Below are positions 1 through 50,503 of a stretch of DNA of 50,503 bases, piece after piece. A model generated the notes under the pieces. That model was not told where the DNA came from and ran no database searches. It saw only the letters and a program-made list of their open reading frames with translations. Both the position numbers and the translations under genes were made by a program. Within the stretch, counting starts at the first letter, position 1. Each line of letters starts with the position of its first letter. The stretch comes from a virus, in the IMG/VR virus record IMGVR_UViG_3300033567_000007, positions 1 to 50,503 of that record; one strand, given 5' to 3'.

Positions 1-272
1 ACATCCATGACCATCAAATCGAACATCTGCGGCTGAGCGAATCTATGGGCGCTATCTGTTTCGTGATTCTGGAGTTCGCGCGGCGAGGAGAAATCTTCTA
101 CGTCCCGGCACAGTTAGTGGTCAGGGCCTATGATGCTGCGTTACGTGGCGGAACGAAAAGCATGCCATATGACGATATCGAGCGCGTGTGCTACCAGCTG
201 CAAAGCGGGCGCGGAGTGGTGTTAGATTACCTTGCGGTAGTGGACAAGCTGTTGGAGCAACAGACAGCGTGA
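1..272 (+). CDS. recU: RecU-like Holliday junction resolvase, C-terminal part
   Basis: The frame is open from base 3 (codon ATC) to the left edge, so this gene enters the window already in progress. The first visible residues, IHDHQIEHL, followed by GAICFVIL and GGTKSMPYDDIE, match the C-terminal half of RecU resolvases, where the equivalent segment is FHDHQIEHM...GICFVI...GRKSI. RecU cuts Holliday junctions during recombination and in phages trims branched DNA before packaging. The N-terminal part lies at 50353-50503 at the other edge of the window. The catalytic D...E-x-K segment known for this family is in neither piece, so it must lie in the unseen join. The ATG at 45 is internal to the fold and is not the true start. 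Confident in family, sure of truncation by the window. Confidence 0.85.
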   Translation, partial: IHDHQIEHLRLSESMGAICFVILEFARRGEIFYVPAQLVVRAYDAALRGGTKSMPYDDIERVCYQLQSGRGVVLDYLAVVDKLLEQQTA

Positions 273-362
273 TAGACAAAAAAATCCCCGGCCAGTTGGA
301 CCGAGGGAATGAGGGTCATCGACTTGCATCTACGTCCACAACTTACCATGGGGGTGGTGTAG

Positions 363-1043
363 GTGCAAGGTCAGATAATGTTAGGTATTCCACAGGCTGA
401 GAGTTTAGGAGCGCGGGAGAAGTGGCTCGTTGAACGACTTCAGAACTATAGGGATCTGGACCTCGAGATCGAGGGTTGTCATGCAGCGCTTGCATCAGAT
501 ATCGAGCTTCCATCCATTACTATTCGACCGCCAGAGGATGATGACCCACATGTTGGTGCGGCATATCGGCAGCCGCTTAAGGAGTATCAAAAGGAAATTT
601 CAGAGACAATCGAGAAATACGTACTCAATACATGGAGATATGTCACGGTTGAACGCGTACACAAAGCCCTGCGTGACACCTATAGCGATGACCCACATGA
701 GGACTATGCCATTAGGGATGCGTTTGACGCAACAAGAAGTTTGACGGAAGAGCGAGTTGAATTAACACCGACAGAACGAGCGGTAGCTCAGCACGAGGAA
801 ATGCAAGACAGGGTTAGAAACAAGATGGTCATATTGCAGCGCCAGAAGCGAGTCATCGGAACCGCTCTCGGGCAGTTGGGAAAATATTATCCAGAGTGGC
901 ATGACTTGTTAAAACGTAGGTATGTATTGGGTGAAAAATTTGTTTCGTACTTAGCGAGCACGGGGATGTCTGAGAAATTGTACCGGAATGAACGTAGGAG
1001 AGCTCTCAGGAAATTCGATAAATTGGCGGTGGGATTGATATGA
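363..1043 (+). CDS. ArpU/RinA-like late transcription regulator
   Basis: Protein of 226 residues, GTG start (an ATG at 378 is an alternative). A long helical N-terminal part is followed by a C-terminal sigma-region-4-like segment, about residues 180-222, with LLKRRYVLGEKFVSYLA and RNERRRALRKFDKLA. This layout is typical of ArpU/RinA-type phage activators that switch on packaging and structural genes. Its place just upstream of the terminase genes supports that role. The stop overlaps the next start by 4 bases. Function is inferred from family shape and position; another HTH regulator is possible. Confidence 0.62.
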   Translation: MQGQIMLGIPQAESLGAREKWLVERLQNYRDLDLEIEGCHAALASDIELPSITIRPPEDDDPHVGAAYRQPLKEYQKEISETIEKYVLNTWRYVTVERVHKALRDTYSDDPHEDYAIRDAFDATRSLTEERVELTPTERAVAQHEEMQDRVRNKMVILQRQKRVIGTALGQLGKYYPEWHDLLKRRYVLGEKFVSYLASTGMSEKLYRNERRRALRKFDKLAVGLI

Positions 1044-1552
1044 CAGGGTTTATCTATTTTATTCAGTCAGAAAGAGGCGGACCAATAAAGATTGGTTATG
1101 CTACGAATGTGCAGCAGCGGTTGGAACAACTCCAAAGCGCCCACCCATATAGACTTCTTTGCTTAGCCTCCACTCAAGGTAGCATTGGGCTGGAGCATCG
1201 CCTTCATGAGAACTTTGATAATTACAGACTCTTGGGAGAATGGTTTGAACCTTGCGATGAACTGCTCGACCTGATCAGGAACATAGAACAATTTGATCCT
1301 CTTCAACTTCCGGTGCCAAAGAAGAAATTAATCCCAATGAATATCGACGCATTTGTTGACGAGTTGTATGCGGTTGCACTGGATAACGATTGGGATTACG
1401 AGACGGCTGCTGCAAAGTTTAAAGAGGAACTGGTCAGACACAAGTACAGTGTTACCCATACGTTTAAACACATGAGATGGTTCGAAGAGACTCAGCGCCA
1501 ACGGTTTGAAGAAAAACGGGCGGTAACTGGACTGAAACTGGACGTAAAATGA
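1040..1552 (+). CDS. GIY-YIG nuclease-like protein (MUG113/T5orf172 type)
   Basis: Protein of 170 residues. The first 90 residues carry the GIY-YIG-type pattern: FIYFIQS, then GPIKIGYATNVQQRLEQLQ, then EHRLHENF and GEWFEP. This is the MUG113/T5orf172 branch, with a conserved Arg in the QQRLEQL helix and a Glu at EHRLHENF. Members cut or nick DNA and are common in phages as free-standing nucleases. The C-terminal 80 residues are charged, helical and not recognised. The ATG overlaps the stop of the upstream regulator gene, so the two are translationally coupled. It could be a homing nuclease or have a role in packaging; the sequence does not decide. Confidence 0.7.
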   Translation: MTGFIYFIQSERGGPIKIGYATNVQQRLEQLQSAHPYRLLCLASTQGSIGLEHRLHENFDNYRLLGEWFEPCDELLDLIRNIEQFDPLQLPVPKKKLIPMNIDAFVDELYAVALDNDWDYETAAAKFKEELVRHKYSVTHTFKHMRWFEETQRQRFEEKRAVTGLKLDVK

Positions 1553-1621
1553 CGATGCCAAGGGCTTATACTGTGTATGTGCAGAAGTATCAAGAGGGAC
1601 CAACTGAATAAGGATCACGCA

Positions 1622-1648
1622 GGCACCCTTGCTACGGGGTGTCTTTTT
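1622..1648 (+). terminator. Rho-independent terminator after the GIY-YIG gene
   Basis: GGCACCC (1622-1628) pairs with GGGTGTC (1637-1643), one G-U pair, 8-base loop, followed directly by five T at 1644-1648. It closes the transcript that carries the ArpU-like and GIY-YIG genes. Confidence 0.75.
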
Positions 1649-1673
1649 CGTGTTACCGAAAGGAGTGATAAAC

Positions 1674-1778
1674 ATGACTTGTCCGTGCCAGCTAGGTTAT
1701 AAGTGCGTCTGGGCAAAGGACGCAGGGACTAAGCTCACGTGCGCGTTGCCGAGGTGCGTGATGCTGGGAAAGAAGTGA
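1674..1778 (+). CDS. Cysteine-rich 34-residue microprotein
   Basis: Begins with ATG at 1674, eight bases after a very good AAAGGAG site, and ends with TGA at 1776-1778. The 34-residue product has five cysteines (CPC near the start, then one in KCVW, one in LTCAL and one in RCVM), spaced as in small zinc-binding knuckles. It sits alone between two terminators. No family is recognised; the start signal is the main reason to believe it is translated. Confidence 0.5.
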   Translation: MTCPCQLGYKCVWAKDAGTKLTCALPRCVMLGKK

Positions 1779-1795
1779 CGCGGGACGCTACCTAG

Positions 1796-1859
1796 CATCG
1801 AGAGCGTGCGGAGAAATGCACCCGTCTGGCCCCCTTGGCGGTCACTCCGGCTCTCGATG
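1796..1859. other. Intergenic inverted-repeat structure
   Basis: A perfect 10-base inverted repeat, CATCGAGAGC (1796-1805) and GCTCTCGATG (1850-1859), encloses 44 bases. These hold a smaller GTGC/GCAC hairpin (1806-1821) and a GC-rich stretch. The 286 bases from 1779 to 2064 hold no convincing gene. With the terminator at 1949, this element could be a leader RNA, a small RNA or part of the packaging region. It lacks the T-loop and acceptor features of a tRNA. Confidence 0.45.
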
Positions 1860-1948
1860 GTGGGCAGTGGCTTGTACCACCAACAAACCAACACAGGGAG
1901 GTGGAAGCCTTGCTGCGGTAGTAATTGGTATGCACACACATACTTTCA

Positions 1949-1980
1949 GCCGCCGTCCAGTAACCGGCGGCAACCTTTTT
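1949..1980 (+). terminator. Rho-independent terminator in the pre-terminase gap
   Basis: GCCGCCG (1949-1955) pairs perfectly with CGGCGGC (1965-1971) across a 9-base loop and is followed by a short T run ending at 1980. Confidence 0.7.
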
Positions 1981-2064
1981 ACACGCTGAGTTGGTTCTTT
2001 ACAACGCGCGCGGAAGCAGGAAACCTTCGATACTTGCAGAATTTGTGAGTAAGGGGGTGAGAAT

Positions 2065-2244
2065 TTGAGCACAAATATTCATATGGACAACGGTAAGATA
2101 ATAACGGTTGATATTTCCGCAGCGGAACTCGAGAAGCGGTTTAAGAATGAAACGGGCTCCGTCAGAAACGGATATGTCCGATTAGGAAACGCGCTGGTGA
2201 ATCCCAGCCATGTATCTATCATCGAAATAGTCGCTGATGAATAG
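2065..2244 (+). CDS. Small phage protein, 59 residues, unknown function
   Basis: TTG start at 2065 preceded by GGGGGTG at a good distance; stop TAG at 2242-2244. The product has a compact alternating pattern (IITVDISAAELEKRF ... GYVRLGNALVNPSHVSIIEI). The VNPSHVSIIE ending resembles short beta-rich phage proteins found next to terminase genes. It is followed at once by a terminator, so it is a one-gene unit. No function is known to me. Confidence 0.6.
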   Translation: MSTNIHMDNGKIITVDISAAELEKRFKNETGSVRNGYVRLGNALVNPSHVSIIEIVADE

Positions 2245-2258
2245 GAAGTAATCACTCT

Positions 2259-2284
2259 AGCCCACTTCGGTGGGTTTTTCTTTT
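2259..2284 (+). terminator. Rho-independent terminator before terminase genes
   Basis: CCCAC (2261-2265), TTCG tetraloop, GTGGG (2270-2274), then TTTTTCTTTT. Confidence 0.8.
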
Positions 2285-2301
2285 GCCTGTTTCGCTTATC
2301 A

Positions 2302-2337
2302 GAACCGAAACGACACAATGCGAACCGAACCGAAACG
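2302..2337 (+). repeat. Direct repeats GAACCGAAACG just before the small terminase gene
   Basis: GAACCGAAACG occurs at 2302-2312 and again at 2327-2337, exactly 25 bases apart, with an extra GAACC at 2322-2326. The second copy runs into the ribosome site of the small terminase gene. Repeats here are candidates for terminase binding (pac/cosB) or self-control of terS. The core AACCGAAACG recurs at 20558-20567. Confidence 0.45.
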
Positions 2338-2350
2338 GAGGTGATACGTG

Positions 2351-2959
2351 ATGGTCGGATACAACGTCCGCTGTAAACTGTGCAACTGTGAGCACCGAGC
2401 GAAGTCTGAGAAACTGCACGAGGACGGCGCTAGCCTCCAACAGGTGGTCGACTTTCTCTCCGGGCATGACGTGTCTATCTCCAAGGCCAGTGTGCGGCGT
2501 CACTTCGACACGCACTTTGCGCCGCGTGAGGAGGCCGCCAAGCGGTACCACGAGCAGTCGGCGGAAGTCATGAATGATGCGGTCGAAAAGCGGCTCACAG
2601 ACCTGCAGATGTTGGATGCCACGATTAAGCGTAACTATCGGTTGCACGTACTCGCGACCGATAGTGTCGAGGAGTCGCTGACTACGGAACACCCTGTCAT
2701 GCTGAAAAACGGCAAGCCTTTGCTAGATCCGGACAACGATTATAAGCCGGTGACACGCAAGTTCCCGCCTCCCAAGCCTATTGTTGATTTGGTATCCGGA
2801 ACAGGCGCGGAAATTCGGCAAGCCCTCAAGCTCAAAGCAGAGTTGGTGGGTGACAAGCAACCCGACGGATCCGTTTCTATCGACTTGTCCGGTCTGACGC
2901 TGGAGGAGTTGAAGGCCCTTGCCGCGATTGACGGAGGCGAAGAGGAAGACAGTAGCTGA
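2351..2959 (+). CDS. Terminase small subunit-like protein
   Basis: ATG at 2351, seven bases after GGAGGTGAT. The 202-residue product starts with a Cys pair (CKLCNC) and a helix-turn-helix-like segment (SLQQVVDFLSGHDVSISKASVRRHF, read in two pieces). A helical middle and an acidic tail (DGGEEEDSS) follow. It lies directly before the large terminase and overlaps its start, the usual place of the small subunit that recognises the packaging site. The call rests on position and the DNA-binding-like N terminus. Confidence 0.65.
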   Translation: MVGYNVRCKLCNCEHRAKSEKLHEDGASLQQVVDFLSGHDVSISKASVRRHFDTHFAPREEAAKRYHEQSAEVMNDAVEKRLTDLQMLDATIKRNYRLHVLATDSVEESLTTEHPVMLKNGKPLLDPDNDYKPVTRKFPPPKPIVDLVSGTGAEIRQALKLKAELVGDKQPDGSVSIDLSGLTLEELKALAAIDGGEEEDSS

Positions 2960-4385
2960 AATGGCACGCAGAGAGTTGGCCAAAAGGTCGCTCTCTTTAT
3001 TTTTGCAGTATGAGAGTTACGGCGTTTGGAAATCAGCCAAGCATCTTGATTTGTTGTGTTCGAAGCTTGAAGCAGTGGAGCGAGGAGAATTACACCGATT
3101 GATGGTGTTCATGCCACCTCGCCACGGGAAGTCAGAAGTGGTATCGAAGAAGTTTCCCGCCTGGTTCCTTGGGCGCAACCCAAACAAGGAAGTCATCATC
3201 TCGTCGTATTCTTCCGAACTGGCATATGACTTTTCACGAATAGCCAGAAACACCTTGCGGCAGTGGGGGCCTACACTCTGGAATGTCGATTCGTCGCGGG
3301 ATAGTGGCGCGGTCGGTCGGTGGGGCATTGAGGGCACACGCGGAGGCATGATGGCATCGGGTGTTGGCGGACCAATTACAGGCCGTGGCGCACACGTTGC
3401 CATTATTGATGACCCCGTGAAGAACTGGGACGAGGCTCGCTCAGATACGATTCGTTCCAAGATATTTGAGTGGTATCAGTCGACATTGCGGACGCGTCTT
3501 GCACCAGGTGGAGCAATCGTCCTTGTGATGACTCGTTGGCATGAGGATGACTTAGCTGGACGCCTTCTGCAGATGTCATTAAGCGGTGAAGGTGAGCAGT
3601 GGGAGGTTATTTCTCTGCCTGCAGAAGCCGAAGAGAACGACGCGCTTGGGCGCAAAGCTGGCGATGTGCTGTGGCCTGAGCGATTCAGCCTTAAAGAATA
3701 TCGCTCGATGAAAAAGGCTGTTGGTTCGCAAGTATGGGGAGCGCTTTATCAACAGCATCCTAGTCCGTCTGAAGGCGGTATGCTCAAGCGCGGATGGTGG
3801 AAGTTCTACAAAGCGTTGCCTAACGATATCGAAGAACAAATTCAGTCGTGGGACTTAACCTTCAAAGAGGCAAAAAACAACGACTATGTAGTTGGGCAGG
3901 TGTGGGGAAGACGTGGCGCGGACAGGTACTTAATTGACCAAGTTCGAGCGCGTATGAACTTTCCAGACGCACTCAATGCCGTACGCTCTCTCACGGCAAA
4001 ACACCCCAAGACATTCACCAAGTTAGTCGAGGATAAAGCCAACGGACCGGCACTCATATCTACACTCAAACGCGAAATCAGCGGACTCATACCTGTTGAA
4101 CCACTTGGAAGTAAAGAAGCTCGTGTCTCGGCCGTATCGCCGCAAATCGAGGCAGGAAACGTATATCTGCCCGATCCGAGCATTGCACCGTGGGTTCATG
4201 ACTTTATCGAGGAATGCGCCGCATTTCCGACCGGAGCACACGATGACCAAGTGGACGGAATGAGCCAAGCGCTGTTGCGGTTTAGCCGTGGGGGTGGATG
4301 GCTGGCGTGGCTCGAAGGAGAAATGGAGGACGAAGGCGATGAACAAGCTCATGCAGACGGACTTGACCCGCAAGTACGAATGTAG
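2919..4385 (+). CDS. terL: Terminase large subunit (ATPase and nuclease)
   Basis: 488 residues from TTG 2919; ATG 2961 is an alternative start without a good ribosome site. The packaging motor domain has the Walker A motif PPRHGKSE near residue 66, Walker B HVAIIDDP near 160 and the coupling segment VMTRWHEDD. The C-terminal RNase H-like nuclease has SWDLTFKE near 310, LVEDKANG, and GAHDDQVDGMS near 440, which supply the acidic metal ligands. It pumps DNA into the prohead and cuts the concatemer. All key motifs appear intact. Confidence 0.93.
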   Translation: MPRLTEAKRKTVAEMARRELAKRSLSLFLQYESYGVWKSAKHLDLLCSKLEAVERGELHRLMVFMPPRHGKSEVVSKKFPAWFLGRNPNKEVIISSYSSELAYDFSRIARNTLRQWGPTLWNVDSSRDSGAVGRWGIEGTRGGMMASGVGGPITGRGAHVAIIDDPVKNWDEARSDTIRSKIFEWYQSTLRTRLAPGGAIVLVMTRWHEDDLAGRLLQMSLSGEGEQWEVISLPAEAEENDALGRKAGDVLWPERFSLKEYRSMKKAVGSQVWGALYQQHPSPSEGGMLKRGWWKFYKALPNDIEEQIQSWDLTFKEAKNNDYVVGQVWGRRGADRYLIDQVRARMNFPDALNAVRSLTAKHPKTFTKLVEDKANGPALISTLKREISGLIPVEPLGSKEARVSAVSPQIEAGNVYLPDPSIAPWVHDFIEECAAFPTGAHDDQVDGMSQALLRFSRGGGWLAWLEGEMEDEGDEQAHADGLDPQVRM

Positions 4386-4470
4386 CAGGTGTGAGGACAC
4401 GGGGGTTATGGCTGGCGGGAAGCCTTGCACGTGTAAGAGGGGGAAACAAAATAAACGGGAAAGGGAGTGA
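4339..4470 (+). CDS. Small zinc-knuckle protein overlapping terL
   Basis: ATG at 4339 lies eight bases after GGAGG and inside the end of the large terminase gene in another frame. The 43-residue product has CSRCEDTG and PCTCKRG, a CxxC...CxC pattern like one DnaJ-type zinc knuckle, and a basic tail. It ends in GTGA overlapping a possible next start. Several other genes here encode similar knuckles. Unknown role. Confidence 0.5.
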   Translation: MNKLMQTDLTRKYECSRCEDTGVMAGGKPCTCKRGKQNKRERE

Positions 4471-4478
4471 CCACTTAC

Positions 4479-4724
4479 GTGGATGTTCAAACAACAAGTT
4501 CATTCCCTAAAGTGAAACGCCGTCAATTGTGCCATTACAATGAATCGGATGGATATCAAAATGCTCATGTATCGCGCGTCTTTGATGGCGGCTTCGAACT
4601 AACAAAACAAGACGGTAATATTGTGCGGTTTTTAGAGTCTAAGTGGGATGCTGGAGACGCCTCTCCATTTTTTTGGCTTATGCGCAAAGGAAGACCGATG
4701 AAGAAACCTTGGAGTCAATTCTAA
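4479..4724 (+). CDS. Hypothetical protein between terminase and portal
   Basis: GTG at 4479 is placed nine bases after AAGGGAGTGA; GTG 4467 is an in-frame alternative four codons earlier. The product of about 80 residues is beta-rich (QNAHVSRVFDGGFELTKQDGNIVRFLESKW) and ends in a basic, proline-containing tail. It is followed by the portal gene 18 bases later. I do not recognise a family. Confidence 0.6.
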   Translation: MDVQTTSSFPKVKRRQLCHYNESDGYQNAHVSRVFDGGFELTKQDGNIVRFLESKWDAGDASPFFWLMRKGRPMKKPWSQF

Positions 4725-4742
4725 TAAGGAGGACTGCGATAG

Positions 4743-7373
4743 ATGCATGATCTCATGAAGTCTGGGCGCTCTGTCGCGTCCTCTTTTAGTTTGGAGGCAC
4801 AATCGTCGTTTGCGGGTAAAAGTCCTGCTGCACCTGCTCAGGTGCCGGACGCCACACAAGAGGCGATGCGCGAGCAAGGCATGTCGGAGGGCGGCAACTT
4901 CTCGCCGGGTGAACCGATATCCCCGTATCAGCAAGTCGGCACACCGCCGATCATCACGCCGTACCAGGTCGGGCAGAACATCTTCGCCGTCCCGCGTGGC
5001 CTGACTGGTGTCGGATTCGGGGCGCTGACGAACATCACAAGCAAGTGGGACGTTGCACGTCTGTGCATTGAGGTGCGACAAGACGAGATCCGAAACTTGG
5101 ATTGGGACATCGTTGTCGACAAGGATTCAGTCGATGATCCAAACCTCTATGATGCTGAGATTAAGGCAGCAAAACAGTTTTTCAACCATCCGTCACCGGG
5201 CCAAGATTTTGATGATCTGATTATGACCGCGTCGGATGACTGGCTAAGGTACGACGCGCTCACTATCGCAAGGATGCGGACCAGGAATGGCAAGCTAGGC
5301 GCACTTGAAGCCATCGACGGTACAAGCATTGCGCCACTTATCGATGGTCGAGGAGCAATGCCACGCGGCGAAGCCCCTGCATACGTCCAGTGGTCGTGGG
5401 GCCTACCGTGGGTGTGGCTGACTGAGCGAGATATCATCTACAAGCCTCATCATCCGCGTACACAGACGCGATACGGCCTTCCACCGGCTGAATGGGTGCT
5501 CCTCACCGCAAACACGGACTTACGCCTACAATGGTACTTTCTCTCGTATTTCACCGAGGGAGCGGTCCCGGAGGCGTTCGTAAACGCGCCACCAAATGTG
5601 GAGGACCCAAAGCAGGTTAAAGCACTCCAAGACGCTTATGACGCCACAATAAGTGGGTCACGAGGCGCACATCATAAGGTCAAATGGATCCCGCCCGGAA
5701 GCAATGTCCACGCGGTTAATAAAGGTAATTTTGATGTTGGGCTTGCTGGCTTTTTGGTTGCCAAAGGGTGCGCAAGTTACAAGGTGCAACCTGCTGAAAT
5801 CGGGTTTACTGAAAAGGTCAACAAGTCAAGTGGCGACACCCAAGAGAATGTGACTTATCGGCGATCCATCATCCCGACGGTCAAGTATTTTCAGAGCATC
5901 TTCAACAAGATTCTTCGCGAAGACATGAACATGCCATACGCGCGGTTCAAGTACCTCGACATCGAAGAAGAGGAAGACCAGTTGAAGCTGGCGCAGACAC
6001 GCTCTGTCTACATCCAAAACGCCGTACTGTCGCCTGACGAGGTACGTAAGGAACTTGGCTACGCCGTCGACGAGAACGCGCCTGTCGGCCGTGCCTTCGC
6101 CATGCGTACAGGCGTTATCTTCGTCGACCCAGACTCGCAGAAGTTTGCGCGTGAGCAAGGGAACGTCGCACAGCAATATGGCATTGACGTATCGGGCGAC
6201 GACGCGACTTCCGAAGATGATGAGATGCTATCGACGCATCAGGCGATGTCGGTACCGGTGATCAAACCACTCCCTGCCAAGCCTGTACAACAGCAGACGC
6301 AACAGCAACCGAGCCCGACACAGAACACAAAAGCATCCCAAGATGAACTGAAGAAGTGGCGTGCAGCGGCTGTCAAGCGATCGAAAGATGGCAAGCTTGC
6401 GAAGGAATGGCAGAGTAACGTGCTGGACCAGCTACTTGTCAAAGTGATCAACAGCCAGTTGACTGCATCGTCCACGCCTGATGACGTAAGAAGGGTGTTT
6501 GAGCCGCTGATTGGCGGTGATGCACCTGTAAATTTTATGAAACGGACGATTAAACGCGGTAAAGGTAGGGTGGTCGTCCGTGATACTGAGAAGCTCCAAA
6601 AACATACCGACGCGTTGAAAATGCACATATCCGTGTTGCTGAAGCGCGAAGGCGAGCAGATATCCAGATACGTCACGAAGGCCATTCAAGAACAAGGTCA
6701 AACGTATATCACGACAGAGGAATCAACGACACCGGCTGTCAATCCAACGGTTCTTGATGCGATTCTGGCGTCTTATGGCTGGCAAGGATGGGACAAGCAT
6801 CTGAAATCCACAATAGATGAGTCGGCAAAGGAAATCTTCCTGCAGGGCGCGATTGAAGGCGCGAAGACGGTTGGCGTCAACCTCTCGTTTGACATGGTTA
6901 ATCCGCTAGCTGTCGAATACGCCGAGAAACGCGGGGCAGAGTTAGTCGGCAAGAAGAAAATCGCCGGTGAATGGGTGGACAATCCAAATCCGAAGTTTAG
7001 CATCCCTGACGCCACACGAGAAATGGTCCGAAAGCACGTTGTTGCAGCGGTAAAGGAAGGTCAGTCGATACAGCAGTTGCAAAAGGGTATCCAAGAACAC
7101 TACGCTTTCAGTGACAGCCGAGCACAAACGATTGCCAGAACGGAAACGGGGTTCGCATACAATGGCGGATCGAACGCGGGGTTCCGTCAAGCCCAGGTGC
7201 AGCACGTCGAGGTCTTCGATGGTGACGATGACCCAGAGTGCGCAGCTGCGGACGGCTCGACGTGGACGGTGGACTACGCAGAGGAACATGCTCTAGCTCA
7301 TCCGAACTGCGTGCGGGCGTTCGGACCTATTCCGCCAGATGAAGATCGAGACTATGTGCCGTCTACTGAGTAG
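4743..7373 (+). CDS. Portal protein fused to a MuF-type head protein
   Basis: 876 residues, ATG nine bases after AAGGAGG. About residues 70-480 look like a phage portal: VARLCIEVRQDEIRNLDWDI, LGALEAIDGTSIAPLI, YGLPPAEWVL and a long C-terminal helix region. A Q-rich linker and helical part follow. About residues 750-860 form a Mu gpF/SPP1 gp7-like domain with ARTETGFAYNGG, DGDDDPECAAADG and HPNCVRAFGPIPP. The portal is the DNA gate at one capsid vertex, and MuF proteins ride with the DNA or help head assembly. The two are separate genes in many phages; here they share one frame with no stop between. Confidence 0.87.
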   Translation: MHDLMKSGRSVASSFSLEAQSSFAGKSPAAPAQVPDATQEAMREQGMSEGGNFSPGEPISPYQQVGTPPIITPYQVGQNIFAVPRGLTGVGFGALTNITSKWDVARLCIEVRQDEIRNLDWDIVVDKDSVDDPNLYDAEIKAAKQFFNHPSPGQDFDDLIMTASDDWLRYDALTIARMRTRNGKLGALEAIDGTSIAPLIDGRGAMPRGEAPAYVQWSWGLPWVWLTERDIIYKPHHPRTQTRYGLPPAEWVLLTANTDLRLQWYFLSYFTEGAVPEAFVNAPPNVEDPKQVKALQDAYDATISGSRGAHHKVKWIPPGSNVHAVNKGNFDVGLAGFLVAKGCASYKVQPAEIGFTEKVNKSSGDTQENVTYRRSIIPTVKYFQSIFNKILREDMNMPYARFKYLDIEEEEDQLKLAQTRSVYIQNAVLSPDEVRKELGYAVDENAPVGRAFAMRTGVIFVDPDSQKFAREQGNVAQQYGIDVSGDDATSEDDEMLSTHQAMSVPVIKPLPAKPVQQQTQQQPSPTQNTKASQDELKKWRAAAVKRSKDGKLAKEWQSNVLDQLLVKVINSQLTASSTPDDVRRVFEPLIGGDAPVNFMKRTIKRGKGRVVVRDTEKLQKHTDALKMHISVLLKREGEQISRYVTKAIQEQGQTYITTEESTTPAVNPTVLDAILASYGWQGWDKHLKSTIDESAKEIFLQGAIEGAKTVGVNLSFDMVNPLAVEYAEKRGAELVGKKKIAGEWVDNPNPKFSIPDATREMVRKHVVAAVKEGQSIQQLQKGIQEHYAFSDSRAQTIARTETGFAYNGGSNAGFRQAQVQHVEVFDGDDDPECAAADGSTWTVDYAEEHALAHPNCVRAFGPIPPDEDRDYVPSTE

Positions 7374-7405
7374 GCGGTCATTTTGTGTTGAAAGGAGTTG
7401 ATATA

Positions 7406-9445
7406 GTGGCAGACAAGGTAAGTATGTTTGCGCCGTTCTCGAAGGTCGAAACGACTTCAAATGGTGGAAGGGAAGTATGGGGATTTGCAACATTGGAACG
7501 CAAAGACAAGGTAGGAGAGATTGCAGACTTCGACCGTACGGTGAAGGCGTTTCAAAACTGGTCTGACGAAGTTTCCAAGCGTACAGGCGGCAAGTCGATG
7601 GGAAATGTCCGTGTAATGCACCAAGCGGTCACGGGTGGAAAAATGACGCACTGGGAACCGGGCGAAACGGAAATTGTCGACGAAAAAGGCAACAAACAGA
7701 CGGTTAAGGGAATTTGGACAGCCACATATGTTCCGCCGCACAAAACCGACGTCATCAAAGATATTGACGAAGGGATCTTGAGTGGCCTATCCATCGGCGG
7801 TGAATACGAAGAAAGATGGTGGGACGAAGCCCAAAAGGGATTCCGCTTCGCGCCAAAACTTGCCGAATACAGTTTTGTGGATAATCCATGTGTCGAAGGA
7901 GCGGACATTGTGAATGTCATTGCAAAGGCAGATGGCCCGTGGTCGAGAACCGACCGAAATCTGTCTAAAGCAACTAACGAAGAGCGCGAAAAACTCCACG
8001 CCGATGCCGAAGAACGTGCCAAGTCATCCGGAATCGCGGTCAAAGATGGCGGACACCTCACACCGCCGAAGGGCAAGCCGACCGACGAAGCTGAGTACGC
8101 CGATCCCACTAACTACGCTTATCCGATTGACTCCGCGCATATCAAAGCCGCTGTGGGTTACTTCAACCACCCTGATGAGCGCGAGAAGGGAGGGTATAGC
8201 GAATCCGAGTGGGCAATCATCGGCAAACGCATTGCAGAAGCCGCGAACAAGCTCATCGGTGACGGTCACGAGTACAAGGACGGCACCATCGAGACGTCCG
8301 ACGAGCGCAAGGCAGCAGACAAGGCCGCGTGGGGCGACTTGTGCAAGCGCGCTGGTGTCGGTGGTGAGTTGTCTTACGAGGACATCCGCCAACTGGTTAG
8401 TGCCGCAATCAACAAGGGCAATCCCATGTTGGACTTCTGGGTATGTGACACGTATCCGGAATATGTGATTGCAGACGACTGGGAAACGGGTAAGTGGTGG
8501 AAAGTGCCGTACACACTTGATGGAACTGATATCACGGTCGGAACACCAGAAGAAGTCACACAGGGCGATTGGAAGCCCGTAAAGGAGGCCAACAAATTGG
8601 AAGATACACCTGTTCAGAAGATGGATCCGGACGAGACAGTTACACAGAAGATTGCGGATCTCGAAGCCGCGATCGCTGCGGTTGAGGCGGCGCAAAAGAA
8701 GGACGTTCAGACAGGTGGGACAAGCCAGACTGATACAAACGTAGACGACAAGCTTCAAGCCGCCAAGGATGCTGTTGCGCAACTTAAAGCCGCACAGATG
8801 AAGGATAACTCAGCCGAGGATAAAGAAGACGCTGAAAAGTCTATCACGGCTCTTGAAATCCTCAAGACCATCAACGGACGTTTGGAGAAGCGTGGAACAG
8901 CCATCTCCGCTACGCGTCGCAAGCATCTGCAACATGCCGTGGACCACATTCACAAGGCCCTCGGTGAAGATGACAAGATTGGCGACAAGGAGCACATCGA
9001 CGGCGCGTCCACCACTCCCGACGGAGGCATGGATGCCGAGAAGTTTGTTGCTGCCGTGCTTGCAAAGTTGGACGGTACGACTTTGCAAAAGTCTGCACCT
9101 GATATTGGTGGTGCGCTGACCCAAGCGTTGGAGAACGCCGGGTTGGCAAAAGCTGATGTTGTGTCTACCTTATCCGAGCAACTGACCAAGGCAGTGGAGC
9201 AGATTGCAACACTGGAGGGTCTGGTGAAGGAGATAGGGGAACAGCCGCAGCCGAACGGTCCACACATGGGCGCGTATCCAGGACTCGGCGGAACTATGCC
9301 GTGGCAGGGCGTTGAAAAGTCCATCCTCCAAAGTACGATTGACCGCATCGCAGACCCCGTTGTTAAAGACCAAGTTGGTCAATCGATGGCTACGGAGCTC
9401 TTGTTAGCCCAGATGGGCGGAGCGCGTAGACCGACTGGCGCGTAA
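7406..9445 (+). CDS. Prohead protease/scaffold fusion (XkdF-like)
   Basis: GTG 7406 follows AAAGGAGTTG at eight bases; the upstream GTG 7385 lies before that site. About 679 residues. Residues 1-175 resemble XkdF/prohead protease: REVWGFATLERKD, VRVMHQA (possible catalytic His), GLSIGGEY (possible Ser) and the typical ending AEYSFVDNPCVEGADIV. Residues about 200-290 carry the ADPTNYAYPIDSAHIKAAVGYFNHP segment common beside phage proteases. The rest is acidic, helical and coiled-coil-like with Ala/Lys/Glu repeats, as expected of a scaffold. It likely shapes and then processes the prohead. Confidence 0.75.
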   Translation: MADKVSMFAPFSKVETTSNGGREVWGFATLERKDKVGEIADFDRTVKAFQNWSDEVSKRTGGKSMGNVRVMHQAVTGGKMTHWEPGETEIVDEKGNKQTVKGIWTATYVPPHKTDVIKDIDEGILSGLSIGGEYEERWWDEAQKGFRFAPKLAEYSFVDNPCVEGADIVNVIAKADGPWSRTDRNLSKATNEEREKLHADAEERAKSSGIAVKDGGHLTPPKGKPTDEAEYADPTNYAYPIDSAHIKAAVGYFNHPDEREKGGYSESEWAIIGKRIAEAANKLIGDGHEYKDGTIETSDERKAADKAAWGDLCKRAGVGGELSYEDIRQLVSAAINKGNPMLDFWVCDTYPEYVIADDWETGKWWKVPYTLDGTDITVGTPEEVTQGDWKPVKEANKLEDTPVQKMDPDETVTQKIADLEAAIAAVEAAQKKDVQTGGTSQTDTNVDDKLQAAKDAVAQLKAAQMKDNSAEDKEDAEKSITALEILKTINGRLEKRGTAISATRRKHLQHAVDHIHKALGEDDKIGDKEHIDGASTTPDGGMDAEKFVAAVLAKLDGTTLQKSAPDIGGALTQALENAGLAKADVVSTLSEQLTKAVEQIATLEGLVKEIGEQPQPNGPHMGAYPGLGGTMPWQGVEKSILQSTIDRIADPVVKDQVGQSMATELLLAQMGGARRPTGA

Positions 9446-9480
9446 CTCTTAGATTCCAACTGAACAAGCAAAAACCAAGG

Positions 9481-9498
9481 CGCCGTTAAGGCGTTTTT
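9481..9498 (+). terminator. Weak terminator between scaffold and capsid genes
   Basis: CGCC (9481-9484), loop GTTAA, GGCG (9490-9493), then TTTTT. The stem is only four pairs, so it may be a partial stop or an mRNA end. Confidence 0.4.
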
Positions 9499-9523
9499 AT
9501 TATGCCCATAAGAGGTGACGAGA

Positions 9524-11068
9524 TTGGCTAACCCGTTAATGCACGACTTGGCTTCGCAAAGCCAGCTTGAAGAAGTGACAAAACAAACCATGAACCTGAT
9601 GAAAGACGCTACCACCCAAGGCATGACCACTGCGGACGGTCTTTATGGCTTCGGCCTCGAATCTCCCGCAAAGCTGATTATGCCGGTATCAACGAACTTC
9701 CTGAACTCGATTCCCCGCAAAAAGGCCGATAAAGGATCAGCTGCTGCACGCTGGAAGGCGATTGTTGCCTATAAGGGGTCTGGGTACCAACGCCAGCGTC
9801 CAACAACCGCATTCGGTCAGTCTGGGTCTCTTGTCCAGACGGTAGAACAAGACTTCGTCGCTCCCTATGCACCTCTTGCACTCGGTGACACGGTGCAGAT
9901 GGACGCACAGGCAATGGCACGTGGCTTCGATAATTTACGCGCGAAGTCGGGTATCAAGACACTCTACGAAATGAAGATCACAGAGGATATCCAAGCACTC
10001 GGCGGTCAGTCGTTTGCACTCCAAACACCGTCGGCTCCTACGCTGACATACTCGTCTACTGGCGGCACAATCACAAACGGCGGTGGATCTGCTGCAACAT
10101 GGCAAGTCGTGGCGTGCGCGGTACCGATGGAAGGGTACCATTACGGCAATCCGAATCATGCTGCAGGATCATCTGACGGCAATGGTGGCACCTATTACGG
10201 ACCTCTCAGCACGGTCGCGAGTGCAGCTGCAACGGTCTCAGTTCCTACAGGTGCGACTACTGGTTCCATCGCGGCAACGGTGCCGTCTGTACCTGGTGCG
10301 GTCGCGTATGACTGGTATATCGATAATGGCGCGGGAACGCTGTACTACAGCGGCCTGCGGACGAACCAGAACGTCGCGACATTTACAGCTGCCACATCCA
10401 CAGCATTGCCGCAGCCACCGGTTGCAGATGCTTCGGCGGATCCGAACGCGTACAACGGTTATATCGCGTCGCTCGTTGGCGATTACACGAACGCAGGCCA
10501 GGTGAAGCGTGGATCGGGTACGCGTGCATCTGGTGCAACCATCATCAGCCTAAATGGCCAAACGCTGACCGGCAATGACGGGACGATCACCGAGATCGAT
10601 AACATCCTGTTGACGTTTGGACAAGACCTCGAAATGTCGCCGACTCGGTTGGTCATGAACAACCAACAGGCGTATGACATCTCGAGCAAAATGTTCGCGA
10701 CAGGCGGTCTGCGCGTCATGATTGAGGCTGGAAAGCAACAGGACAACCTCTATGGTGGCACGTACATTCAGCGGTATATCAACAAGGCGTCGAACGGTCA
10801 GATTCTGCAAATCGTCGTGGATCCGCACATTCCGTACGGTACGATTCTGGGCGTCACAGACGTTCTCCCATACCCGGATAACACGATTGATTCTGTCTTG
10901 GAGATTCAGACCTTGGAAGAGTACCACCAGGTCGAGTACGCAATGGCGCGTTTGCCGGGTCAAGCGAACGGCGGCCCGCGTTACGATTATGAAATTCGTT
11001 GCGAGGAAGTATTCAAAAACTACTTCCCTGCTGGCGGATTCATTTTGCAAGACATCGCGGCTGGTTAA
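9524..11068 (+). CDS. Major capsid protein with Ig-like insert
   Basis: TTG 9524 lies behind GAGGTGA; an in-frame GTG at 9515 is inside that site. 514 residues. The N-terminal part (GMTTADGLYGFGLESPAKLIMPVSTNFLNSIPR, read in pieces) and the C-terminal part (MSPTRLVMNNQQAYDIS, VDPHIPYGTILGVTD, YDYEIRCEEVFKNYFP) look like an HK97-type capsid subunit. Between them, about residues 170-297, sits a Thr/Ser/Gly/Ala-rich beta domain ending in AVAYDWYIDNGAGTLYYSG, like Ig or fibronectin-III modules that decorate virions. It forms the shell; the insert is probably on the outer surface. Confidence 0.82.
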   Translation: MANPLMHDLASQSQLEEVTKQTMNLMKDATTQGMTTADGLYGFGLESPAKLIMPVSTNFLNSIPRKKADKGSAAARWKAIVAYKGSGYQRQRPTTAFGQSGSLVQTVEQDFVAPYAPLALGDTVQMDAQAMARGFDNLRAKSGIKTLYEMKITEDIQALGGQSFALQTPSAPTLTYSSTGGTITNGGGSAATWQVVACAVPMEGYHYGNPNHAAGSSDGNGGTYYGPLSTVASAAATVSVPTGATTGSIAATVPSVPGAVAYDWYIDNGAGTLYYSGLRTNQNVATFTAATSTALPQPPVADASADPNAYNGYIASLVGDYTNAGQVKRGSGTRASGATIISLNGQTLTGNDGTITEIDNILLTFGQDLEMSPTRLVMNNQQAYDISSKMFATGGLRVMIEAGKQQDNLYGGTYIQRYINKASNGQILQIVVDPHIPYGTILGVTDVLPYPDNTIDSVLEIQTLEEYHQVEYAMARLPGQANGGPRYDYEIRCEEVFKNYFPAGGFILQDIAAG

Positions 11069-11089
11069 GCTGAAAATCAGTGAATGGCA

Positions 11090-11115
11090 GGGGAGTCTTC
11101 GGACTCTCCTGATTT
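11090..11115 (+). terminator. Hairpin terminator after the capsid gene
   Basis: GGGGAGTC (11090-11097), TTCG loop, GACTCTCC (11102-11109), then a loose T-rich tract TGATTTTGATTT. Likely lowers expression after the capsid gene. Confidence 0.65.
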
Positions 11116-11136
11116 TGATTTATTGGAGGGTTCAAT

Positions 11137-11487
11137 GTGGCTTATCGCTACTTTAATAAAGAAATGTTGGAACACGGGATTCAAGCGCACGTTTCGGTTA
11201 TGGACGGGGAGAAAGCTGTAGAACTACCGGTTGTGAATGGCATCGTATCTGTTCCGGACGCACTACACAGCAAAGTCGTCATGGGTCCTGGATGGGTCAA
11301 GTATGTTGGGCGTGAACAAGCCTCCGCAAGCGACGAAGAGTTACAACCACTGACTGACGTCGACACGTTTTACAACGGGAAAGGCAAGAAGGGGAGTCGC
11401 TCGACGCCACCTGTGACACCGCCCGCAACGCCACCTGTGACGCCACCTGTGACGCCACCGGGAGAACCAGACAAAGACGCCAAGTAA
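11137..11487 (+). CDS. Small head protein with Pro-Thr-rich tail
   Basis: GTG 11137, six bases after TTGGAGGG. 116 residues: a folded N-terminal part (YRYFNKEMLEHGI ... VVMGPGWVKYVG) followed by a low-complexity tail of repeated TPPVTPPATPP units. Its position between capsid and connector suggests a head accessory or completion protein. The start of the fold, which ends in a glycine/valine-rich strand, does not identify a family for me. Confidence 0.7.
   Translation: MAYRYFNKEMLEHGIQAHVSVMDGEKAVELPVVNGIVSVPDALHSKVVMGPGWVKYVGREQASASDEELQPLTDVDTFYNGKGKKGSRSTPPVTPPATPPVTPPVTPPGEPDKDAK
11403..11460 (+). repeat. Tandem repeats coding Thr-Pro-Pro units
   Basis: Units of ACGCCACCTGTG and variants repeat inside the small head protein gene and code TPPV/TPPA. 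Such in-frame 12-base units expand or shrink easily. Confidence 0.7.
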
Positions 11488-11499
11488 GGAGTTGAAGTG

Positions 11500-12336
11500 A
11501 TGCCAGCCGCATACACGGACGCAGCCGCTGTTGCGGCGGCATTGCGTCTCGCACCCGATACGACGTTGATTGCGCCCGTCGCTGTAGGTGATATGTCGAT
11601 AAGTGTTTCATCCAACCAAAATGCTTCCGGTTTGGGTATCTATCCGGGCATGTGGATGGCACTCGATCAGTACAACCTAGGCGCGCGCGAATCTGTGCAA
11701 GTCACCGGAGAGGTTACGGGAACAGGTCCGTACACAGTGCCGATTACGGCAGCCGCCAATGCGCATGTACAGGGTGCGCCCGTCAAAGAGGTATCCGCGC
11801 TGCAAGATGTTGTAGACGCGGGATCGCGATTATGGGATGACGCCACTTATACCGCGCCAGGTGCGTTCGTACAACAACAATGGACAGAAACGGTAGAAGG
11901 CCAAGCAACAAACGATGGACGCATACTCGTCCGCGTGAGTGGGCGCAATGTACAAAACATCGTGTCAATGGCGGCATATGGGCCTAATCCTGCGTCTATA
12001 TCGACGTGGCATACGAATCCGAACAACGTACCAACATATTCGTTTGACACGACAGATTGCACCTTCGATGACTACCAGATCTGGATATGGCCCACGAACA
12101 TGCCATCGTCGTTTTTGAAACATCTGATTGTCAGTGTCACGTACAACTCTGGTTATGAGCCGTTGCCATCCGACATCGTGCGTGCATCGACGGTGTTGGC
12201 CGCAAGGCTTTACAAAGAGGGCGACAGTGGTTTTAGCGACGTCCTCGCAAACACAGACATGGGGATCTTGCAGTACAAGAAGGGGATTCCGGGCGACATC
12301 GCCTTGATGGCGAAGCGTTGGCGGCGGTGGACGTAG
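11500..12336 (+). CDS. Head-tail connector protein
   Basis: ATG 11500 behind AAGGAGT. 278 residues. The N-terminal half is Ala-rich with a beta section (DTTLIAPVAVGDMSISVSS, YPGMWMALDQYN). The C-terminal part (PLPSDIVRASTVLAARLYKEGDSG ... KKGIPGDIALMAKRW, read in pieces) resembles the helical core of head-tail connectors, which close the portal after packaging. Order (capsid, this gene, HK97 gp10-like, next tail gene) supports the role. Confidence 0.62.
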   Translation: MPAAYTDAAAVAAALRLAPDTTLIAPVAVGDMSISVSSNQNASGLGIYPGMWMALDQYNLGARESVQVTGEVTGTGPYTVPITAAANAHVQGAPVKEVSALQDVVDAGSRLWDDATYTAPGAFVQQQWTETVEGQATNDGRILVRVSGRNVQNIVSMAAYGPNPASISTWHTNPNNVPTYSFDTTDCTFDDYQIWIWPTNMPSSFLKHLIVSVTYNSGYEPLPSDIVRASTVLAARLYKEGDSGFSDVLANTDMGILQYKKGIPGDIALMAKRWRRWT

Positions 12337-12773
12337 TGACGTTCAAAGTAAACCTCGATATTCCGCACGGCTTGGAAACTGGATCTGTGCTTATCAGCGA
12401 GGAAGTTATTGGAGCCATTCGCAACTCAGGGCTGTCGATTGAACGTGCAGCGAAGAGTCTTGCACCCTTCAAAACCGGAAATTTACGTCGCACTATCAAG
12501 GCACAACCCGTTACACCACTTGGCGGTAAACCGACCGGCATCGTTTCATCAGCGGCTAATTATGCAAAATACGTTGAGTATGGAACTGGTATCTATCACA
12601 AGCCAGATGCTCACACATCGTTTCGTGGAAAAATCCCCGGAGTCGGATGGAGAATTATTAAGGGCATGAAGGCGCAACCGTATATGTTGCCAGCGTTTGA
12701 AATGAAGAGAGAGCTCATTATCAAGCGAATGGAGAAAGCGCTCCAAGCCGTTGTAGAGAGGATGAAGCAGTAA
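12336..12773 (+). CDS. HK97 gp10-like head-tail/tail completion protein
   Basis: GTG 12336 overlaps the upstream stop; upstream in-frame TTG 12318 and GTG 12327 are alternatives. 145 residues with the gp10 signature: SLAPFKTGNLRRTIKA, then SSAANYAKYVEYGTGIY, then QPYMLPAFEMKREL. This family caps the neck or the end of the tail tube. The stop overlaps the next start (TAATG). Confidence 0.82.
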   Translation: MTFKVNLDIPHGLETGSVLISEEVIGAIRNSGLSIERAAKSLAPFKTGNLRRTIKAQPVTPLGGKPTGIVSSAANYAKYVEYGTGIYHKPDAHTSFRGKIPGVGWRIIKGMKAQPYMLPAFEMKRELIIKRMEKALQAVVERMKQ

Positions 12774-13195
12774 TGCCGCTTGACAAGATTATTGCAGGCG
12801 CGAACACCGTTCTCAAAACACAGCAGGGCATTTCCAGGGTGCATGAGAATGCGCCGGAGTCACTTGCACAATTGCCAGCTACGACACTGTTCACGGACAA
12901 AGGTTCCTTCGACTGGCCGCGTAAGCCGAATCAGCGCCGCGGAGAGCATGACATGACATTGACGCTATACGTCTCTCGAGGTGGCGACTTGCCGAGCGCA
13001 GACCAGACGTTAAAGCCGTGGGTTGATACAATTGTCGATCTGTTCGACCAAAACATTACGCTTGGTGGTGCGGCATTCACCGCGGGCATAGTCGATTACT
13101 CGTATGGGCACGTGGAGTATGGCGGTGTGCAGTATCTCGGTATCACGTATGTACTGCGTGCCGTCGAAATCAAACAATTCAATTACAAAGGGTGA
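12773..13195 (+). CDS. Neck/tail terminator-like protein
   Basis: 140 residues, ATG coupled to the upstream stop. The pattern of an N-terminal helix, central strands and a C-terminal strand pair (LTLYVSRGGDL, YGGVQYLGITYVLRAVEIK) fits the tail terminator or neck protein expected between gp10-like and tail tube genes. The call rests mainly on gene order. Confidence 0.55.
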   Translation: MPLDKIIAGANTVLKTQQGISRVHENAPESLAQLPATTLFTDKGSFDWPRKPNQRRGEHDMTLTLYVSRGGDLPSADQTLKPWVDTIVDLFDQNITLGGAAFTAGIVDYSYGHVEYGGVQYLGITYVLRAVEIKQFNYKG

Positions 13196-13201
13196 GTGTG
13201 T

Positions 13202-13351
13202 TTGAAAGAGCAAATCGGATTCGTGGCGACAAAACCCGAAATGACGCTGAACGCCAAGGTCGAGTTGCTGGAAAGGCGTGTGGAAGCACTCGAAAAAGGC
13301 GAACCAAACTATCAATCGTATCTGAAACTCAAACAGCAATTTGAAAAGTAG
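13202..13351 (+). CDS. Small coiled-coil protein, 49 residues
   Basis: TTG 13202 with AAAGGGTGAG upstream; stop TAG 13349-13351. The product is basic and helical (LNAKVELLERRVEALEKGE), a short coiled coil. It sits in the tight head-tail cluster, which argues that it is real. No function is known to me. Confidence 0.55.
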   Translation: MKEQIGFVATKPEMTLNAKVELLERRVEALEKGEPNYQSYLKLKQQFEK

Positions 13352-13361
13352 GAGGGATCGT

Positions 13362-13523
13362 ATGAAGGTGAAGTATACCGGTGACATCCCTGTTCAATTG
13401 AGCACCATCGGCGTGGATGTCAAACCGGGCGATGAAATCGATGTTCCTGAAGATTTCAGCAACGCCTTGTTCGTGCCCGTGAAGAAGAAAGGTGGCGAAA
13501 CGGTAGATGCCGCTAAACAGTAG
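13362..13523 (+). CDS. Small tail-cluster protein, 53 residues
   Basis: ATG 13362 behind GGAGGG. The product has strands around VKYTGDIPVQLSTIGVDVKPGDEIDV (read in pieces) and FVPVKKK, like short beta-sheet proteins that precede tail tube genes. It overlaps the next gene by 17 bases. Confidence 0.62.
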   Translation: MKVKYTGDIPVQLSTIGVDVKPGDEIDVPEDFSNALFVPVKKKGGETVDAAKQ

Positions 13524-14454
13524 TCTATTACACGTTGGCCTCGCAAAAGAGACCATTCAAGGTACGGCAGTCGTGCCGACCGTATGGTTCCCGGTCGAAA
13601 ACAACATCAAGGATGAAGATGTCATCAAGTGGATCGAGGATAAGGGTTTGCGCGGTGCCCCAGTCGATCCAATTGCACAGTATCAGGGCCCAATATCGTC
13701 TACCGTTGACTTTGACTCCATGTTTTACCCAGAGTCGCTAGGGCATGTACTCATGGCCCTGATGGGCGTCGATACCATTTTAGGCGCCGCCAATCCATAC
13801 ACGCACACGCTCACATTGGCCCAAGATCAGCCTCCGTCGTACACGTTATCGGTGTTCAACGGGTACAACGAACGCCAGTATCCCGGATCGATGATCGACG
13901 AGTTACAGCTCAAGTACGCCATCGACGGTGCACTTACGGCCTCTACGAAGTGGATGGGATTTCCGTCAGCAGTCGCCACGACTTCGACACCTGCATTCGG
14001 CGGCAACGATCCCTTTCTCGGTTGGGAATCGACGCTCACCATCGCAGGGGCAGGAAACACAAAACTTATCGGCTTCGACTGGACGGGCAAGCGCAAAGTC
14101 ATCACCCAATGGGCCGCGAACAACAGCCAAAAACCGTCGTTTGTGTATTCCAGCGCACTTGGTGTAACGGGTAAGTTGACATTCGCAGTTGAGGACGACA
14201 CGGAGCTCACGTACATGCTGAGCAACACACAACCTGCTGTAACGATCGAGTTACAGGCACCGAATGCAGGGCCGTCGCTCACCATCCAGATGTCAAAGTG
14301 TGCGTTTGCAAAGAAAACGCCGTCGTACAGCAAAGAGTTCGTGGAAGTCGACTATGACATCACAGCACTTCCGAGTTCGACGGATGCAGGAACTGGATCA
14401 CCCATTAGCCCGGTGAAGTTTGTTTTGACGAACGCGCAGTCTACCACGTACTGA
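13507..14454 (+). CDS. Major tail tube protein
   Basis: 315 residues starting at ATG 13507, overlapping the previous gene. The opening SSLLHVGLAKETIQGTAVVP and the strand-rich body (SSTVDFDSMFYPESLGHVL, LSVFNGYNERQYPGSMID) are typical of siphovirus tail tube subunits. It comes just before the frameshifted chaperone pair and the tape measure, the standard place. It forms the hollow tube for DNA delivery. Confidence 0.8.
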   Translation: MPLNSSLLHVGLAKETIQGTAVVPTVWFPVENNIKDEDVIKWIEDKGLRGAPVDPIAQYQGPISSTVDFDSMFYPESLGHVLMALMGVDTILGAANPYTHTLTLAQDQPPSYTLSVFNGYNERQYPGSMIDELQLKYAIDGALTASTKWMGFPSAVATTSTPAFGGNDPFLGWESTLTIAGAGNTKLIGFDWTGKRKVITQWAANNSQKPSFVYSSALGVTGKLTFAVEDDTELTYMLSNTQPAVTIELQAPNAGPSLTIQMSKCAFAKKTPSYSKEFVEVDYDITALPSSTDAGTGSPISPVKFVLTNAQSTTY

Positions 14455-14465
14455 GGAGGGTTCCC

Positions 14466-14852
14466 ATGCCAGGTTGGAAAGTTGAAGCAACAAAACGTGT
14501 AAATCTACCAGACGACATCGCTGATGGTCTATGGATCTCCATATATCACCCAAAACTGATGCCGTTCGAGCCCATGAAACAGTTGCTTGCGTTGGCTCCT
14601 GCGACAGAAGGACAAGAGAGCGCGGCGGGATTTGACCTTGACAAAGGCAGAGACCTCGCCACATCCATGATTCGCGACTGGAACTTGCCCGGAGAGAACG
14701 GACAAATCCTACCACTCCCTTCCATAGATGCATCTGTGTGGGACAAGATCCCACCGATGCCGGTTATCATGGCTGTATTTGGCGCGCTTGGTGAAGGCGT
14801 AGCAGGTGGACAGCCGGACCCAAACTTATCCAACGGGTCGGCCAGCTCCTAA
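14466..14852 (+). CDS. Tail assembly chaperone (G-type, short product)
   Basis: 128 residues, ATG after GAGGAGGG. Acidic and helical, as G-type tail chaperones are. It lies between tail tube and tape measure genes. Near its 3' end it contains the slippery heptamer CCCAAAC, so a fraction of ribosomes read on in the -1 frame to make the GT-type product; the zero-frame stop TAA is at 14850-14852. It is expected to coat the tape measure during tail assembly. Confidence 0.8.
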   Translation: MPGWKVEATKRVNLPDDIADGLWISIYHPKLMPFEPMKQLLALAPATEGQESAAGFDLDKGRDLATSMIRDWNLPGENGQILPLPSIDASVWDKIPPMPVIMAVFGALGEGVAGGQPDPNLSNGSASS

Positions 14853-15016
14853 GAGGCAGGCCCGTACGTGGCGACATCCTCCCATATCTCGAATCTCTGG
14901 TGTGCCAGCGATGGGGCTGCACGCCTCTTGAGCTTGGCGAGGTACCTTACGAACGCGTGATGTTGGAGATTGAATTCATAAAGGCTGAGTCGAGGGCGCG
15001 GGACGCGGGGAGGTGA
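14466..15016 (+). CDS. Tail assembly chaperone GT-type fusion by -1 frameshift
   Basis: Reading 14466-14825 in frame 0 and then from 14825 in the -1 frame to TGA at 15014-15016 gives about 183 residues. The -1 extension (PKLIQRVGQLLRGRPVRGD, LPYLESLVCQRWGCTPLEL, YERVMLEIEFIKAESRARD) has no start of its own. It has the helical look of the T domain, which binds tail tube protein. The slippery site and a downstream stem-loop are both in place. Confidence 0.75.
14819..14864 (+). promoter_or_regulatory. Programmed -1 frameshift signal
   Basis: C_CCA_AAC (14819-14825) is in the correct zero-frame phase. Eight bases later CGGGTCGGCC (14834-14843) pairs with GGCAGGCCCG (14855-14864), nine of ten positions, one of them G-U. 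The zero-frame stop lies in its loop. Confidence 0.82.
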
Positions 15017-15022
15017 TAGTGT

Positions 15023-17707
15023 ATGCCGGGGAATACCGCTGCGGAACTTCAAATCATCATCAGCGCACAGATTGCACAGGCTCAAGAACAACTGTCTGCG
15101 GTGGGTCGTGAGGCTGGGAAAATGGCTGCAGATCTCCAATCATCGGGCAGTATATCAAGTGAGGCACTAGATGGCGTGAAACGGTCCATTGATGAGCTAA
15201 AGTTAGATATGCAGACGATGCGTGATGCCGTTGTGGGTATCCGCGTGGATGATTCTGCAGCAGTCGCAAAAGCGGAAGAGTTCAAAGCCGAACTTGATAC
15301 GATACCACACGAGAAAGTTGTGGATGTCCGTACGGTCGGTGGCGCAGGTGGAGGATCAGGAGCGTCTGCGGGTGCCGGAGGAGCGGGCGCAGACGCAGCT
15401 GGCGGTGCAGGCATACTCGGACCTGCCATTATGACAGCCTTACCAGCTATTGCACCTCTTGCGGCTGTTACGGCGTCCGCGACAATGGGACTCGCTGGTG
15501 CGTTTGCTGCAGCGTCGGCAGGTGTGGCTGGATTTGCAGTTGTCGCGATCCCAAACATCAAGAGCATCACGACAGCGACTGCAGCAGCGAATGCCGCACA
15601 AATAAAATACAACGAAGCGACGACGAAGGCACAAAAGGCATCCGCGCTCGCGGCACTAAAAAACGCGTATTACGGACTGGACGCCGCACAAGTGCAAGCC
15701 GTTCACTCACTGCAGCAGTTTGAGTCGTTTTTCAAGAGTTTTTCAGGCTCTTTCCAAACACCTGTTCTGGCGGACTTCAACAAGGCGCTTCAAATCGCAA
15801 AATCCCTACTTACGGACATGCGCCCTGTCATCCAAGCTGGCGCGACGGCTATTGGGCAACTCATGGACAGCATGAACAAAGGTCTCAACAGTAGCGGCAT
15901 GAAGACATTCTTTACATGGCTTGCGAACCAAGCGGGTCCAGCGATAACGATGTTCGGTGCCGTATTCGGGAACGTGTTCAGTGGCATGGCATCCCTCTTC
16001 GAAGCGTTCACACCGTCTGTACAGTCCGTGGAATCTGGCCTCGTAAGCATGACGTCCAAGTTTGCCAGTTGGGCGGCGAGCCTTAGCAGCACACAAGGGT
16101 TCAAAGACTTCCTGAACTATGTGAAGACCGAAGGTCCGCAGGTCATGAAATTGATTGGTCAACTTGCGCAACTCGTAGGACGATTACTGGTGGCGATGGC
16201 ACCAGCAGGTGCGGTTGTTCTTAAGATCGTGACCGCCATCGTGAGTTTTACGAACTCAATGCTGAAAGCACACCCGCAGTTAGGGAAACTCGCTGTAGAT
16301 GTGATTGCTGCCGTGGCTGCTTTCAAGCTCCTATCACCCGGCGTTATGGGTGCCATCAACGGCATTAAAGCATTTGGCGCGGGAATTAGTTCAACACTGA
16401 AGTTTGCCAAGGAGTTGCCGACAAGGATTGGCTTGATTGGACTGAAAATGAAAGACATCGGAACGGGTGCGGTGAACGCAGCGAAGTCGGTCGGGTCTTT
16501 CACGGCATCACTGGTCAAAACATCTGCTCAGGCGGTGGCAACCTCCGCGAAGGTAACTGGTCAATTTGTCGCATCCATGGTAAAGTCAGCCTCCCAAGCT
16601 ACTGCTACTGCAGCCGTGTTCACAGGGAAGCTCATTGCATCCATGGTAAAGACAGCAGTTGCCACATCTGTGGCAACTGCAAAAATCGTGGCTCAAGGCG
16701 CTGTTTTTGTAGCCCAGAAGGCCGCTGTCCTCGCGTATACGGTCGCGCAGACAGCGATGACTGTAGCGACAACGATTGCAACCGCGGCGACAACAGCGTT
16801 TGGCGTTGCATTAGACATTGCTACCGGGCCCATTGGAATCATAATTGCTGCATTGGTCGCGCTAGGCGTCGTGATTTATGAGTTGATCAAGCACTGGTCG
16901 ACAGTCAAGGCAGACACTGAGAAAGTGTGGAACGATATCGCCGCGTTCTTCACGAAGATTTGGGGATCAATCACGTCTGGTATATCCAAGGCGTGGAACG
17001 CCATCGTCAATTTCTTCAAGAAATATGGCGCAGACATCCTCGCAGCTCTAACGGGACCCATCGGCATCCTTGTCCTCGAACTAGTCAAACACTGGTCTAC
17101 CATCACTTCAGATGCGACTAAGGCGTGGAATGCGCTCGTGTCTGGAATCAAATCGATTATCAGTACCGTGGTAGACACTGTTGAGAAGCCTTTTAACGCC
17201 ATTGGTCAGTTCTTTACAAACCTCGCCAGCGAAGCGCTCCAGTGGGGAAGCAACTTGATTGGCAATTTTGTAAGAGGGATTACAAACGCGATTGGTGCTG
17301 TAAAAAATGCTATTGGTAGGGTTGTATCGGCTATTGCAGGCCCGTTGGCTCACCATTCTCCGGCGGAAGAGGGTGTCCTAAGTACCGATGATCAATGGAT
17401 GCCAAACATGATGAACATGTTCGTGCAGGGCATTCAACAAGGGATTCCAAAAGTACAGGCCGCACTCAATCAGGTGATGGCACCAGCTCAGAATATGCTT
17501 GGCGAACTGTCGGTTAATGCCTCCGCTACGCACTCGCTCACGCAATCATGGCCCGCGTCCGCAGTTCCTGCCAGCGCTGGCGGTGGAGGTATCGTTATCC
17601 ACCAACTCAACGTCACTGGCAACGTCACGCGGAACGAAGAGGAACTAGCGAATAAAGTCGCAAGTACGATCCAAAAGAAGCTCAGCATGCGAACACAACT
17701 CAGTTAA
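15023..17707 (+). CDS. Tail tape measure protein
   Basis: 894 residues, ATG after GGAGGTGAT. Coiled-coil N terminus, then a Gly/Ala-rich stretch (about residues 110-175), then long Ala/Val-rich membrane-like segments (MTALPAIAPLAAVTASA, TGPIGIIIAALVALGVVIYEL). A repeated module TGPIGI...KHWSTI occurs twice around residues 610 and 675. A conserved-looking end segment HHSPAEEGVL fits tape measure proteins. No lytic transglycosylase or peptidase domain is visible. By the usual 0.15 nm per residue rule the tail would be about 130 nm. Confidence 0.9.
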   Translation: MPGNTAAELQIIISAQIAQAQEQLSAVGREAGKMAADLQSSGSISSEALDGVKRSIDELKLDMQTMRDAVVGIRVDDSAAVAKAEEFKAELDTIPHEKVVDVRTVGGAGGGSGASAGAGGAGADAAGGAGILGPAIMTALPAIAPLAAVTASATMGLAGAFAAASAGVAGFAVVAIPNIKSITTATAAANAAQIKYNEATTKAQKASALAALKNAYYGLDAAQVQAVHSLQQFESFFKSFSGSFQTPVLADFNKALQIAKSLLTDMRPVIQAGATAIGQLMDSMNKGLNSSGMKTFFTWLANQAGPAITMFGAVFGNVFSGMASLFEAFTPSVQSVESGLVSMTSKFASWAASLSSTQGFKDFLNYVKTEGPQVMKLIGQLAQLVGRLLVAMAPAGAVVLKIVTAIVSFTNSMLKAHPQLGKLAVDVIAAVAAFKLLSPGVMGAINGIKAFGAGISSTLKFAKELPTRIGLIGLKMKDIGTGAVNAAKSVGSFTASLVKTSAQAVATSAKVTGQFVASMVKSASQATATAAVFTGKLIASMVKTAVATSVATAKIVAQGAVFVAQKAAVLAYTVAQTAMTVATTIATAATTAFGVALDIATGPIGIIIAALVALGVVIYELIKHWSTVKADTEKVWNDIAAFFTKIWGSITSGISKAWNAIVNFFKKYGADILAALTGPIGILVLELVKHWSTITSDATKAWNALVSGIKSIISTVVDTVEKPFNAIGQFFTNLASEALQWGSNLIGNFVRGITNAIGAVKNAIGRVVSAIAGPLAHHSPAEEGVLSTDDQWMPNMMNMFVQGIQQGIPKVQAALNQVMAPAQNMLGELSVNASATHSLTQSWPASAVPASAGGGGIVIHQLNVTGNVTRNEEELANKVASTIQKKLSMRTQLS

Positions 17708-17721
17708 GGATGGTGGTGTCA

Positions 17722-19014
17722 ATGGCGATACAGATCCTATCCAATGGCGTTGACATCACCAAGTATTGTGATCTGGAATCTCTCCAGATTCAAGAGGACG
17801 TGTTGAACGACCAGTGGCAAATGACCGTCAATGTGACCATACCTTCCGCTCAGCGCCCGCGTGTAAACACAACAGTTAAAGTTCTAAATGGTGCCAGTCT
17901 GGAATTTGCGGGATTGTGGGCGACCAACCCAGAGTATCAGATTGATCCGCAGACGTTCCAGTATGAAGCAACCGCCGCGAATTACAAACAATGGTTTGAT
18001 CGACATCTGGTCGCGGAATTTTACCCGCAGCAAAATGCAGATGCAATCGTGAAATCTATCGTCAATGCGTATTGTCCGGGATTCACTACGAACCATGTAC
18101 AGAGCGCCCCGGAGGTAGCGCCGCAGAATCTTGATTACAAAGCGCCAAGCAGTTCAATTAAGGATTTAGCAAATCTACTGGCTTGGAGTTCCTATATAGA
18201 CTACGAAAAAGACATTCATTTTTACCTGGCCGAATCAATCCCTTCTCCGCTTCCGAGCAACACACTGAACGTAGATACTGACTTGGAAAACTACGGGGAC
18301 CTTGTTTTGGAAGAGAACGGCACACAGGTCAAAAACCGTATCATCGCCAAAGAGTTTTACGTGATGAGCGACGTAGAAGTTCCAATTTACATAGTGGCCG
18401 ATGGCCAGAACAACACATTCCCGTTGCCACAAATGCCGGCGGGAACGAGTAGCAAATACATCACAATTTACGTGGCTGGCGACAAGTACACACCAAAAGC
18501 AGATGTGGCGGCTGGATTGCCCGGTCAACCAGGCGCGGCAGGCAACGACTACGCGTATGTCAGCATCACGAATCGCACAGTGAGGTTCGACACAACACCC
18601 ACCAACGGTACAGTCATAAGCGGGTCCATGTATTACAAGTACCAACCCATCTACGTGCAAGACGATCCGACACTTATCCAACAGCAGGCAGCCCTTGAAG
18701 GCACGGATGGCATATACGAGTACGCCGTGTCTGACCCGCGGATGAGTGGCGACGACACAAGTCTTGCACAGGCTCGCACGGGTTACCTACTCGCTAAGTA
18801 CGGCACTCCCAATCTCACCGGGACGTACACAAGCTATCTGCAAGGATGGCGTGCTGGGCAGTCATTCCGTCTTAAGAGTGACCTCCGCATGGGTGGGGTC
18901 GATCAGACGATGTATGTTGCGCAGTGCACGAAGACAATTGTTAACCATCAGCAAGGTGGGGATCCATTGATCACCTACACACTCACAATCAGCGACCGCC
19001 CATTCATCTTCTGA
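17722..19014 (+). CDS. Tail hub/baseplate protein
   Basis: ATG 17722 behind GGTGGTG (ATG 17710 is in frame but inside that stretch). 430 residues. The opening IQILSNGVDITKYCDLESLQI and the middle (EYQIDPQTFQYEATAANYKQWF, SIKDLANLLAWSSYIDYEKDI, read in pieces) resemble siphovirus baseplate hub proteins. The domain SDPRMSGDDTSLAQARTGYLLAKYG near residue 350 is shared by such hubs. It follows the tape measure directly; no separate distal tail protein is recognisable. Confidence 0.65.
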   Translation: MAIQILSNGVDITKYCDLESLQIQEDVLNDQWQMTVNVTIPSAQRPRVNTTVKVLNGASLEFAGLWATNPEYQIDPQTFQYEATAANYKQWFDRHLVAEFYPQQNADAIVKSIVNAYCPGFTTNHVQSAPEVAPQNLDYKAPSSSIKDLANLLAWSSYIDYEKDIHFYLAESIPSPLPSNTLNVDTDLENYGDLVLEENGTQVKNRIIAKEFYVMSDVEVPIYIVADGQNNTFPLPQMPAGTSSKYITIYVAGDKYTPKADVAAGLPGQPGAAGNDYAYVSITNRTVRFDTTPTNGTVISGSMYYKYQPIYVQDDPTLIQQQAALEGTDGIYEYAVSDPRMSGDDTSLAQARTGYLLAKYGTPNLTGTYTSYLQGWRAGQSFRLKSDLRMGGVDQTMYVAQCTKTIVNHQQGGDPLITYTLTISDRPFIF

Positions 19015-19027
19015 GGAGGTATGCCAT

Positions 19028-19297
19028 GTGGCGACGGATCGCTCAGGTGTCTATTATCAGCAACTTCAGCAGTTCGATCAAAAAGCCAGCCCCCAACCCG
19101 CTAGTGAGAATACGCAGGTTCAAAAAGTGGCGGCTCCAACAGACAGCACGTCGGTGAGCGATTCCAATCTTGTGACAGTCACGGTCTCGAGTGGGAGGCC
19201 GTTTCTTTATGGGCACGCAAAATACGGGCAAGCAGAGTATGGGTGGCCAACGTTGGCTTCTCTCACGCTGTTCCCAGTGATATTGGAGGGTGACTAA
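19028..19297 (+). CDS. Small baseplate-region protein
   Basis: GTG 19028, 89 residues, preceded by GAGGAGGT. A low-complexity start (QQLQQF ... SPQPASENTQ) is followed by a beta segment (LVTVTVSSGRPFLYGHAKYGQAEYG). The GHAKYGQAEYG element looks like a short tail-side repeat. Unrecognised, but in a tight run of tail genes. Confidence 0.6.
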   Translation: MATDRSGVYYQQLQQFDQKASPQPASENTQVQKVAAPTDSTSVSDSNLVTVTVSSGRPFLYGHAKYGQAEYGWPTLASLTLFPVILEGD

Positions 19298-19298
19298 T

Positions 19299-20126
19299 AT
19301 GCCAAACATACCGTCAGCCGGTAATGTGTACGGTATTGGTGCTACCGTTGGAGCAGGGACGTATCCTGTTTTCGGGAGCAAGGATAGTGCAGGTAACCTT
19401 GTGACGCCATTCGGCAACTTTGTGTGGAATCCGAATCTGGGTGCAAGTGGCTTGTGGGTGCCATGGCCTGTTGACGCAAACGGAAACCCGCAAGTGTCGC
19501 TATCTGGCAGTAGTGTTGTAGGTATTGCAGATGGCGGTAATAACGCGGAAATTAGTCAGTTTGGTAGTAGTGATGGATTAGGCGTAACACACGAAACATT
19601 TCTGACAGCGTCATGGGCATTTATCTACGGTACGGCAGGATGGGATAGATTGCATTCTGCTGACAATATGGCGGGTTTTGGGTCAACAGGAAAATACACA
19701 ATCCCTACTGTTCCATATCTCTATAACGGTACAACTTTTGACATACAGCAAGCCAACACCCAAGGCACACTCCTAGCGAGTGCGGCGAGAACTGCAACGA
19801 CTTTAAGCGCGAATCAAATAAACTACAACGGTAAAGGGGTTATCTTTACTCTGAATATAACCGCCGCAAGCGGGACAGGGGGTTTAACGATTGTCCTTCA
19901 CGGTGTAGACCCGATTAGTGGACTTAACTATGACCTGAATACCGCCGCGGCGGCAATTACAGCGCAGGGTGAATATGCGTTCGTGTTTTATCCGGGTGCA
20001 AGCGGGACATCCACATATATCAAACAGACAAATTCTATTGTCCTGCCTAGGACATGGAACATAGGCGTGGGAGCTGGAGATTCTTCATCTTACACATATT
20101 CCGTAGGATACCAGCTCATCAACTAA
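19299..20126 (+). CDS. Tail/fibre protein with beta-sandwich domain
   Basis: ATG 19299 eight bases after TTGGAGGG. 275 residues, Gly/Thr/Ser/Asn-rich. The second half (TLLASAARTATTLSANQINY, GVIFTLNITAASGTGGLTIVL, YAFVFYPGASG) is a repeated-strand sandwich of the type seen in virion decoration and fibre proteins. It probably faces the host. No catalytic motif is seen. Confidence 0.65.
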   Translation: MPNIPSAGNVYGIGATVGAGTYPVFGSKDSAGNLVTPFGNFVWNPNLGASGLWVPWPVDANGNPQVSLSGSSVVGIADGGNNAEISQFGSSDGLGVTHETFLTASWAFIYGTAGWDRLHSADNMAGFGSTGKYTIPTVPYLYNGTTFDIQQANTQGTLLASAARTATTLSANQINYNGKGVIFTLNITAASGTGGLTIVLHGVDPISGLNYDLNTAAAAITAQGEYAFVFYPGASGTSTYIKQTNSIVLPRTWNIGVGAGDSSSYTYSVGYQLIN

Positions 20127-20142
20127 AGGGGGCGGAAAACAC

Positions 20143-20439
20143 ATGACCATGCAATTCTTATCCGCAACTACAGACGCGCAGGGCATCCATTACTCTGTGT
20201 GGCTTGATACAACAAAAACTGACGCAGGAGGTCAACCCGATTCAACATATGTTAAAAGCTACGATTGGGCACCATGTCCGATGGATCCCGATGGTACACC
20301 AAACTGGGAAGGTGGTGCATCGGCATACGAGCAAATGACGCTTGACGAAGTCAAGTTACTCGCCCAAGCAGACCTCCATGCCATGACCGCACCAACTCCA
20401 GCACCAACAAATTTGTCAGTTCACGGCACAACGTTTTAG
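20143..20439 (+). CDS. Small tail-fibre-region protein
   Basis: 98 residues, ATG 20143 behind AAAGGGGGCGG. Content: QFLSATTDAQGIHYSVWLD, then an acidic helix (YEQMTLDEVKLLAQADLHAM) and a Pro/Thr tail. Such proteins often follow fibre genes. It ends just before the structured leader of the recombinase gene. Confidence 0.6.
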   Translation: MTMQFLSATTDAQGIHYSVWLDTTKTDAGGQPDSTYVKSYDWAPCPMDPDGTPNWEGGASAYEQMTLDEVKLLAQADLHAMTAPTPAPTNLSVHGTTF

Positions 20440-20455
20440 CCACTTTCGGGTGCAA

Positions 20456-20630
20456 ATGCGGCATCCAAAAGTCGCTAACTCACGGGACTGCGACGGTTTG
20501 ACGCATGGGTGACAAAGGGGTATTTTGAATATGCAGGCTAGGTTGGCCTCATGAACCAACCGAAACGCGTCTAGGGGCGCGGCCTGCTCGCCGCAAGGCG
20601 ATACCCTAGGAAAACACCTACCCTAGGAGG
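20456..20630 (+). ncRNA. Structured leader upstream of the Xer-like recombinase
   Basis: The 198 bases between the fibre gene and the recombinase hold no gene but many pairings. ATGCG (20456-20460) pairs with CGCAT (20502-20506) around GTCGC/GCGAC (20471-20475, 20490-20494). GGTTGG (20541-20546) pairs with CCAACC (20556-20561). CTAGGG (20571-20576) pairs with CCCTAG (20604-20609), enclosing a CGCC-GCAA-GGCG tetraloop hairpin. A second CCCTAG (20621-20626) overlaps the AGGAGG ribosome site. CTAGGG could pair with either copy, so the leader could switch translation on and off. It could equally be DNA target sites (CCTAGG is palindromic). No known riboswitch class was recognised. Confidence 0.5.
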
Positions 20631-20637
20631 TCATACC

Positions 20638-21480
20638 ATGCGTCTGTCCGAAGCTTCTTCGTCTTATCTGTTACAGTTGGAGCAAGAACGTTACTCGCCA
20701 TGCACTGTCAAGGCTTACCGGATTCAACTCAACCTTCTTGCTCGTGATCTCGATGACATGGAAATCGACGTTGTCACGCTCCAACACCTGCGCGAACACT
20801 TATCGCATCACGGGCACCTAAAGCCATCCAGCATGGCGCACAAAGTTAAGAGCGTTCGAAATCTCTTCCGGTGGCTTGTTGAGGAAGAGTATTTGGTGCG
20901 TAATCCATCGCTCAAGTTAAAGGAACCTAAACAGGGTGAGCGTGTGCCAAAAGCACTGACGGTTGACGAGATTGAGGAATTGCGCGAAGCATGTCAGTCA
21001 CCACTCGAACACGCATTGCTTGAATTTTTCTTCGCGACAGGTTGTCGGCTATCTGAGGTGCAATCATTGAATCGCAACGCAATCGATTGGAATCGTAAGG
21101 CGGTCGTCGTGATGGGTAAAGGCTCGAAGGAACGAGAGGTGTACTTCGGTGCTAAGGCAGCGGTTTGGATGCGTAGATACCTCAACGTACGGAAAGATGC
21201 AGATATGGCGCTGTTTGTGACGGTAAACAAGCCGCATCGTATTGGCATTCACCGTATCCAATGCATTTTCAAACAGATCGCAGAACGATGTGGGCTCGCG
21301 GAGAAGGTTTCCCCACACAAGTTCAGACATTCGTTAGCCACGACATTGCTAAATCAGGGTGCGCCAATAGCGGCAGTGCAGAGTTTGCTTGGCCACTCCA
21401 AACCGGAAACGACGCAAGTGTACGCGAAATTAAGCGGCGCATCCAGACAGCAAGCCTACAATCGGTACTTCGTTCAGTAA
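20638..21480 (+). CDS. Xer-like tyrosine recombinase inside the tail region
   Basis: 280 residues, ATG eight bases after AGGAGG. N-terminal SAM-like core-binding domain (residues 1-95), then the catalytic domain with R137 (TGCRLSEV), K161/K164 (MGKGSKER), H227 and R230 (HKFRHSLAT), H253 (LLGHSKPETT) and nucleophile Y262. All active-site residues are present. It looks like XerC/XerD or IntS enzymes that cut and join DNA at short inverted sites. The phage has a separate serine integrase, so this enzyme probably does something else: tail-gene rearrangement, multimer resolution, or its own mobility. It is followed by a strong terminator. Confidence 0.88.
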   Translation: MRLSEASSSYLLQLEQERYSPCTVKAYRIQLNLLARDLDDMEIDVVTLQHLREHLSHHGHLKPSSMAHKVKSVRNLFRWLVEEEYLVRNPSLKLKEPKQGERVPKALTVDEIEELREACQSPLEHALLEFFFATGCRLSEVQSLNRNAIDWNRKAVVVMGKGSKEREVYFGAKAAVWMRRYLNVRKDADMALFVTVNKPHRIGIHRIQCIFKQIAERCGLAEKVSPHKFRHSLATTLLNQGAPIAAVQSLLGHSKPETTQVYAKLSGASRQQAYNRYFVQ

Positions 21481-21496
21481 CCACGCATCAAAAACT

Positions 21497-21523
21497 AAGG
21501 CCGTCCTCCGGGGTGGCCTTTTT
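21497..21523 (+). terminator. Rho-independent terminator after the recombinase
   Basis: AAGGCC (21497-21502) pairs with GGCCTT (21515-21520), with an inner CC/GG pair around TCCG, followed by TTT. It isolates the recombinase from the fibre genes downstream. Confidence 0.75.
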
Positions 21524-21539
21524 GATTGGAGGGGCTCAT

Positions 21540-22022
21540 ATGCAAACTGTCCTAGATGACGTTATCCGCACGCGGGGCCCGGTGCAATGGATACTGCGAG
21601 ATAAGCACGGCAGATTCGTCAAACGCGGGTTCGGTCGTACATACAACAAGACGAACAACAATGCCCTGTCAGCTCTCGCACAATTTGCAATAGGTGCGTC
21701 TCCGGCGTATCCGACACAGATGCAACTCGGTACAGGTACTGGCACACCATCTGCAACGGATCCCGGCCTATTTACCGCTGCACCTGGAACCGAAATCCCC
21801 ATCACGAATTGGAGTGTATATCAATCTTTTTATGCACAGTATCTCGCTTACTGGGGATCAACGACTCCACCGGGTAACTACAGTGAGGCTGTGTTGCTTG
21901 ACCAAAACGGATTGTGCTGGGCACACGTATTGTTGCAAACGTCAGCGAATCAGCCGTATGTACCGGTGCAGTCCGGACAGACGCTGACCATCCTCTGGAA
22001 GTTACAGTTACTCGGGAATTGA
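21540..22022 (+). CDS. Fibre/baseplate-region protein
   Basis: ATG 21540 behind GGAGGGG; upstream codons in this frame belong to the recombinase gene. 160 residues. The opening (VIRTRGPVQWILRDKHGRFVKRGFG, read in pieces) resembles short phage tail proteins that start with an extracted host-facing strand. The beta-rich rest (TGTGTPSATDPGLF, WGSTTPPGNYSEAVLLDQNG) fits a virion appendage. No enzyme motif. Confidence 0.6.
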   Translation: MQTVLDDVIRTRGPVQWILRDKHGRFVKRGFGRTYNKTNNNALSALAQFAIGASPAYPTQMQLGTGTGTPSATDPGLFTAAPGTEIPITNWSVYQSFYAQYLAYWGSTTPPGNYSEAVLLDQNGLCWAHVLLQTSANQPYVPVQSGQTLTILWKLQLLGN

Positions 22023-22033
22023 GGTGATATTGA

Positions 22034-23113
22034 GTGGGATTTGTAAGGCCGACTGACACACCAGGACAAGCATTGAACGTCATCTATGCTGAACACATCG
22101 CGCAACTCGTTAATGTCCTCACAGGGCAGCGGGACGCAGGTGCCATGTTCTTGCTCGCGCCGATTGGAGCACCGACTACAGCCCCATCGATTACACTCTC
22201 AACTGGATCCATGACCGGATCGTATCAGTGGGGTACGTACTGGATTAGTGGGATAGAGGATGGCACCGGCACATTCAGCATCACAGGCCGCACAACACCG
22301 AGCCCATATAGCACCGCGCAGACATTGGCGAGCCAACAAGGTACTGTGAGTATTGCTGGTGAGACTGTGCCTACCGGAGTCGTTGGGTGGGGCATTGTGC
22401 GCAACCATGCGGGGGGCGCCACATGGTACGAGGTGCCAGGAAGTGAACAATTTGCAAATGGAGTAGGCTCGATGCCGACAACGTATGTGGATGACGTGGC
22501 GGACACGAGTCTTGTAACACCAGCACCGGCCACGAACACAACAGGCACGTCGTTGTCGGGGGCTATCGACGCATTGACGCTCGGAGGCCTTCCATCTACC
22601 GACTACCTCCGCACAGACGCTGGAGCAGGTGCACAGACGGTAGCAGATGCGGTGACGTTTGCGAGTGGCGTGTCGAATGCTTCCGGTCAACTTGGATCAG
22701 CATCCGGTACATGGACACCTGCAAGCGGGAGTTTGAACGTCGCGGTCGGCACGGTGATCAATTTAGCGGCTGTGCCAAGTGGGGCGAAGATGTATCAAAC
22801 CATTGATACAACCGGTCATTATTCGACGATGGGATACTACACATCAAACGGAATCATGACACCAGCTGGCGCGGCAGGTGTTTACTCGTATGTAAACCAA
22901 GATTTAATTCTGCCGTATTGGGCAAATGGAATCAGTAGTACGACTGGAACAGCATCTGGATTGTCAAATTTCGCCCCAACTCATGTCTATGACGGCTCGT
23001 ACCAAACGGACGGATACTTCCAAATAAACAACGGTTACCTACAATTTGTCACAACATCCGCGACGTCACCAATTTCCGCGAATTCATCCACTGTCCGTTG
23101 GGGGGTCGCATAA
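22034..23113 (+). CDS. Tail fibre-like protein
   Basis: GTG 22034 after GAGGTGAT. 359 residues, low in charge and rich in Gly, Thr, Ser, Ala. A short N-terminal adaptor (VRPTDTPGQALNVIYAEHI) is followed by many strands and a segment IDALTLGGLPSTDYLRTDA that is typical of repeated fibre shafts. It likely binds the host surface. The C-terminal end may be the receptor-binding tip. Confidence 0.7.
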   Translation: MGFVRPTDTPGQALNVIYAEHIAQLVNVLTGQRDAGAMFLLAPIGAPTTAPSITLSTGSMTGSYQWGTYWISGIEDGTGTFSITGRTTPSPYSTAQTLASQQGTVSIAGETVPTGVVGWGIVRNHAGGATWYEVPGSEQFANGVGSMPTTYVDDVADTSLVTPAPATNTTGTSLSGAIDALTLGGLPSTDYLRTDAGAGAQTVADAVTFASGVSNASGQLGSASGTWTPASGSLNVAVGTVINLAAVPSGAKMYQTIDTTGHYSTMGYYTSNGIMTPAGAAGVYSYVNQDLILPYWANGISSTTGTASGLSNFAPTHVYDGSYQTDGYFQINNGYLQFVTTSATSPISANSSTVRWGVA

Positions 23114-23700
23114 TGTACTATTGGCTAATCACAAATGACACAACGGGTGCAATCGGCACAGGGTCAAGCACACACCTACCGGACAACTCTCTCGCGCTTA
23201 GTGGGTTCTCGTTTCTCGGTCCGTACGATGACTCAGGTAACAAGATGGACTCTGCGACACAGACAGTCTTTGACACACCGCAAGCGTGGCTATATCAGGG
23301 TGGCAACTTCGTCGCGAATCCATCATACAACGCGAATGCTATTGCACTTGCAAATGCCAAGACCGTACAGACAGCGGCGATCAACTCAGCCTACGCCAGC
23401 GCAATGGCCGCAGGCTTTGCATCCTCGGCAGATGGTACAGCACGCACATACGATGCAAGCCCTGAATCGTTGCAAGAATTAGGATGGGTACGACCTGTTC
23501 CACAAGCAAGCTACCCGACGACAGGTTTACCTGCAAAACTGATTGACGGAACACATATTCCGCTCAGTTATGCACAGATGCAACAGCTTATTTCAGACGG
23601 TCAGACATTCTTCATGGTGAACAAAGGAAAGAAAGTTGGGTATCTTAACGCGATCATTTCAGCGTCAACAGTAGCAGAGGTGCAATCCGCGACATGGTGA
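23113..23700 (+). CDS. DUF4376-like tail fibre assembly protein
   Basis: ATG 23113 coupled to the previous stop (TAATG), preceded by a G-rich ribosome site. 195 residues. The central segment AAINSAYASAMAAGFASSA and the end (FFMVNKGKKVGYLNAIISAS, STVAEVQSATW) match the DUF4376 pattern found at the end of fibre clusters. It is thought to be a virion or fibre-associated protein. Confidence 0.65.
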   Translation: MYYWLITNDTTGAIGTGSSTHLPDNSLALSGFSFLGPYDDSGNKMDSATQTVFDTPQAWLYQGGNFVANPSYNANAIALANAKTVQTAAINSAYASAMAAGFASSADGTARTYDASPESLQELGWVRPVPQASYPTTGLPAKLIDGTHIPLSYAQMQQLISDGQTFFMVNKGKKVGYLNAIISASTVAEVQSATW

Positions 23701-23730
23701 AAGTACCTAAAACCGCATAGCAAGCGACAC

Positions 23731-23754
23731 AAGCGCCGATGATGGCGCTTTTTT
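23731..23754 (+). terminator. Strong terminator at the end of the tail region
   Basis: AAGCGCC (23731-23737), loop GATGAT, GGCGCTT (23744-23750), TTTT. It marks the boundary between virion and lysis modules. Confidence 0.88.
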
Positions 23755-23776
23755 CATGTCCATAGGAGGTGAGATT

Positions 23777-24292
23777 ATGTCCGGCGTCACTTGCAGGCCC
23801 GGAGATTTACTGTTCTACTTCGATGCTTTGGGCCTCGAACGCCTTATACAGCTCGGAGAGGACTTGGAGAAACACTCTGATGGACCGTGGCCGTATCACT
23901 GTGCGATTGCGCTCAACTCTACCGAGAAGCTCGAGGCTGACTTCTGGGACACCGCCGTCAACCCGATTACCGATGGGCGCCCTTATGTCGTCTGCCGGCC
24001 GCCGTATCCCGACGCCGTAAAGCTTGCTCGAGCGCTCCAATGGGGTCGTGGTCGTGTTGGTCGACTTTACGGCTGGGTCGGCATCACCGACCAGGGGCTA
24101 AGGGACCTGTCGGGTGGTCGTCTACACATGCCGCGCTGGTTTATTGAGTGGGTGGACAAGCTGTGGCCGTACTGCTCGACGCTGGTAGAGTCCATCGTAT
24201 CCCGCGCCGGGGTCCATGACATCCCGGAGTGGCCGCCTCCGTCTCCCGCGGATTGTTGGCTGGAGTTGCGAAGCTATCAACTACACGAATGA
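23777..24292 (+). CDS. Permuted NlpC/P60 (YiiX-like) cysteine hydrolase
   Basis: ATG 23777 after GGAGGTGA. 171 residues. GDLLFYFDALGLERLIQ, then H41 in PYHCAIAL, E54 in KLEADF, and C133 in WPYCSTLVES: the H...E...C order of circularly permuted NlpC/P60 enzymes (YiiX/LRAT-like). Family members cleave peptide or acyl bonds, including peptidoglycan peptides. First gene after the tail terminator and before the XhlA-like gene, so a lysis or cell-wall role is plausible. No signal peptide is seen. It could also act inside the host. Confidence 0.65.
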   Translation: MSGVTCRPGDLLFYFDALGLERLIQLGEDLEKHSDGPWPYHCAIALNSTEKLEADFWDTAVNPITDGRPYVVCRPPYPDAVKLARALQWGRGRVGRLYGWVGITDQGLRDLSGGRLHMPRWFIEWVDKLWPYCSTLVESIVSRAGVHDIPEWPPPSPADCWLELRSYQLHE

Positions 24293-24303
24293 GGGGTGAT
24301 CCG

Positions 24304-24561
24304 GTGGGAGAGTGGTATAGCGATAAGGACATTTTTGAGATGATCCAAGGGCTTAAGGCAGACTTGTCGGAGACACGCATCACGATCAAACGGTACAACG
24401 GATTGTGGGAAAAGTTTGAGGGCATGGACATGCGCCTAAACAATATCGAACAACGCAAAATTGGTCGGATATCGGCAAACAAGTCTTTCCGCGAATGGGG
24501 AGGATGGCTGTTTGGCGGTTGCAGTATCGTGATTGCGGGCATTGCGCTATTTCATAAATGA
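24304..24561 (+). CDS. XhlA-like membrane protein
   Basis: GTG 24304 behind GAGGGGTGAT. 85 residues: an amphipathic coiled coil (IQGLKADLSETRITIK ... MRLNNIEQRK) and one C-terminal membrane segment (WLFGGCSIVIAGIALFHK). This is the shape of XhlA proteins, which help the holin in PBSX-type lysis cassettes. It lies within the lysis cassette, consistent with the role. Confidence 0.65.
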   Translation: MGEWYSDKDIFEMIQGLKADLSETRITIKRYNGLWEKFEGMDMRLNNIEQRKIGRISANKSFREWGGWLFGGCSIVIAGIALFHK

Positions 24562-24571
24562 GGTGATTGGT

Positions 24572-25075
24572 ATGATCGTTCCAGCACACGAACTAACACT
24601 CCACGTCGCAGTTCCTGAATGGGTGCCAGGTCACGAAACACGTGGCCACGACATGCCGGATTATCAGCGCAACCGCCAGACCGTCATCGATGACGGTCAT
24701 TATTTTTGTTGGCGGTGTGCAATCGCTAAACGTGCGCCGAAAACAGAATTACAGTGTCATCACATATCAGAATGGGCCGAATGGAATGATGCCGACCACG
24801 ACAAGGCGTTAGCTGTTGCCAATTTTTTAGACCCGTATGGTTATGCGAAGCAGATGGGTGACGCTCCAATAACGAATCCAAACGACATCAGACTGCTTTG
24901 GTTCTTGTGCCAAGAATGCCACACGGGGACCCCGAAAGACCCTGCAACAGTGACTGCCGAACCTACCGATTATATTAGCGGAGGCATCCACTATTGCACG
25001 CTTGTGGATTTTTTAGCTGACGCTATTCGTGTACGCAAGGTGATGGAGCAACTAACACAAGAGGCGAAATCCTGA
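24572..25075 (+). CDS. HNH-type zinc endonuclease-like protein
   Basis: ATG 24572, 167 residues, after GAGGTGATTGG. CWRCAIAKR, then QCHHISEWAEWND, then LCQECH: two CxxC pairs and a His-His core, the layout of HNH nucleases. The N-terminal 40 residues look like a separate basic strand segment. It may be a free-standing homing nuclease lodged between lysis genes. Its stop overlaps the next start. Confidence 0.62.
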   Translation: MIVPAHELTLHVAVPEWVPGHETRGHDMPDYQRNRQTVIDDGHYFCWRCAIAKRAPKTELQCHHISEWAEWNDADHDKALAVANFLDPYGYAKQMGDAPITNPNDIRLLWFLCQECHTGTPKDPATVTAEPTDYISGGIHYCTLVDFLADAIRVRKVMEQLTQEAKS

Positions 25076-25440
25076 TGGCCGCCAAAGTGCTCAAGCGGGT
25101 GAACGCGGACGGTACGCTGTATGGCTGGAGATTTTACTGCCCCGGGTGTGACGAGAACCACGTTGTGACAACCAAGTGGGGATTCAATGGAAGCCTTGAT
25201 AAACCTACTTTCACACCTTCAATACTCACGCGAGGCGGCCACTACATTCCGGGTCACACAGGTGATTGTTGGTGTACTTACAATGCCGCACATGTGGACG
25301 ATCCAAGCGGGTTTGTATGTTTCCAGTGTCATGTTTTCATCACTGACGGACGCATTCAGTTTTTGAACGATTGTTCACACGCATTGTCAGGGCAAACAGT
25401 CGACTTGCCCGACGTTATGGAGTACGGAGAGGTGATGTGA
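25075..25440 (+). CDS. DUF6527-like zinc protein
   Basis: 121 residues with start in the upstream TGATG overlap. YGWRFYCPGCDENHVV, FNGSLDKPTFTPSIL, CHVFITDGRIQFLNDCSHALSG (in part) and TVDLPD match the DUF6527 family of phage proteins; the two Cys clusters should hold zinc. The family function is unknown to me. It is widespread in phage genomes of Firmicutes. Confidence 0.75.
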   Translation: MAAKVLKRVNADGTLYGWRFYCPGCDENHVVTTKWGFNGSLDKPTFTPSILTRGGHYIPGHTGDCWCTYNAAHVDDPSGFVCFQCHVFITDGRIQFLNDCSHALSGQTVDLPDVMEYGEVM

Positions 25441-25770
25441 TTGACGGACTATCTCGTTTGCCGTGGATGCCAAAACACAGGTCGCAACACCTTCACCAAA
25501 GACGGATATTGCGGCTGTCCAAACGGAATTGCGTTGAAACTAAAAGGAGGAAGCACAATGAAACCATCAGTAGGAAGAATCGTCCATTATTTTAGTTACG
25601 GGACTCCAAACGGAGAATGCAAGAGTGAGGCCAGAGCCGCCGTCGTGACAGGTGTTGTTGACGCCACAACCGTTCATCTATGCGTATTGAATCCTACTGG
25701 CCAGTTTTTCAACCTGAACGTAAAGCAGGGTACTCAAGGTGGTCAGTGGGACTGGCCGGAGCGTGAGTGA
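25441..25770 (+). CDS. Zinc-knuckle extension in frame with a conserved phage protein (long form)
   Basis: TTG 25441, coupled to the previous stop and preceded by GAGAGGTGATG, gives 109 residues. The first 39 residues hold CRGCQNTG and GYCGCPNG, a CxxC...CxC knuckle like those of other small genes here. The frame then runs without a stop into the next, conserved part. A strong internal ribosome site and ATG sit at the join (see 25558-25770). Either the long fusion is made as well, or a stop between two genes has been lost. Confidence 0.5.
   Translation: MTDYLVCRGCQNTGRNTFTKDGYCGCPNGIALKLKGGSTMKPSVGRIVHYFSYGTPNGECKSEARAAVVTGVVDATTVHLCVLNPTGQFFNLNVKQGTQGGQWDWPERE
25558..25770 (+). CDS. Conserved small phage protein (internal start form)
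   Basis: ATG 25558 lies after AAAAGGAGG with ideal spacing. The 70-residue product (VGRIVHYFSYGTPNGECKSE, LCVLNPTGQFFNLNVKQG, GQWDWPERE) matches a frequent small phage protein that normally starts at this Met. Role unknown. Confidence 0.7.
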   Translation: MKPSVGRIVHYFSYGTPNGECKSEARAAVVTGVVDATTVHLCVLNPTGQFFNLNVKQGTQGGQWDWPERE

Positions 25771-25771
25771 C

Positions 25772-26533
25772 ATGACCTTATCCGGCATCGACGTCTCCAA
25801 CAACAATGGAGTCATCGACTGGCCAGCCGTCACCAAGGCTGGCCTTTCGTTTGCCTTCTGTAAATCGACGGAGGGAGCGACCTATCACGATCCGTCGTTT
25901 GCCCACAACTATGCCGGCGCACGCTCTGCTGGTCTCCTACGCGGTGCGTACAACTTCGCGCGACCTGCTACTTCGACGGCGGTGGACGAAGCGAATGCCT
26001 ATGTGTCCGTCGTGGTGGCTAACGGTGGTTTTGAACTACCGCCAGCGCTCGACATGGAGGATGCCGGGGGACTGTCAAACGCTGACTTGGTTGCCTGGTG
26101 CCGAACATGGGCTGCAACTGTTAAGCGCCACGACACACGCAGACCACTGCTCTATGCGAGCCCGTCGTTTATCCGTGAGCATGGGTTAATTGCGTTGGCC
26201 GACACGTTTGACCTGTGGTTGGCTGACTATTCCGCGACACCCGATCTCGGTGGCTGGCCGCGCGCCTATGTATTCTGGCAGACGTCGCAGACTGGCTCGG
26301 TAGACGGCATTAGCGGCGATGTCGATATGGACGTGTTCAACGGCTCGCTTGCAGACTTACGAGCACTCGCGGGAGGTGAGGATGTGGTACAGACGCAGGT
26401 TGTCGTCAATGGCAAAGAGTACCCGGCTGTCGTGGTCAACGGGCAAACGTATATCTTGTGGACGGCACTCGAAGGATTGCCTGGCTTCAAAAAATCTCTA
26501 ATGAAAGAAGAGTGGCACTTTGAGACCAAGTAA
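25772..26533 (+). CDS. GH25 lysozyme (endolysin)
   Basis: ATG 25772 (GTG 25763 is also in frame). 253 residues. The catalytic domain (residues 1-200) shows GIDVSNNNGVIDW, FAFCKSTEGATYHDPSF, PALDMEDAGG and FDLWLADY, the GH25 pattern with its Asp and Glu active-site residues. It cuts the glycan chain of the cell wall. The C-terminal 50 residues (VVVNGKEYPAVVVNGQTYIL) look like a copper-amine-oxidase-N/stalk-type domain that may bind the wall. It overlaps the next gene by 14 bases. Confidence 0.9.
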   Translation: MTLSGIDVSNNNGVIDWPAVTKAGLSFAFCKSTEGATYHDPSFAHNYAGARSAGLLRGAYNFARPATSTAVDEANAYVSVVVANGGFELPPALDMEDAGGLSNADLVAWCRTWAATVKRHDTRRPLLYASPSFIREHGLIALADTFDLWLADYSATPDLGGWPRAYVFWQTSQTGSVDGISGDVDMDVFNGSLADLRALAGGEDVVQTQVVVNGKEYPAVVVNGQTYILWTALEGLPGFKKSLMKEEWHFETK

Positions 26534-27560
26534 TTATCGAACCATGCGAATTCCTGCCAACCACGCGGACACTCAACGCAAGCGTACTATGGCCGCTGTC
26601 GCGCTCTCGCCCGTACACAATCAAGGCGCTGACCTATCCCAGTGGTGTGGCGCTGTCTTTAATCAGTTACAGGAGGGCAGCTGCACGGCATGCGAGACAC
26701 GCGATCACCTCCTGTGGAAGCAGAATAGATATGGATATGTGCCCGTAACCGACCCGAACGTGCAGATCCTCTATTACTTTGGCCGCAAGGTGTTCGGAGA
26801 TCTCAACAGCGACAATGGTGCAACGATTCATGATGCCCATTATGCCGCGATCAACAACGGCGTGTGGCCTGCATCGGTGGAAGCGTATAACAAATCAACG
26901 TTGTTCACTGTCCCGTCCGGGGATCCGACATTCAATGCGAGCGAACAGCAAGACTTACAGCCAACCACGGCCAACATCCGTGCATCGTTAGACAGTGGTG
27001 TTCCAGTGGGTGTTGCGGTCGAAGTGGATCGGACATTGTTTAATCCGACGCTTTATGACGGCATGCACATTGCCGATGTCACGACACAAGTACTTGGTGA
27101 AGGTCACGCGCTGTTTATTCCTACTTACAAGACCGATCCGGCGCATGGGTATCTTTATAAGTACCAGAATTCATGGGGCGAAGGTTACGGGGACAAAGGC
27201 TTTGCGTGGTTTACCGAAGCATACCTGCAAAAGTATCTCTATGAGCTCGGAACACTCGACATCCCACAGCCTAGACGATCTGTTCCGACGCCAGATCCGT
27301 TGATTAAGATATCAGCGACATTTGCCTATCCACTGGTCAAGGTGGGCACGAACAACCAGCTCACGCTCACCGGCATGCCGGGGGCTCATTTTGACGTGAG
27401 TGTATCGAGTCCTGCGTTGCCCCGCCCGCTGGGCTTACAGGGCACGTTCGACGAGAGTGGATTTGCAAAATGGACGGTATCATGGCCGGCAGCCGGGGAC
27501 TACACCTACGCCATCACGTCGGACGGCCAGACTGTCATGAGAGCAGCGGTATGGCAGTAA
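26520..27560 (+). CDS. Papain-family (C1A) cysteine protease with Ig-like tail
   Basis: TTG 26520, overlapping the lysozyme gene; ATG 26544 is an alternative. 346 residues. Residues 30-245 are a bacterial-type C1A peptidase: NQLQEGSCTACE with catalytic C55, GEGHALFIPTYK with H196, and YQNSWGEGYGDKGF with N217. The oxyanion-hole Gln is at or near residue 51. All catalytic residues are intact. The prodomain is missing or very short. Residues 255-346 form a beta sandwich (LVKVGTNNQLTLTGMPG ... GDYTYAITSDG). There is no signal peptide; release would rely on the holin. It could cut a host or cell-wall protein. Confidence 0.82.
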   Translation: MRPSNYRTMRIPANHADTQRKRTMAAVALSPVHNQGADLSQWCGAVFNQLQEGSCTACETRDHLLWKQNRYGYVPVTDPNVQILYYFGRKVFGDLNSDNGATIHDAHYAAINNGVWPASVEAYNKSTLFTVPSGDPTFNASEQQDLQPTTANIRASLDSGVPVGVAVEVDRTLFNPTLYDGMHIADVTTQVLGEGHALFIPTYKTDPAHGYLYKYQNSWGEGYGDKGFAWFTEAYLQKYLYELGTLDIPQPRRSVPTPDPLIKISATFAYPLVKVGTNNQLTLTGMPGAHFDVSVSSPALPRPLGLQGTFDESGFAKWTVSWPAAGDYTYAITSDGQTVMRAAVWQ

Positions 27561-27579
27561 AATATAAGGAGTGATAGCT

Positions 27580-28140
27580 ATGTGGACAGGTACAGATTGG
27601 ACGGTTGTTGGAACGCAAGTTCTTGGTGCTGTCGGGATAGTGAGTGCAGTTGTCGCATATCTCAAGAAACGCTTTCCGAAGGAAGCACAGGCTGTCGAGA
27701 ATGCTGTGGCGCATGATGTCCCGGCAATAGCGCTCCAGGGCGCGAAAGGGTTAGCATCCATCTTTGTGAACTTGGCTAAGATGCCCATGTTTGCTGGACT
27801 GGCCGCGAAAGGCGAGTTGCAGGCTCATCACATCGAGTCCCATCTTATGGACACTCATCTAGCGTTGGCAGCCGCGAATGCGGTCGGCGTCTTTAACTCA
27901 GCGCTCGATGTCAAAGTGGACAACCTGAGCCCGACGCAGAAGACAGATATCGTCGAGTTTGTTAAGAGTGAGTTGCAGAAGGTTGGCATCACGAAGACGA
28001 ACGCCGAGATTGTACAAGCTTTGCAGGATGCGCAGAAGACGTTTGACAACATCACGCAGACGATTGTGCCGGCTGTCCAGCAACATGACGCCGCTGTGCA
28101 AGCATGGTCGCAACCTGCCGTGACTACCGAATCTGTGTAG
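27580..28140 (+). CDS. Holin-like membrane protein (LL-H type)
   Basis: ATG 27580 behind TAAGGAGTGAT. 186 residues: one N-terminal membrane segment (VVGTQVLGAVGIVSAVVAYL), then helical, Ala-rich and soluble (VENAVAHDVPAIAL, LQDAQKTFDNITQTIV). The single-membrane-segment plus helical C-terminal pattern resembles LL-H-type holins. Last gene of the lysis cassette. It could instead be a minor lysis regulator. Confidence 0.55.
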   Translation: MWTGTDWTVVGTQVLGAVGIVSAVVAYLKKRFPKEAQAVENAVAHDVPAIALQGAKGLASIFVNLAKMPMFAGLAAKGELQAHHIESHLMDTHLALAAANAVGVFNSALDVKVDNLSPTQKTDIVEFVKSELQKVGITKTNAEIVQALQDAQKTFDNITQTIVPAVQQHDAAVQAWSQPAVTTESV

Positions 28141-28199
28141 CGGACACACTAGCCTTGCAGCGATGACCATTCCGTGACGAAACTGAGCTGCACAACAAA

Positions 28200-28223
28200 G
28201 CCCTCGGCCTAACGGTCGGGGGC
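28200..28223 (-). terminator. Terminator of the leftward zinc-ribbon operon
   Basis: GCCCTCGGCC (28200-28209) pairs with GGTCGGGGGC (28214-28223) in ten positions, two of them G-T wobbles, with a TAAC loop. On the minus strand the hairpin is followed by TTTGTTGTG. The stop codon of the leftward gene lies in the loop. Confidence 0.62.
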
Positions 28224-28693
28224 ATCAGTTTCCGTCCGCCTCTCGTGGTATCGCCGTCGCCACTCCGCGTTGACATAGTTTCGATGGCAGTCGCCGCAGC
28301 AATATTTGGCCGCTGTGCGATCCGCGTCAAACAACCCTCCACACCACTTGCACGCCTTAAGACCGATTCGTCTACGCTCGTTTCGTGCGGGATTGATATC
28401 CCTTTTGTTTGCGTGGTAAAACTCCAGGCTAGTCTCGCGGTCATGCTCCGCATTGTGGTCGGGCCGGCAAGCGGGACAAAACCTCTGCAACCCACTTTCG
28501 ACGACATAGTTTTTTCACAACGCTCGCAGATATCCGTGCTCCCGATGAGCCTCACATCCCCAACTCGTTTGCGCCTACGGTACTCGGCATTTGTACGCTT
28601 TGTACGTTCAGCGCGACACGCGGGGCAATAGTAGGCACGTGGGCCTCCCTGGAATGAGCGTCCACACTCCTTGCAGATACGATCCTGTAGCAT
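28209..28693 (-). pseudogene. Zinc-ribbon protein split by a frameshift in an A6/T6 run
   Basis: The minus strand starts at ATG 28693 (coupled TAATG with the gene before) and reads ICKECGRSF, YYCPACRAERTKR and DICERCEK, then loses frame at the T run 28510-28515. In the shifted frame it resumes as YVVESGLQRFCPACR, KACKWCGGLF and KYCCGDCHRNY and stops at 28209. One added base, or a -1 slip on the AAA codon, restores a 161-residue protein with several zinc ribbons. This could be a mutation, a sequencing error or programmed slippage. The last gene of the leftward operon. Confidence 0.65.
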
Positions 28694-28917
28694 TAATCAG
28701 TCCAACTCCGACCGCCGACTGCCGCTCCATCGCGGTTGATGTACCCATGCTGGCCATCTGAGTGGCGGACAAATTCGATATACACGCCGTTTTCAGTGTC
28801 TACAAACTCCTGCGCCCACGTCTCTGCAATATCGATAGCTTGTGCTTCCGTTGCGACCTCTTGTTGGCGTACCGGATATCCTACCGGTGGCTCTGTGGTG
28901 ACTGTGTACTTGATCAT
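28693..28917 (-). CDS. Internal-start small protein within the HTH gene
   Basis: ATG 28917 on the minus strand lies nine bases after AAGGAGG. The 74 residues (YTVTTEPPVGYPVRQQEVAT, AQAIDIAETWAQEF, IEFVRHSDGQHGYINRDG) look like an independent small protein. If the stop of the HTH gene was lost, both forms may be made. Confidence 0.55.
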   Translation of the reverse strand: MIKYTVTTEPPVGYPVRQQEVATEAQAIDIAETWAQEFVDTENGVYIEFVRHSDGQHGYINRDGAAVGGRSWTD

Positions 28918-29085
28918 CAGTCGGTCCCTCCTTGGATTCTGCTGGGTGCCATCAATGACCCACGTCTTGCCGATCTTCTTAGCGACGACAACCCCTTCAG
29001 CGCACAGATTCTTGATGTAGCCCGGCGTCAATCCCCACCGCTCAGCCGCCTCCTCCACTCCGATGATACCGTCCAACATACTCAT
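28693..29085 (-). CDS. HTH (excisionase/MerR-like) protein fused to a small domain
   Basis: ATG 29085, with AAAAGGA upstream. Residues 1-50 form a helix-turn-helix of the excisionase kind: GVEEAAERWGLTPGYIKNL, then KKIGKTWVIDGTQ. The frame then continues into a 74-residue domain (see 28693-28917). The HTH part could regulate its own operon or act in excision. Downstream of the 200-residue gene with a small overlap of operon order. The fusion point has a strong internal start. Confidence 0.62.
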   Translation of the reverse strand: MSMLDGIIGVEEAAERWGLTPGYIKNLCAEGVVVAKKIGKTWVIDGTQQNPRRDRLMIKYTVTTEPPVGYPVRQQEVATEAQAIDIAETWAQEFVDTENGVYIEFVRHSDGQHGYINRDGAAVGGRSWTD

Positions 29086-29114
29086 TGCTTCGCTATTCCT
29101 TTTCGCCCGGCCCC

Positions 29115-29717
29115 TTAGCGGACCTGCGGCTGACCTAACACACTGAGTGCCCACTCATACTGTTCCCGGCTAACCTTTGAGGGTATATAGCCTTCGCCGC
29201 CCTCGTTGTGCAAGTCATTGTAGCGCTTGCGCCACGCCTTTACCTCTGCTGTTGTTATGAGCGTATCCACACCCTGTTTTTCAGCTTGAGCCACAATCGC
29301 GGTAGCCTCTTTGATTTCGTTTTCCACAGCTTGTTTCTCGGCTTTTTGCTCGTCGGTCTCTTGACCAAATTCTGCTGACAATTCCTGCCGCAGAGCTTCG
29401 ATGGTCTCATTGACAGCCTTGGCCGATTCAGCGCCCTCTACCAGTGTACGGTCGACTCTGCTGTACTCCTTCGATGGGTCAAGATGTGCTGCATCGTGTA
29501 CTGAGTGGTCTTGTGCCGTCCAGACAACCGTCTGCGCGTGGCTGTTCTCACCGAGCGTCTTGCCTACTGCTGAGATGACCGTGACATTTGAGCTGGTGCT
29601 CAGCTTCTGGCGGACAACATCTCCGTCCAGCGATACACCCTCCATCCAACCTCTTACTTTGATCTGTGCAATCGCGCCCTTGCTACCAAACGGAATTTCT
29701 TTGACGAGTTCCTTCAT
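29115..29717 (-). CDS. Leading protein of the leftward accessory operon
   Basis: 200 residues, ATG 29717 behind AAAGGAGGAAAC, first gene after the promoter at 29759-29787. An N-terminal strand region (PFGSKGAIAQIKVRGWMEG, NVTVISAVGKTLGENSHAQT) is followed by an acidic helical middle (ETIEALRQELSAEFGQETDE) and a C-terminal YIPSKVSREQYEW. No family recognised. Constant coupling with a HTH gene suggests a regulated accessory or lysogenic trait. Confidence 0.7.
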   Translation of the reverse strand: MKELVKEIPFGSKGAIAQIKVRGWMEGVSLDGDVVRQKLSTSSNVTVISAVGKTLGENSHAQTVVWTAQDHSVHDAAHLDPSKEYSRVDRTLVEGAESAKAVNETIEALRQELSAEFGQETDEQKAEKQAVENEIKEATAIVAQAEKQGVDTLITTAEVKAWRKRYNDLHNEGGEGYIPSKVSREQYEWALSVLGQPQVR

Positions 29718-29732
29718 CTTCGTTTCCTCCTT

Positions 29733-29787
29733 TGTGCGTCACCGCATCTCTTGTATTAAATATAACATGTGCGTCACCGCATGTAAA
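29733..29787 (-). promoter_or_regulatory. Promoter with two palindromic operator repeats
   Basis: On the minus strand TTTACA (29782-29787), 17-base spacer and TATATT (29759-29764) form a very good sigma-A promoter. The 15-base repeat TGTGCGTCACCGCAT (plus strand) occurs at 29768-29782 and 29733-29747. Its core TGCG-N4-CGCA is palindromic. One copy fills the spacer between -35 and -10, the other lies between the expected start and the ribosome site. This layout suggests repression by a dimeric protein. Confidence 0.75.
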
Positions 29788-29812
29788 GGGTGTTTTCGAG
29801 ATTATTTTTGCA

Positions 29813-29838
29813 ACAAAAAACCGCCCATCTCAGGCGGT
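29813..29838 (-). terminator. Terminator of the leftward accessory operon B
   Basis: ACCGCC (29820-29825) and GGCGGT (29833-29838) form the stem; on the minus strand it is followed by TTTTTTG. Ends transcription of the 31558-29852 genes just before the next leftward promoter. Confidence 0.82.
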
Positions 29839-29851
29839 CGAGCGGAAGCGG

Positions 29852-30085
29852 TCATCCTGTTTTATTGGCCATCTGCAAAACCTCTGCGTAGTCGTCACGC
29901 ACCTTTTTGGCCGCATCGCCGAACGCCTTAACCAGAGGAGCCCACGCATTCGACCAGGCAACTGCGAGCTTTTCCAACTCTGCATTGCACCGCTCCATAT
30001 CCGCCATCCATGGATATTGAATCATCATTTGCTGACGTATCCATTCAGACTTATGTCTCCGTCGTTGCCACTTGCGCGACTTCAC
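29852..30085 (-). CDS. Small phage protein, 77 residues
   Basis: GTG 30085 with AGGGAGATGATG upstream. Basic start (KSRKWQRRRHKSEWIR) followed by a helical stretch (ELEKLAVAWSNAWAPLVKAFGDA). Could bind nucleic acid. No family recognised; last gene of its operon before the terminator. Confidence 0.62.
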   Translation of the reverse strand: MKSRKWQRRRHKSEWIRQQMMIQYPWMADMERCNAELEKLAVAWSNAWAPLVKAFGDAAKKVRDDYAEVLQMANKTG

Positions 30086-30101
30086 TTCGCATCATCTCCC
30101 T

Positions 30102-30344
30102 TCACGGATGCTGATGGTTTGCCTGAACGTATTCATACAACTTCACACACGTCGGGCAGAATTCATGTCCCGCGACATTTGTCGCACAATCCTCGCAAAG
30201 TTTGTTGTCACAGGTGAGGGTCATCTGGCCAAAGTGTTTCGGATGTGTCGTCCAGATGTAATCGACAACGAAGTCACATAGCTGTGTGGCTTCATTCTTA
30301 CGGCAATATGGACACGGATTCTGCGGCATTTGGACTATAGTCAC
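30102..30344 (-). CDS. Zinc-finger-like protein, 80 residues
   Basis: ATG 30344, with GGAG upstream at six bases. CPYCRKNEATQLCDF and CDNKLCEDCATNV, then EFCPTC: four Cys pairs in the arrangement of a double zinc ribbon. Could bind DNA, RNA or another protein. It follows the YopX-like gene in the operon. Confidence 0.65.
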   Translation of the reverse strand: MTIVQMPQNPCPYCRKNEATQLCDFVVDYIWTTHPKHFGQMTLTCDNKLCEDCATNVAGHEFCPTCVKLYEYVQANHQHP

Positions 30345-30405
30345 TCCACATCAGCCTCCTTCTCAGGCAACCGCCCACTATGCATGTGAGGCAGTTATAA
30401 TGTGT

Positions 30406-30939
30406 TCAATTTTCGGGCAAGAATTGTTTGGCTATTTTGTTCAATTTTTGCGTGCTTCGGCATTCCACCTTTGGGCTAGGAGAATAATCGTCATCTCGCT
30501 TGTCGCTGTAATCTTGCATCCTTTTGCCGTCATCAGAGTTCAATGTGATATTCCCCACTACCTCCAAGTCATATAATCGAAGTTCCTTGTATGAACTGTA
30601 ATTAAGTGACGTTCGTAACATATACGACTTTTGAAAATCATCGAAAGCAACATACCCCAATTCCGAGTTTGAGAATCCATTTTTATACAACACTAAGTCA
30701 AACTCATAGAGATACTCATCACGAACTCTTATACCCGTATTCCGACATAATGTGTATGGATTTATGTCGTAACAGTTCGGATAAATATCGTCCATTTCTT
30801 GGTCAAACTCATCAATGAACAGACTGTGAGACGTTTGGTTATTGGAAGAGTGGTGACTGTAGAACCCGTGCAATATCGTCTTGTCATCTGCCAGCAAGAT
30901 GGCTTTGCATTTAAATATTTCTGGTTCGAAACGGCTCAC
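30406..30939 (-). CDS. YopX-like protein, AT-rich gene
   Basis: GTG 30939, with GAGGA upstream. 177 residues. YLYEFDLVLYKNG, GYVAFDDFQKSYML and LYDLEVVGNITLN match the YopX pattern, which is known in many Firmicutes phages without a clear function. The gene is visibly richer in A and T than its neighbours, a sign of recent transfer. The acidic/basic end (DKRDDDYSPSPK) is likely flexible. Confidence 0.55.
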   Translation of the reverse strand: MSRFEPEIFKCKAILLADDKTILHGFYSHHSSNNQTSHSLFIDEFDQEMDDIYPNCYDINPYTLCRNTGIRVRDEYLYEFDLVLYKNGFSNSELGYVAFDDFQKSYMLRTSLNYSSYKELRLYDLEVVGNITLNSDDGKRMQDYSDKRDDDYSPSPKVECRSTQKLNKIAKQFLPEN

Positions 30940-30988
30940 TGTTTTTAATCCTCACTTTCGTCACCCCATAATATTTCCACCGTGGTAT

Positions 30989-31288
30989 TCATTTCGGCAC
31001 CCTCACAGGAGGCTTATCAAATAGGCCGTTCTTTTCCATGTAAATGGACAGTGCGGCAGACCCACGATATTTAATCATTCTAGTGGACTCCCAAGGTCGC
31101 TCAAATCGATCACACGATTCAAGATCGGTCAGTTCCATGTTCCACAGACTACAAGCGACACACAAAATATCACCGCGCGTAACAGCCTTATCGACCGGGT
31201 TTATCTTATCCTCGTCTCGGTACACCGAATAATGCTCACACATTGCACAAGTTTTGGACTGTTGGAGTTTCTTTCGGAACCACCCCAT
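30989..31288 (-). CDS. Small protein with Cys pairs, 99 residues
   Basis: ATG 31288 behind GAGGGGTGAC. Content: CAMCEHYSVYRDEDKIN and ILCVACSLWNMEL hold two CxxC pairs. A possible zinc-binding fold followed by a variable tail. Same operon as the XRE gene; no family recognised. Confidence 0.6.
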   Translation of the reverse strand: MGWFRKKLQQSKTCAMCEHYSVYRDEDKINPVDKAVTRGDILCVACSLWNMELTDLESCDRFERPWESTRMIKYRGSAALSIYMEKNGLFDKPPVRVPK

Positions 31289-31294
31289 TACATG

Positions 31295-31558
31295 TCACCC
31301 CTCATTTTCTGTTTCTAGCGGCCACAAGTCCTCCAATGTCACATCAGATGAAACATACTGCAATGCCCTCAAAACAATCCGTGCTTGATTTACGTCGGGC
31401 AACGTTTTGCCGGTCGCCCATTTGCTGATCAACGGCTGTTTGAAATCTGTCGTTTCCGCAAGCCAACTCTGTCTTATTCCGCGTTCAAGCATCCACGCTT
31501 GGAATGGTGTATGTGCTGTGTACGGCATATCTAACCTCCGAATTTCCGCTGTTTCCAT
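31295..31558 (-). CDS. XRE-type HTH regulator of the leftward operon
   Basis: ATG 31558 follows AAAGGGGA. 87 residues. The helix-turn-helix reads MLERGIRQSWLAETTDFKQPLISKWATGKTLPDV (in parts), typical of XRE proteins; the recognition helix is near QPLISKWATG. First gene of the leftward operon, so it may control it. An upstream in-frame Met at 31609 lacks a better site. Confidence 0.72.
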   Translation of the reverse strand: METAEIRRLDMPYTAHTPFQAWMLERGIRQSWLAETTDFKQPLISKWATGKTLPDVNQARIVLRALQYVSSDVTLEDLWPLETENEG

Positions 31559-31700
31559 TACATTTCCCCTTTCTTTTCGGAATTCCTCTTTACATAGATA
31601 CTTCGGCATAACGTGCGCATGTTCCTGTGTAAATCATAAATAAGTTTATGCGTTTTGGAATATTTACAAGCACCGACACCATATACCTCTATTGTCCGGT

Positions 31701-31773
31701 GCCTCTCAGGGGCACAGAGGCATAGGGGCACCTCCCTCCTGCTGCACAATGTGCCCCTATGCCCCTAAGAGGC
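31701..31773. repeat. Large inverted repeat with AGGGGCA motifs
   Basis: GCATAGGGGCAC (31720-31731) and GTGCCCCTATGC (31751-31762) form a perfect 12-base inverted repeat. GCCTCT (31701-31706) pairs with AGAGGC (31768-31773), and AGGGGCA (31708-31714) with TGCCCCT (31760-31766). The whole lies between divergent genes at 31558 and 31807 with no gene in the 248-base gap. Likely operator sites or a cruciform/hairpin leader; no T run follows, so it is not a simple terminator. Confidence 0.6.
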
Positions 31774-31806
31774 GGACTTAATCGGGAGAAAAGGGAGCGG
31801 TGTACA

Positions 31807-32265
31807 ATGAGCAGGGAAGACAAGAAGAAAAAGGTCCAACCGTACGTACCTCAGTTTATCCGGGCACATGTTCATGAAGTGGGGCGGTTCCTGCACCAGT
31901 CTGAAGGTGAATCAGGGGCTCAGCTCGTTTTGGCGGCACTCAATGACTTCCCCACACTCAACCGGCTGGCGGAATACATGTGGCGCGATTACGGGCATGG
32001 CACACACGCGTGGGTTGGTCACCGAGACCACAAGGACCTCGACAGACTGATTAACCCTGTCGGTCACCCGACGGAACGGCTGACGATGCGGTTCAGCCAG
32101 GACGATTGGGCCAGCATCGACGCACTGGGCTTTGCATTCGGCCGTCCGGTTGCTCACGCAGCTGCAGCACTCTTACGGTACGCGCATGACTACCCGCGGG
32201 TAACGATGATCGTGGCACCTGGATTCCAGCCGCGCAGCCCCTACCGGCTCAACAGGGTGCAATGA
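31807..32265 (+). CDS. Hypothetical protein next to the integrase region
   Basis: ATG 31807 nine bases after AAGGGAG. 152 residues with Lys-rich start (SREDKKKKVQPYVPQF), then a helical middle (LAALNDFPTLNRLAEYMWRD) and a C-terminal stretch RLTMRFSQDDWASIDALGF that could be a ribbon-helix-helix-like element. No family recognised. Controlled from the repeat region upstream. Confidence 0.6.
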   Translation: MSREDKKKKVQPYVPQFIRAHVHEVGRFLHQSEGESGAQLVLAALNDFPTLNRLAEYMWRDYGHGTHAWVGHRDHKDLDRLINPVGHPTERLTMRFSQDDWASIDALGFAFGRPVAHAAAALLRYAHDYPRVTMIVAPGFQPRSPYRLNRVQ

Positions 32266-32266
32266 C

Positions 32267-32515
32267 ATGGGACTACTGGACCCAATTATCAGCGTGCCGC
32301 GAATCACATTTCGCAAGCTGGAGCAACTCGTCGAAGATGTCGTGTACCTGGAGGATGACGAAGAGGTCGACCATTCCACGCGCCGGGAGATGGCTGAGAA
32401 GCTTGCAGTCACCATCATTACGGAATATGTCCGGGAGCAATTCGAGGAGCAGAGTCAGGCAGTTGCACAGGATATGGTCCGCAGACGCAAGGAGCGGCAA
32501 CGGTTCGAGTGGTGA
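32267..32515 (+). CDS. Acidic hypothetical protein, 82 residues
   Basis: ATG 32267, two bases after the previous stop. Mostly acidic and helical (LEQLVEDVVYLEDDEEVD, REMAEKLAVTIITEYVREQF). Probably translated with its upstream neighbour; function unknown. It ends 55 bases before the integrase stop, with the candidate attP in between. Confidence 0.55.
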   Translation: MGLLDPIISVPRITFRKLEQLVEDVVYLEDDEEVDHSTRREMAEKLAVTIITEYVREQFEEQSQAVAQDMVRRRKERQRFEW

Positions 32516-32520
32516 AAAAC

Positions 32521-32564
32521 GGATAACAGCATGAGCGAATTTCGTTTCCATCATCATGTTATAC
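32521..32564. other. Candidate phage attachment site (attP)
   Basis: ATAACAGCATGA (32523-32534) and TCATCATGTTAT (32551-32562) form an imperfect inverted repeat (10 of 12). They flank a 16-base centre, directly downstream of the serine integrase stop. Large serine integrases use attP sites of about 50 bases with weak inverted symmetry next to int. The centre is near 32542/32543. The true crossover bases cannot be fixed from this sequence alone. Confidence 0.35.
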
Positions 32565-32570
32565 GTGCGG

Positions 32571-34127
32571 TCACACCAACGGATACAGCGTCAAACTGAA
32601 GTCATCCACCTGTTGCCATGGTTCTTTCGTGTACACAGCCTTCTCAAGCACGGTCTTGAGGAGGTTATTTTTTGTCTCTGCACTATCTAGCGTGCGATAA
32701 ACTTCCAAAACATGCCGCACGTGCGGGATCACGTCTAATCGCGCCTGCGCTGTGCGTTCGGACTGTGTGCGGTCCTCTTCTATCTGCCCCCGTTGCTCTC
32801 GAAGTTCGCGGAGTTTGGCATGTAATTTTTGGTTGCGGTCGAGGTACGTCGCGTCATCGTAAATTCGCCGTTCCAATAAATCGTGCAACTCGTCTTGCTG
32901 ACGAACGACCTGTTGAATTTCGGTGTCAATCTGCCGGAGTACCCGCGCATGATCCAGCGATGTCTCACGCTTTGAATTCATCGCGGCGGCAACTTCTTCG
33001 ACGGAGACCTCGTATTCTCTGAGCCAAATAGAAAGCGCCTCTAAAACCTTGCCTTCCACGATGGATAGCCGCGTGCTCTTGTTGTTGCAGCTGGGATAAT
33101 GACACATGATGTGGGGCGGCTGCTTCCCGTATGGGCGGCGCATCATCTTCTTGCCGCATTTGCCGCATACGATTATCCCCGCTAACGGATTGGAGACTTG
33201 ATTTTTCTTCGGCACCGGCGCATTCGATCTGCGCGCGCGAATCTCGACACTGCGTTGCCAAGTCTCTGCATCGACAAGCGGATCATGCTGTCCTTTGGCG
33301 CGGATGTGTTCTGACTCTGGCCGTTTATGTGTGACACCCTTGCGCTTATCCCGCTTCGCTTTACGCCAAACAATGTATCCTGCATAGACCTCGTTGCGCA
33401 ATAGTGGCATCACCATGTCGCCGTTCCACACCTTACCTTTAGGTGACTTGATACCGATTTGGTTCAGGTATTCCGCTACGCGCTTGCCGCCCAGGTGTTT
33501 ATTAACGTACAAGTCAAAAATCAACCGAATGGTATCGGCGTGCTCGTTTGGCGCGAGAACAAGGTCCCGGTTGACGTCGTATCCAAACGGCGGTGTCGTG
33601 CCGATATACTTACCTTCCATAACTGACGCGATCCGGCCGCGTTGCATGCGTTTCGTGATCATTTTCAATTCTCTACGCGCGAAGAACGTTTTGAACTCTG
33701 TCCACTCTTCGTCCATCTCGTCGGTGAGGTCATACACTTTGTCCGGCGTCAGGATGAGTGTCGAACTATCTTTGAAAGCCCTTAGAATAGCACCCTGGTC
33801 GGCCATGTCACCGCGTCCAAGCCTGTCAAGGTCCATCACCCATACACCAGTTACGTGACCCTCGTCTACGTCCTCTAGGAGCCTCTGCATTGCGGGGCGT
33901 TCGGATATGTACTCACCGGACACCACTTCTTCGAGGACTTGAGTAACATTGTGCTGGTATTTGTGGGCAAGATTCAGGAGCGTGCGCCGATGCCTGGCTA
34001 AAGTCTCGATTTCATCGGATCGTCCTTCGCGGCGTGCGCGTTCCTCCGCGTCACGATCCTCTCGGGACTTGCGGACATATAGATAGACATCGTTGAGATC
34101 CGTCGGAAAGTCCGAGTGGAGTGCCAT
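32571..34127 (-). CDS. int: Large serine integrase
   Basis: ATG 34127 (minus strand), nine bases after AAGGAGG; the frame extends upstream to 34175. 518 residues. Resolvase domain with catalytic S21 in YVRKSREDRD, then VWVMDLDRLGRGD and RRELKMITKRMQRGR. The recombinase domain (TPPFGYDVNRDLV, KGKVWNGDMVMPLLRNEVYAG in parts) is followed by a zinc ribbon (CGKCGKKMMRRPYGK, CHYPSC) and a coiled coil. Integrates the phage into the host chromosome, presumably at an attB matching the attP beside it. Leftward, transcribed away from the repressor. Confidence 0.93.
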   Translation of the reverse strand: MALHSDFPTDLNDVYLYVRKSREDRDAEERARREGRSDEIETLARHRRTLLNLAHKYQHNVTQVLEEVVSGEYISERPAMQRLLEDVDEGHVTGVWVMDLDRLGRGDMADQGAILRAFKDSSTLILTPDKVYDLTDEMDEEWTEFKTFFARRELKMITKRMQRGRIASVMEGKYIGTTPPFGYDVNRDLVLAPNEHADTIRLIFDLYVNKHLGGKRVAEYLNQIGIKSPKGKVWNGDMVMPLLRNEVYAGYIVWRKAKRDKRKGVTHKRPESEHIRAKGQHDPLVDAETWQRSVEIRARRSNAPVPKKNQVSNPLAGIIVCGKCGKKMMRRPYGKQPPHIMCHYPSCNNKSTRLSIVEGKVLEALSIWLREYEVSVEEVAAAMNSKRETSLDHARVLRQIDTEIQQVVRQQDELHDLLERRIYDDATYLDRNQKLHAKLRELREQRGQIEEDRTQSERTAQARLDVIPHVRHVLEVYRTLDSAETKNNLLKTVLEKAVYTKEPWQQVDDFSLTLYPLV

Positions 34128-34156
34128 ATGTGATGTTCCTCCTTGTCGGTATGATG

Positions 34157-34190
34157 GGTATATTATAGCGCTCACATAATGACCGGAGAT
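34157..34190 (-). promoter_or_regulatory. Integrase promoter candidate
   Basis: A perfect -10 box TATAAT (plus strand ATTATA, 34162-34167) lies about 35 bases upstream of the int ATG. A convincing -35 box is not seen, so it may need an activator. Confidence 0.45.
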
Positions 34191-34192
34191 AT

Positions 34193-34215
34193 AAAAAGAG
34201 CCCCGAAGGGCTCTA
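34193..34215 (-). terminator. Terminator between the DUF4352 and integrase genes
   Basis: AGAGCCC (34197-34203) pairs with GGGCTCT (34209-34215). On the minus strand it is followed by TTTTTAT, ending the DUF4352 transcript; the other side has AATATTTT, so it may work both ways. Confidence 0.7.
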
Positions 34216-34228
34216 ATATTTTACCTGT

Positions 34229-34825
34229 CTACTGAAGTTCAAAAATCACCTTTGATGTCGCGAAAGCGCCGCTGTCTACTTCTAATTGATAAGCCACCTG
34301 TGATGGCACGTTGAAGGCGATGTTTCCTGTAGCACTCAGTCCAGGATTCACCTGAGTCAGAAAGAAGTCATTGTTATTGTTGATGAACATGTCAACGGTA
34401 TCTGACGCGGAGTATTTGACATTCCCTTTGAGGACGGTGAACAATGACGAGTCCAGTGTGCGAGACGTTGTGTCGTTGTTTTTTATGGTTACATTGACAA
34501 TGAGCCATGTTCCGCCACTTTGAGTAACGGTGCCAGTTCCACCGTCATCAATTTTGCTTTGATACTTTACTGAATTTACTTTAACAACGAACTTATCCAC
34601 AGTTGCCGTCTGGCCGACCTTGTACGTCTTGGCCGTGTTTGTTGCCTTTGGCGCGGTGGTTTTTGTTGCTGTGTTGTTGGGGGTGCCAGACGTACTCGCC
34701 GCCACGCTATTGTTCGTACTGCTCCCACCGCCATTTGCAATGGATGAGATGATAATAATGACAACGACCGCACCGACCCAGAACCACCAGCGTTTGAAAA
34801 GACTCTTTCTAGTTCCCTTTGCCAT
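34229..34825 (-). CDS. DUF4352 membrane-anchored protein (lysogenic accessory)
   Basis: ATG 34825 after AAGGGGG. 198 residues. Basic start then one membrane segment (WWFWVGAVVVIIIISSIA), a Ser/Thr/Asn-rich spacer and a DUF4352-type beta sandwich from about residue 65 (KTYKVGQTATVDKFVVKVNSV, WLIVNVTIKNND, TLDSSLFTVL). Faces the outside of the cell. Lies between repressor and integrase, the usual slot for genes expressed in lysogens. Possible role: block of superinfection or change of the host surface. Confidence 0.75.
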   Translation of the reverse strand: MAKGTRKSLFKRWWFWVGAVVVIIIISSIANGGGSSTNNSVAASTSGTPNNTATKTTAPKATNTAKTYKVGQTATVDKFVVKVNSVKYQSKIDDGGTGTVTQSGGTWLIVNVTIKNNDTTSRTLDSSLFTVLKGNVKYSASDTVDMFINNNNDFFLTQVNPGLSATGNIAFNVPSQVAYQLEVDSGAFATSKVIFELQ

Positions 34826-34883
34826 TTCTATTCCCCCTTGAGGATATATCTATAGAGTCCAGAGGCACATTTAAAAAGCAATA

Positions 34884-35513
34884 TTACCTCTTGAATCTGT
34901 GCCTAACTTCCACAACAACTCCAATAATATGTATTTCGTCCGCGCGGTACACCATTGGTTCCATTGATGGATTGCTCGGTACAAGCACGCACACCTCATT
35001 ATGACACTTTACCCTTTTAATTGTAGCGTCGTAGCCATCGACCGCAACAACGCATATGTCCGAAGGACTGTAGTCAGGTGTGAAGATCACGACAACGCGA
35101 TCACCGTCGAATATATTGTCGCCGACCATACTATCGCCCTGAACACGGAGGATGAAAGCGTCGTGGCCGCGTATGAGGTCGGATTCGACAAGCTCGGTAC
35201 CATCTTGTGCGGCAACCATTTCAATTGGCTGTCCGGCCCGGATCGAACCAAGGACGGGCAATTGTACTAAGTTGTCATATGGGATTACGTTGTCTTTGAC
35301 ATTAAGGAAGTCAGTTTGCAAACGACCTAGGAGGTAATCGACAGTCACCTCGAAAAAATCAGTAAATTTTTGTAAAGTGTAAAAATCCGGTTCGCGGGCT
35401 CCTTGTTCATAATTTGCAATCTGCCCACGCGACATCCCAAGAAGTTCTGCGAGCTTATATTGACTGATCCCTTTCTGCTTCCGAAGTTGAGCCAATCTCT
35501 CGCCAAATGTCAC
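34884..35513 (-). CDS. CI/LexA-type phage repressor
   Basis: GTG 35513, five bases after AGGTGG (GTG 35528 is an alternative). 209 residues. HTH (residues 1-60): QLRKQKGISQYKLAELLGMSRGQIANYEQG (in parts). S24 peptidase (residues 85-209): cleavage site at A93-G94 in RAGQPIE, S128 in QGDSMVGDN, K166 in ATIKRVK. It holds the lysogenic state and is inactivated by RecA-linked self-cleavage. Divergent from the Cro-like gene with shared operators between them. Confidence 0.9.
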   Translation of the reverse strand: MTFGERLAQLRKQKGISQYKLAELLGMSRGQIANYEQGAREPDFYTLQKFTDFFEVTVDYLLGRLQTDFLNVKDNVIPYDNLVQLPVLGSIRAGQPIEMVAAQDGTELVESDLIRGHDAFILRVQGDSMVGDNIFDGDRVVVIFTPDYSPSDICVVAVDGYDATIKRVKCHNEVCVLVPSNPSMEPMVYRADEIHIIGVVVEVRHRFKR

Positions 35514-35540
35514 ATTAAACCACCTCACACAACCATTGTA

Positions 35541-35648
35541 GGAAACAAAAAGTTTCTATGCTATACCAGACACAAAAAGTTTCTAAATGTGTTGACAGAA
35601 ACAATACGTGTCTGTAATATAGGTATTGCAAAGAAACGAAACGTGTCT
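35541..35648. promoter_or_regulatory. CI/Cro operators with PR and PRM promoters
   Basis: Four 17-base sites of the pattern AGAMAC-N5-GTKTCT lie at 35541-35557 (first base G), 35568-35584, 35597-35613 and 35632-35648. PR: TTGACA (35592-35597), 17-base spacer, TAATAT (35615-35620), rightward, with site 3 in the spacer. PRM: minus-strand TTTAGA (35582-35587), 16-base spacer, TATAGC (35560-35565), with site 2 in its spacer. Each promoter thus has one operator in its spacer and one beyond its -10 box, a mirror-like design. Confidence 0.85.
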
Positions 35649-35665
35649 ATGAAGGTGGTGATGAC

Positions 35666-35899
35666 ATGAACGAAATACGTCGCGAATATCTAATCAAATT
35701 GCGTGGAGCAAAGAAACGTCCGGAGGTCGCCAAGTCGCTCGGTATCACACCGCAAGCGCTGGGTAACTTTGAACGTGGACAACGTACTCCATCTTTGATA
35801 CTCGCAAAAAAAATTGCTGACTATTACGGAGTTTCACTAGAGGATATTTTTTTTAACCATGACAGACACAAATCGTTTCCTTCTAATCACACAGCCTAA
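35666..35899 (+). CDS. Cro-like HTH protein
   Basis: ATG 35666 after AAGGTGGTGA. 77 residues. XRE helix-turn-helix: LIKLRGAKKRPEVAKSLGIT, PQALGNFERGQRTP. Expected to repress CI and steer to lytic growth. First gene of the rightward early operon. Confidence 0.85.
   Translation: MNEIRREYLIKLRGAKKRPEVAKSLGITPQALGNFERGQRTPSLILAKKIADYYGVSLEDIFFNHDRHKSFPSNHTA
35864..35880. promoter_or_regulatory. Fifth operator-like site at the end of cro
   Basis: AGACAC (35864-35869), AAATC, GTTTCC (35875-35880) matches the operator pattern of the four sites upstream. Being inside cro, it might act by looping or as a roadblock to early transcription. Confidence 0.6.
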
Positions 35900-35952
35900 C
35901 GAGCAAGTGGTCAAACAGTCCGCGCATAAGGTCAACGAAGGAGGTGGTTGCA

Positions 35953-36117
35953 GTGGCATCGTCAGCGGTTGAGCAGGAAGGGATTGTCGAGTACTACGGC
36001 AAGACGCGGGTCTGCATCATTCCGCCGGGGCCGGTATCGGAAGCGGAACGAAAGATTAGACACGACGCAATTGTAAGAGCTGTTGCTCGATGCCTGTTGG
36101 AGTCGGCGGGGAAGTAG
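35953..36117 (+). CDS. Small conserved phage protein, 54 residues
   Basis: GTG 35953, seven bases after AAGGAGGTGG; stop TAG 36115-36117. EGIVEYYGKTRVCIIPPGPVSEAERK (in parts) resembles a small phage protein often found after cro. Its 3' end overlaps, in opposite direction, with the leftward small gene. Confidence 0.6.
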   Translation: MASSAVEQEGIVEYYGKTRVCIIPPGPVSEAERKIRHDAIVRAVARCLLESAGK

Positions 36118-36226
36118 AGATTTTCAAATCGATGTTCACCGTTCCGTGAGTCTCGATAAGTTCGTCGGCCAAATCATCAAGCACCATCTGTAGCAAATCG
36201 TAAATAGCTTGGGCTTTAGCGGTCAC
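36056..36226 (-). CDS. Leftward small gene inside the early operon
   Basis: GTG 36226 on the minus strand with AAGGAGTGA upstream; 56 residues with a helix AIYDLLQMVLDDLADELIET. The frame runs upstream to a TTG at 36358 and would add CYACSAPPG ... LACPTCQRG, a zinc knuckle, without a ribosome site there. Convergent with 35953-36117, overlapping 62 bases. May encode an antisense or counter-regulator. Uncertain. Confidence 0.4.
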   Translation of the reverse strand: MTAKAQAIYDLLQMVLDDLADELIETHGTVNIDLKISTSPPTPTGIEQQLLQLRRV

Positions 36227-36388
36227 GTGGGTCACTCCTTGAGGGGATTGGTCGGGGCCGCGTTGGCAAGTGGGACAAGCCAGATGGGGTGAAGGGTATG
36301 TAAGCGGCCCCGGAGGTGCAGAGCAAGCGTAACACCAATGTCGGTTGTACCTCGACAACTAAATATCACAAGTAAAGGTGGTTGGGAC

Positions 36389-36898
36389 GTGTCCGTATCA
36401 CAAGTCATACGGGAGACGCGGAAAGCACAAGGGCTCACTCAAGGGGAGCTAGGTCTTCCTATCACGCAACAATATCTCAGCATGATAGAAAACGGTCACC
36501 GACCATTGCCAGCAGACCTTCGGCCGATGGTGGCAAGGACGCTCGATGACTGGAAGGTGTACACGGCGGTCGGGCTGGAAGCGACAGACGGTGTAGGGCC
36601 GACCGTGCTAGATGGGCCGAACTTCGTGGGGTACTTGTCAGCTATCCGAGAACGGTTCTACGAAGAGATGCAGGAGGCTGAGCATTCGATTGATGGGTTT
36701 TCCACATCAAGGCCAGCTGAATCGTTTGACGAGAAGCAAAGGCAGCAGGTGCGTCACGCAATTGAACAGGTCATTGACCTCGAACAGTGCTGTCACACTT
36801 TTGTCGGGGAGTTGTGCAAGGCGTTTGGATTTTCAATCCGACAAGCGTACCGAGATGAACACGACAAGTTGCGTCGTAAGGGATTGCTTGTCAAGTAG
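36389..36898 (+). CDS. XRE-type HTH regulator with C-terminal domain
   Basis: GTG 36389 after AAAGGTGG. 169 residues. The HTH (residues 1-55) reads IRETRKAQGLTQGELGLPIT and YLSMIENGHRPLP; a further 110 helical residues (MQEAEHSIDGFSTSRPAESF) follow. Could be a second early regulator or antirepressor. Confidence 0.72.
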   Translation: MSVSQVIRETRKAQGLTQGELGLPITQQYLSMIENGHRPLPADLRPMVARTLDDWKVYTAVGLEATDGVGPTVLDGPNFVGYLSAIRERFYEEMQEAEHSIDGFSTSRPAESFDEKQRQQVRHAIEQVIDLEQCCHTFVGELCKAFGFSIRQAYRDEHDKLRRKGLLVK

Positions 36899-36909
36899 GA
36901 GGGAAGCCA

Positions 36910-37248
36910 TTGAAACCACTAGACATGTTTTCGCAGAACCTCATCATCACGATGCACGAGAAGATCACACCGGACAAACTTAAGGCAGCTCGGGAAGAAC
37001 GCAAAAAGCTCACGGACGCGATGCATGGCTTGGCTGACGAACAGCGCAACGCAGAGTTTCACGTCGGATGGTTGCGCGACCAAGCAGCGTGGTACCGGAA
37101 AGATGCAGGTCGGTCGATAGATGTGTGTTACCGCAACCGGGCGCAAGGGATTGCTCAGGGTTATCAGCAAGCGGCAGAGGACATAGAGCGCATGAACAAA
37201 CGGCGTGTGAGTCACCTGTGTAGCTTATCGGAGGTGCTGGACCTGTGA
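36910..37248 (+). CDS. Small helical early protein, 112 residues
   Basis: TTG 36910, six bases after AGGAGGG. Basic, helical (LKAAREERKKLTDAMHGLADEQ, RKDAGRSIDVCYRNRAQ). Not recognised; couples to the next gene by GTGA overlap. Confidence 0.6.
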   Translation: MKPLDMFSQNLIITMHEKITPDKLKAAREERKKLTDAMHGLADEQRNAEFHVGWLRDQAAWYRKDAGRSIDVCYRNRAQGIAQGYQQAAEDIERMNKRRVSHLCSLSEVLDL

Positions 37249-37529
37249 GTATCCATGGAACGCAAAAACCGCCCAGCTTTGAGCGGCAGGCGGTTTCGAC
37301 GGCAGGAAACATATTCCTTCCACAGTATAGCACGGTGTCAGCCAAGGGGAAAGCCGTAGTGACACCTACGTCGGAAAGACTCTTTTACGCGGCTCAGCGG
37401 ATGTTGGGATTAGCACAGCAAGCATTTGATTCGGGCGACAGACACCGAGCGGATGTGTATGCGGATATTGCGTTTCGAAACATTCAGAGGGCGCTCGGAA
37501 ACAACGAACGAGAGGTGGTAAAGGCATGA
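37245..37529 (+). CDS. Small early protein, 94 residues
   Basis: GTG 37245 in overlap. The DNA at its start contains AAACCGCC...GGCGGTTT, a possible attenuator hairpin (about 37267-37297). Protein: AQRMLGLAQQAFDSGDRHRA, DIAFRNIQRALGN. Not recognised; overlaps the ATPase start. Confidence 0.6.
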   Translation: MSIHGTQKPPSFERQAVSTAGNIFLPQYSTVSAKGKAVVTPTSERLFYAAQRMLGLAQQAFDSGDRHRADVYADIAFRNIQRALGNNEREVVKA

Positions 37530-39499
37530 AAATCACACTGGTCAAACTTCACCTGGTGAATTTCAAAGGCATCCGGAATATGACTATCGACTGCGGGTCT
37601 GTAACTAATATTTACGGCGACAACGCCACTGGAAAAACGACGTTGTTCGACGGATTTAATTATCTTCTGTTCGACAAGGACAGCCAGAACAAGAAGGAGT
37701 TCGGAATCAAAACGGCAGACGCGAACGGTAATGTGCTCCACGGGCTGGATCATGAGGTCGAAGGCACACTGCGTGTAGATGGTCGCAAGCTGACGCTGCG
37801 GAAAGTGTTTTCCGAGAAGTGGACCAAGAAACGCGGATCCGCATCCGAAGAGTTCACAGGTCACACGACAGATTACTTTGTGGATGGGGTGCCCGTGAAG
37901 CTGAAGGAGTACAAGGACCGCATCGACAGTCTGATTGACGAATCGGTGTTTAAGCTCCTGACGAGTCCAACGTACTTCAACGAGCAGTTGTCGTGGCAAG
38001 ACCGACGCCGGACGCTCCTCGAGGTATGTGGGGACCTGACAGACGCTGAAGTAATTGCCTCTAACGATGCACTTTCAGCTTTGCCTGGCATCTTGGACGG
38101 CCGAGCCATCGAGGACCATCGTAAAGTGCTTGCCGCCAAACGCAAGGAGATCAACGACGAGCTTGACAAGATCCCGGTGCGCATCGACGAGGCCGAGCGT
38201 AGCAAACCGGACACTGAGGGGCTTAACGAAACGGCTCTGCAGGCGGAGATCGAGCAGTTGAAGTTTGAGGTCGACACCAAGAGTTCTGAGCTAAACCGAC
38301 TGCAGACTGGTGGCGAAGTTGCGGAGCAGCAGAAGCGTCTCAGTGAACTTGAGGGTGAATTGATGGGCCTCAAGAACCAGAAGCAATCCGGCGCGATGGA
38401 CGAAGTGACCAAGCAACGCCAGGTCGTGATGAAACTGTCCGATGAGAGCGCGAACCTTACCGCTCAGATTAAGCGTCTTGAGAAAACCATCGAGCAGAAC
38501 AAATCCGACATTGAGTCCTACACTGACGATGCAGACCGTTGGCGTAAAGAGTGGGTCGAACTGAACGGTCTACCGTTCCAGCCGGTCGTGGATGACAAGT
38601 GCGCGGCATGCGGACAGGACCTGCCACATGACCAGGTGCAAGAGGTACAGGAGAAAGCCCTTGCCGAGTACAACCATCGCAAGTCTAAACGGTTGGAACA
38701 CATTGCACAAAGCGGTAAATCCGCGAAGTCGGAAGCCGAAAGGCTCACGGTCACGAACGCAAAGCATACCGACGAGTTGGGGTCCTTGATGCATCAGCTG
38801 TCTGCAGCTCAAGACACGGAAGACAGTGCACACCATGAATTGGACTGCCTGCAGGCTGTCGTTCAGGACGTTTCAACGGATACGGAGTACATCGCCAAGC
38901 AAGCGGAGATTGCGGCGGTCCAAGGCAAGATTGTTGCACTACGGTCATCGTCACTGGCTGAGGTCGAGCGCGTCCGTACAGAACTAATGGACTTGCGCGA
39001 CAGTCTGCGCCGGAAGGAAACCTTGCTGGCTAGATTCGAACAGGTCCGCAACACCGACAAGCGCATCGACGAGCTCAAGAAGCACGAGCGTACGCTTTCC
39101 GCCGAGTTCGAGCGTCTCCAAGAAGAGTTGTACCTCACTGAGGAATTCACACGCGCCAAGGTCGCTCTGCTCGAATCGCGTATCAACAGCAAGTTCCAGT
39201 ATGCACGCTTCAAACTCTTTGACACCCAGATAAACGGTGGCTTGTCCGAGACCTGCGAGACGTTGTACCAGGGCGTTCCTTATGGATCAGGGCTCAACAA
39301 CGCGGCACGAATCAACGTCGGCTTGGACATCATCAACACACTGTCTGAGCACTATGGTATCTCGGCGCCTGTTGTGATTGATAACGCCGAAGCGGTTACT
39401 CAACTGGCGTCTACGGACAGTCAAGTCATCGCTCTATATGTAAGCGAACGTGATAAGCAGCTGCGCGTCGAGACGGACAACTTGAAGGAGGCGGTCTGA
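37526..39499 (+). CDS. Rad50/SbcC-like ATPase with zinc hook
   Basis: 657 residues. Walker A GDNATGKTT (31-39); long coiled coils; a CxxC hook (CAACGQD, residues 359-362); Walker B-like APVVIDNAEAV near 615. The layout is SMC/Rad50 type (AAA_23). Expected to clear or tether DNA ends for recombination. It precedes recT; no SbcD partner is found. Confidence 0.85.
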   Translation: MKITLVKLHLVNFKGIRNMTIDCGSVTNIYGDNATGKTTLFDGFNYLLFDKDSQNKKEFGIKTADANGNVLHGLDHEVEGTLRVDGRKLTLRKVFSEKWTKKRGSASEEFTGHTTDYFVDGVPVKLKEYKDRIDSLIDESVFKLLTSPTYFNEQLSWQDRRRTLLEVCGDLTDAEVIASNDALSALPGILDGRAIEDHRKVLAAKRKEINDELDKIPVRIDEAERSKPDTEGLNETALQAEIEQLKFEVDTKSSELNRLQTGGEVAEQQKRLSELEGELMGLKNQKQSGAMDEVTKQRQVVMKLSDESANLTAQIKRLEKTIEQNKSDIESYTDDADRWRKEWVELNGLPFQPVVDDKCAACGQDLPHDQVQEVQEKALAEYNHRKSKRLEHIAQSGKSAKSEAERLTVTNAKHTDELGSLMHQLSAAQDTEDSAHHELDCLQAVVQDVSTDTEYIAKQAEIAAVQGKIVALRSSSLAEVERVRTELMDLRDSLRRKETLLARFEQVRNTDKRIDELKKHERTLSAEFERLQEELYLTEEFTRAKVALLESRINSKFQYARFKLFDTQINGGLSETCETLYQGVPYGSGLNNAARINVGLDIINTLSEHYGISAPVVIDNAEAVTQLASTDSQVIALYVSERDKQLRVETDNLKEAV

Positions 39500-39500
39500 G

Positions 39501-40508
39501 ATGTTAACAGAACTAGCCGAAAAGAAACTGACAGCTTCTGAAGCGTTCACTACGAAGGTGATGTCCGAATTCGGATCCGGGGTTGGCGAGATTGCGCTTA
39601 CTAATTTTCAAAAACGCCTAGTAGGGAACTATTTCATTGGTCTGGATTCTGCGCTCAAGATGGCCGAAGAGAAACGTCTGAAGAAGTCCGAGAAGTATCG
39701 AGATGCGGTACCTGTAACCTGGCCGAACGTCAACATGCAGAAACTCGCCCGCGACGTGGTGGCCTGTGCACGTGTTGGATTCGACCCAGCGCAAAAGAAT
39801 CATATCAACATGGTGCCATTCAAAAACGGGACGACCGGGAAGTATGACATTTCATTCATTGAGGGGTACCGGGGCATTGAGATGAAGGCTGAGAAATACG
39901 GTCTTAGAGCACCCGACGCCGTCATTGTAGAGGTTGTTTATTCCACGGACAAGTTCCGGTCCATCAAGAAAGACGCAAGGAACAAGTACGAAAACTACGA
40001 GTTCGAAATAACCAATGACTTTGAACGTGGGGACGTTGTTGGGGGATTTTACTATCACATTTATTCTGAGAACCCTGAAAAGAACAAACTCGTAGTGATG
40101 TCCATCAAGGATATCGAGAAGAGGAAGCCTGCTTACGCCAGCACGGAGTTTTGGGGCGGAGAGAAGCCGGTCTACAAGGACGGCAAGAAGACCGCAGACA
40201 ATGAGATTGTAGATGGTTGGTACGAAAAGATGGTGTGGAAGACATTATACCGTGCCGCTTTCAGCGATATCACCATCGACAGCCAAAAGATTGACGACGA
40301 CTACTTGCGGCTGAGTCAGATGGAAGGCGACATTGAGCAGTCGAGGGCAGAACAGGAGATTCATGAGAACGCGAACCAACAGCCCATCGACGTCGAGTAT
40401 CAGTTCCACGACACGCCCGAAGCACATGCTGAGCCAGATACGGCGAAACGACAGGCCGTGACGGAGGAGCAACAGCTCGACCGTGACCTTGAGGATGCAC
40501 CGTTTTGA
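39501..40508 (+). CDS. recT: RecT single-strand annealing protein
   Basis: 335 residues, ATG after GGAGGCGG. Contains the RecT core (DVVACARVGFDPAQKNHINM, FIEGYRGIEMKAEKYG, KMVWKTLYRAAF). Anneals complementary strands in phage recombination. The last residues, RDLEDAPF, resemble the acidic tip of SSB proteins. Confidence 0.92.
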   Translation: MLTELAEKKLTASEAFTTKVMSEFGSGVGEIALTNFQKRLVGNYFIGLDSALKMAEEKRLKKSEKYRDAVPVTWPNVNMQKLARDVVACARVGFDPAQKNHINMVPFKNGTTGKYDISFIEGYRGIEMKAEKYGLRAPDAVIVEVVYSTDKFRSIKKDARNKYENYEFEITNDFERGDVVGGFYYHIYSENPEKNKLVVMSIKDIEKRKPAYASTEFWGGEKPVYKDGKKTADNEIVDGWYEKMVWKTLYRAAFSDITIDSQKIDDDYLRLSQMEGDIEQSRAEQEIHENANQQPIDVEYQFHDTPEAHAEPDTAKRQAVTEEQQLDRDLEDAPF

Positions 40509-41215
40509 TAACCATCAAGCCGCTGGCCAGCAGCAGCGCGGGCAACGCCTATCTCATCGACGATGGGACAACCCGCCTGCTCCTCGAGGCGGGGATCAAA
40601 TACCGGGATATCCAGCGTGGTGTGGGGTTCCGGATGTCGGAGATAGCCGGTTGCCTGCTGACTCATGAGCATGGAGACCACTGCAAGAGTGTGCGAGACG
40701 TGATGAAGGCTGGCGTCGACGTATATGCCAGCTATGGCACGTGGAATGCGCTGAGGTTAGACGGCCACCATCGTGCTCATCCTTTGAAGTCACAGCAGCC
40801 GTTCGACATTGGCACCTGGCGCGTGTTGCCGTTCGAAGTTGAACACGATGTCTCAGAACCGCTCGGGTACCTGTTGGCGAACAAGAGCGGCGAGAAGCTG
40901 GTGTTCCTCACTGACAGTTTTTACTGCAAATACACGTTCGCCGGATTAACGCACATCATGATTGAGACCAACTACAGCAAAGATATCCTCAACGCAAATG
41001 TTGCGTCAGGTGCGGTACCGGCAATGTTAGCGAGACGGTTGCTACGCAGTCACATGTCGCTGGAGACGGCCATCGAGTTTCTGAGAGCCAATGATTTGAG
41101 GGAGGTGCAGGAGATATACCTACTTCATCTGAGCGACAACAACAGCGACGAAACGATGTTCAAACGCCGAGTGCAAGAGGTCACTGGCAAGCAGGTGTAC
41201 GTCGCCAGCCGCTGA
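40505..41215 (+). CDS. Metallo-beta-lactamase-fold nuclease (YycJ-like)
   Basis: TTG 40505 overlapping recT's stop. 236 residues. HEHGDH at residues 54-59, then DSFYCKYTFAGL and LHLSDNN with the other ligands. This fold includes YycJ/WalJ-type nucleases. It probably supplies the end-processing exonuclease that RecT needs. Confidence 0.82.
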   Translation: MITIKPLASSSAGNAYLIDDGTTRLLLEAGIKYRDIQRGVGFRMSEIAGCLLTHEHGDHCKSVRDVMKAGVDVYASYGTWNALRLDGHHRAHPLKSQQPFDIGTWRVLPFEVEHDVSEPLGYLLANKSGEKLVFLTDSFYCKYTFAGLTHIMIETNYSKDILNANVASGAVPAMLARRLLRSHMSLETAIEFLRANDLREVQEIYLLHLSDNNSDETMFKRRVQEVTGKQVYVASR

Positions 41216-41217
41216 GG

Positions 41218-41502
41218 ATGAGGCTGCGTTCTCTCCTCACTCTCGCGTGTCTAGTGCTTTTCCTGATAGCCAGCATGAGCGCGTTGACTATTCGCCTCTA
41301 CAACAACTACGACCGACTACATATCAGCGTGTGGACGAGCTATCGAGTGCAAGTGGGAGACACGGTTTATGGCCTTGCGGAGAGGTTCGACAGCGGTGAT
41401 GACCGCTGGTCGGTAGTACGAGAGATAGAGAGCAAGAACGGGATGGGTAGCACGGCAATACGCGCGGGTGAAGTCATTCAGATTCCTTTAGGGGGGCGGT
41501 AA
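41218..41502 (+). CDS. Membrane LysM protein, YneA-like
   Basis: 94 residues. One N-terminal membrane segment (LLTLACLVLFLIASMSALTI), then a LysM-type domain (YRVQVGDTVYGLAERF, IRAGEVIQIPLG). The same build as YneA, the SOS cell-division inhibitor of Bacillus. In the recombination cluster, so an early inhibitor of host division is conceivable. Confidence 0.65.
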   Translation: MRLRSLLTLACLVLFLIASMSALTIRLYNNYDRLHISVWTSYRVQVGDTVYGLAERFDSGDDRWSVVREIESKNGMGSTAIRAGEVIQIPLGGR

Positions 41503-41504
41503 GT

Positions 41505-41873
41505 GTGGGAACCACGATCGAATTGTCCACGTTGGCTGACGGAGCGGTGTCCGAACGCTTCAACATTGAACTAGCACGGGTCCTCGATAACATGATGGAC
41601 CCGAACACTGACGCCAGTAAGGCGCGCAAGTTGACCCTGACACTGACCTTCAAGGGCGACGATAACCGTGACGTGGTTACAGTTTCAGTTGATACAAAGA
41701 CAGCGCTTGTGCCACCAATTGGCGTCGCTACAAAAATTCTCATGGACCGTGACCGAGAAGGGAAGGCGGTCGGTGCCGAGTTGTACCAGACACCACTGTT
41801 CAAGCCTGAGGACTTCGCGCCGACCAGAGACAATGTTTCGCATCTTGAATCCAAAAGAGTAGGGAGAGAGTAA
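41505..41873 (+). CDS. Replication-terminator-like phage protein
   Basis: GTG 41505. 122 residues: IELSTLADGAVSERFNIEL, KLTLTLTFKGDDNRDVV, ELYQTPLFKPEDF. This small protein is often called replication terminator protein in Firmicutes phages near recT or dnaD. True function is unknown. Confidence 0.65.
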   Translation: MGTTIELSTLADGAVSERFNIELARVLDNMMDPNTDASKARKLTLTLTFKGDDNRDVVTVSVDTKTALVPPIGVATKILMDRDREGKAVGAELYQTPLFKPEDFAPTRDNVSHLESKRVGRE

Positions 41874-41876
41874 CTG

Positions 41877-42584
41877 ATGATTAAAGAAGCATTGAAGTAC
41901 CTCGTGGAGCTCGGGAACACACGGCTCGAGGAAGCGAATGGCCAACAGTATTCAACCCAGGAACTGCACCTCGTCGAGGAAGCACGTGCAAGTACCATCA
42001 CGGTCCACAGCTTGTCGGGTCTTGTGGACTACCTGGGGTCGATGTTCGACGGCTCGGACCAGCGTTTGATTCATGTTGTAAGCCCCACCGAGGTAAATGT
42101 GTACAGCCATTTTAACCGCGATATGGAACGCGACACATTCGTTCAAGCAAAGGCTATGCTTCCACAGTTTCGGTTCGGCTCATGGCATGACGCTGAGGAA
42201 TTCAACATTGCTCTGCAGTCCATGTTCGTAGCAAATGGTGACCGCGATAAGATGTTGCAAGTCGTCGGTAACATCAAGGATGAAAACGTGGCTATGTTCG
42301 GGGATGACGGAGTAAGTCAGCAAGTCACCGCAAAGACAGGCATTGCCACGGTAGCCAGTGTGAAGGTTCCAAATCCTGTGTATCTTCGTCCGTTCCGTAC
42401 ATTCGTTGAAATTGACCAACCGGAGAGTGCTTTTGTTTTCAGAATGAAATCTGGTCCTACGTGCGCGTTGTTCGATGCGGATGGCGGCGCGTGGAAGAAC
42501 GATGCAATTCAGACTGTGCGGAAATACCTAGAAGAGGCGCTTCGAGACCAAATCAACACCAAGCACATTGTACTTATCGCTTAG
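41877..42584 (+). CDS. Conserved early phage protein
   Basis: 235 residues, ATG after GGGAGAG. VHSLSGLVDYLGSMFDGSD, HVVSPTEVNVYSHFNRD, FRFGSWHDAEEFNIALQS and TGIATVASVKVPNPVYLRPF look like a conserved phage protein. Function unknown to me; paired with the previous gene. Confidence 0.7.
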   Translation: MIKEALKYLVELGNTRLEEANGQQYSTQELHLVEEARASTITVHSLSGLVDYLGSMFDGSDQRLIHVVSPTEVNVYSHFNRDMERDTFVQAKAMLPQFRFGSWHDAEEFNIALQSMFVANGDRDKMLQVVGNIKDENVAMFGDDGVSQQVTAKTGIATVASVKVPNPVYLRPFRTFVEIDQPESAFVFRMKSGPTCALFDADGGAWKNDAIQTVRKYLEEALRDQINTKHIVLIA

Positions 42585-42598
42585 CGGAAGATTACGTT

Positions 42599-42627
42599 CC
42601 CCGCATCATCTAAGTGGTGGTGCGGGG
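42599..42627 (+). other. Hairpin between early genes
   Basis: CCCCGCA (42599-42605) and TGCGGGG (42621-42627) form a 7-base stem with 15-base loop before the BRO gene. No T run follows. Possible mRNA processing or attenuation element. Confidence 0.4.
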
Positions 42628-42652
42628 CACCGCATCAGAGAGGGGTGTCAGC

Positions 42653-43381
42653 GTGCACGAGATACAGGTGTTCAGATTTCAGTCTACGGATATCCGGACG
42701 ATTTCGTTGGATGGTGAGCCATGGTTTGTTGCCTCCGATGTATGTGTATGTCTGGAACTCGGTAACGCAACGATGGCTCTGTCTCGGATTGATCAGGATG
42801 ACATCAGTTCAACTGAAGTCGTCGACTCCATCGGCAGACGGCAGATGGTACGAATCGTCAACGAGGCCGGACTGTATGAGCTTATTCTCGGGAGTCGGAA
42901 ATCAGAGGCTCGAGCATTCAAACGCTGGGTCACACACGAGGTCATACCTTCAATTCGCAAGACGGGAAGTTACAACCTCGTTCCTAAGTCTCCGGCCGAG
43001 ATGCTGCTCGAGATGGCAAAGCAGTTTGTGGTCCAGGAACAGCGTATGAGCCATCTTGAGACGCAGATACAGGCGGCAAGCCACCGGATCGACAGCCTGG
43101 ACCGCATTGACGTCGACGGCGATGGCCAGCAGCGCCTGAACAAGATGATCCGTAAGTACGCACATCAAGAGGGCCTGACGTTCCAAAAGGCGTGGCGTGA
43201 CTTCACAGACCGTTTTAACACTGCGTATCACACCAACCTGACGGCCCGGGTTGATAACTACCGTCTGAAGCACGGCCTGAAGGAACTGTCGAGACCCCAG
43301 TACCTGTCCATCGTTGGGCAGTTGGATGATGCCATTCGCGTGGGTGACAAGATGCTCAATCAGAGCCCGGTGGGGGTGTAG
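42653..43381 (+). CDS. BRO-family protein
   Basis: GTG 42653 after GAGGGGTG. 242 residues. BRO-N domain (residues 5-105): PWFVASDVCVCLELGNATMAL, MVRIVNEAGLYELILGSRK, FKRWVTHEVIPSIRKTGSY. A helical C-terminal region follows, with YAHQEGLTFQKAWRDFTDRF. BRO-type proteins bind DNA and often act as antirepressors. Confidence 0.87.
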   Translation: MHEIQVFRFQSTDIRTISLDGEPWFVASDVCVCLELGNATMALSRIDQDDISSTEVVDSIGRRQMVRIVNEAGLYELILGSRKSEARAFKRWVTHEVIPSIRKTGSYNLVPKSPAEMLLEMAKQFVVQEQRMSHLETQIQAASHRIDSLDRIDVDGDGQQRLNKMIRKYAHQEGLTFQKAWRDFTDRFNTAYHTNLTARVDNYRLKHGLKELSRPQYLSIVGQLDDAIRVGDKMLNQSPVGV

Positions 43382-43384
43382 CCA

Positions 43385-44197
43385 ATGAATGCACCGTACT
43401 TTCCATTTTATCCGGGGGACTGGTTGTCAGACTCGAACGTGCAAATTATGAACATGGAGGAGACGGGCGCATATATCACGTTGCTTGCTCACATGTGGAA
43501 GGACGGGAAAGATTGCACGTTGCCAGACGACGACGATCACCTAGCCAAACTGCTACGTGTTTCGATTAAAAAATGGTCAAGGATTAAGAAAACCCTTGTC
43601 AGTGGCTCAGGGAGCGTCTTTTACCAATCGAAGGACGGAAGATTGAGAAACCGTAGATTGGACAAAGAGTGGTCTAAGGCCGCAAGCAAGATTAGCAAAA
43701 AGGTCGAAGCCGCCAACAAACGATGGAGCAATGCATCGGACCTGCAAATGCAGTCCAAACGCAATGCAGATGCATCCGTTGTGCATATGCAAAACGATGC
43801 TATTAGAGATCTAGATTCAGATTCAGATTCAGATAAAAGATCAGAGAGAGAGTTAGCGCGCGCGCAAATCGTTCAGGCTTACGAGCAGGTTTGCGGAGCA
43901 ATCGAAGGTGTACCGCCACAAGACTTTGAGTTGCTCCTCGACTACTTCGACGTCGACAAGATGGACAGCGGTTTGGTAATCAATGCAGTCCATAAGTCAG
44001 CTGAAGCAGACCACCCAGCAAAGTACGCCTGTGGCATCCTGAAGGGTTGGAAGCGTAAGGGCATCACAACACTGTCAACGCTCATCGAGACGACGGGAGG
44101 TACACAGTATGAGTATTCAACAACTCGGAACGGTCCTAAAAAAGTACCAGACTTTGCCCAAGCAGCAGACGGTGGGAAGTTCGGACGTGTCAAGTAA
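43385..44197 (+). CDS. DnaD-like replication initiator (DUF1376 type)
   Basis: 270 residues. The N terminus PYFPFYPGDWLSDSNVQIM is the DUF1376-type start; the C-terminal part (YEQVCGAIEGVPPQDFELLL, AEADHPAKYACGILKGWK) is DnaD-like. Between them is a SDSDSD linker made of DNA repeats. It should mark the replication origin and help load helicase. Overlaps the loader gene by 89 bases. Confidence 0.82.
   Translation: MNAPYFPFYPGDWLSDSNVQIMNMEETGAYITLLAHMWKDGKDCTLPDDDDHLAKLLRVSIKKWSRIKKTLVSGSGSVFYQSKDGRLRNRRLDKEWSKAASKISKKVEAANKRWSNASDLQMQSKRNADASVVHMQNDAIRDLDSDSDSDKRSERELARAQIVQAYEQVCGAIEGVPPQDFELLLDYFDVDKMDSGLVINAVHKSAEADHPAKYACGILKGWKRKGITTLSTLIETTGGTQYEYSTTRNGPKKVPDFAQAADGGKFGRVK
43814..43834 (+). 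repeat. Tandem GATTCA repeats in the initiator gene
   Basis: GATTCA three times from 43814 to 43831 plus GAT, in an AT-rich context that codes Asp-Ser units. Phage origins often lie in the initiator gene, so these are candidate iterons; a plain linker expansion is equally possible. Confidence 0.5.
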
Positions 44198-44951
44198 GTC
44201 GTTCGAATGTGACCTTTGTCACGACGTTGCGTATGTGGCCGTTCTGGATGGCCGTGAAATGCCGATGGACAGCCCGGAGTTGGTCGCCGCAGTATTCAGC
44301 GCTCGTCCGTGTGAGTGCCTGAAACGCAAGAATAACGCTCGGCTATTCGGTAACTCGAACATCGCTGTAGAGGACCAGCATAAGGGGTTCAAGGATTTCC
44401 GGCTTGAGGGTGCCCCGCGTTGCGTGGTGAACGCATACAACACAGCACGCGACTACTACGAACGGTTTGACGAGATTCGGCACCAAAACGAGAACAGCCT
44501 GGTATTCCTCGGAGACTCCGGATTTGGCAAGACGCACTTGCTGACGGCAATTGCCAATAACCTGATGGCAAAGAAGCTGGTCAGCGTGATCTACTTCCGC
44601 TGGGAAGAGGGCATGCGCAAGCTCAAGCAGGCGATCAAGGAGAGCACGCTCGACGCCAAGATTCAGGCGATGTATGACGTGGACGTGCTGTACATCGATG
44701 ACCTGTTCAAACGCAAACGCAACACGGGGGATGTGTCTGGGTTTGAGTTCCAGCAAGTCCTCGACGTAGTGGATTTTCGAAACAGTAACCGACGACCGAT
44801 GCTCGTGAGTAGTGAACTGTACGACTGGGACTTAGCGGAGATCGACATCGCACTGTGGGGGCGCATACGTGAACGGTCTCAGGTGCTACGGATGGGACTT
44901 GAGGACGACGAGAAGGCACGGGGTATTATTGGCAACTACCGCATGAGGTGA
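44109..44951 (+). CDS. DnaC/DnaI-like helicase loader
   Basis: 280 residues, ATG after GGGAGGT. N-terminal Cys cluster (FECDLCHD, ARPCECLKRK) as in DnaI-type loaders, then AAA+ domain: Walker A GDSGFGKTH (about 135-143), Walker B VLYIDDLF (about 194-201), LVSSELYDWDL sensor region. It loads the host DnaB helicase, since no phage helicase is found. Confidence 0.9.
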   Translation: MSIQQLGTVLKKYQTLPKQQTVGSSDVSSKSFECDLCHDVAYVAVLDGREMPMDSPELVAAVFSARPCECLKRKNNARLFGNSNIAVEDQHKGFKDFRLEGAPRCVVNAYNTARDYYERFDEIRHQNENSLVFLGDSGFGKTHLLTAIANNLMAKKLVSVIYFRWEEGMRKLKQAIKESTLDAKIQAMYDVDVLYIDDLFKRKRNTGDVSGFEFQQVLDVVDFRNSNRRPMLVSSELYDWDLAEIDIALWGRIRERSQVLRMGLEDDEKARGIIGNYRMR

Positions 44952-44964
44952 GGGGGAACAGACG

Positions 44965-47481
44965 ATGAGAAGAAGCGACGTACAACTCAACTTATTCAAC
45001 GCTTCCAGGCGCGAGATCATCGTCGACAACTTTGCCGGAGGCGGCGGTGCGAGTACCGGCATTGAGTTGGCAACTGGTCGCTCGGTCGACATCGCTATCA
45101 ACCACGATCCGGCTGCCATCGCGATGCATACGGTCAACCACCCGACGACGGAGCACTACTGCGAGTCAATATGGGATGTGGACCCGCGCAAAGCTACAGA
45201 CGGCCGTCTGGTGGCGCTGTGCTGGTTGTCGCCAGATTGCTTCCCAGCCGGAACGATGATTCTCACTCGAAAAGGATATGAACCGATTGAAGACGTTCAA
45301 GTGGGCGACGAAGTTTTGACTCACAAGCTGAGATGGAGAAAGGTGACTGAAGTGTCCAATACCCGTAAGCCATTGTTGTCGATAAAAGGCCACGGGCATC
45401 CGGGGTTAGCTGTCACCTCTGAACATCCATTCTATGCCCGCTTGCGTCGCAATGTATGGCGAACCAATCCGCGAGGGTATGAAAGAACACTTGAATCTGC
45501 GGAATGGACGCCCGCGTCGATGCTGGACAAGGGTTGGTATTGGGCCACGCCGACACGGTTTCCGGGTTGTAATATTCCAGAAGTTTCTGGGCGTGGAATG
45601 ACCATCACGAGAGAACTTATGTGGCTCGTTGGACGTTACTTGGGGGATGGATGGACGAGGTTGACAGATACCCGAGCGGAATTGGTCATCACTTGTGGGA
45701 TGCATGAGATTGACAACCTCAGAAAAACGCTTGGAATTTGGTCATCACAAGGCCGCGCCCATTTAGCAGATGAGTTAAATTGGCAAGAACGAAAAACGGG
45801 CACAGCGTACCAGTTTACAACTAATCATCGGGGTCTTGTCACTTGGTTGAGAGAAAATTTCTCACATCGAGCTGAGTCGAAGCGCATTCCGGCATGGTCT
45901 CTCGGGATGCCGAAAGGGTACAAACAGGTGCTCCTTTCGGGTTATCTTTCGGCAGATGGTTGGCAGGAAGGGCACTTCTCAGAATGCCGCACAGTTTCCA
46001 AAGCGCTTGCTTTTGGAATCAAGGCGCTGCTCAACTCCCTGGGGAAGACCGTCATAGTTCACCTCACGAAAAATTCGACCGTAATAGAAGGAAGACATGT
46101 CAATGCTCGGATGATATACATGCTTCGCTGGCGTGAATCGGTAGATGACGACCACAGACAAACGTTTCAAGAAGATGGACTTGAGTGGTGCCCGATACGG
46201 TCCCAAGAAGATCTTTGTGTAGAATCGGATGTTTTCAACATCGGCGTCGAAGAAGATGAAAGCTACATTGTTGAGGGGATTGTGGTCCATAACTGCAAGC
46301 ATTTTAGTAAGGCGAAGGGCGGCAAGCCAGTAGAAAAGAGTATTCGGGGGCTGGCGTGGGTTGCAGTTCGATGGGCGGCAACGGTTAAACCTCGCGTAAT
46401 CATGCTCGAGAATGTCGAGGAGTTCAAGACGTGGGGTCCTTTGACCGAGGATGGGTACCCGAACCTGAAGCAAAAGGGACGCACGTTCAACTCGTTCGTC
46501 AACGCACTTAAGCGTCACGGGTATCAAGTTGAGTGGCGAGAGATGAGGGCGTGTGACTACGGTGCCCCGACGATTCGCAAAAGGTTCTTCCTCGTTGCGA
46601 GATGTGACGGTCAACCTATCGTGTGGCCAGAGCCCACACATGGCGCGCCCGATAGTCCAACAGTCAAGCATGGCCGACTGAAACCGTGGCGCACAGCTGC
46701 TGAAATTATCGACTGGAGTCTACTGTGCCCATCAATTTTTGAACGGAAGAAACCGTTGGCTGAGAATACGATGCGACGGATTGCTCGAGGGATAGTGAAG
46801 TTCGTCATCAATGACCCACAACCATTCATCGTCAAAGTGAATCACCATAGTGAACAGTTTCGTGGACAGAAGTTGGACGAGCCATTGCAGACCATCACGG
46901 CGAAGAACGGCTGGGGCATCGTTGCTCCGTTCCTTGCTCAGTACCACACGGAGACGGCGCACAGCGAGGTACGAGGTCAAGCGATGACGGACCCTATCCT
47001 GACGTTGGATACGTCGAACCGATATGGACTGGTCGCCGCGTTCTTAACCAAGATGTATGGGACTAACATAGGGCAACGCATTGGCGAACCATTGCACACA
47101 GTGACAGCCGGCGGAAATAAATTTGGAGAGGTCAGAGCCTTCTTGACTCAGTACAACGGCTCGAGCATTGGCCAAGACTTGCGAGGTCCACTGAACACAA
47201 TAAGCACCCATGACCGCTTTGGGCTGGTTGCAGTACACGGTCAAGACTACGCCATCGTGGACATCGGGATGCGGATGTTGGAGCCACATGAGCTGTTCGC
47301 GGCACAGGGATTCTCGGCCGACTACATCATCGACCGAGACGTGAATGGGAAAGCGTACCCGAAGTCGGCGCAGGTTGCACGATGTGGGAACGCTGTACCA
47401 CCGCCGTTCGCAGAGCACCTGGTGAGGGCGAATCTGCCGGAGATGTGTGGGAAGAAGAAAGCTGCTGTTGGAGCCGATTGA
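44965..47481 (+). CDS. Cytosine-5 DNA methyltransferase precursor with intein
   Basis: 838 residues, of which 352 form an intein (45238-46293). Extein: motif I DNFAGGGGASTGIE (residues 21-34), the catalytic motif WLSPD-C-KHFSKAKGG interrupted before Cys, MLENVEEF, then APTIRKRFFLVARCD. A target region holds three similar repeats (FLAQYHT, FLTKMYG, FLTQYNG followed by PI/PL-T segments), and the end is RCGNAVPPPFAEHLV. Methylates cytosine in phage DNA, probably against restriction. No restriction gene is nearby. Confidence 0.93.
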   Translation: MRRSDVQLNLFNASRREIIVDNFAGGGGASTGIELATGRSVDIAINHDPAAIAMHTVNHPTTEHYCESIWDVDPRKATDGRLVALCWLSPDCFPAGTMILTRKGYEPIEDVQVGDEVLTHKLRWRKVTEVSNTRKPLLSIKGHGHPGLAVTSEHPFYARLRRNVWRTNPRGYERTLESAEWTPASMLDKGWYWATPTRFPGCNIPEVSGRGMTITRELMWLVGRYLGDGWTRLTDTRAELVITCGMHEIDNLRKTLGIWSSQGRAHLADELNWQERKTGTAYQFTTNHRGLVTWLRENFSHRAESKRIPAWSLGMPKGYKQVLLSGYLSADGWQEGHFSECRTVSKALAFGIKALLNSLGKTVIVHLTKNSTVIEGRHVNARMIYMLRWRESVDDDHRQTFQEDGLEWCPIRSQEDLCVESDVFNIGVEEDESYIVEGIVVHNCKHFSKAKGGKPVEKSIRGLAWVAVRWAATVKPRVIMLENVEEFKTWGPLTEDGYPNLKQKGRTFNSFVNALKRHGYQVEWREMRACDYGAPTIRKRFFLVARCDGQPIVWPEPTHGAPDSPTVKHGRLKPWRTAAEIIDWSLLCPSIFERKKPLAENTMRRIARGIVKFVINDPQPFIVKVNHHSEQFRGQKLDEPLQTITAKNGWGIVAPFLAQYHTETAHSEVRGQAMTDPILTLDTSNRYGLVAAFLTKMYGTNIGQRIGEPLHTVTAGGNKFGEVRAFLTQYNGSSIGQDLRGPLNTISTHDRFGLVAVHGQDYAIVDIGMRMLEPHELFAAQGFSADYIIDRDVNGKAYPKSAQVARCGNAVPPPFAEHLVRANLPEMCGKKKAAVGAD
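45238..46293 (+). mobile_element. Intein with LAGLIDADG homing endonuclease
   Basis: Begins with Cys (CFPAGTMILT), has DVQVGDEVLTH, block B VTSEHPFY, two LAGLIDADG-like motifs (LVGRYLGDGW and LSGYLSADGW), block F-like VFNIGVEEDESY and ends VEGIVVHN with Cys following. All splice residues (Cys1, TxxH, C-terminal HN, +1 Cys) look active. Insertion is exactly before the methyltransferase catalytic Cys. Confidence 0.93.
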
Positions 47482-47495
47482 GAGGAGCGTGTGAC

Positions 47496-47675
47496 ATGGA
47501 TGAGAGGTATGAGTTATGGATCAGGTTCGAAGACAGGTGGTTGCTCGAAGCACGTCGCCAAACGAAAGAGCAAACAGACATGAAATCACGGTTTTTTGAA
47601 AGCCGAGGGACTAAAACCCGTATCACCCCAGCCCCTGTGATGACAGCGGATGCGTGGGTAGCAGGAGGCGAGTGA
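47496..47675 (+). CDS. Small protein, 59 residues
   Basis: ATG 47496, eight bases after AGAGGAG. Basic, Arg-rich product (DERYELWIRFEDRWLLEA, SRFFESRGTKTRITPAPV). Unrecognised; in a tight run of small genes. Confidence 0.6.
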   Translation: MDERYELWIRFEDRWLLEARRQTKEQTDMKSRFFESRGTKTRITPAPVMTADAWVAGGE

Positions 47676-47676
47676 C

Positions 47677-47814
47677 ATGACCGACAAAGACCGCGCGGCC
47701 TGCCGTCTAGTCGTCGCCTTACTGGATGAGTCACAGACCATCGCACAGATGGCGGCGTGGTTGCTGGAGCAGGAGAGAGAGCCGATGCAGACGACGTTAG
47801 AACTGGAGGTGTGA
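47677..47814 (+). CDS. Small helical protein, 45 residues
   Basis: ATG 47677 behind AGGAGG; stop TGA 47812-47814. KDRAACRLVVALLDESQTI, MAAWLLEQERE: a short helical hairpin. Not recognised; the following dam-like gene starts directly at its stop. Confidence 0.6.
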   Translation: MTDKDRAACRLVVALLDESQTIAQMAAWLLEQEREPMQTTLELEV

Positions 47815-48621
47815 ATGATGACCCGCAGCCCTTTGATATGGTTCGGCGGCAAAAGCAAACTGGCACGCGAACTTATTGCACGGATGCCGCCGCACTCGGT
47901 CTATGTTGAACCATTTGGAGGAGCGGCACACGTCATCGCAGCAAAGCCTGCTGTCTCCACCGAGGTTTACAACGATATCGATGGCGAAGCGGTCAACTTC
48001 TTACTTGTCGCTCGAGCTGACACAGAGCGGTTGATTGAAGCAGCGGATGCACTCCCATACTCGCGTGCCGTGTACGAATTATGGCGTGACGAACCATGGC
48101 CGACGGACGAATTTACTCGAGCTGTGCGCTGGTTTTATATTAATCGCTCGGGCATCGCAAAGGGAAACCGGGAGAGAAACACAGGTTGGCGTCACTCAGG
48201 AGCGCCTGGTACTAACCCGGCAAGGTCATATTATGGGGCCGTCGAAGCGATCCGAGAATTTGCACAACGGATGCGTAATGTGCAGATCGAATGTCGTGAT
48301 TTCCGGGAGGTTATCGAAGTTTACGACGGACACGATGCGATGTTTTACATCGACCCGCCATATGTCGGACGCGAGAAGCGGTACGTCGGAAACTTTACTG
48401 AACAGGACCACAGAGACCTAGCGAATATGCTCCACAACATCAAGGGACGCGCACTGGTAAGTTACTACGAGCACCCGCTGATACTCGAGCTGTACGACGG
48501 ATGGGGACAGGAAACGCTCGGGGGATATGTGCAATCGGTTGGTGGATCGGAACCTAGACCAGCACGAGAATTGGTGTTGACGAATTACGGAGCAGTGCAA
48601 CAAAGCCTATTGGAGGTGTGA
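47815..48621 (+). CDS. dam: Dam-like adenine DNA methyltransferase (D12 class)
   Basis: 268 residues. IWFGGKSKLARELI and YVEPFGGAAHVIAAK (SAM site), INRSGIAKGNRERNTGW, and catalytic DPPY at residue 179 (FYIDPPYVGREKRYVG). Methylates adenine N6. Follows the small helical gene with no spacer. Probably protects from restriction or marks phage DNA. Confidence 0.92.
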   Translation: MMTRSPLIWFGGKSKLARELIARMPPHSVYVEPFGGAAHVIAAKPAVSTEVYNDIDGEAVNFLLVARADTERLIEAADALPYSRAVYELWRDEPWPTDEFTRAVRWFYINRSGIAKGNRERNTGWRHSGAPGTNPARSYYGAVEAIREFAQRMRNVQIECRDFREVIEVYDGHDAMFYIDPPYVGREKRYVGNFTEQDHRDLANMLHNIKGRALVSYYEHPLILELYDGWGQETLGGYVQSVGGSEPRPARELVLTNYGAVQQSLLEV

Positions 48622-48624
48622 TGG

Positions 48625-48807
48625 ATGCAACTGACAATGAAGCCCGCAATCGAAGGTCGTGTGACAGAGATCCACGATGATTACGCCGTGGTACGCGATG
48701 GTGACGCTACGCAGGTGTACAGCCTCTCATGGTACAGGGTGGGGAACGACACGCGGTCACTGGTGGAGCTACGGAATCCGGATGGAGATGGAGGTGACGC
48801 GGCGTGA
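48625..48807 (+). CDS. Small beta-rich protein, 60 residues
   Basis: ATG 48625 after GGAGGTGTG. GRVTEIHDDYAVVRDGDATQ, SLSWYRVGND: an SH3/OB-like strand pattern. Not recognised. Overlaps the next start by four bases. Confidence 0.62.
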   Translation: MQLTMKPAIEGRVTEIHDDYAVVRDGDATQVYSLSWYRVGNDTRSLVELRNPDGDGGDAA

Positions 48808-49178
48808 GCAAGTGCGAAAAATGCGGAGAAGGTTTGGTTTGCCCGAAATGTCAGCCGGTGATTGAACACACAAATGCGGTTGTCGTGAGATTTAAGGACA
48901 CCGACTACAACGGCGGATATCCGAACTCGCTGAGTATCGTTCCGGTCTTCGTCACAGATGCCGGACGTGAGGTTAGCGTAGCAGTGCTGACAGGCGATAA
49001 CTTTTACGAGGGGTTCACGTACTACTCCAAACGGAATGTAGAACAAACTGCGAAATTCTTGGCGACGTGTGATGTGGATGACTTGATTCAAATGTTCAGC
49101 GTTAAGAGGTCACAGAAACGAGCGTTGCAAGACTTGCTGAAGCAACTCCAAAGCGGCGAGTTCGGGGAGGGTGAGTAG
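48804..49178 (+). CDS. Protein with N-terminal zinc ribbon, 124 residues
   Basis: GTG 48804. CEKCGEGLVCPKCQ near the start gives a CxxC...CxxC ribbon. The rest is a beta-alpha domain (AVVVRFKDTDYNGGYPNSLS, VAVLTGDNFYEGFTYYS). Unknown role. Confidence 0.65.
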   Translation: MSKCEKCGEGLVCPKCQPVIEHTNAVVVRFKDTDYNGGYPNSLSIVPVFVTDAGREVSVAVLTGDNFYEGFTYYSKRNVEQTAKFLATCDVDDLIQMFSVKRSQKRALQDLLKQLQSGEFGEGE

Positions 49179-49181
49179 GGG

Positions 49182-49316
49182 ATGGCTAGATGCAATGTGT
49201 GTTTCGGCGGGACGTTTGATTGGCGGGAGTCTCTAAGCGACTGTGCGCACTGTGGTGGCACAGGAGAATGTGATTGTACCGATTGCGGGGAGGCCGACCA
49301 TGACACCACTGAGTAA
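49182..49316 (+). CDS. Cysteine-rich microprotein, 44 residues
   Basis: ATG 49182; stop TAA 49314-49316. Seven Cys: CNVC, CAHCGGTGECDCTDC. This is the DnaJ-like CxxCxGxG type of zinc knuckle. The next gene overlaps its end. Short, but the Cys pattern is hard to explain by chance. Confidence 0.6.
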   Translation: MARCNVCFGGTFDWRESLSDCAHCGGTGECDCTDCGEADHDTTE

Positions 49317-49572
49317 GGAACTGTACGACGCCCTGCACGCTGACGGCTACCACGTTGTCACTCGGCAGGAGTGGTACGCGCAACAGGCGAGGATGGCGGC
49401 GCTGGAACGGCTATATCGCGCAATGCATGACCTGCGTGTATGCGAGTCCAAGTTCGACGAATGCGGTGATGACGATGATACCGAAGGACAAAGTGTGCTG
49501 CTTGCACATTTGGTTAAATACGATGACGCGGTTGATGTGGCATTCACGGAACTGGAGGCGTTGGAAAAATGA
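49300..49572 (+). CDS. Small helical protein, 90 residues
   Basis: ATG 49300, six bases after GGGAGG. YDALHADGYHVVTRQEWYAQ, RMAALERLYRAMHDL, then acidic (DECGDDDDTEGQ). Unrecognised; overlaps both neighbours. Confidence 0.65.
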   Translation: MTPLSKELYDALHADGYHVVTRQEWYAQQARMAALERLYRAMHDLRVCESKFDECGDDDDTEGQSVLLAHLVKYDDAVDVAFTELEALEK

Positions 49573-49826
49573 ACCTAACAGAGCACGACATCGACGTAAT
49601 AAAGTCACTTCCGCGTAAGGAACTGAACGCTGAGTGTCTGCACCTCATGCGTGAGCAAATGGAATTGACGCAAGAGTTACATGGCATGAAGAAGCGCATG
49701 GCGGCGTTGGAACATGTCGTAGAAGCGGCGAAAACATGGATCGACAACAAGGACGCCACTCTAGCACCGACAAATTTCAGCCGACTGATTATCGCTATAA
49801 ATAAGCTGGGGGCGATGGACACATGA
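49569..49826 (+). CDS. Small coiled-coil protein, 85 residues
   Basis: ATG 49569 in overlap with the previous stop. EQMELTQELHGMKKRMAALE, HVVEAAKTWIDNKD: a coiled coil. Unrecognised. Confidence 0.65.
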   Translation: MNLTEHDIDVIKSLPRKELNAECLHLMREQMELTQELHGMKKRMAALEHVVEAAKTWIDNKDATLAPTNFSRLIIAINKLGAMDT

Positions 49827-50356
49827 GCGCCACTGGACGAGCGCTAACTGAGCGGCACGCATACGACGCCTACAGCACGCCAAAGTGGTGTACGGAGGCG
49901 ATTTGTAATCGGATTGTCTGGGGAAAAGGTGCGACGGTATTGGAACCGTGTGCAGGAGACGGAGCAATCTCTGATGTCTTATGCAGATACTCTCTAGAGA
50001 GTGTTGGATGCATGGACATCAATCCGGATTGCAGGATGGGTAATGGCGTCGATTTCTTGCAATACGAAGAAGACTGCGATCAGGTGGATTTCATCATCAC
50101 GAACCCGCCATTCAGTCTCGCGCAAGAGTTCGTGGAGCGGAGCTTGGAACTTGCAAACTGTGTGGTGATGCTCTTGCGGCTAAACTTCCTGGCCTCCGGA
50201 AAGCGTAAGGAATTTTGGGAGAAACACCCGCCTACTGCGATTCATGTGTTAACCAAGCGGCCCAGCTTCACGGGGAAAGGTACGGACGCGACGGATTACG
50301 CTTGGTTTGTGTGGGACAGTACCGGGCGGCAGAAGAGAGGGGTGTTCTGGCTGTGA
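49823..50356 (+). CDS. N6-adenine DNA methyltransferase (NPPF type)
   Basis: 177 residues. SAM-binding EPCAGDGAISDVL (41-53), acidic MDINPD, catalytic NPPF at 94-97 (FIITNPPFSLAQEFVERS). A phage adenine methyltransferase or a related modification enzyme. Overlaps the recU start with GTGA. Third methyltransferase in this stretch. Confidence 0.85.
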   Translation: MSATGRALTERHAYDAYSTPKWCTEAICNRIVWGKGATVLEPCAGDGAISDVLCRYSLESVGCMDINPDCRMGNGVDFLQYEEDCDQVDFIITNPPFSLAQEFVERSLELANCVVMLLRLNFLASGKRKEFWEKHPPTAIHVLTKRPSFTGKGTDATDYAWFVWDSTGRQKRGVFWL

Positions 50357-50503
50357 GTGGACAAGGCAATCGCGGGATGGTGCTAGAACAGCTCATCACC
50401 TACGCCAACCAGCAGTACATGACCAAAGGGTTAGCCGTCGTGCACAAACGCCCGACGCCCGTGAAGATTCTACGAAGCCAAGGATCGCGTATTGTGTCGG
50501 CTG
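50353..50503 (+). CDS. recU: RecU-like Holliday junction resolvase, N-terminal part
   Basis: GTG 50353 overlaps the stop of the methyltransferase gene. The 50 visible codons read GNRGMVLEQLITYANQQYM and LAVVHKRPTPVKIL, the RecU N-terminal signature. Continues at the left edge of the window at base 1 in the same frame. The piece with the active-site Asp and Glu-x-Lys is not visible. Confidence 0.85.
   Translation, partial: MSGQGNRGMVLEQLITYANQQYMTKGLAVVHKRPTPVKILRSQGSRIVSA

Follow-up and report, generated by a model that had tools for sequence, protein, structure and literature searches.

The window considered here, the whole 50,503-nucleotide stretch of IMG/VR virus record IMGVR_UViG_3300033567_000007, raises the question of why a phage that already has a serine integrase, probably its integration enzyme, also carries a tyrosine recombinase gene in its tail region. 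The initial annotation correctly recognized both the complete tyrosine recombinase and the serine integrase, and placed the former between fibre genes, with a 198-base leader and a terminator of its own. The reading favored here, with a probability of roughly 0.6, is that a cassette-type recombinase was captured by the phage and has been kept active by selection.

The kin of the window phage are prophages of Alicyclobacillales. Two of these, L170 and L175, retain counterparts of the gene at 23756 and of the two genes that precede the recombinase, with no recombinase at the corresponding locus. A second phage, L002 (IMG/VR contig 3300033567_000008), encodes a recombinase with 98% amino acid identity to that of the window. 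The features of the window locus, and the serine integrase, are as follows.

20143 to 20439, plus strand: 98-amino-acid tail-region gene upstream of the insertion (tblastn identity 61% to L170 and 53% to L175).
20440 to 20460, plus strand: 3' UTR of the 98-amino-acid gene, CTTTCGGGTGCAAATGC..., ancestral and outside the inserted unit.
20461 to 20470, plus strand: left direct repeat bounding the unit, GCATCCAAAA, matching 21485-21494 at 9/10 positions.
20466 to 20500, plus strand: candidate recombination site, CAAAAGTCGCTAAC-TCACGG-GACTGCGACGGTTTG, with the core TCACGG at 20480-20485.
20498 to 20526, plus strand: predicted sigma-70-like promoter, TTGACG-N17-TATTTT, with a counterpart in L002.
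20533 to 20637, plus strand: probable structured and transcribed 5' leader, based on fold z, pair counts and pairing probabilities.
20604 to 20610, plus strand: first CCCTAGG copy, read from the sequence.
20621 to 20627, plus strand: second CCCTAGG copy, overlapping the Shine-Dalgarno sequence AGGAGG (20625-20630).
20638 to 21480, plus strand: Xer-like tyrosine recombinase of 280 amino acids, identified by profile and catalytic-residue match.
21485 to 21494, plus strand: right direct repeat bounding the unit, GCATCAAAAA, present once, as GAATCAAACA, at the empty locus of L175.
21497 to 21520, plus strand: intrinsic terminator hairpin, with a homologous terminator directly after the 98-amino-acid gene in L170 and L175.
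32571 to 34175, minus strand: large serine integrase (PF07508, PF00239, phrog_95).

Comparison with the empty locus separates what is ancestral from what is inserted. The UTR motif CTTTCGGGTGCAAATGC follows the stop codon of the 98-amino-acid gene in L170, L175 and L002 as well as in the window. In L170 and L175, this stop codon is followed by an GGGTGCGAATG-like UTR and, 20-30 nt further, by the terminator. Joining the window flanks (20437-20461 to 21487-21540) recreates this layout, and the inserted unit therefore spans approximately 20461-21484. Judged by this alignment of loci, a unit of about 1.02 kb has entered between the 98-amino-acid gene's 3' UTR and the terminator of that same gene; the initial annotation had recognized neither this insertion nor its relationship to cassette recombinases of the hosts. 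It follows that the hairpin at 21497-21520 is not the recombinase's own terminator, as had been proposed, but is ancestral to the upstream gene. The direct repeats bounding the unit are clear only in the window, and an equally good match arose in 36 of 2000 shuffles. Searches with the 98-amino-acid gene revealed no recombinase-less relatives besides L170 and L175. The related contig L020, which comes from the same sample, has no recombinase in the stretch examined. The position among tail genes holds for the window, with a fibre-family match found only for the gene at 23098-23700.

The open reading frame at 20638-21480 matches the tyrosine recombinase profile PF00589 (E=3e-36) as well as phrog_1, and retains all six catalytic residues (R137, K161, H227, R230, H253 and Y262); the recombinase is real and intact. 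The recombinase-bearing unit has been seen in two phages only, the window phage and L002, in which leader, gene and terminator share 92% DNA identity. The tail genes flanking the recombinase in L002, including a Baseplate_J protein, have no similarity to those of the window. Between the two recombinase genes there are 58 synonymous and 5 nonsynonymous codon differences (dN 0.011, dS 0.385), and the resulting low dN/dS of about 0.03 indicates that the protein is under strong purifying selection. L002 also contains, at 4223-4818, two tandem 39-bp repeats that start with TCACGG and are followed by an HNH-type endonuclease gene, an insertion that separates the UTR of the tail gene from the promoter of the recombinase.

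The nearest relatives of the phage recombinase, with 57-69% identity, are found in Alicyclobacillales and Sulfobacillia. Their distribution is sporadic (14 of 59 Alicyclobacillales and 6 of 154 Sulfobacillia genomes), and they are often present in multiple copies, some of them decayed. Within the Alicyclobacillales cassette-recombinase family, the two phage enzymes group together on a single supported branch. This branch is long and separate (0.37 changes per site), suggesting that the site preference of the phage enzyme may have shifted.

The Alicyclobacillales relatives travel on mobile single-gene cassettes. Their genes are followed downstream by a site in which inverted arms enclose GGGCAG, for example TTGCACTCTTGGGCAGAAGTGTGCAA, and homology between copies stops there. 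The pattern TTSNNCNNNNGGGCAGNNNNGNNCAA has 28 matches in the 59 genomes, compared with 3 for the reversed control, and a matrix built from host sites detects 56 sites in 97 kb over nine loci (L125, at G166:C1:3505500-3518500, and L138, L139, L137, L077, L078, L076, L133 and L128), with none for the reversed control. The array sites follow the consensus TTGMRC-N4-GGGCAG-N4-GYKCAA, share one orientation within a locus and are typically spaced 0.6-2.5 kb apart, with one or two open reading frames between them (NUDIX, metallo-beta-lactamase fold, phosphoesterase, DinB, Fic and others). Among the genes carried by these chromosomal cassettes are recombinases of the phage family. Two genomes have one 2.1-kb recombinase cassette in common, and their homology stops 1-4 nt from the sites; other cassettes are found again in different contexts. 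A recurrent TGGTAAAAT motif lies just upstream of the 3' site in chromosomal cassettes, as in L070, L073, L065 and L071, and resembles a promoter that faces outward, toward the next cassette. The equivalent Sulfobacillia site is built around the core GGGCCG and, scored by its arms alone, falls in the top 0.03-0.17%; the cassette arrays described here are those of Alicyclobacillales. Two Sulfobacillia relatives (L009, at 6887, and L010, at 1799) have the site CACTAAC-GGGCCG-GTTAGCGACC, and L009 has an additional similar site with the core GGGGGC at 8360.

The open-access papers searched, where absence is not proof, contain no account of such GGGCAG arrays, which are apparently an undescribed gene-shuffling system. 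The nearest published systems are integrons and the dif modules of Acinetobacter. As in integrons (IntI/attC), the host relatives occur in arrays of mobile single-gene cassettes with sites in the same orientation. However, the phage enzyme is not an IntI, reaching 100 bits against a cut-off of 265 for the integron integrase model TIGR02249 and 65 against 435 for NF011946. In addition, the sites of the family are short, dif-like double arms, and the recombinase itself is borne on a cassette. The attC sites of integrons are unlike these short inverted arms around a 6-bp core. In Acinetobacter plasmids, genes flanked by Xer-type sites are described as moving as modules in a XerCD-dependent manner (PMC6449649; PMC13141974). 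In contrast, the Alicyclobacillales arrays are chromosomal, their sites point one way and the recombinase gene is on a cassette.

A family-like site at the 5' end of the phage unit (…CTAAC|TCACGG|…) may be a recombination site, although the match is suggestive only. In L002, the corresponding sequence is CAAAAGTCACTAAC-TCACGG-GTTAGGTAGTTTTTG, and homology between the two phages breaks at the TCACGG core; in L002, the 39-bp repeat and the HNH-type gene come after this site. With the host-site matrix, the candidate arms rank in the top 2-4% for the window and in the top 6-9% for L002, in the right register, and the CTAAC-N6-GTTAG skeleton of the Sulfobacillus site is exact in L002. The phage core TCACGG differs from the host cores GGGCAG and GGGCCG. 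Neither the 3' end of the unit nor the rest of the phage yielded a matching core and arm; having the 5' candidate alone, the phage gene, unlike its Alicyclobacillales relatives, does not lie in a cassette that has a family site of one and the same core at each end. TCACGG is common in the L002 tail genes (12 plus-strand occurrences in 9.2 kb), TCACGG-core sites are at control level in the 154 Sulfobacillia genomes, and the homology of the L002 sequence past the HNH gene to the right arm of the window is not significant. The 5' candidate is nonetheless the putative target of the phage recombinase. Other sequences were considered as sites. A host-matrix match at 19487-19528 was judged a coincidence because it lies within a fibre codon motif (L-x-G-S-N) that is also present in L170 and L175, and pairs of CCCTAGG as a dif-like core were rejected, having no support in the family.

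Upstream of the gene, the predicted promoter has a counterpart in L002 (TTGACG-N18-TAAATT at 4858-4887). Promoter matches in the region are no more numerous than expected by chance, so the support for this one comes from its shared position. The conserved leader block begins at the predicted transcription start. Of the 198-base leader described in the initial annotation, the structured part is retained for 20533-20637; the remainder includes the UTR (20440-20460) and the promoter region (20498-20526). The 105-nt leader has a fold z of -3.26 in the window, where none of 200 shuffles was as good, and of -2.56 in L002, compared with only -1.84 for the whole 198 nt with the start codon. The predicted fold consists of a three-way junction (GCAGGC/GCCTGC), a GCAA-loop hairpin and a last stem, in which the two CCCTAGG copies pair together with a probability above 0.98 and bury half of the Shine-Dalgarno sequence. 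The CCCTAGG copies at 20604 and 20621, the CTAGGG at 20571 and the overlap of the second copy with the ribosome site are all where they had been reported. The switch proposed from them, in which CTAGGG pairs with either CCCTAGG copy, is not the stable form, as its pairing probability is at most 0.0001 and forcing it costs 7-10 kcal/mol. What survives of the suggested translational control is thus a structured leader over the ribosome site.

How much weight this leader can bear depends on its conservation. The pairing of the helix 2 hairpin is kept through one double (compensatory) and two single (wobble) changes between the window and L002, and the shuffle control for covariation between these two sequences is not significant (252/500). 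A 107-nt stretch identical in both phages runs from the leader into the coding region, and may for this reason be a recent recombination tract. Searches of the window and leader against Rfam gave no gathering-level match (best E ~2), a leader search of the 59 Alicyclobacillales genomes found none, and the conserved leader core was found in IMG/VR only in L002. A search of IMG/VR with the pattern ACTTTCGGGTGCRAATGC gave one extra match, a coding coincidence in an unrelated phage. CCCTAGG occurs twice in the window, equal to the chance expectation (mean 1.9), and is not in the leaders of chromosomal relatives; the idea that leaders of the family are enriched in CTAG was likewise rejected, as most relatives show no such enrichment. 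The good folds in both phages, the buried Shine-Dalgarno sequence, the retained helix and the conserved block starting with the transcript would all suit a genuine cis-acting RNA switch on translation, responding to a ligand, protein or temperature, as the main interest of the locus. However, this idea draws on two sequences, which cannot prove regulation, and with the control, the possible recombination tract, the Rfam result and the unfavorable alternative pairing set against it, such a switch is possible but rather doubtful.

Another explanation is an ordinary dimer-resolution enzyme of the XerC/XerD type, or a second phage integrase. The phage enzyme is like XerC, XerD and XerA (PF00589) in fold, catalytic residues and length, XerD is its best solved relative, and the sites of the family resemble dif in having a 6-bp core flanked by two short inverted arms. 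However, the enzyme scores below the NCBIfam equivalog cut-offs for XerC (215/335 bits), XerD (201/330 bits) and XerA (196/220 bits), the family cores are GGGCAG or GGGCCG rather than dif, and the genes are accessory, multi-copy and cassette-borne. As the phage already has a serine integrase, and the unit is an accessory insertion not present in relatives, this explanation is very improbable. Slightly better, though still quite unlikely, is that the recombinase flips or shuffles tail-fibre genes by DNA inversion, like the tyrosine invertases of hsdS and surface genes, with the CCCTAGG repeats having been put forward as the sites. The location of the recombinase among tail and lysis genes agrees with this, and hsdS/PsrA-type tyrosine DNA invertases are related to it at approximately 34-37% identity. 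Such distant relatives lie between hsdM and hsdS-like genes in two gut contigs, MT835621 and MT839915 (L007, at 3948-6853, and L006), the L007 locus being framed by a 31-nt inverted repeat; L007, deposited as phage, is likely a phase-variable type I restriction locus. In the Terrisporobacter phage TPELB_ph1 (L005), an Xer-like recombinase at 7719-8714 sits between a tail-region gene and a holin gene; this phage has a serine integrase too, and no clear inverted repeats were found. These relatives make fibre switching not absurd, only unsupported. Unlike the invertase loci, the window locus has neither inverted repeats nor duplicated gene ends. No inverted repeats of at least 18 nt able to flip the fibre genes were found in L002 or at 15-25 kb in the window, where the only two pairs of at least that length are imperfect and either precede the fibre genes or form a local palindrome. 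The proposed CCCTAGG sites, missing from the leaders of relatives, fare no better, and the neighboring fibre genes are equally different in L020, L170 and L175, which have no recombinase.

A passive origin deserves more weight than inversion, but is still unlikely. Here, a host recombinase gene would have been acquired by chance and expressed in the lysogen, with a benefit on the host side, such as the movement of host cassettes, and no role on phage DNA. The unit resembles phage morons in being an accessory gene with its own predicted promoter between late genes, not found in L170 or L175, and differs from them in relying on a pre-existing operon terminator and in encoding a recombinase with a structured leader. 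The purifying selection on the recombinase and the many GGGCAG cassette sites in hosts fit a host-side benefit, as does the borderline nature of the phage's own best full-matrix match (TTGAAAAACTGGCCAGTAGGATTCAA, at 25679-25720 on the minus strand), whose score is reached by 2 of 60 simulated windows. Against this stand the long separate branch of the phage enzymes and the family-like site at the unit's own 5' edge. Going further than capture, the phage might carry a functional platform belonging to an integron-like system not described before, in which the recombinase and its own site at 20466-20500 can capture cassettes, the HNH insert of L002 was captured right after the core, and the host arrays use a different core; this proposal is a tentative one.

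Under the favored reading of a captured and selectively maintained cassette recombinase, a unit of about 1.02 kb with an active Xer-like enzyme landed between a tail gene's 3' UTR and its terminator. The gene would probably be expressed from its own predicted promoter, with the structured leader dampening translation, and would use the terminator of the tail operon in a moron-like arrangement. The enzyme most likely acts at a family-type site, with short inverted arms ending in CTAAC/GTTAG and a 6-bp core, and probably at the one located at the unit's 5' end, with self-movement or DNA capture as the outcome.

This locus links a phage to an apparent chromosomal cassette system outside integrons, whose double-arm site resembles dif and whose Xer-like enzyme is itself carried on a cassette. 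Should the phage enzyme be functional, the logic of the site, in which the arms are conserved and the core is variable, could be tested with one 280-amino-acid protein and 35 bp of DNA, and phages would be able to carry, supply or spread cassette machinery.

What the first reader, a model, noticed from the sequence alone, without database searches (positions are those of the whole stretch)
26520..27560. Complete C1A (papain) protease in a phage lysis cassette
C55, H196, N217 and the Gln region are all present, followed by a beta-sandwich tail. Papain-family enzymes are uncommon in phages; most wall enzymes are other folds. Next to a GH25 lysozyme it could attack S-layer or wall proteins, or act on host factors.
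Basis: partly seen in the sequence, partly recalled or inferred. Interest (0 to 1): 0.7.

Follow-up and report, generated by a model that had tools for sequence, protein, structure and literature searches.

The report
Papain-family protease in phage lysis module
A bacterial virus, probably of an Alicyclobacillus-like bacterium, carries an intact papain-type protein-cutting enzyme directly after its wall-cutting lysozyme, and in related viruses the two activities are one fused protein, so it is most likely part of the cell-bursting machinery, although what it cuts is unknown.

Summary
Confirmed: window 26520-27560 encodes a complete C1A protease (Q49, C55, H196, N217 from the TTG start) with a ~90-residue strand-rich tail. 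A profile of viral C1A proteins built without it finds it at E=2.6e-35; the modelled catalytic domain matches xylellain (3OIS, Z 27.2). The nearest homologues (42-50% identical) are the N-terminal domain of 703-739-residue lysins in bacterial contigs: C1A, β-rich segment, glycoside hydrolase (Rv2525c-like), peptidoglycan-binding. Alicyclobacillus phage MMB025 has the same architecture (a peptidase-plus-muramidase lysin, PMC13141910) in a syntenic module. The window holds a split form: a GH25 muramidase, ending in the domain that also ends two of those lysins, overlaps the C1A gene by 14 bases; a one-TM holin-like gene follows. C1A genes adjoin endolysins independently in actinophages. Phage C1A genes are uncommon but not exceptional (54 of 50,697 records; over 280 and 420 IMG/VR loci in two capped scans). 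The substrate (S-layer or wall protein, peptidoglycan peptide, phage protein) is untested. New variant of a known kind.

The parts
26520..27560 (+). C1A (papain-family) protease gene, TTG start, 346 aa; overlaps the end of the GH25 gene by 14 bases
   Evidence: TTG start from N-terminal alignment with L360-L362
26616..27269 (+). catalytic domain; Q49 codon 26664-26666, C55 26682-26684, H196 27105-27107, N217 27168-27170
   Evidence: invariant columns, fold match to xylellain
27279..27557 (+). strand-rich C-terminal tail after a Pro-rich linker, in the place where fused homologues have an Ig-like segment; sequence homology to those segments not shown
   Evidence: profile E=3.8, i.e. no match
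25772..26533 (+). GH25 muramidase (endolysin); ORF listed from GTG 25739, likely start ATG 25772
   Evidence: Pfam E=1.9e-40, PHROG endolysin E=7e-44
26384..26530 (+). C-terminal domain of the GH25 protein shared with the C-termini of the MMB025 and L360 C1A-lysins and the KKP_3916 GH25 protein
   Evidence: shuffle z 12.2 and 11.1; profile E=1.5e-12, only hit among 68 window ORFs
27571..28140 (+). holin-like protein with one N-terminal TM segment; homologues directly follow the fused C1A-lysin in MMB025 and L360
   Evidence: E 4e-6 and 1e-4
23756..24292 (+). homologue of MMB025 CDS0091, of a KKP_3916 gene and of L360 2-460; the corresponding gene in L113 is a weak Peptidase_C92 (permuted papain-like amidase) match
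   Evidence: E 7e-20, 9e-20, 1e-16; L113 gene Pfam C92 E=6e-5, below cut-off
24229..24561 (+). small protein with a C-terminal TM segment, XhlA/holin-like layout (weak)
   Evidence: E=0.004 to L360 414-710
24533..25075 (+). HNH endonuclease-like gene, also present in the MMB025, L362, L270 and L271 lysis regions
   Evidence: E 7e-20, 1e-14, 2e-17, 2e-18

Best explanation
The gene is the protease half of a two-gene lysin. In related Alicyclobacillus-type phages one polypeptide carries C1A protease, Ig-like segment, muramidase and peptidoglycan-binding parts; here the muramidase (GH25 with the shared C-terminal domain) and the protease (with its own tail) are separate, overlapping, probably translationally coupled genes followed by a holin-like gene. 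Shown: intact triad, fold family, gene order, fusion in relatives. Inferred: late co-expression; leaderless export through the holin lesion; GH25 cuts the glycan while the protease cuts protein that holds or covers the wall (wall-anchored or S-layer protein), so that the envelope opens fully. The protein-substrate step is the least certain.
For: Intact Q/C/H/N and profile match; fold match to xylellain Z 27.2. Nearest homologues are the N-terminus of 703-739 aa proteins with Rv2525c glycoside hydrolase and PG_binding_1 domains. MMB025 CDS0095 has the same architecture and its paper calls it a multi-domain lysin with peptidase and muramidase (PMC13141910). Module synteny with MMB025: window 23098, 23756, 24533, C1A, 27571 and the 32571 recombinase all have counterparts. 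The GH25 tail is shared with MMB025 and L360 C-termini. In L113 a C1A protein carries a C-terminal domain related to that of the CTP1L endolysin structures (5A6S, 4CU2, E 6e-5), near-identical to the tail of the adjacent glycoside hydrolase; in L270/L271 the C1A gene directly precedes amidase-type endolysins. Independent association in actinophages: Cafasso, GMA2, Lilbeanie, Sixama, Mufasa8 and GH25 directly after C1A in several IMG/VR contigs. Tree: Bacillota lysis C1As and actinophage C1As are separate groups.
Against: The window's GH25 is a different hydrolase family from the fused Rv2525c domain. Tail homology to the Ig-like segments is not shown (E 3.8, z 1.7). Most phage C1A genes are not near a recognisable endolysin: 3 of 80 in the A2 set and 13 of 80 in the A6 set with a small seed panel. 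No activity, expression or localisation data. Papain-family enzymes cut L-peptides, so action on peptidoglycan stems or on an S-layer is unproven; host and its S-layer are inferred.
Confidence: 0.6

Rival explanations
1. It is a peptidoglycan endopeptidase: the C1A domain cuts stem peptides or cross-links and so works as a second muralytic domain of the lysin.
For: Fusion to muramidase and PG_binding_1 domains; endolysins commonly pair a glycosidase with a peptidase; authors of MMB025 propose peptidoglycan degradation for the two domains.
Against: From established knowledge, C1A enzymes are endopeptidases on L-peptides; stem peptides hold D-residues and no C1A muralytic enzyme was found in the papers searched.
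Confidence: 0.25
2. It processes phage proteins: it matures the lysin, holin or a tail protein rather than attacking the host wall.
For: Protease sits in the same module as holin-like and tail genes; in fused lysins it could cut the Pro-rich linkers (sequence); a separate head protease already exists at 7385-9445, so head maturation is not needed.
Against: Fused lysins keep the protease attached in the gene in several lineages; a second stand-alone C1A occurs in G067/G148; no conserved cleavage site was looked for.
Confidence: 0.1
3. It is a cargo gene acting on host cytoplasmic factors or defence, placed in the lysis region by chance.
For: Many large phages carry C1A genes outside lysis regions; some plasmids carry C1 peptidases beside ImmA/IrrE genes.
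Against: Synteny and fusion with wall-acting domains in Bacillota phages and clustering of endolysin-like ORFs within 2 kb of C1A, none beyond 4 kb.
Confidence: 0.05

Closest known systems
Alicyclobacillus phage MMB025 CDS0095 (PV686781.1, 'endolysin', PMC13141910)
   Same: C1A protease linked with a muramidase; shared C-terminal domain; syntenic neighbours including the holin-like gene and recombinase
   Different: One 753-aa protein with Rv2525c-type hydrolase and PG_binding_1; in the window two genes, GH25 and no PG_binding_1; C1A domains only about 24% identical
Fused C1A lysins in class-mates of Tumebacillus (G255, G067, G148; loci L360-L362)
   Same: Closest homologues, 42-50% identical by tblastn, same C1A domain
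Gordonia/Arthrobacter phage 'cysteine protease' genes (Cafasso gp30, GMA2, Lilbeanie, Sixama, Mufasa8)
   Same: Stand-alone C1A gene between endolysin and holin
   Different: Separate deep clade in the tree (100/100); no tail; no detectable similarity in the reverse phage search at E 0.01
Xylellain (PDB 3OIS)
   Same: Best sequence and fold match in PDB
   Different: Cellular bacterial protease, 22% identical over 231 residues; no lysis setting
Mycobacteriophage LysA N5 (C39-like, 'papain family') domain
   Same: Papain-like cysteine peptidase domain in an endolysin (PMC3314691)
   Different: C39-like, not C1A; compared from the paper only

Membership tests
Peptidase family C1A (papain) | Cys, His, Asn triad with oxyanion Gln, in that order and spacing | tested here: met
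   Q41/C47/H188/N209 (ATG numbering) invariant in 57 rows
Peptidase family C1A (papain) | Significant profile match | tested here: met
   Pfam PF00112 21.0 bits vs 20.7; viral C1A HMM E=2.6e-35
Peptidase family C1A (papain) | Papain fold | tested here: met
   AF2 model, xylellain Z 27.2, rmsd 2.4 over 231 residues; papains Z 22-24
Peptidase family C1A (papain) | Proteolytic activity blocked by E-64 | not testable with these tools
   needs purified enzyme
Phage endolysin (modular, wall-acting) | Gene lies with a peptidoglycan hydrolase and a holin-like gene | tested here: met
   GH25 upstream with 14-base overlap, one-TM holin-like gene downstream
Phage endolysin (modular, wall-acting) | The protein itself has a wall-binding domain | tested here: inconclusive
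   Tail has no Pfam or convincing PDB match; binding-type domains occur on the GH25 partner and on fused relatives
Phage endolysin (modular, wall-acting) | Cuts host peptidoglycan | not testable with these tools
   needs assay; muralytic activity of C1A domains not found in papers searched
Phage endolysin (modular, wall-acting) | Homologue fused to a peptidoglycan hydrolase | tested here: met
   P0001, L360, L361 Pfam architecture

The most novel reading that the evidence does not exclude
Phages of Gram-positive bacteria repeatedly recruited papain-family proteases as a separate protein-removing lysis function: after the muramidase cuts glycan, the protease removes S-layer or wall-bound protein, a job comparable in role (not in kind) to LysB or spanins in hosts with an outer layer.
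Probability: 0.3. Interest if true: 0.75.

Novelty: new variant of a known kind. Interest (0 to 1): 0.45.

Why it matters
Endolysin lists contain peptidases of several kinds but papain-family (C1A) enzymes are rarely discussed in lysis. Fusion in one lineage, gene pairing in others and a separate association in actinophages point to a recurring lysis part whose substrate is untested. If it removes protein from the outer wall, it is a distinct step of lysis in S-layered hosts and a possible lysin component for juice-spoilage Alicyclobacillus.

Tried and rejected
Single-sequence structure prediction failed for the catalytic part (mean pLDDT 35). Close-relative scans with the window protein found none in phages, viral contigs or genome contigs, since their patterns are exact 8-mers; alignment-based scans and the genome search found them. 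41 terminase-related viral records had no C1A, many being fragments. Tail: no Pfam match; PDB hits weak (E 0.09); Ig-like homology by shuffle test z 1.7 and by profile E 3.8, so not claimed. A chance truncation of a fused lysin was considered: no remnant of the Rv2525c or PG-binding domain in the window, so rejected. L005 (Enterococcus record) is a host PepC-like gene, not a phage C1A. The first neighbour count missed C1A genes in GC-rich contigs because of the ORF caller and was replaced. VIA rows cover residues 14-242 only, so absent matches for the tail say nothing.

Full report
OBSERVATION. The ORF at 26520-27560 is present as described. Pfam Peptidase_C1 matches at 21.0 bits against a 20.7 cut-off; the closest PDB sequence is xylellain, 3OIS, E 2.8e-6. 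A profile of 56 viral C1A proteins that excludes the window scores it at E=2.6e-35 and no other window ORF passes. Gln, Cys, His and Asn are invariant in the alignment. The AF2 model from 57 sequences has a good catalytic domain whose best match is xylellain (Foldseek E 1.3e-13; VIA Z 27.2, rmsd 2.4, 231 residues). The tail is strand-rich at low confidence.

SETTING. The record is a 50.5-kb IMG/VR virus contig, linear, with terminase, portal, tape-measure and tail genes, repressor, RecT-like and DnaD-like genes and two recombinases. The terminase is nearest to those in Tumebacillus (72%) and Aneurinibacillus (70%) contigs, so the host is probably a Bacilli member of the Alicyclobacillus/Tumebacillus neighbourhood; this is inference. 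The lysis region runs from 23756 to 28140: a C92-neighbour gene, a small TM protein, an HNH gene, GH25, C1A, and a one-TM holin-like protein. GH25 and C1A overlap by 14 bases.

RELATIVES. A search of 398 genomes of the class of Tumebacillus found three homologues at 42-50% identity, each the N-terminal part of a 703-739 aa protein with an Rv2525c-like glycoside hydrolase and, C-terminal to it, PG_binding_1. Alicyclobacillus phage MMB025 CDS0095 has the same order; [quoted passage not shown] Six window genes have MMB025 counterparts in the same region. The C-terminus of the window GH25 protein is homologous to the C-termini of MMB025 CDS0095 and L360 and to the KKP_3916 GH25 tail. Thus the window holds the same parts split over two genes, with another muramidase family. 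No remnant of the Rv2525c or PG-binding domain remains in the window.

OTHER BACILLOTA-TYPE PHAGE CONTIGS. In L113 the C1A gene is followed by an Rv2525c-type hydrolase; both proteins end in near-identical domains, related to the C-terminal domain of the CTP1L endolysin structures. In L270 and L271 close C1A relatives precede amidase-type endolysins. The C1A stays while the hydrolase changes.

ACTINOPHAGES. With the Cafasso protein, 54 phage records match. In Cafasso, GMA2, Lilbeanie, Sixama and Mufasa8 it lies in the lysis cassette; in Indlovu, BillNye, XacN1 and FLC9 it does not. Of 80 IMG/VR loci of this type at least 13 have an endolysin-like ORF nearby; the hits cluster close to C1A and several GH25 genes start within a few bases of its end. 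In the tree the actinophage group and the Bacillota-phage lysis group are distinct, which suggests at least two recruitments.

FREQUENCY. Most C1A loci of the xylellain-like set are not near an endolysin (3 of 80), so a phage C1A gene is not by itself a lysis gene; the context here is what supports it.

MECHANISM. Shown: intact catalytic residues, fold family, gene order, fusion and domain sharing with wall-acting enzymes. Inferred: late expression, release through the holin lesion (no TM segment or signal-like peak), and cleavage of protein in or on the wall. Peptidoglycan endopeptidase is the main rival. Nothing here tests the substrate.

KNOWN STATUS. Papain-like domains in endolysins are known (C39-like N5 domain, PMC3314691); BetterKatz's lysis cassette lists a cysteine protease-like protein (PMC4982276); MMB025's fused lysin is published. 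I found no paper with tested C1A activity in lysis in the library searched, which lacks most subscription journals. The window adds a split, GH25-paired form and the wider comparison. Novelty: new variant of a known kind.

Noticed in passing
window 20638-21480 and 32571-34175: Two site-specific recombinases in one phage: a tyrosine integrase between tail genes and lysis module, and a large serine recombinase near the repressor. Which one integrates is unclear; inverted repeats around the first were weak.
   Followed up: partly
window 44965-47481: Cytosine-5 DNA methyltransferase ORF with intein-type splice signals (TIGR01443 E 2e-6).
   Followed up: no
L361 4535-5278 and L362 11590-12348: Two genomes carry a second, stand-alone C1A gene a few kb from the fused C1A-lysin, grouping with MMB025/L113/L270 in the tree.
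   Followed up: partly
L266-L268 (Tumebacillus and relatives): A chromosomal C1A protease gene flanked by genes that look like DNA polymerase III delta subunit and a spore protease; apparently not a prophage gene.
   Followed up: no
L097, L098: Plasmid C1 peptidase genes directly after ImmA/IrrE metallopeptidase genes in Sulfitobacter and Sphingobium, a conserved neighbourhood of unknown use.
   Followed up: no
L100 2434-3628: Priestia megaterium plasmid C1 peptidase followed by an I42 (chagasin-type) protease inhibitor gene.
   Followed up: no
L119 4738-6435: Viral-contig C1A protease fused to collagen-like repeats.
   Followed up: no
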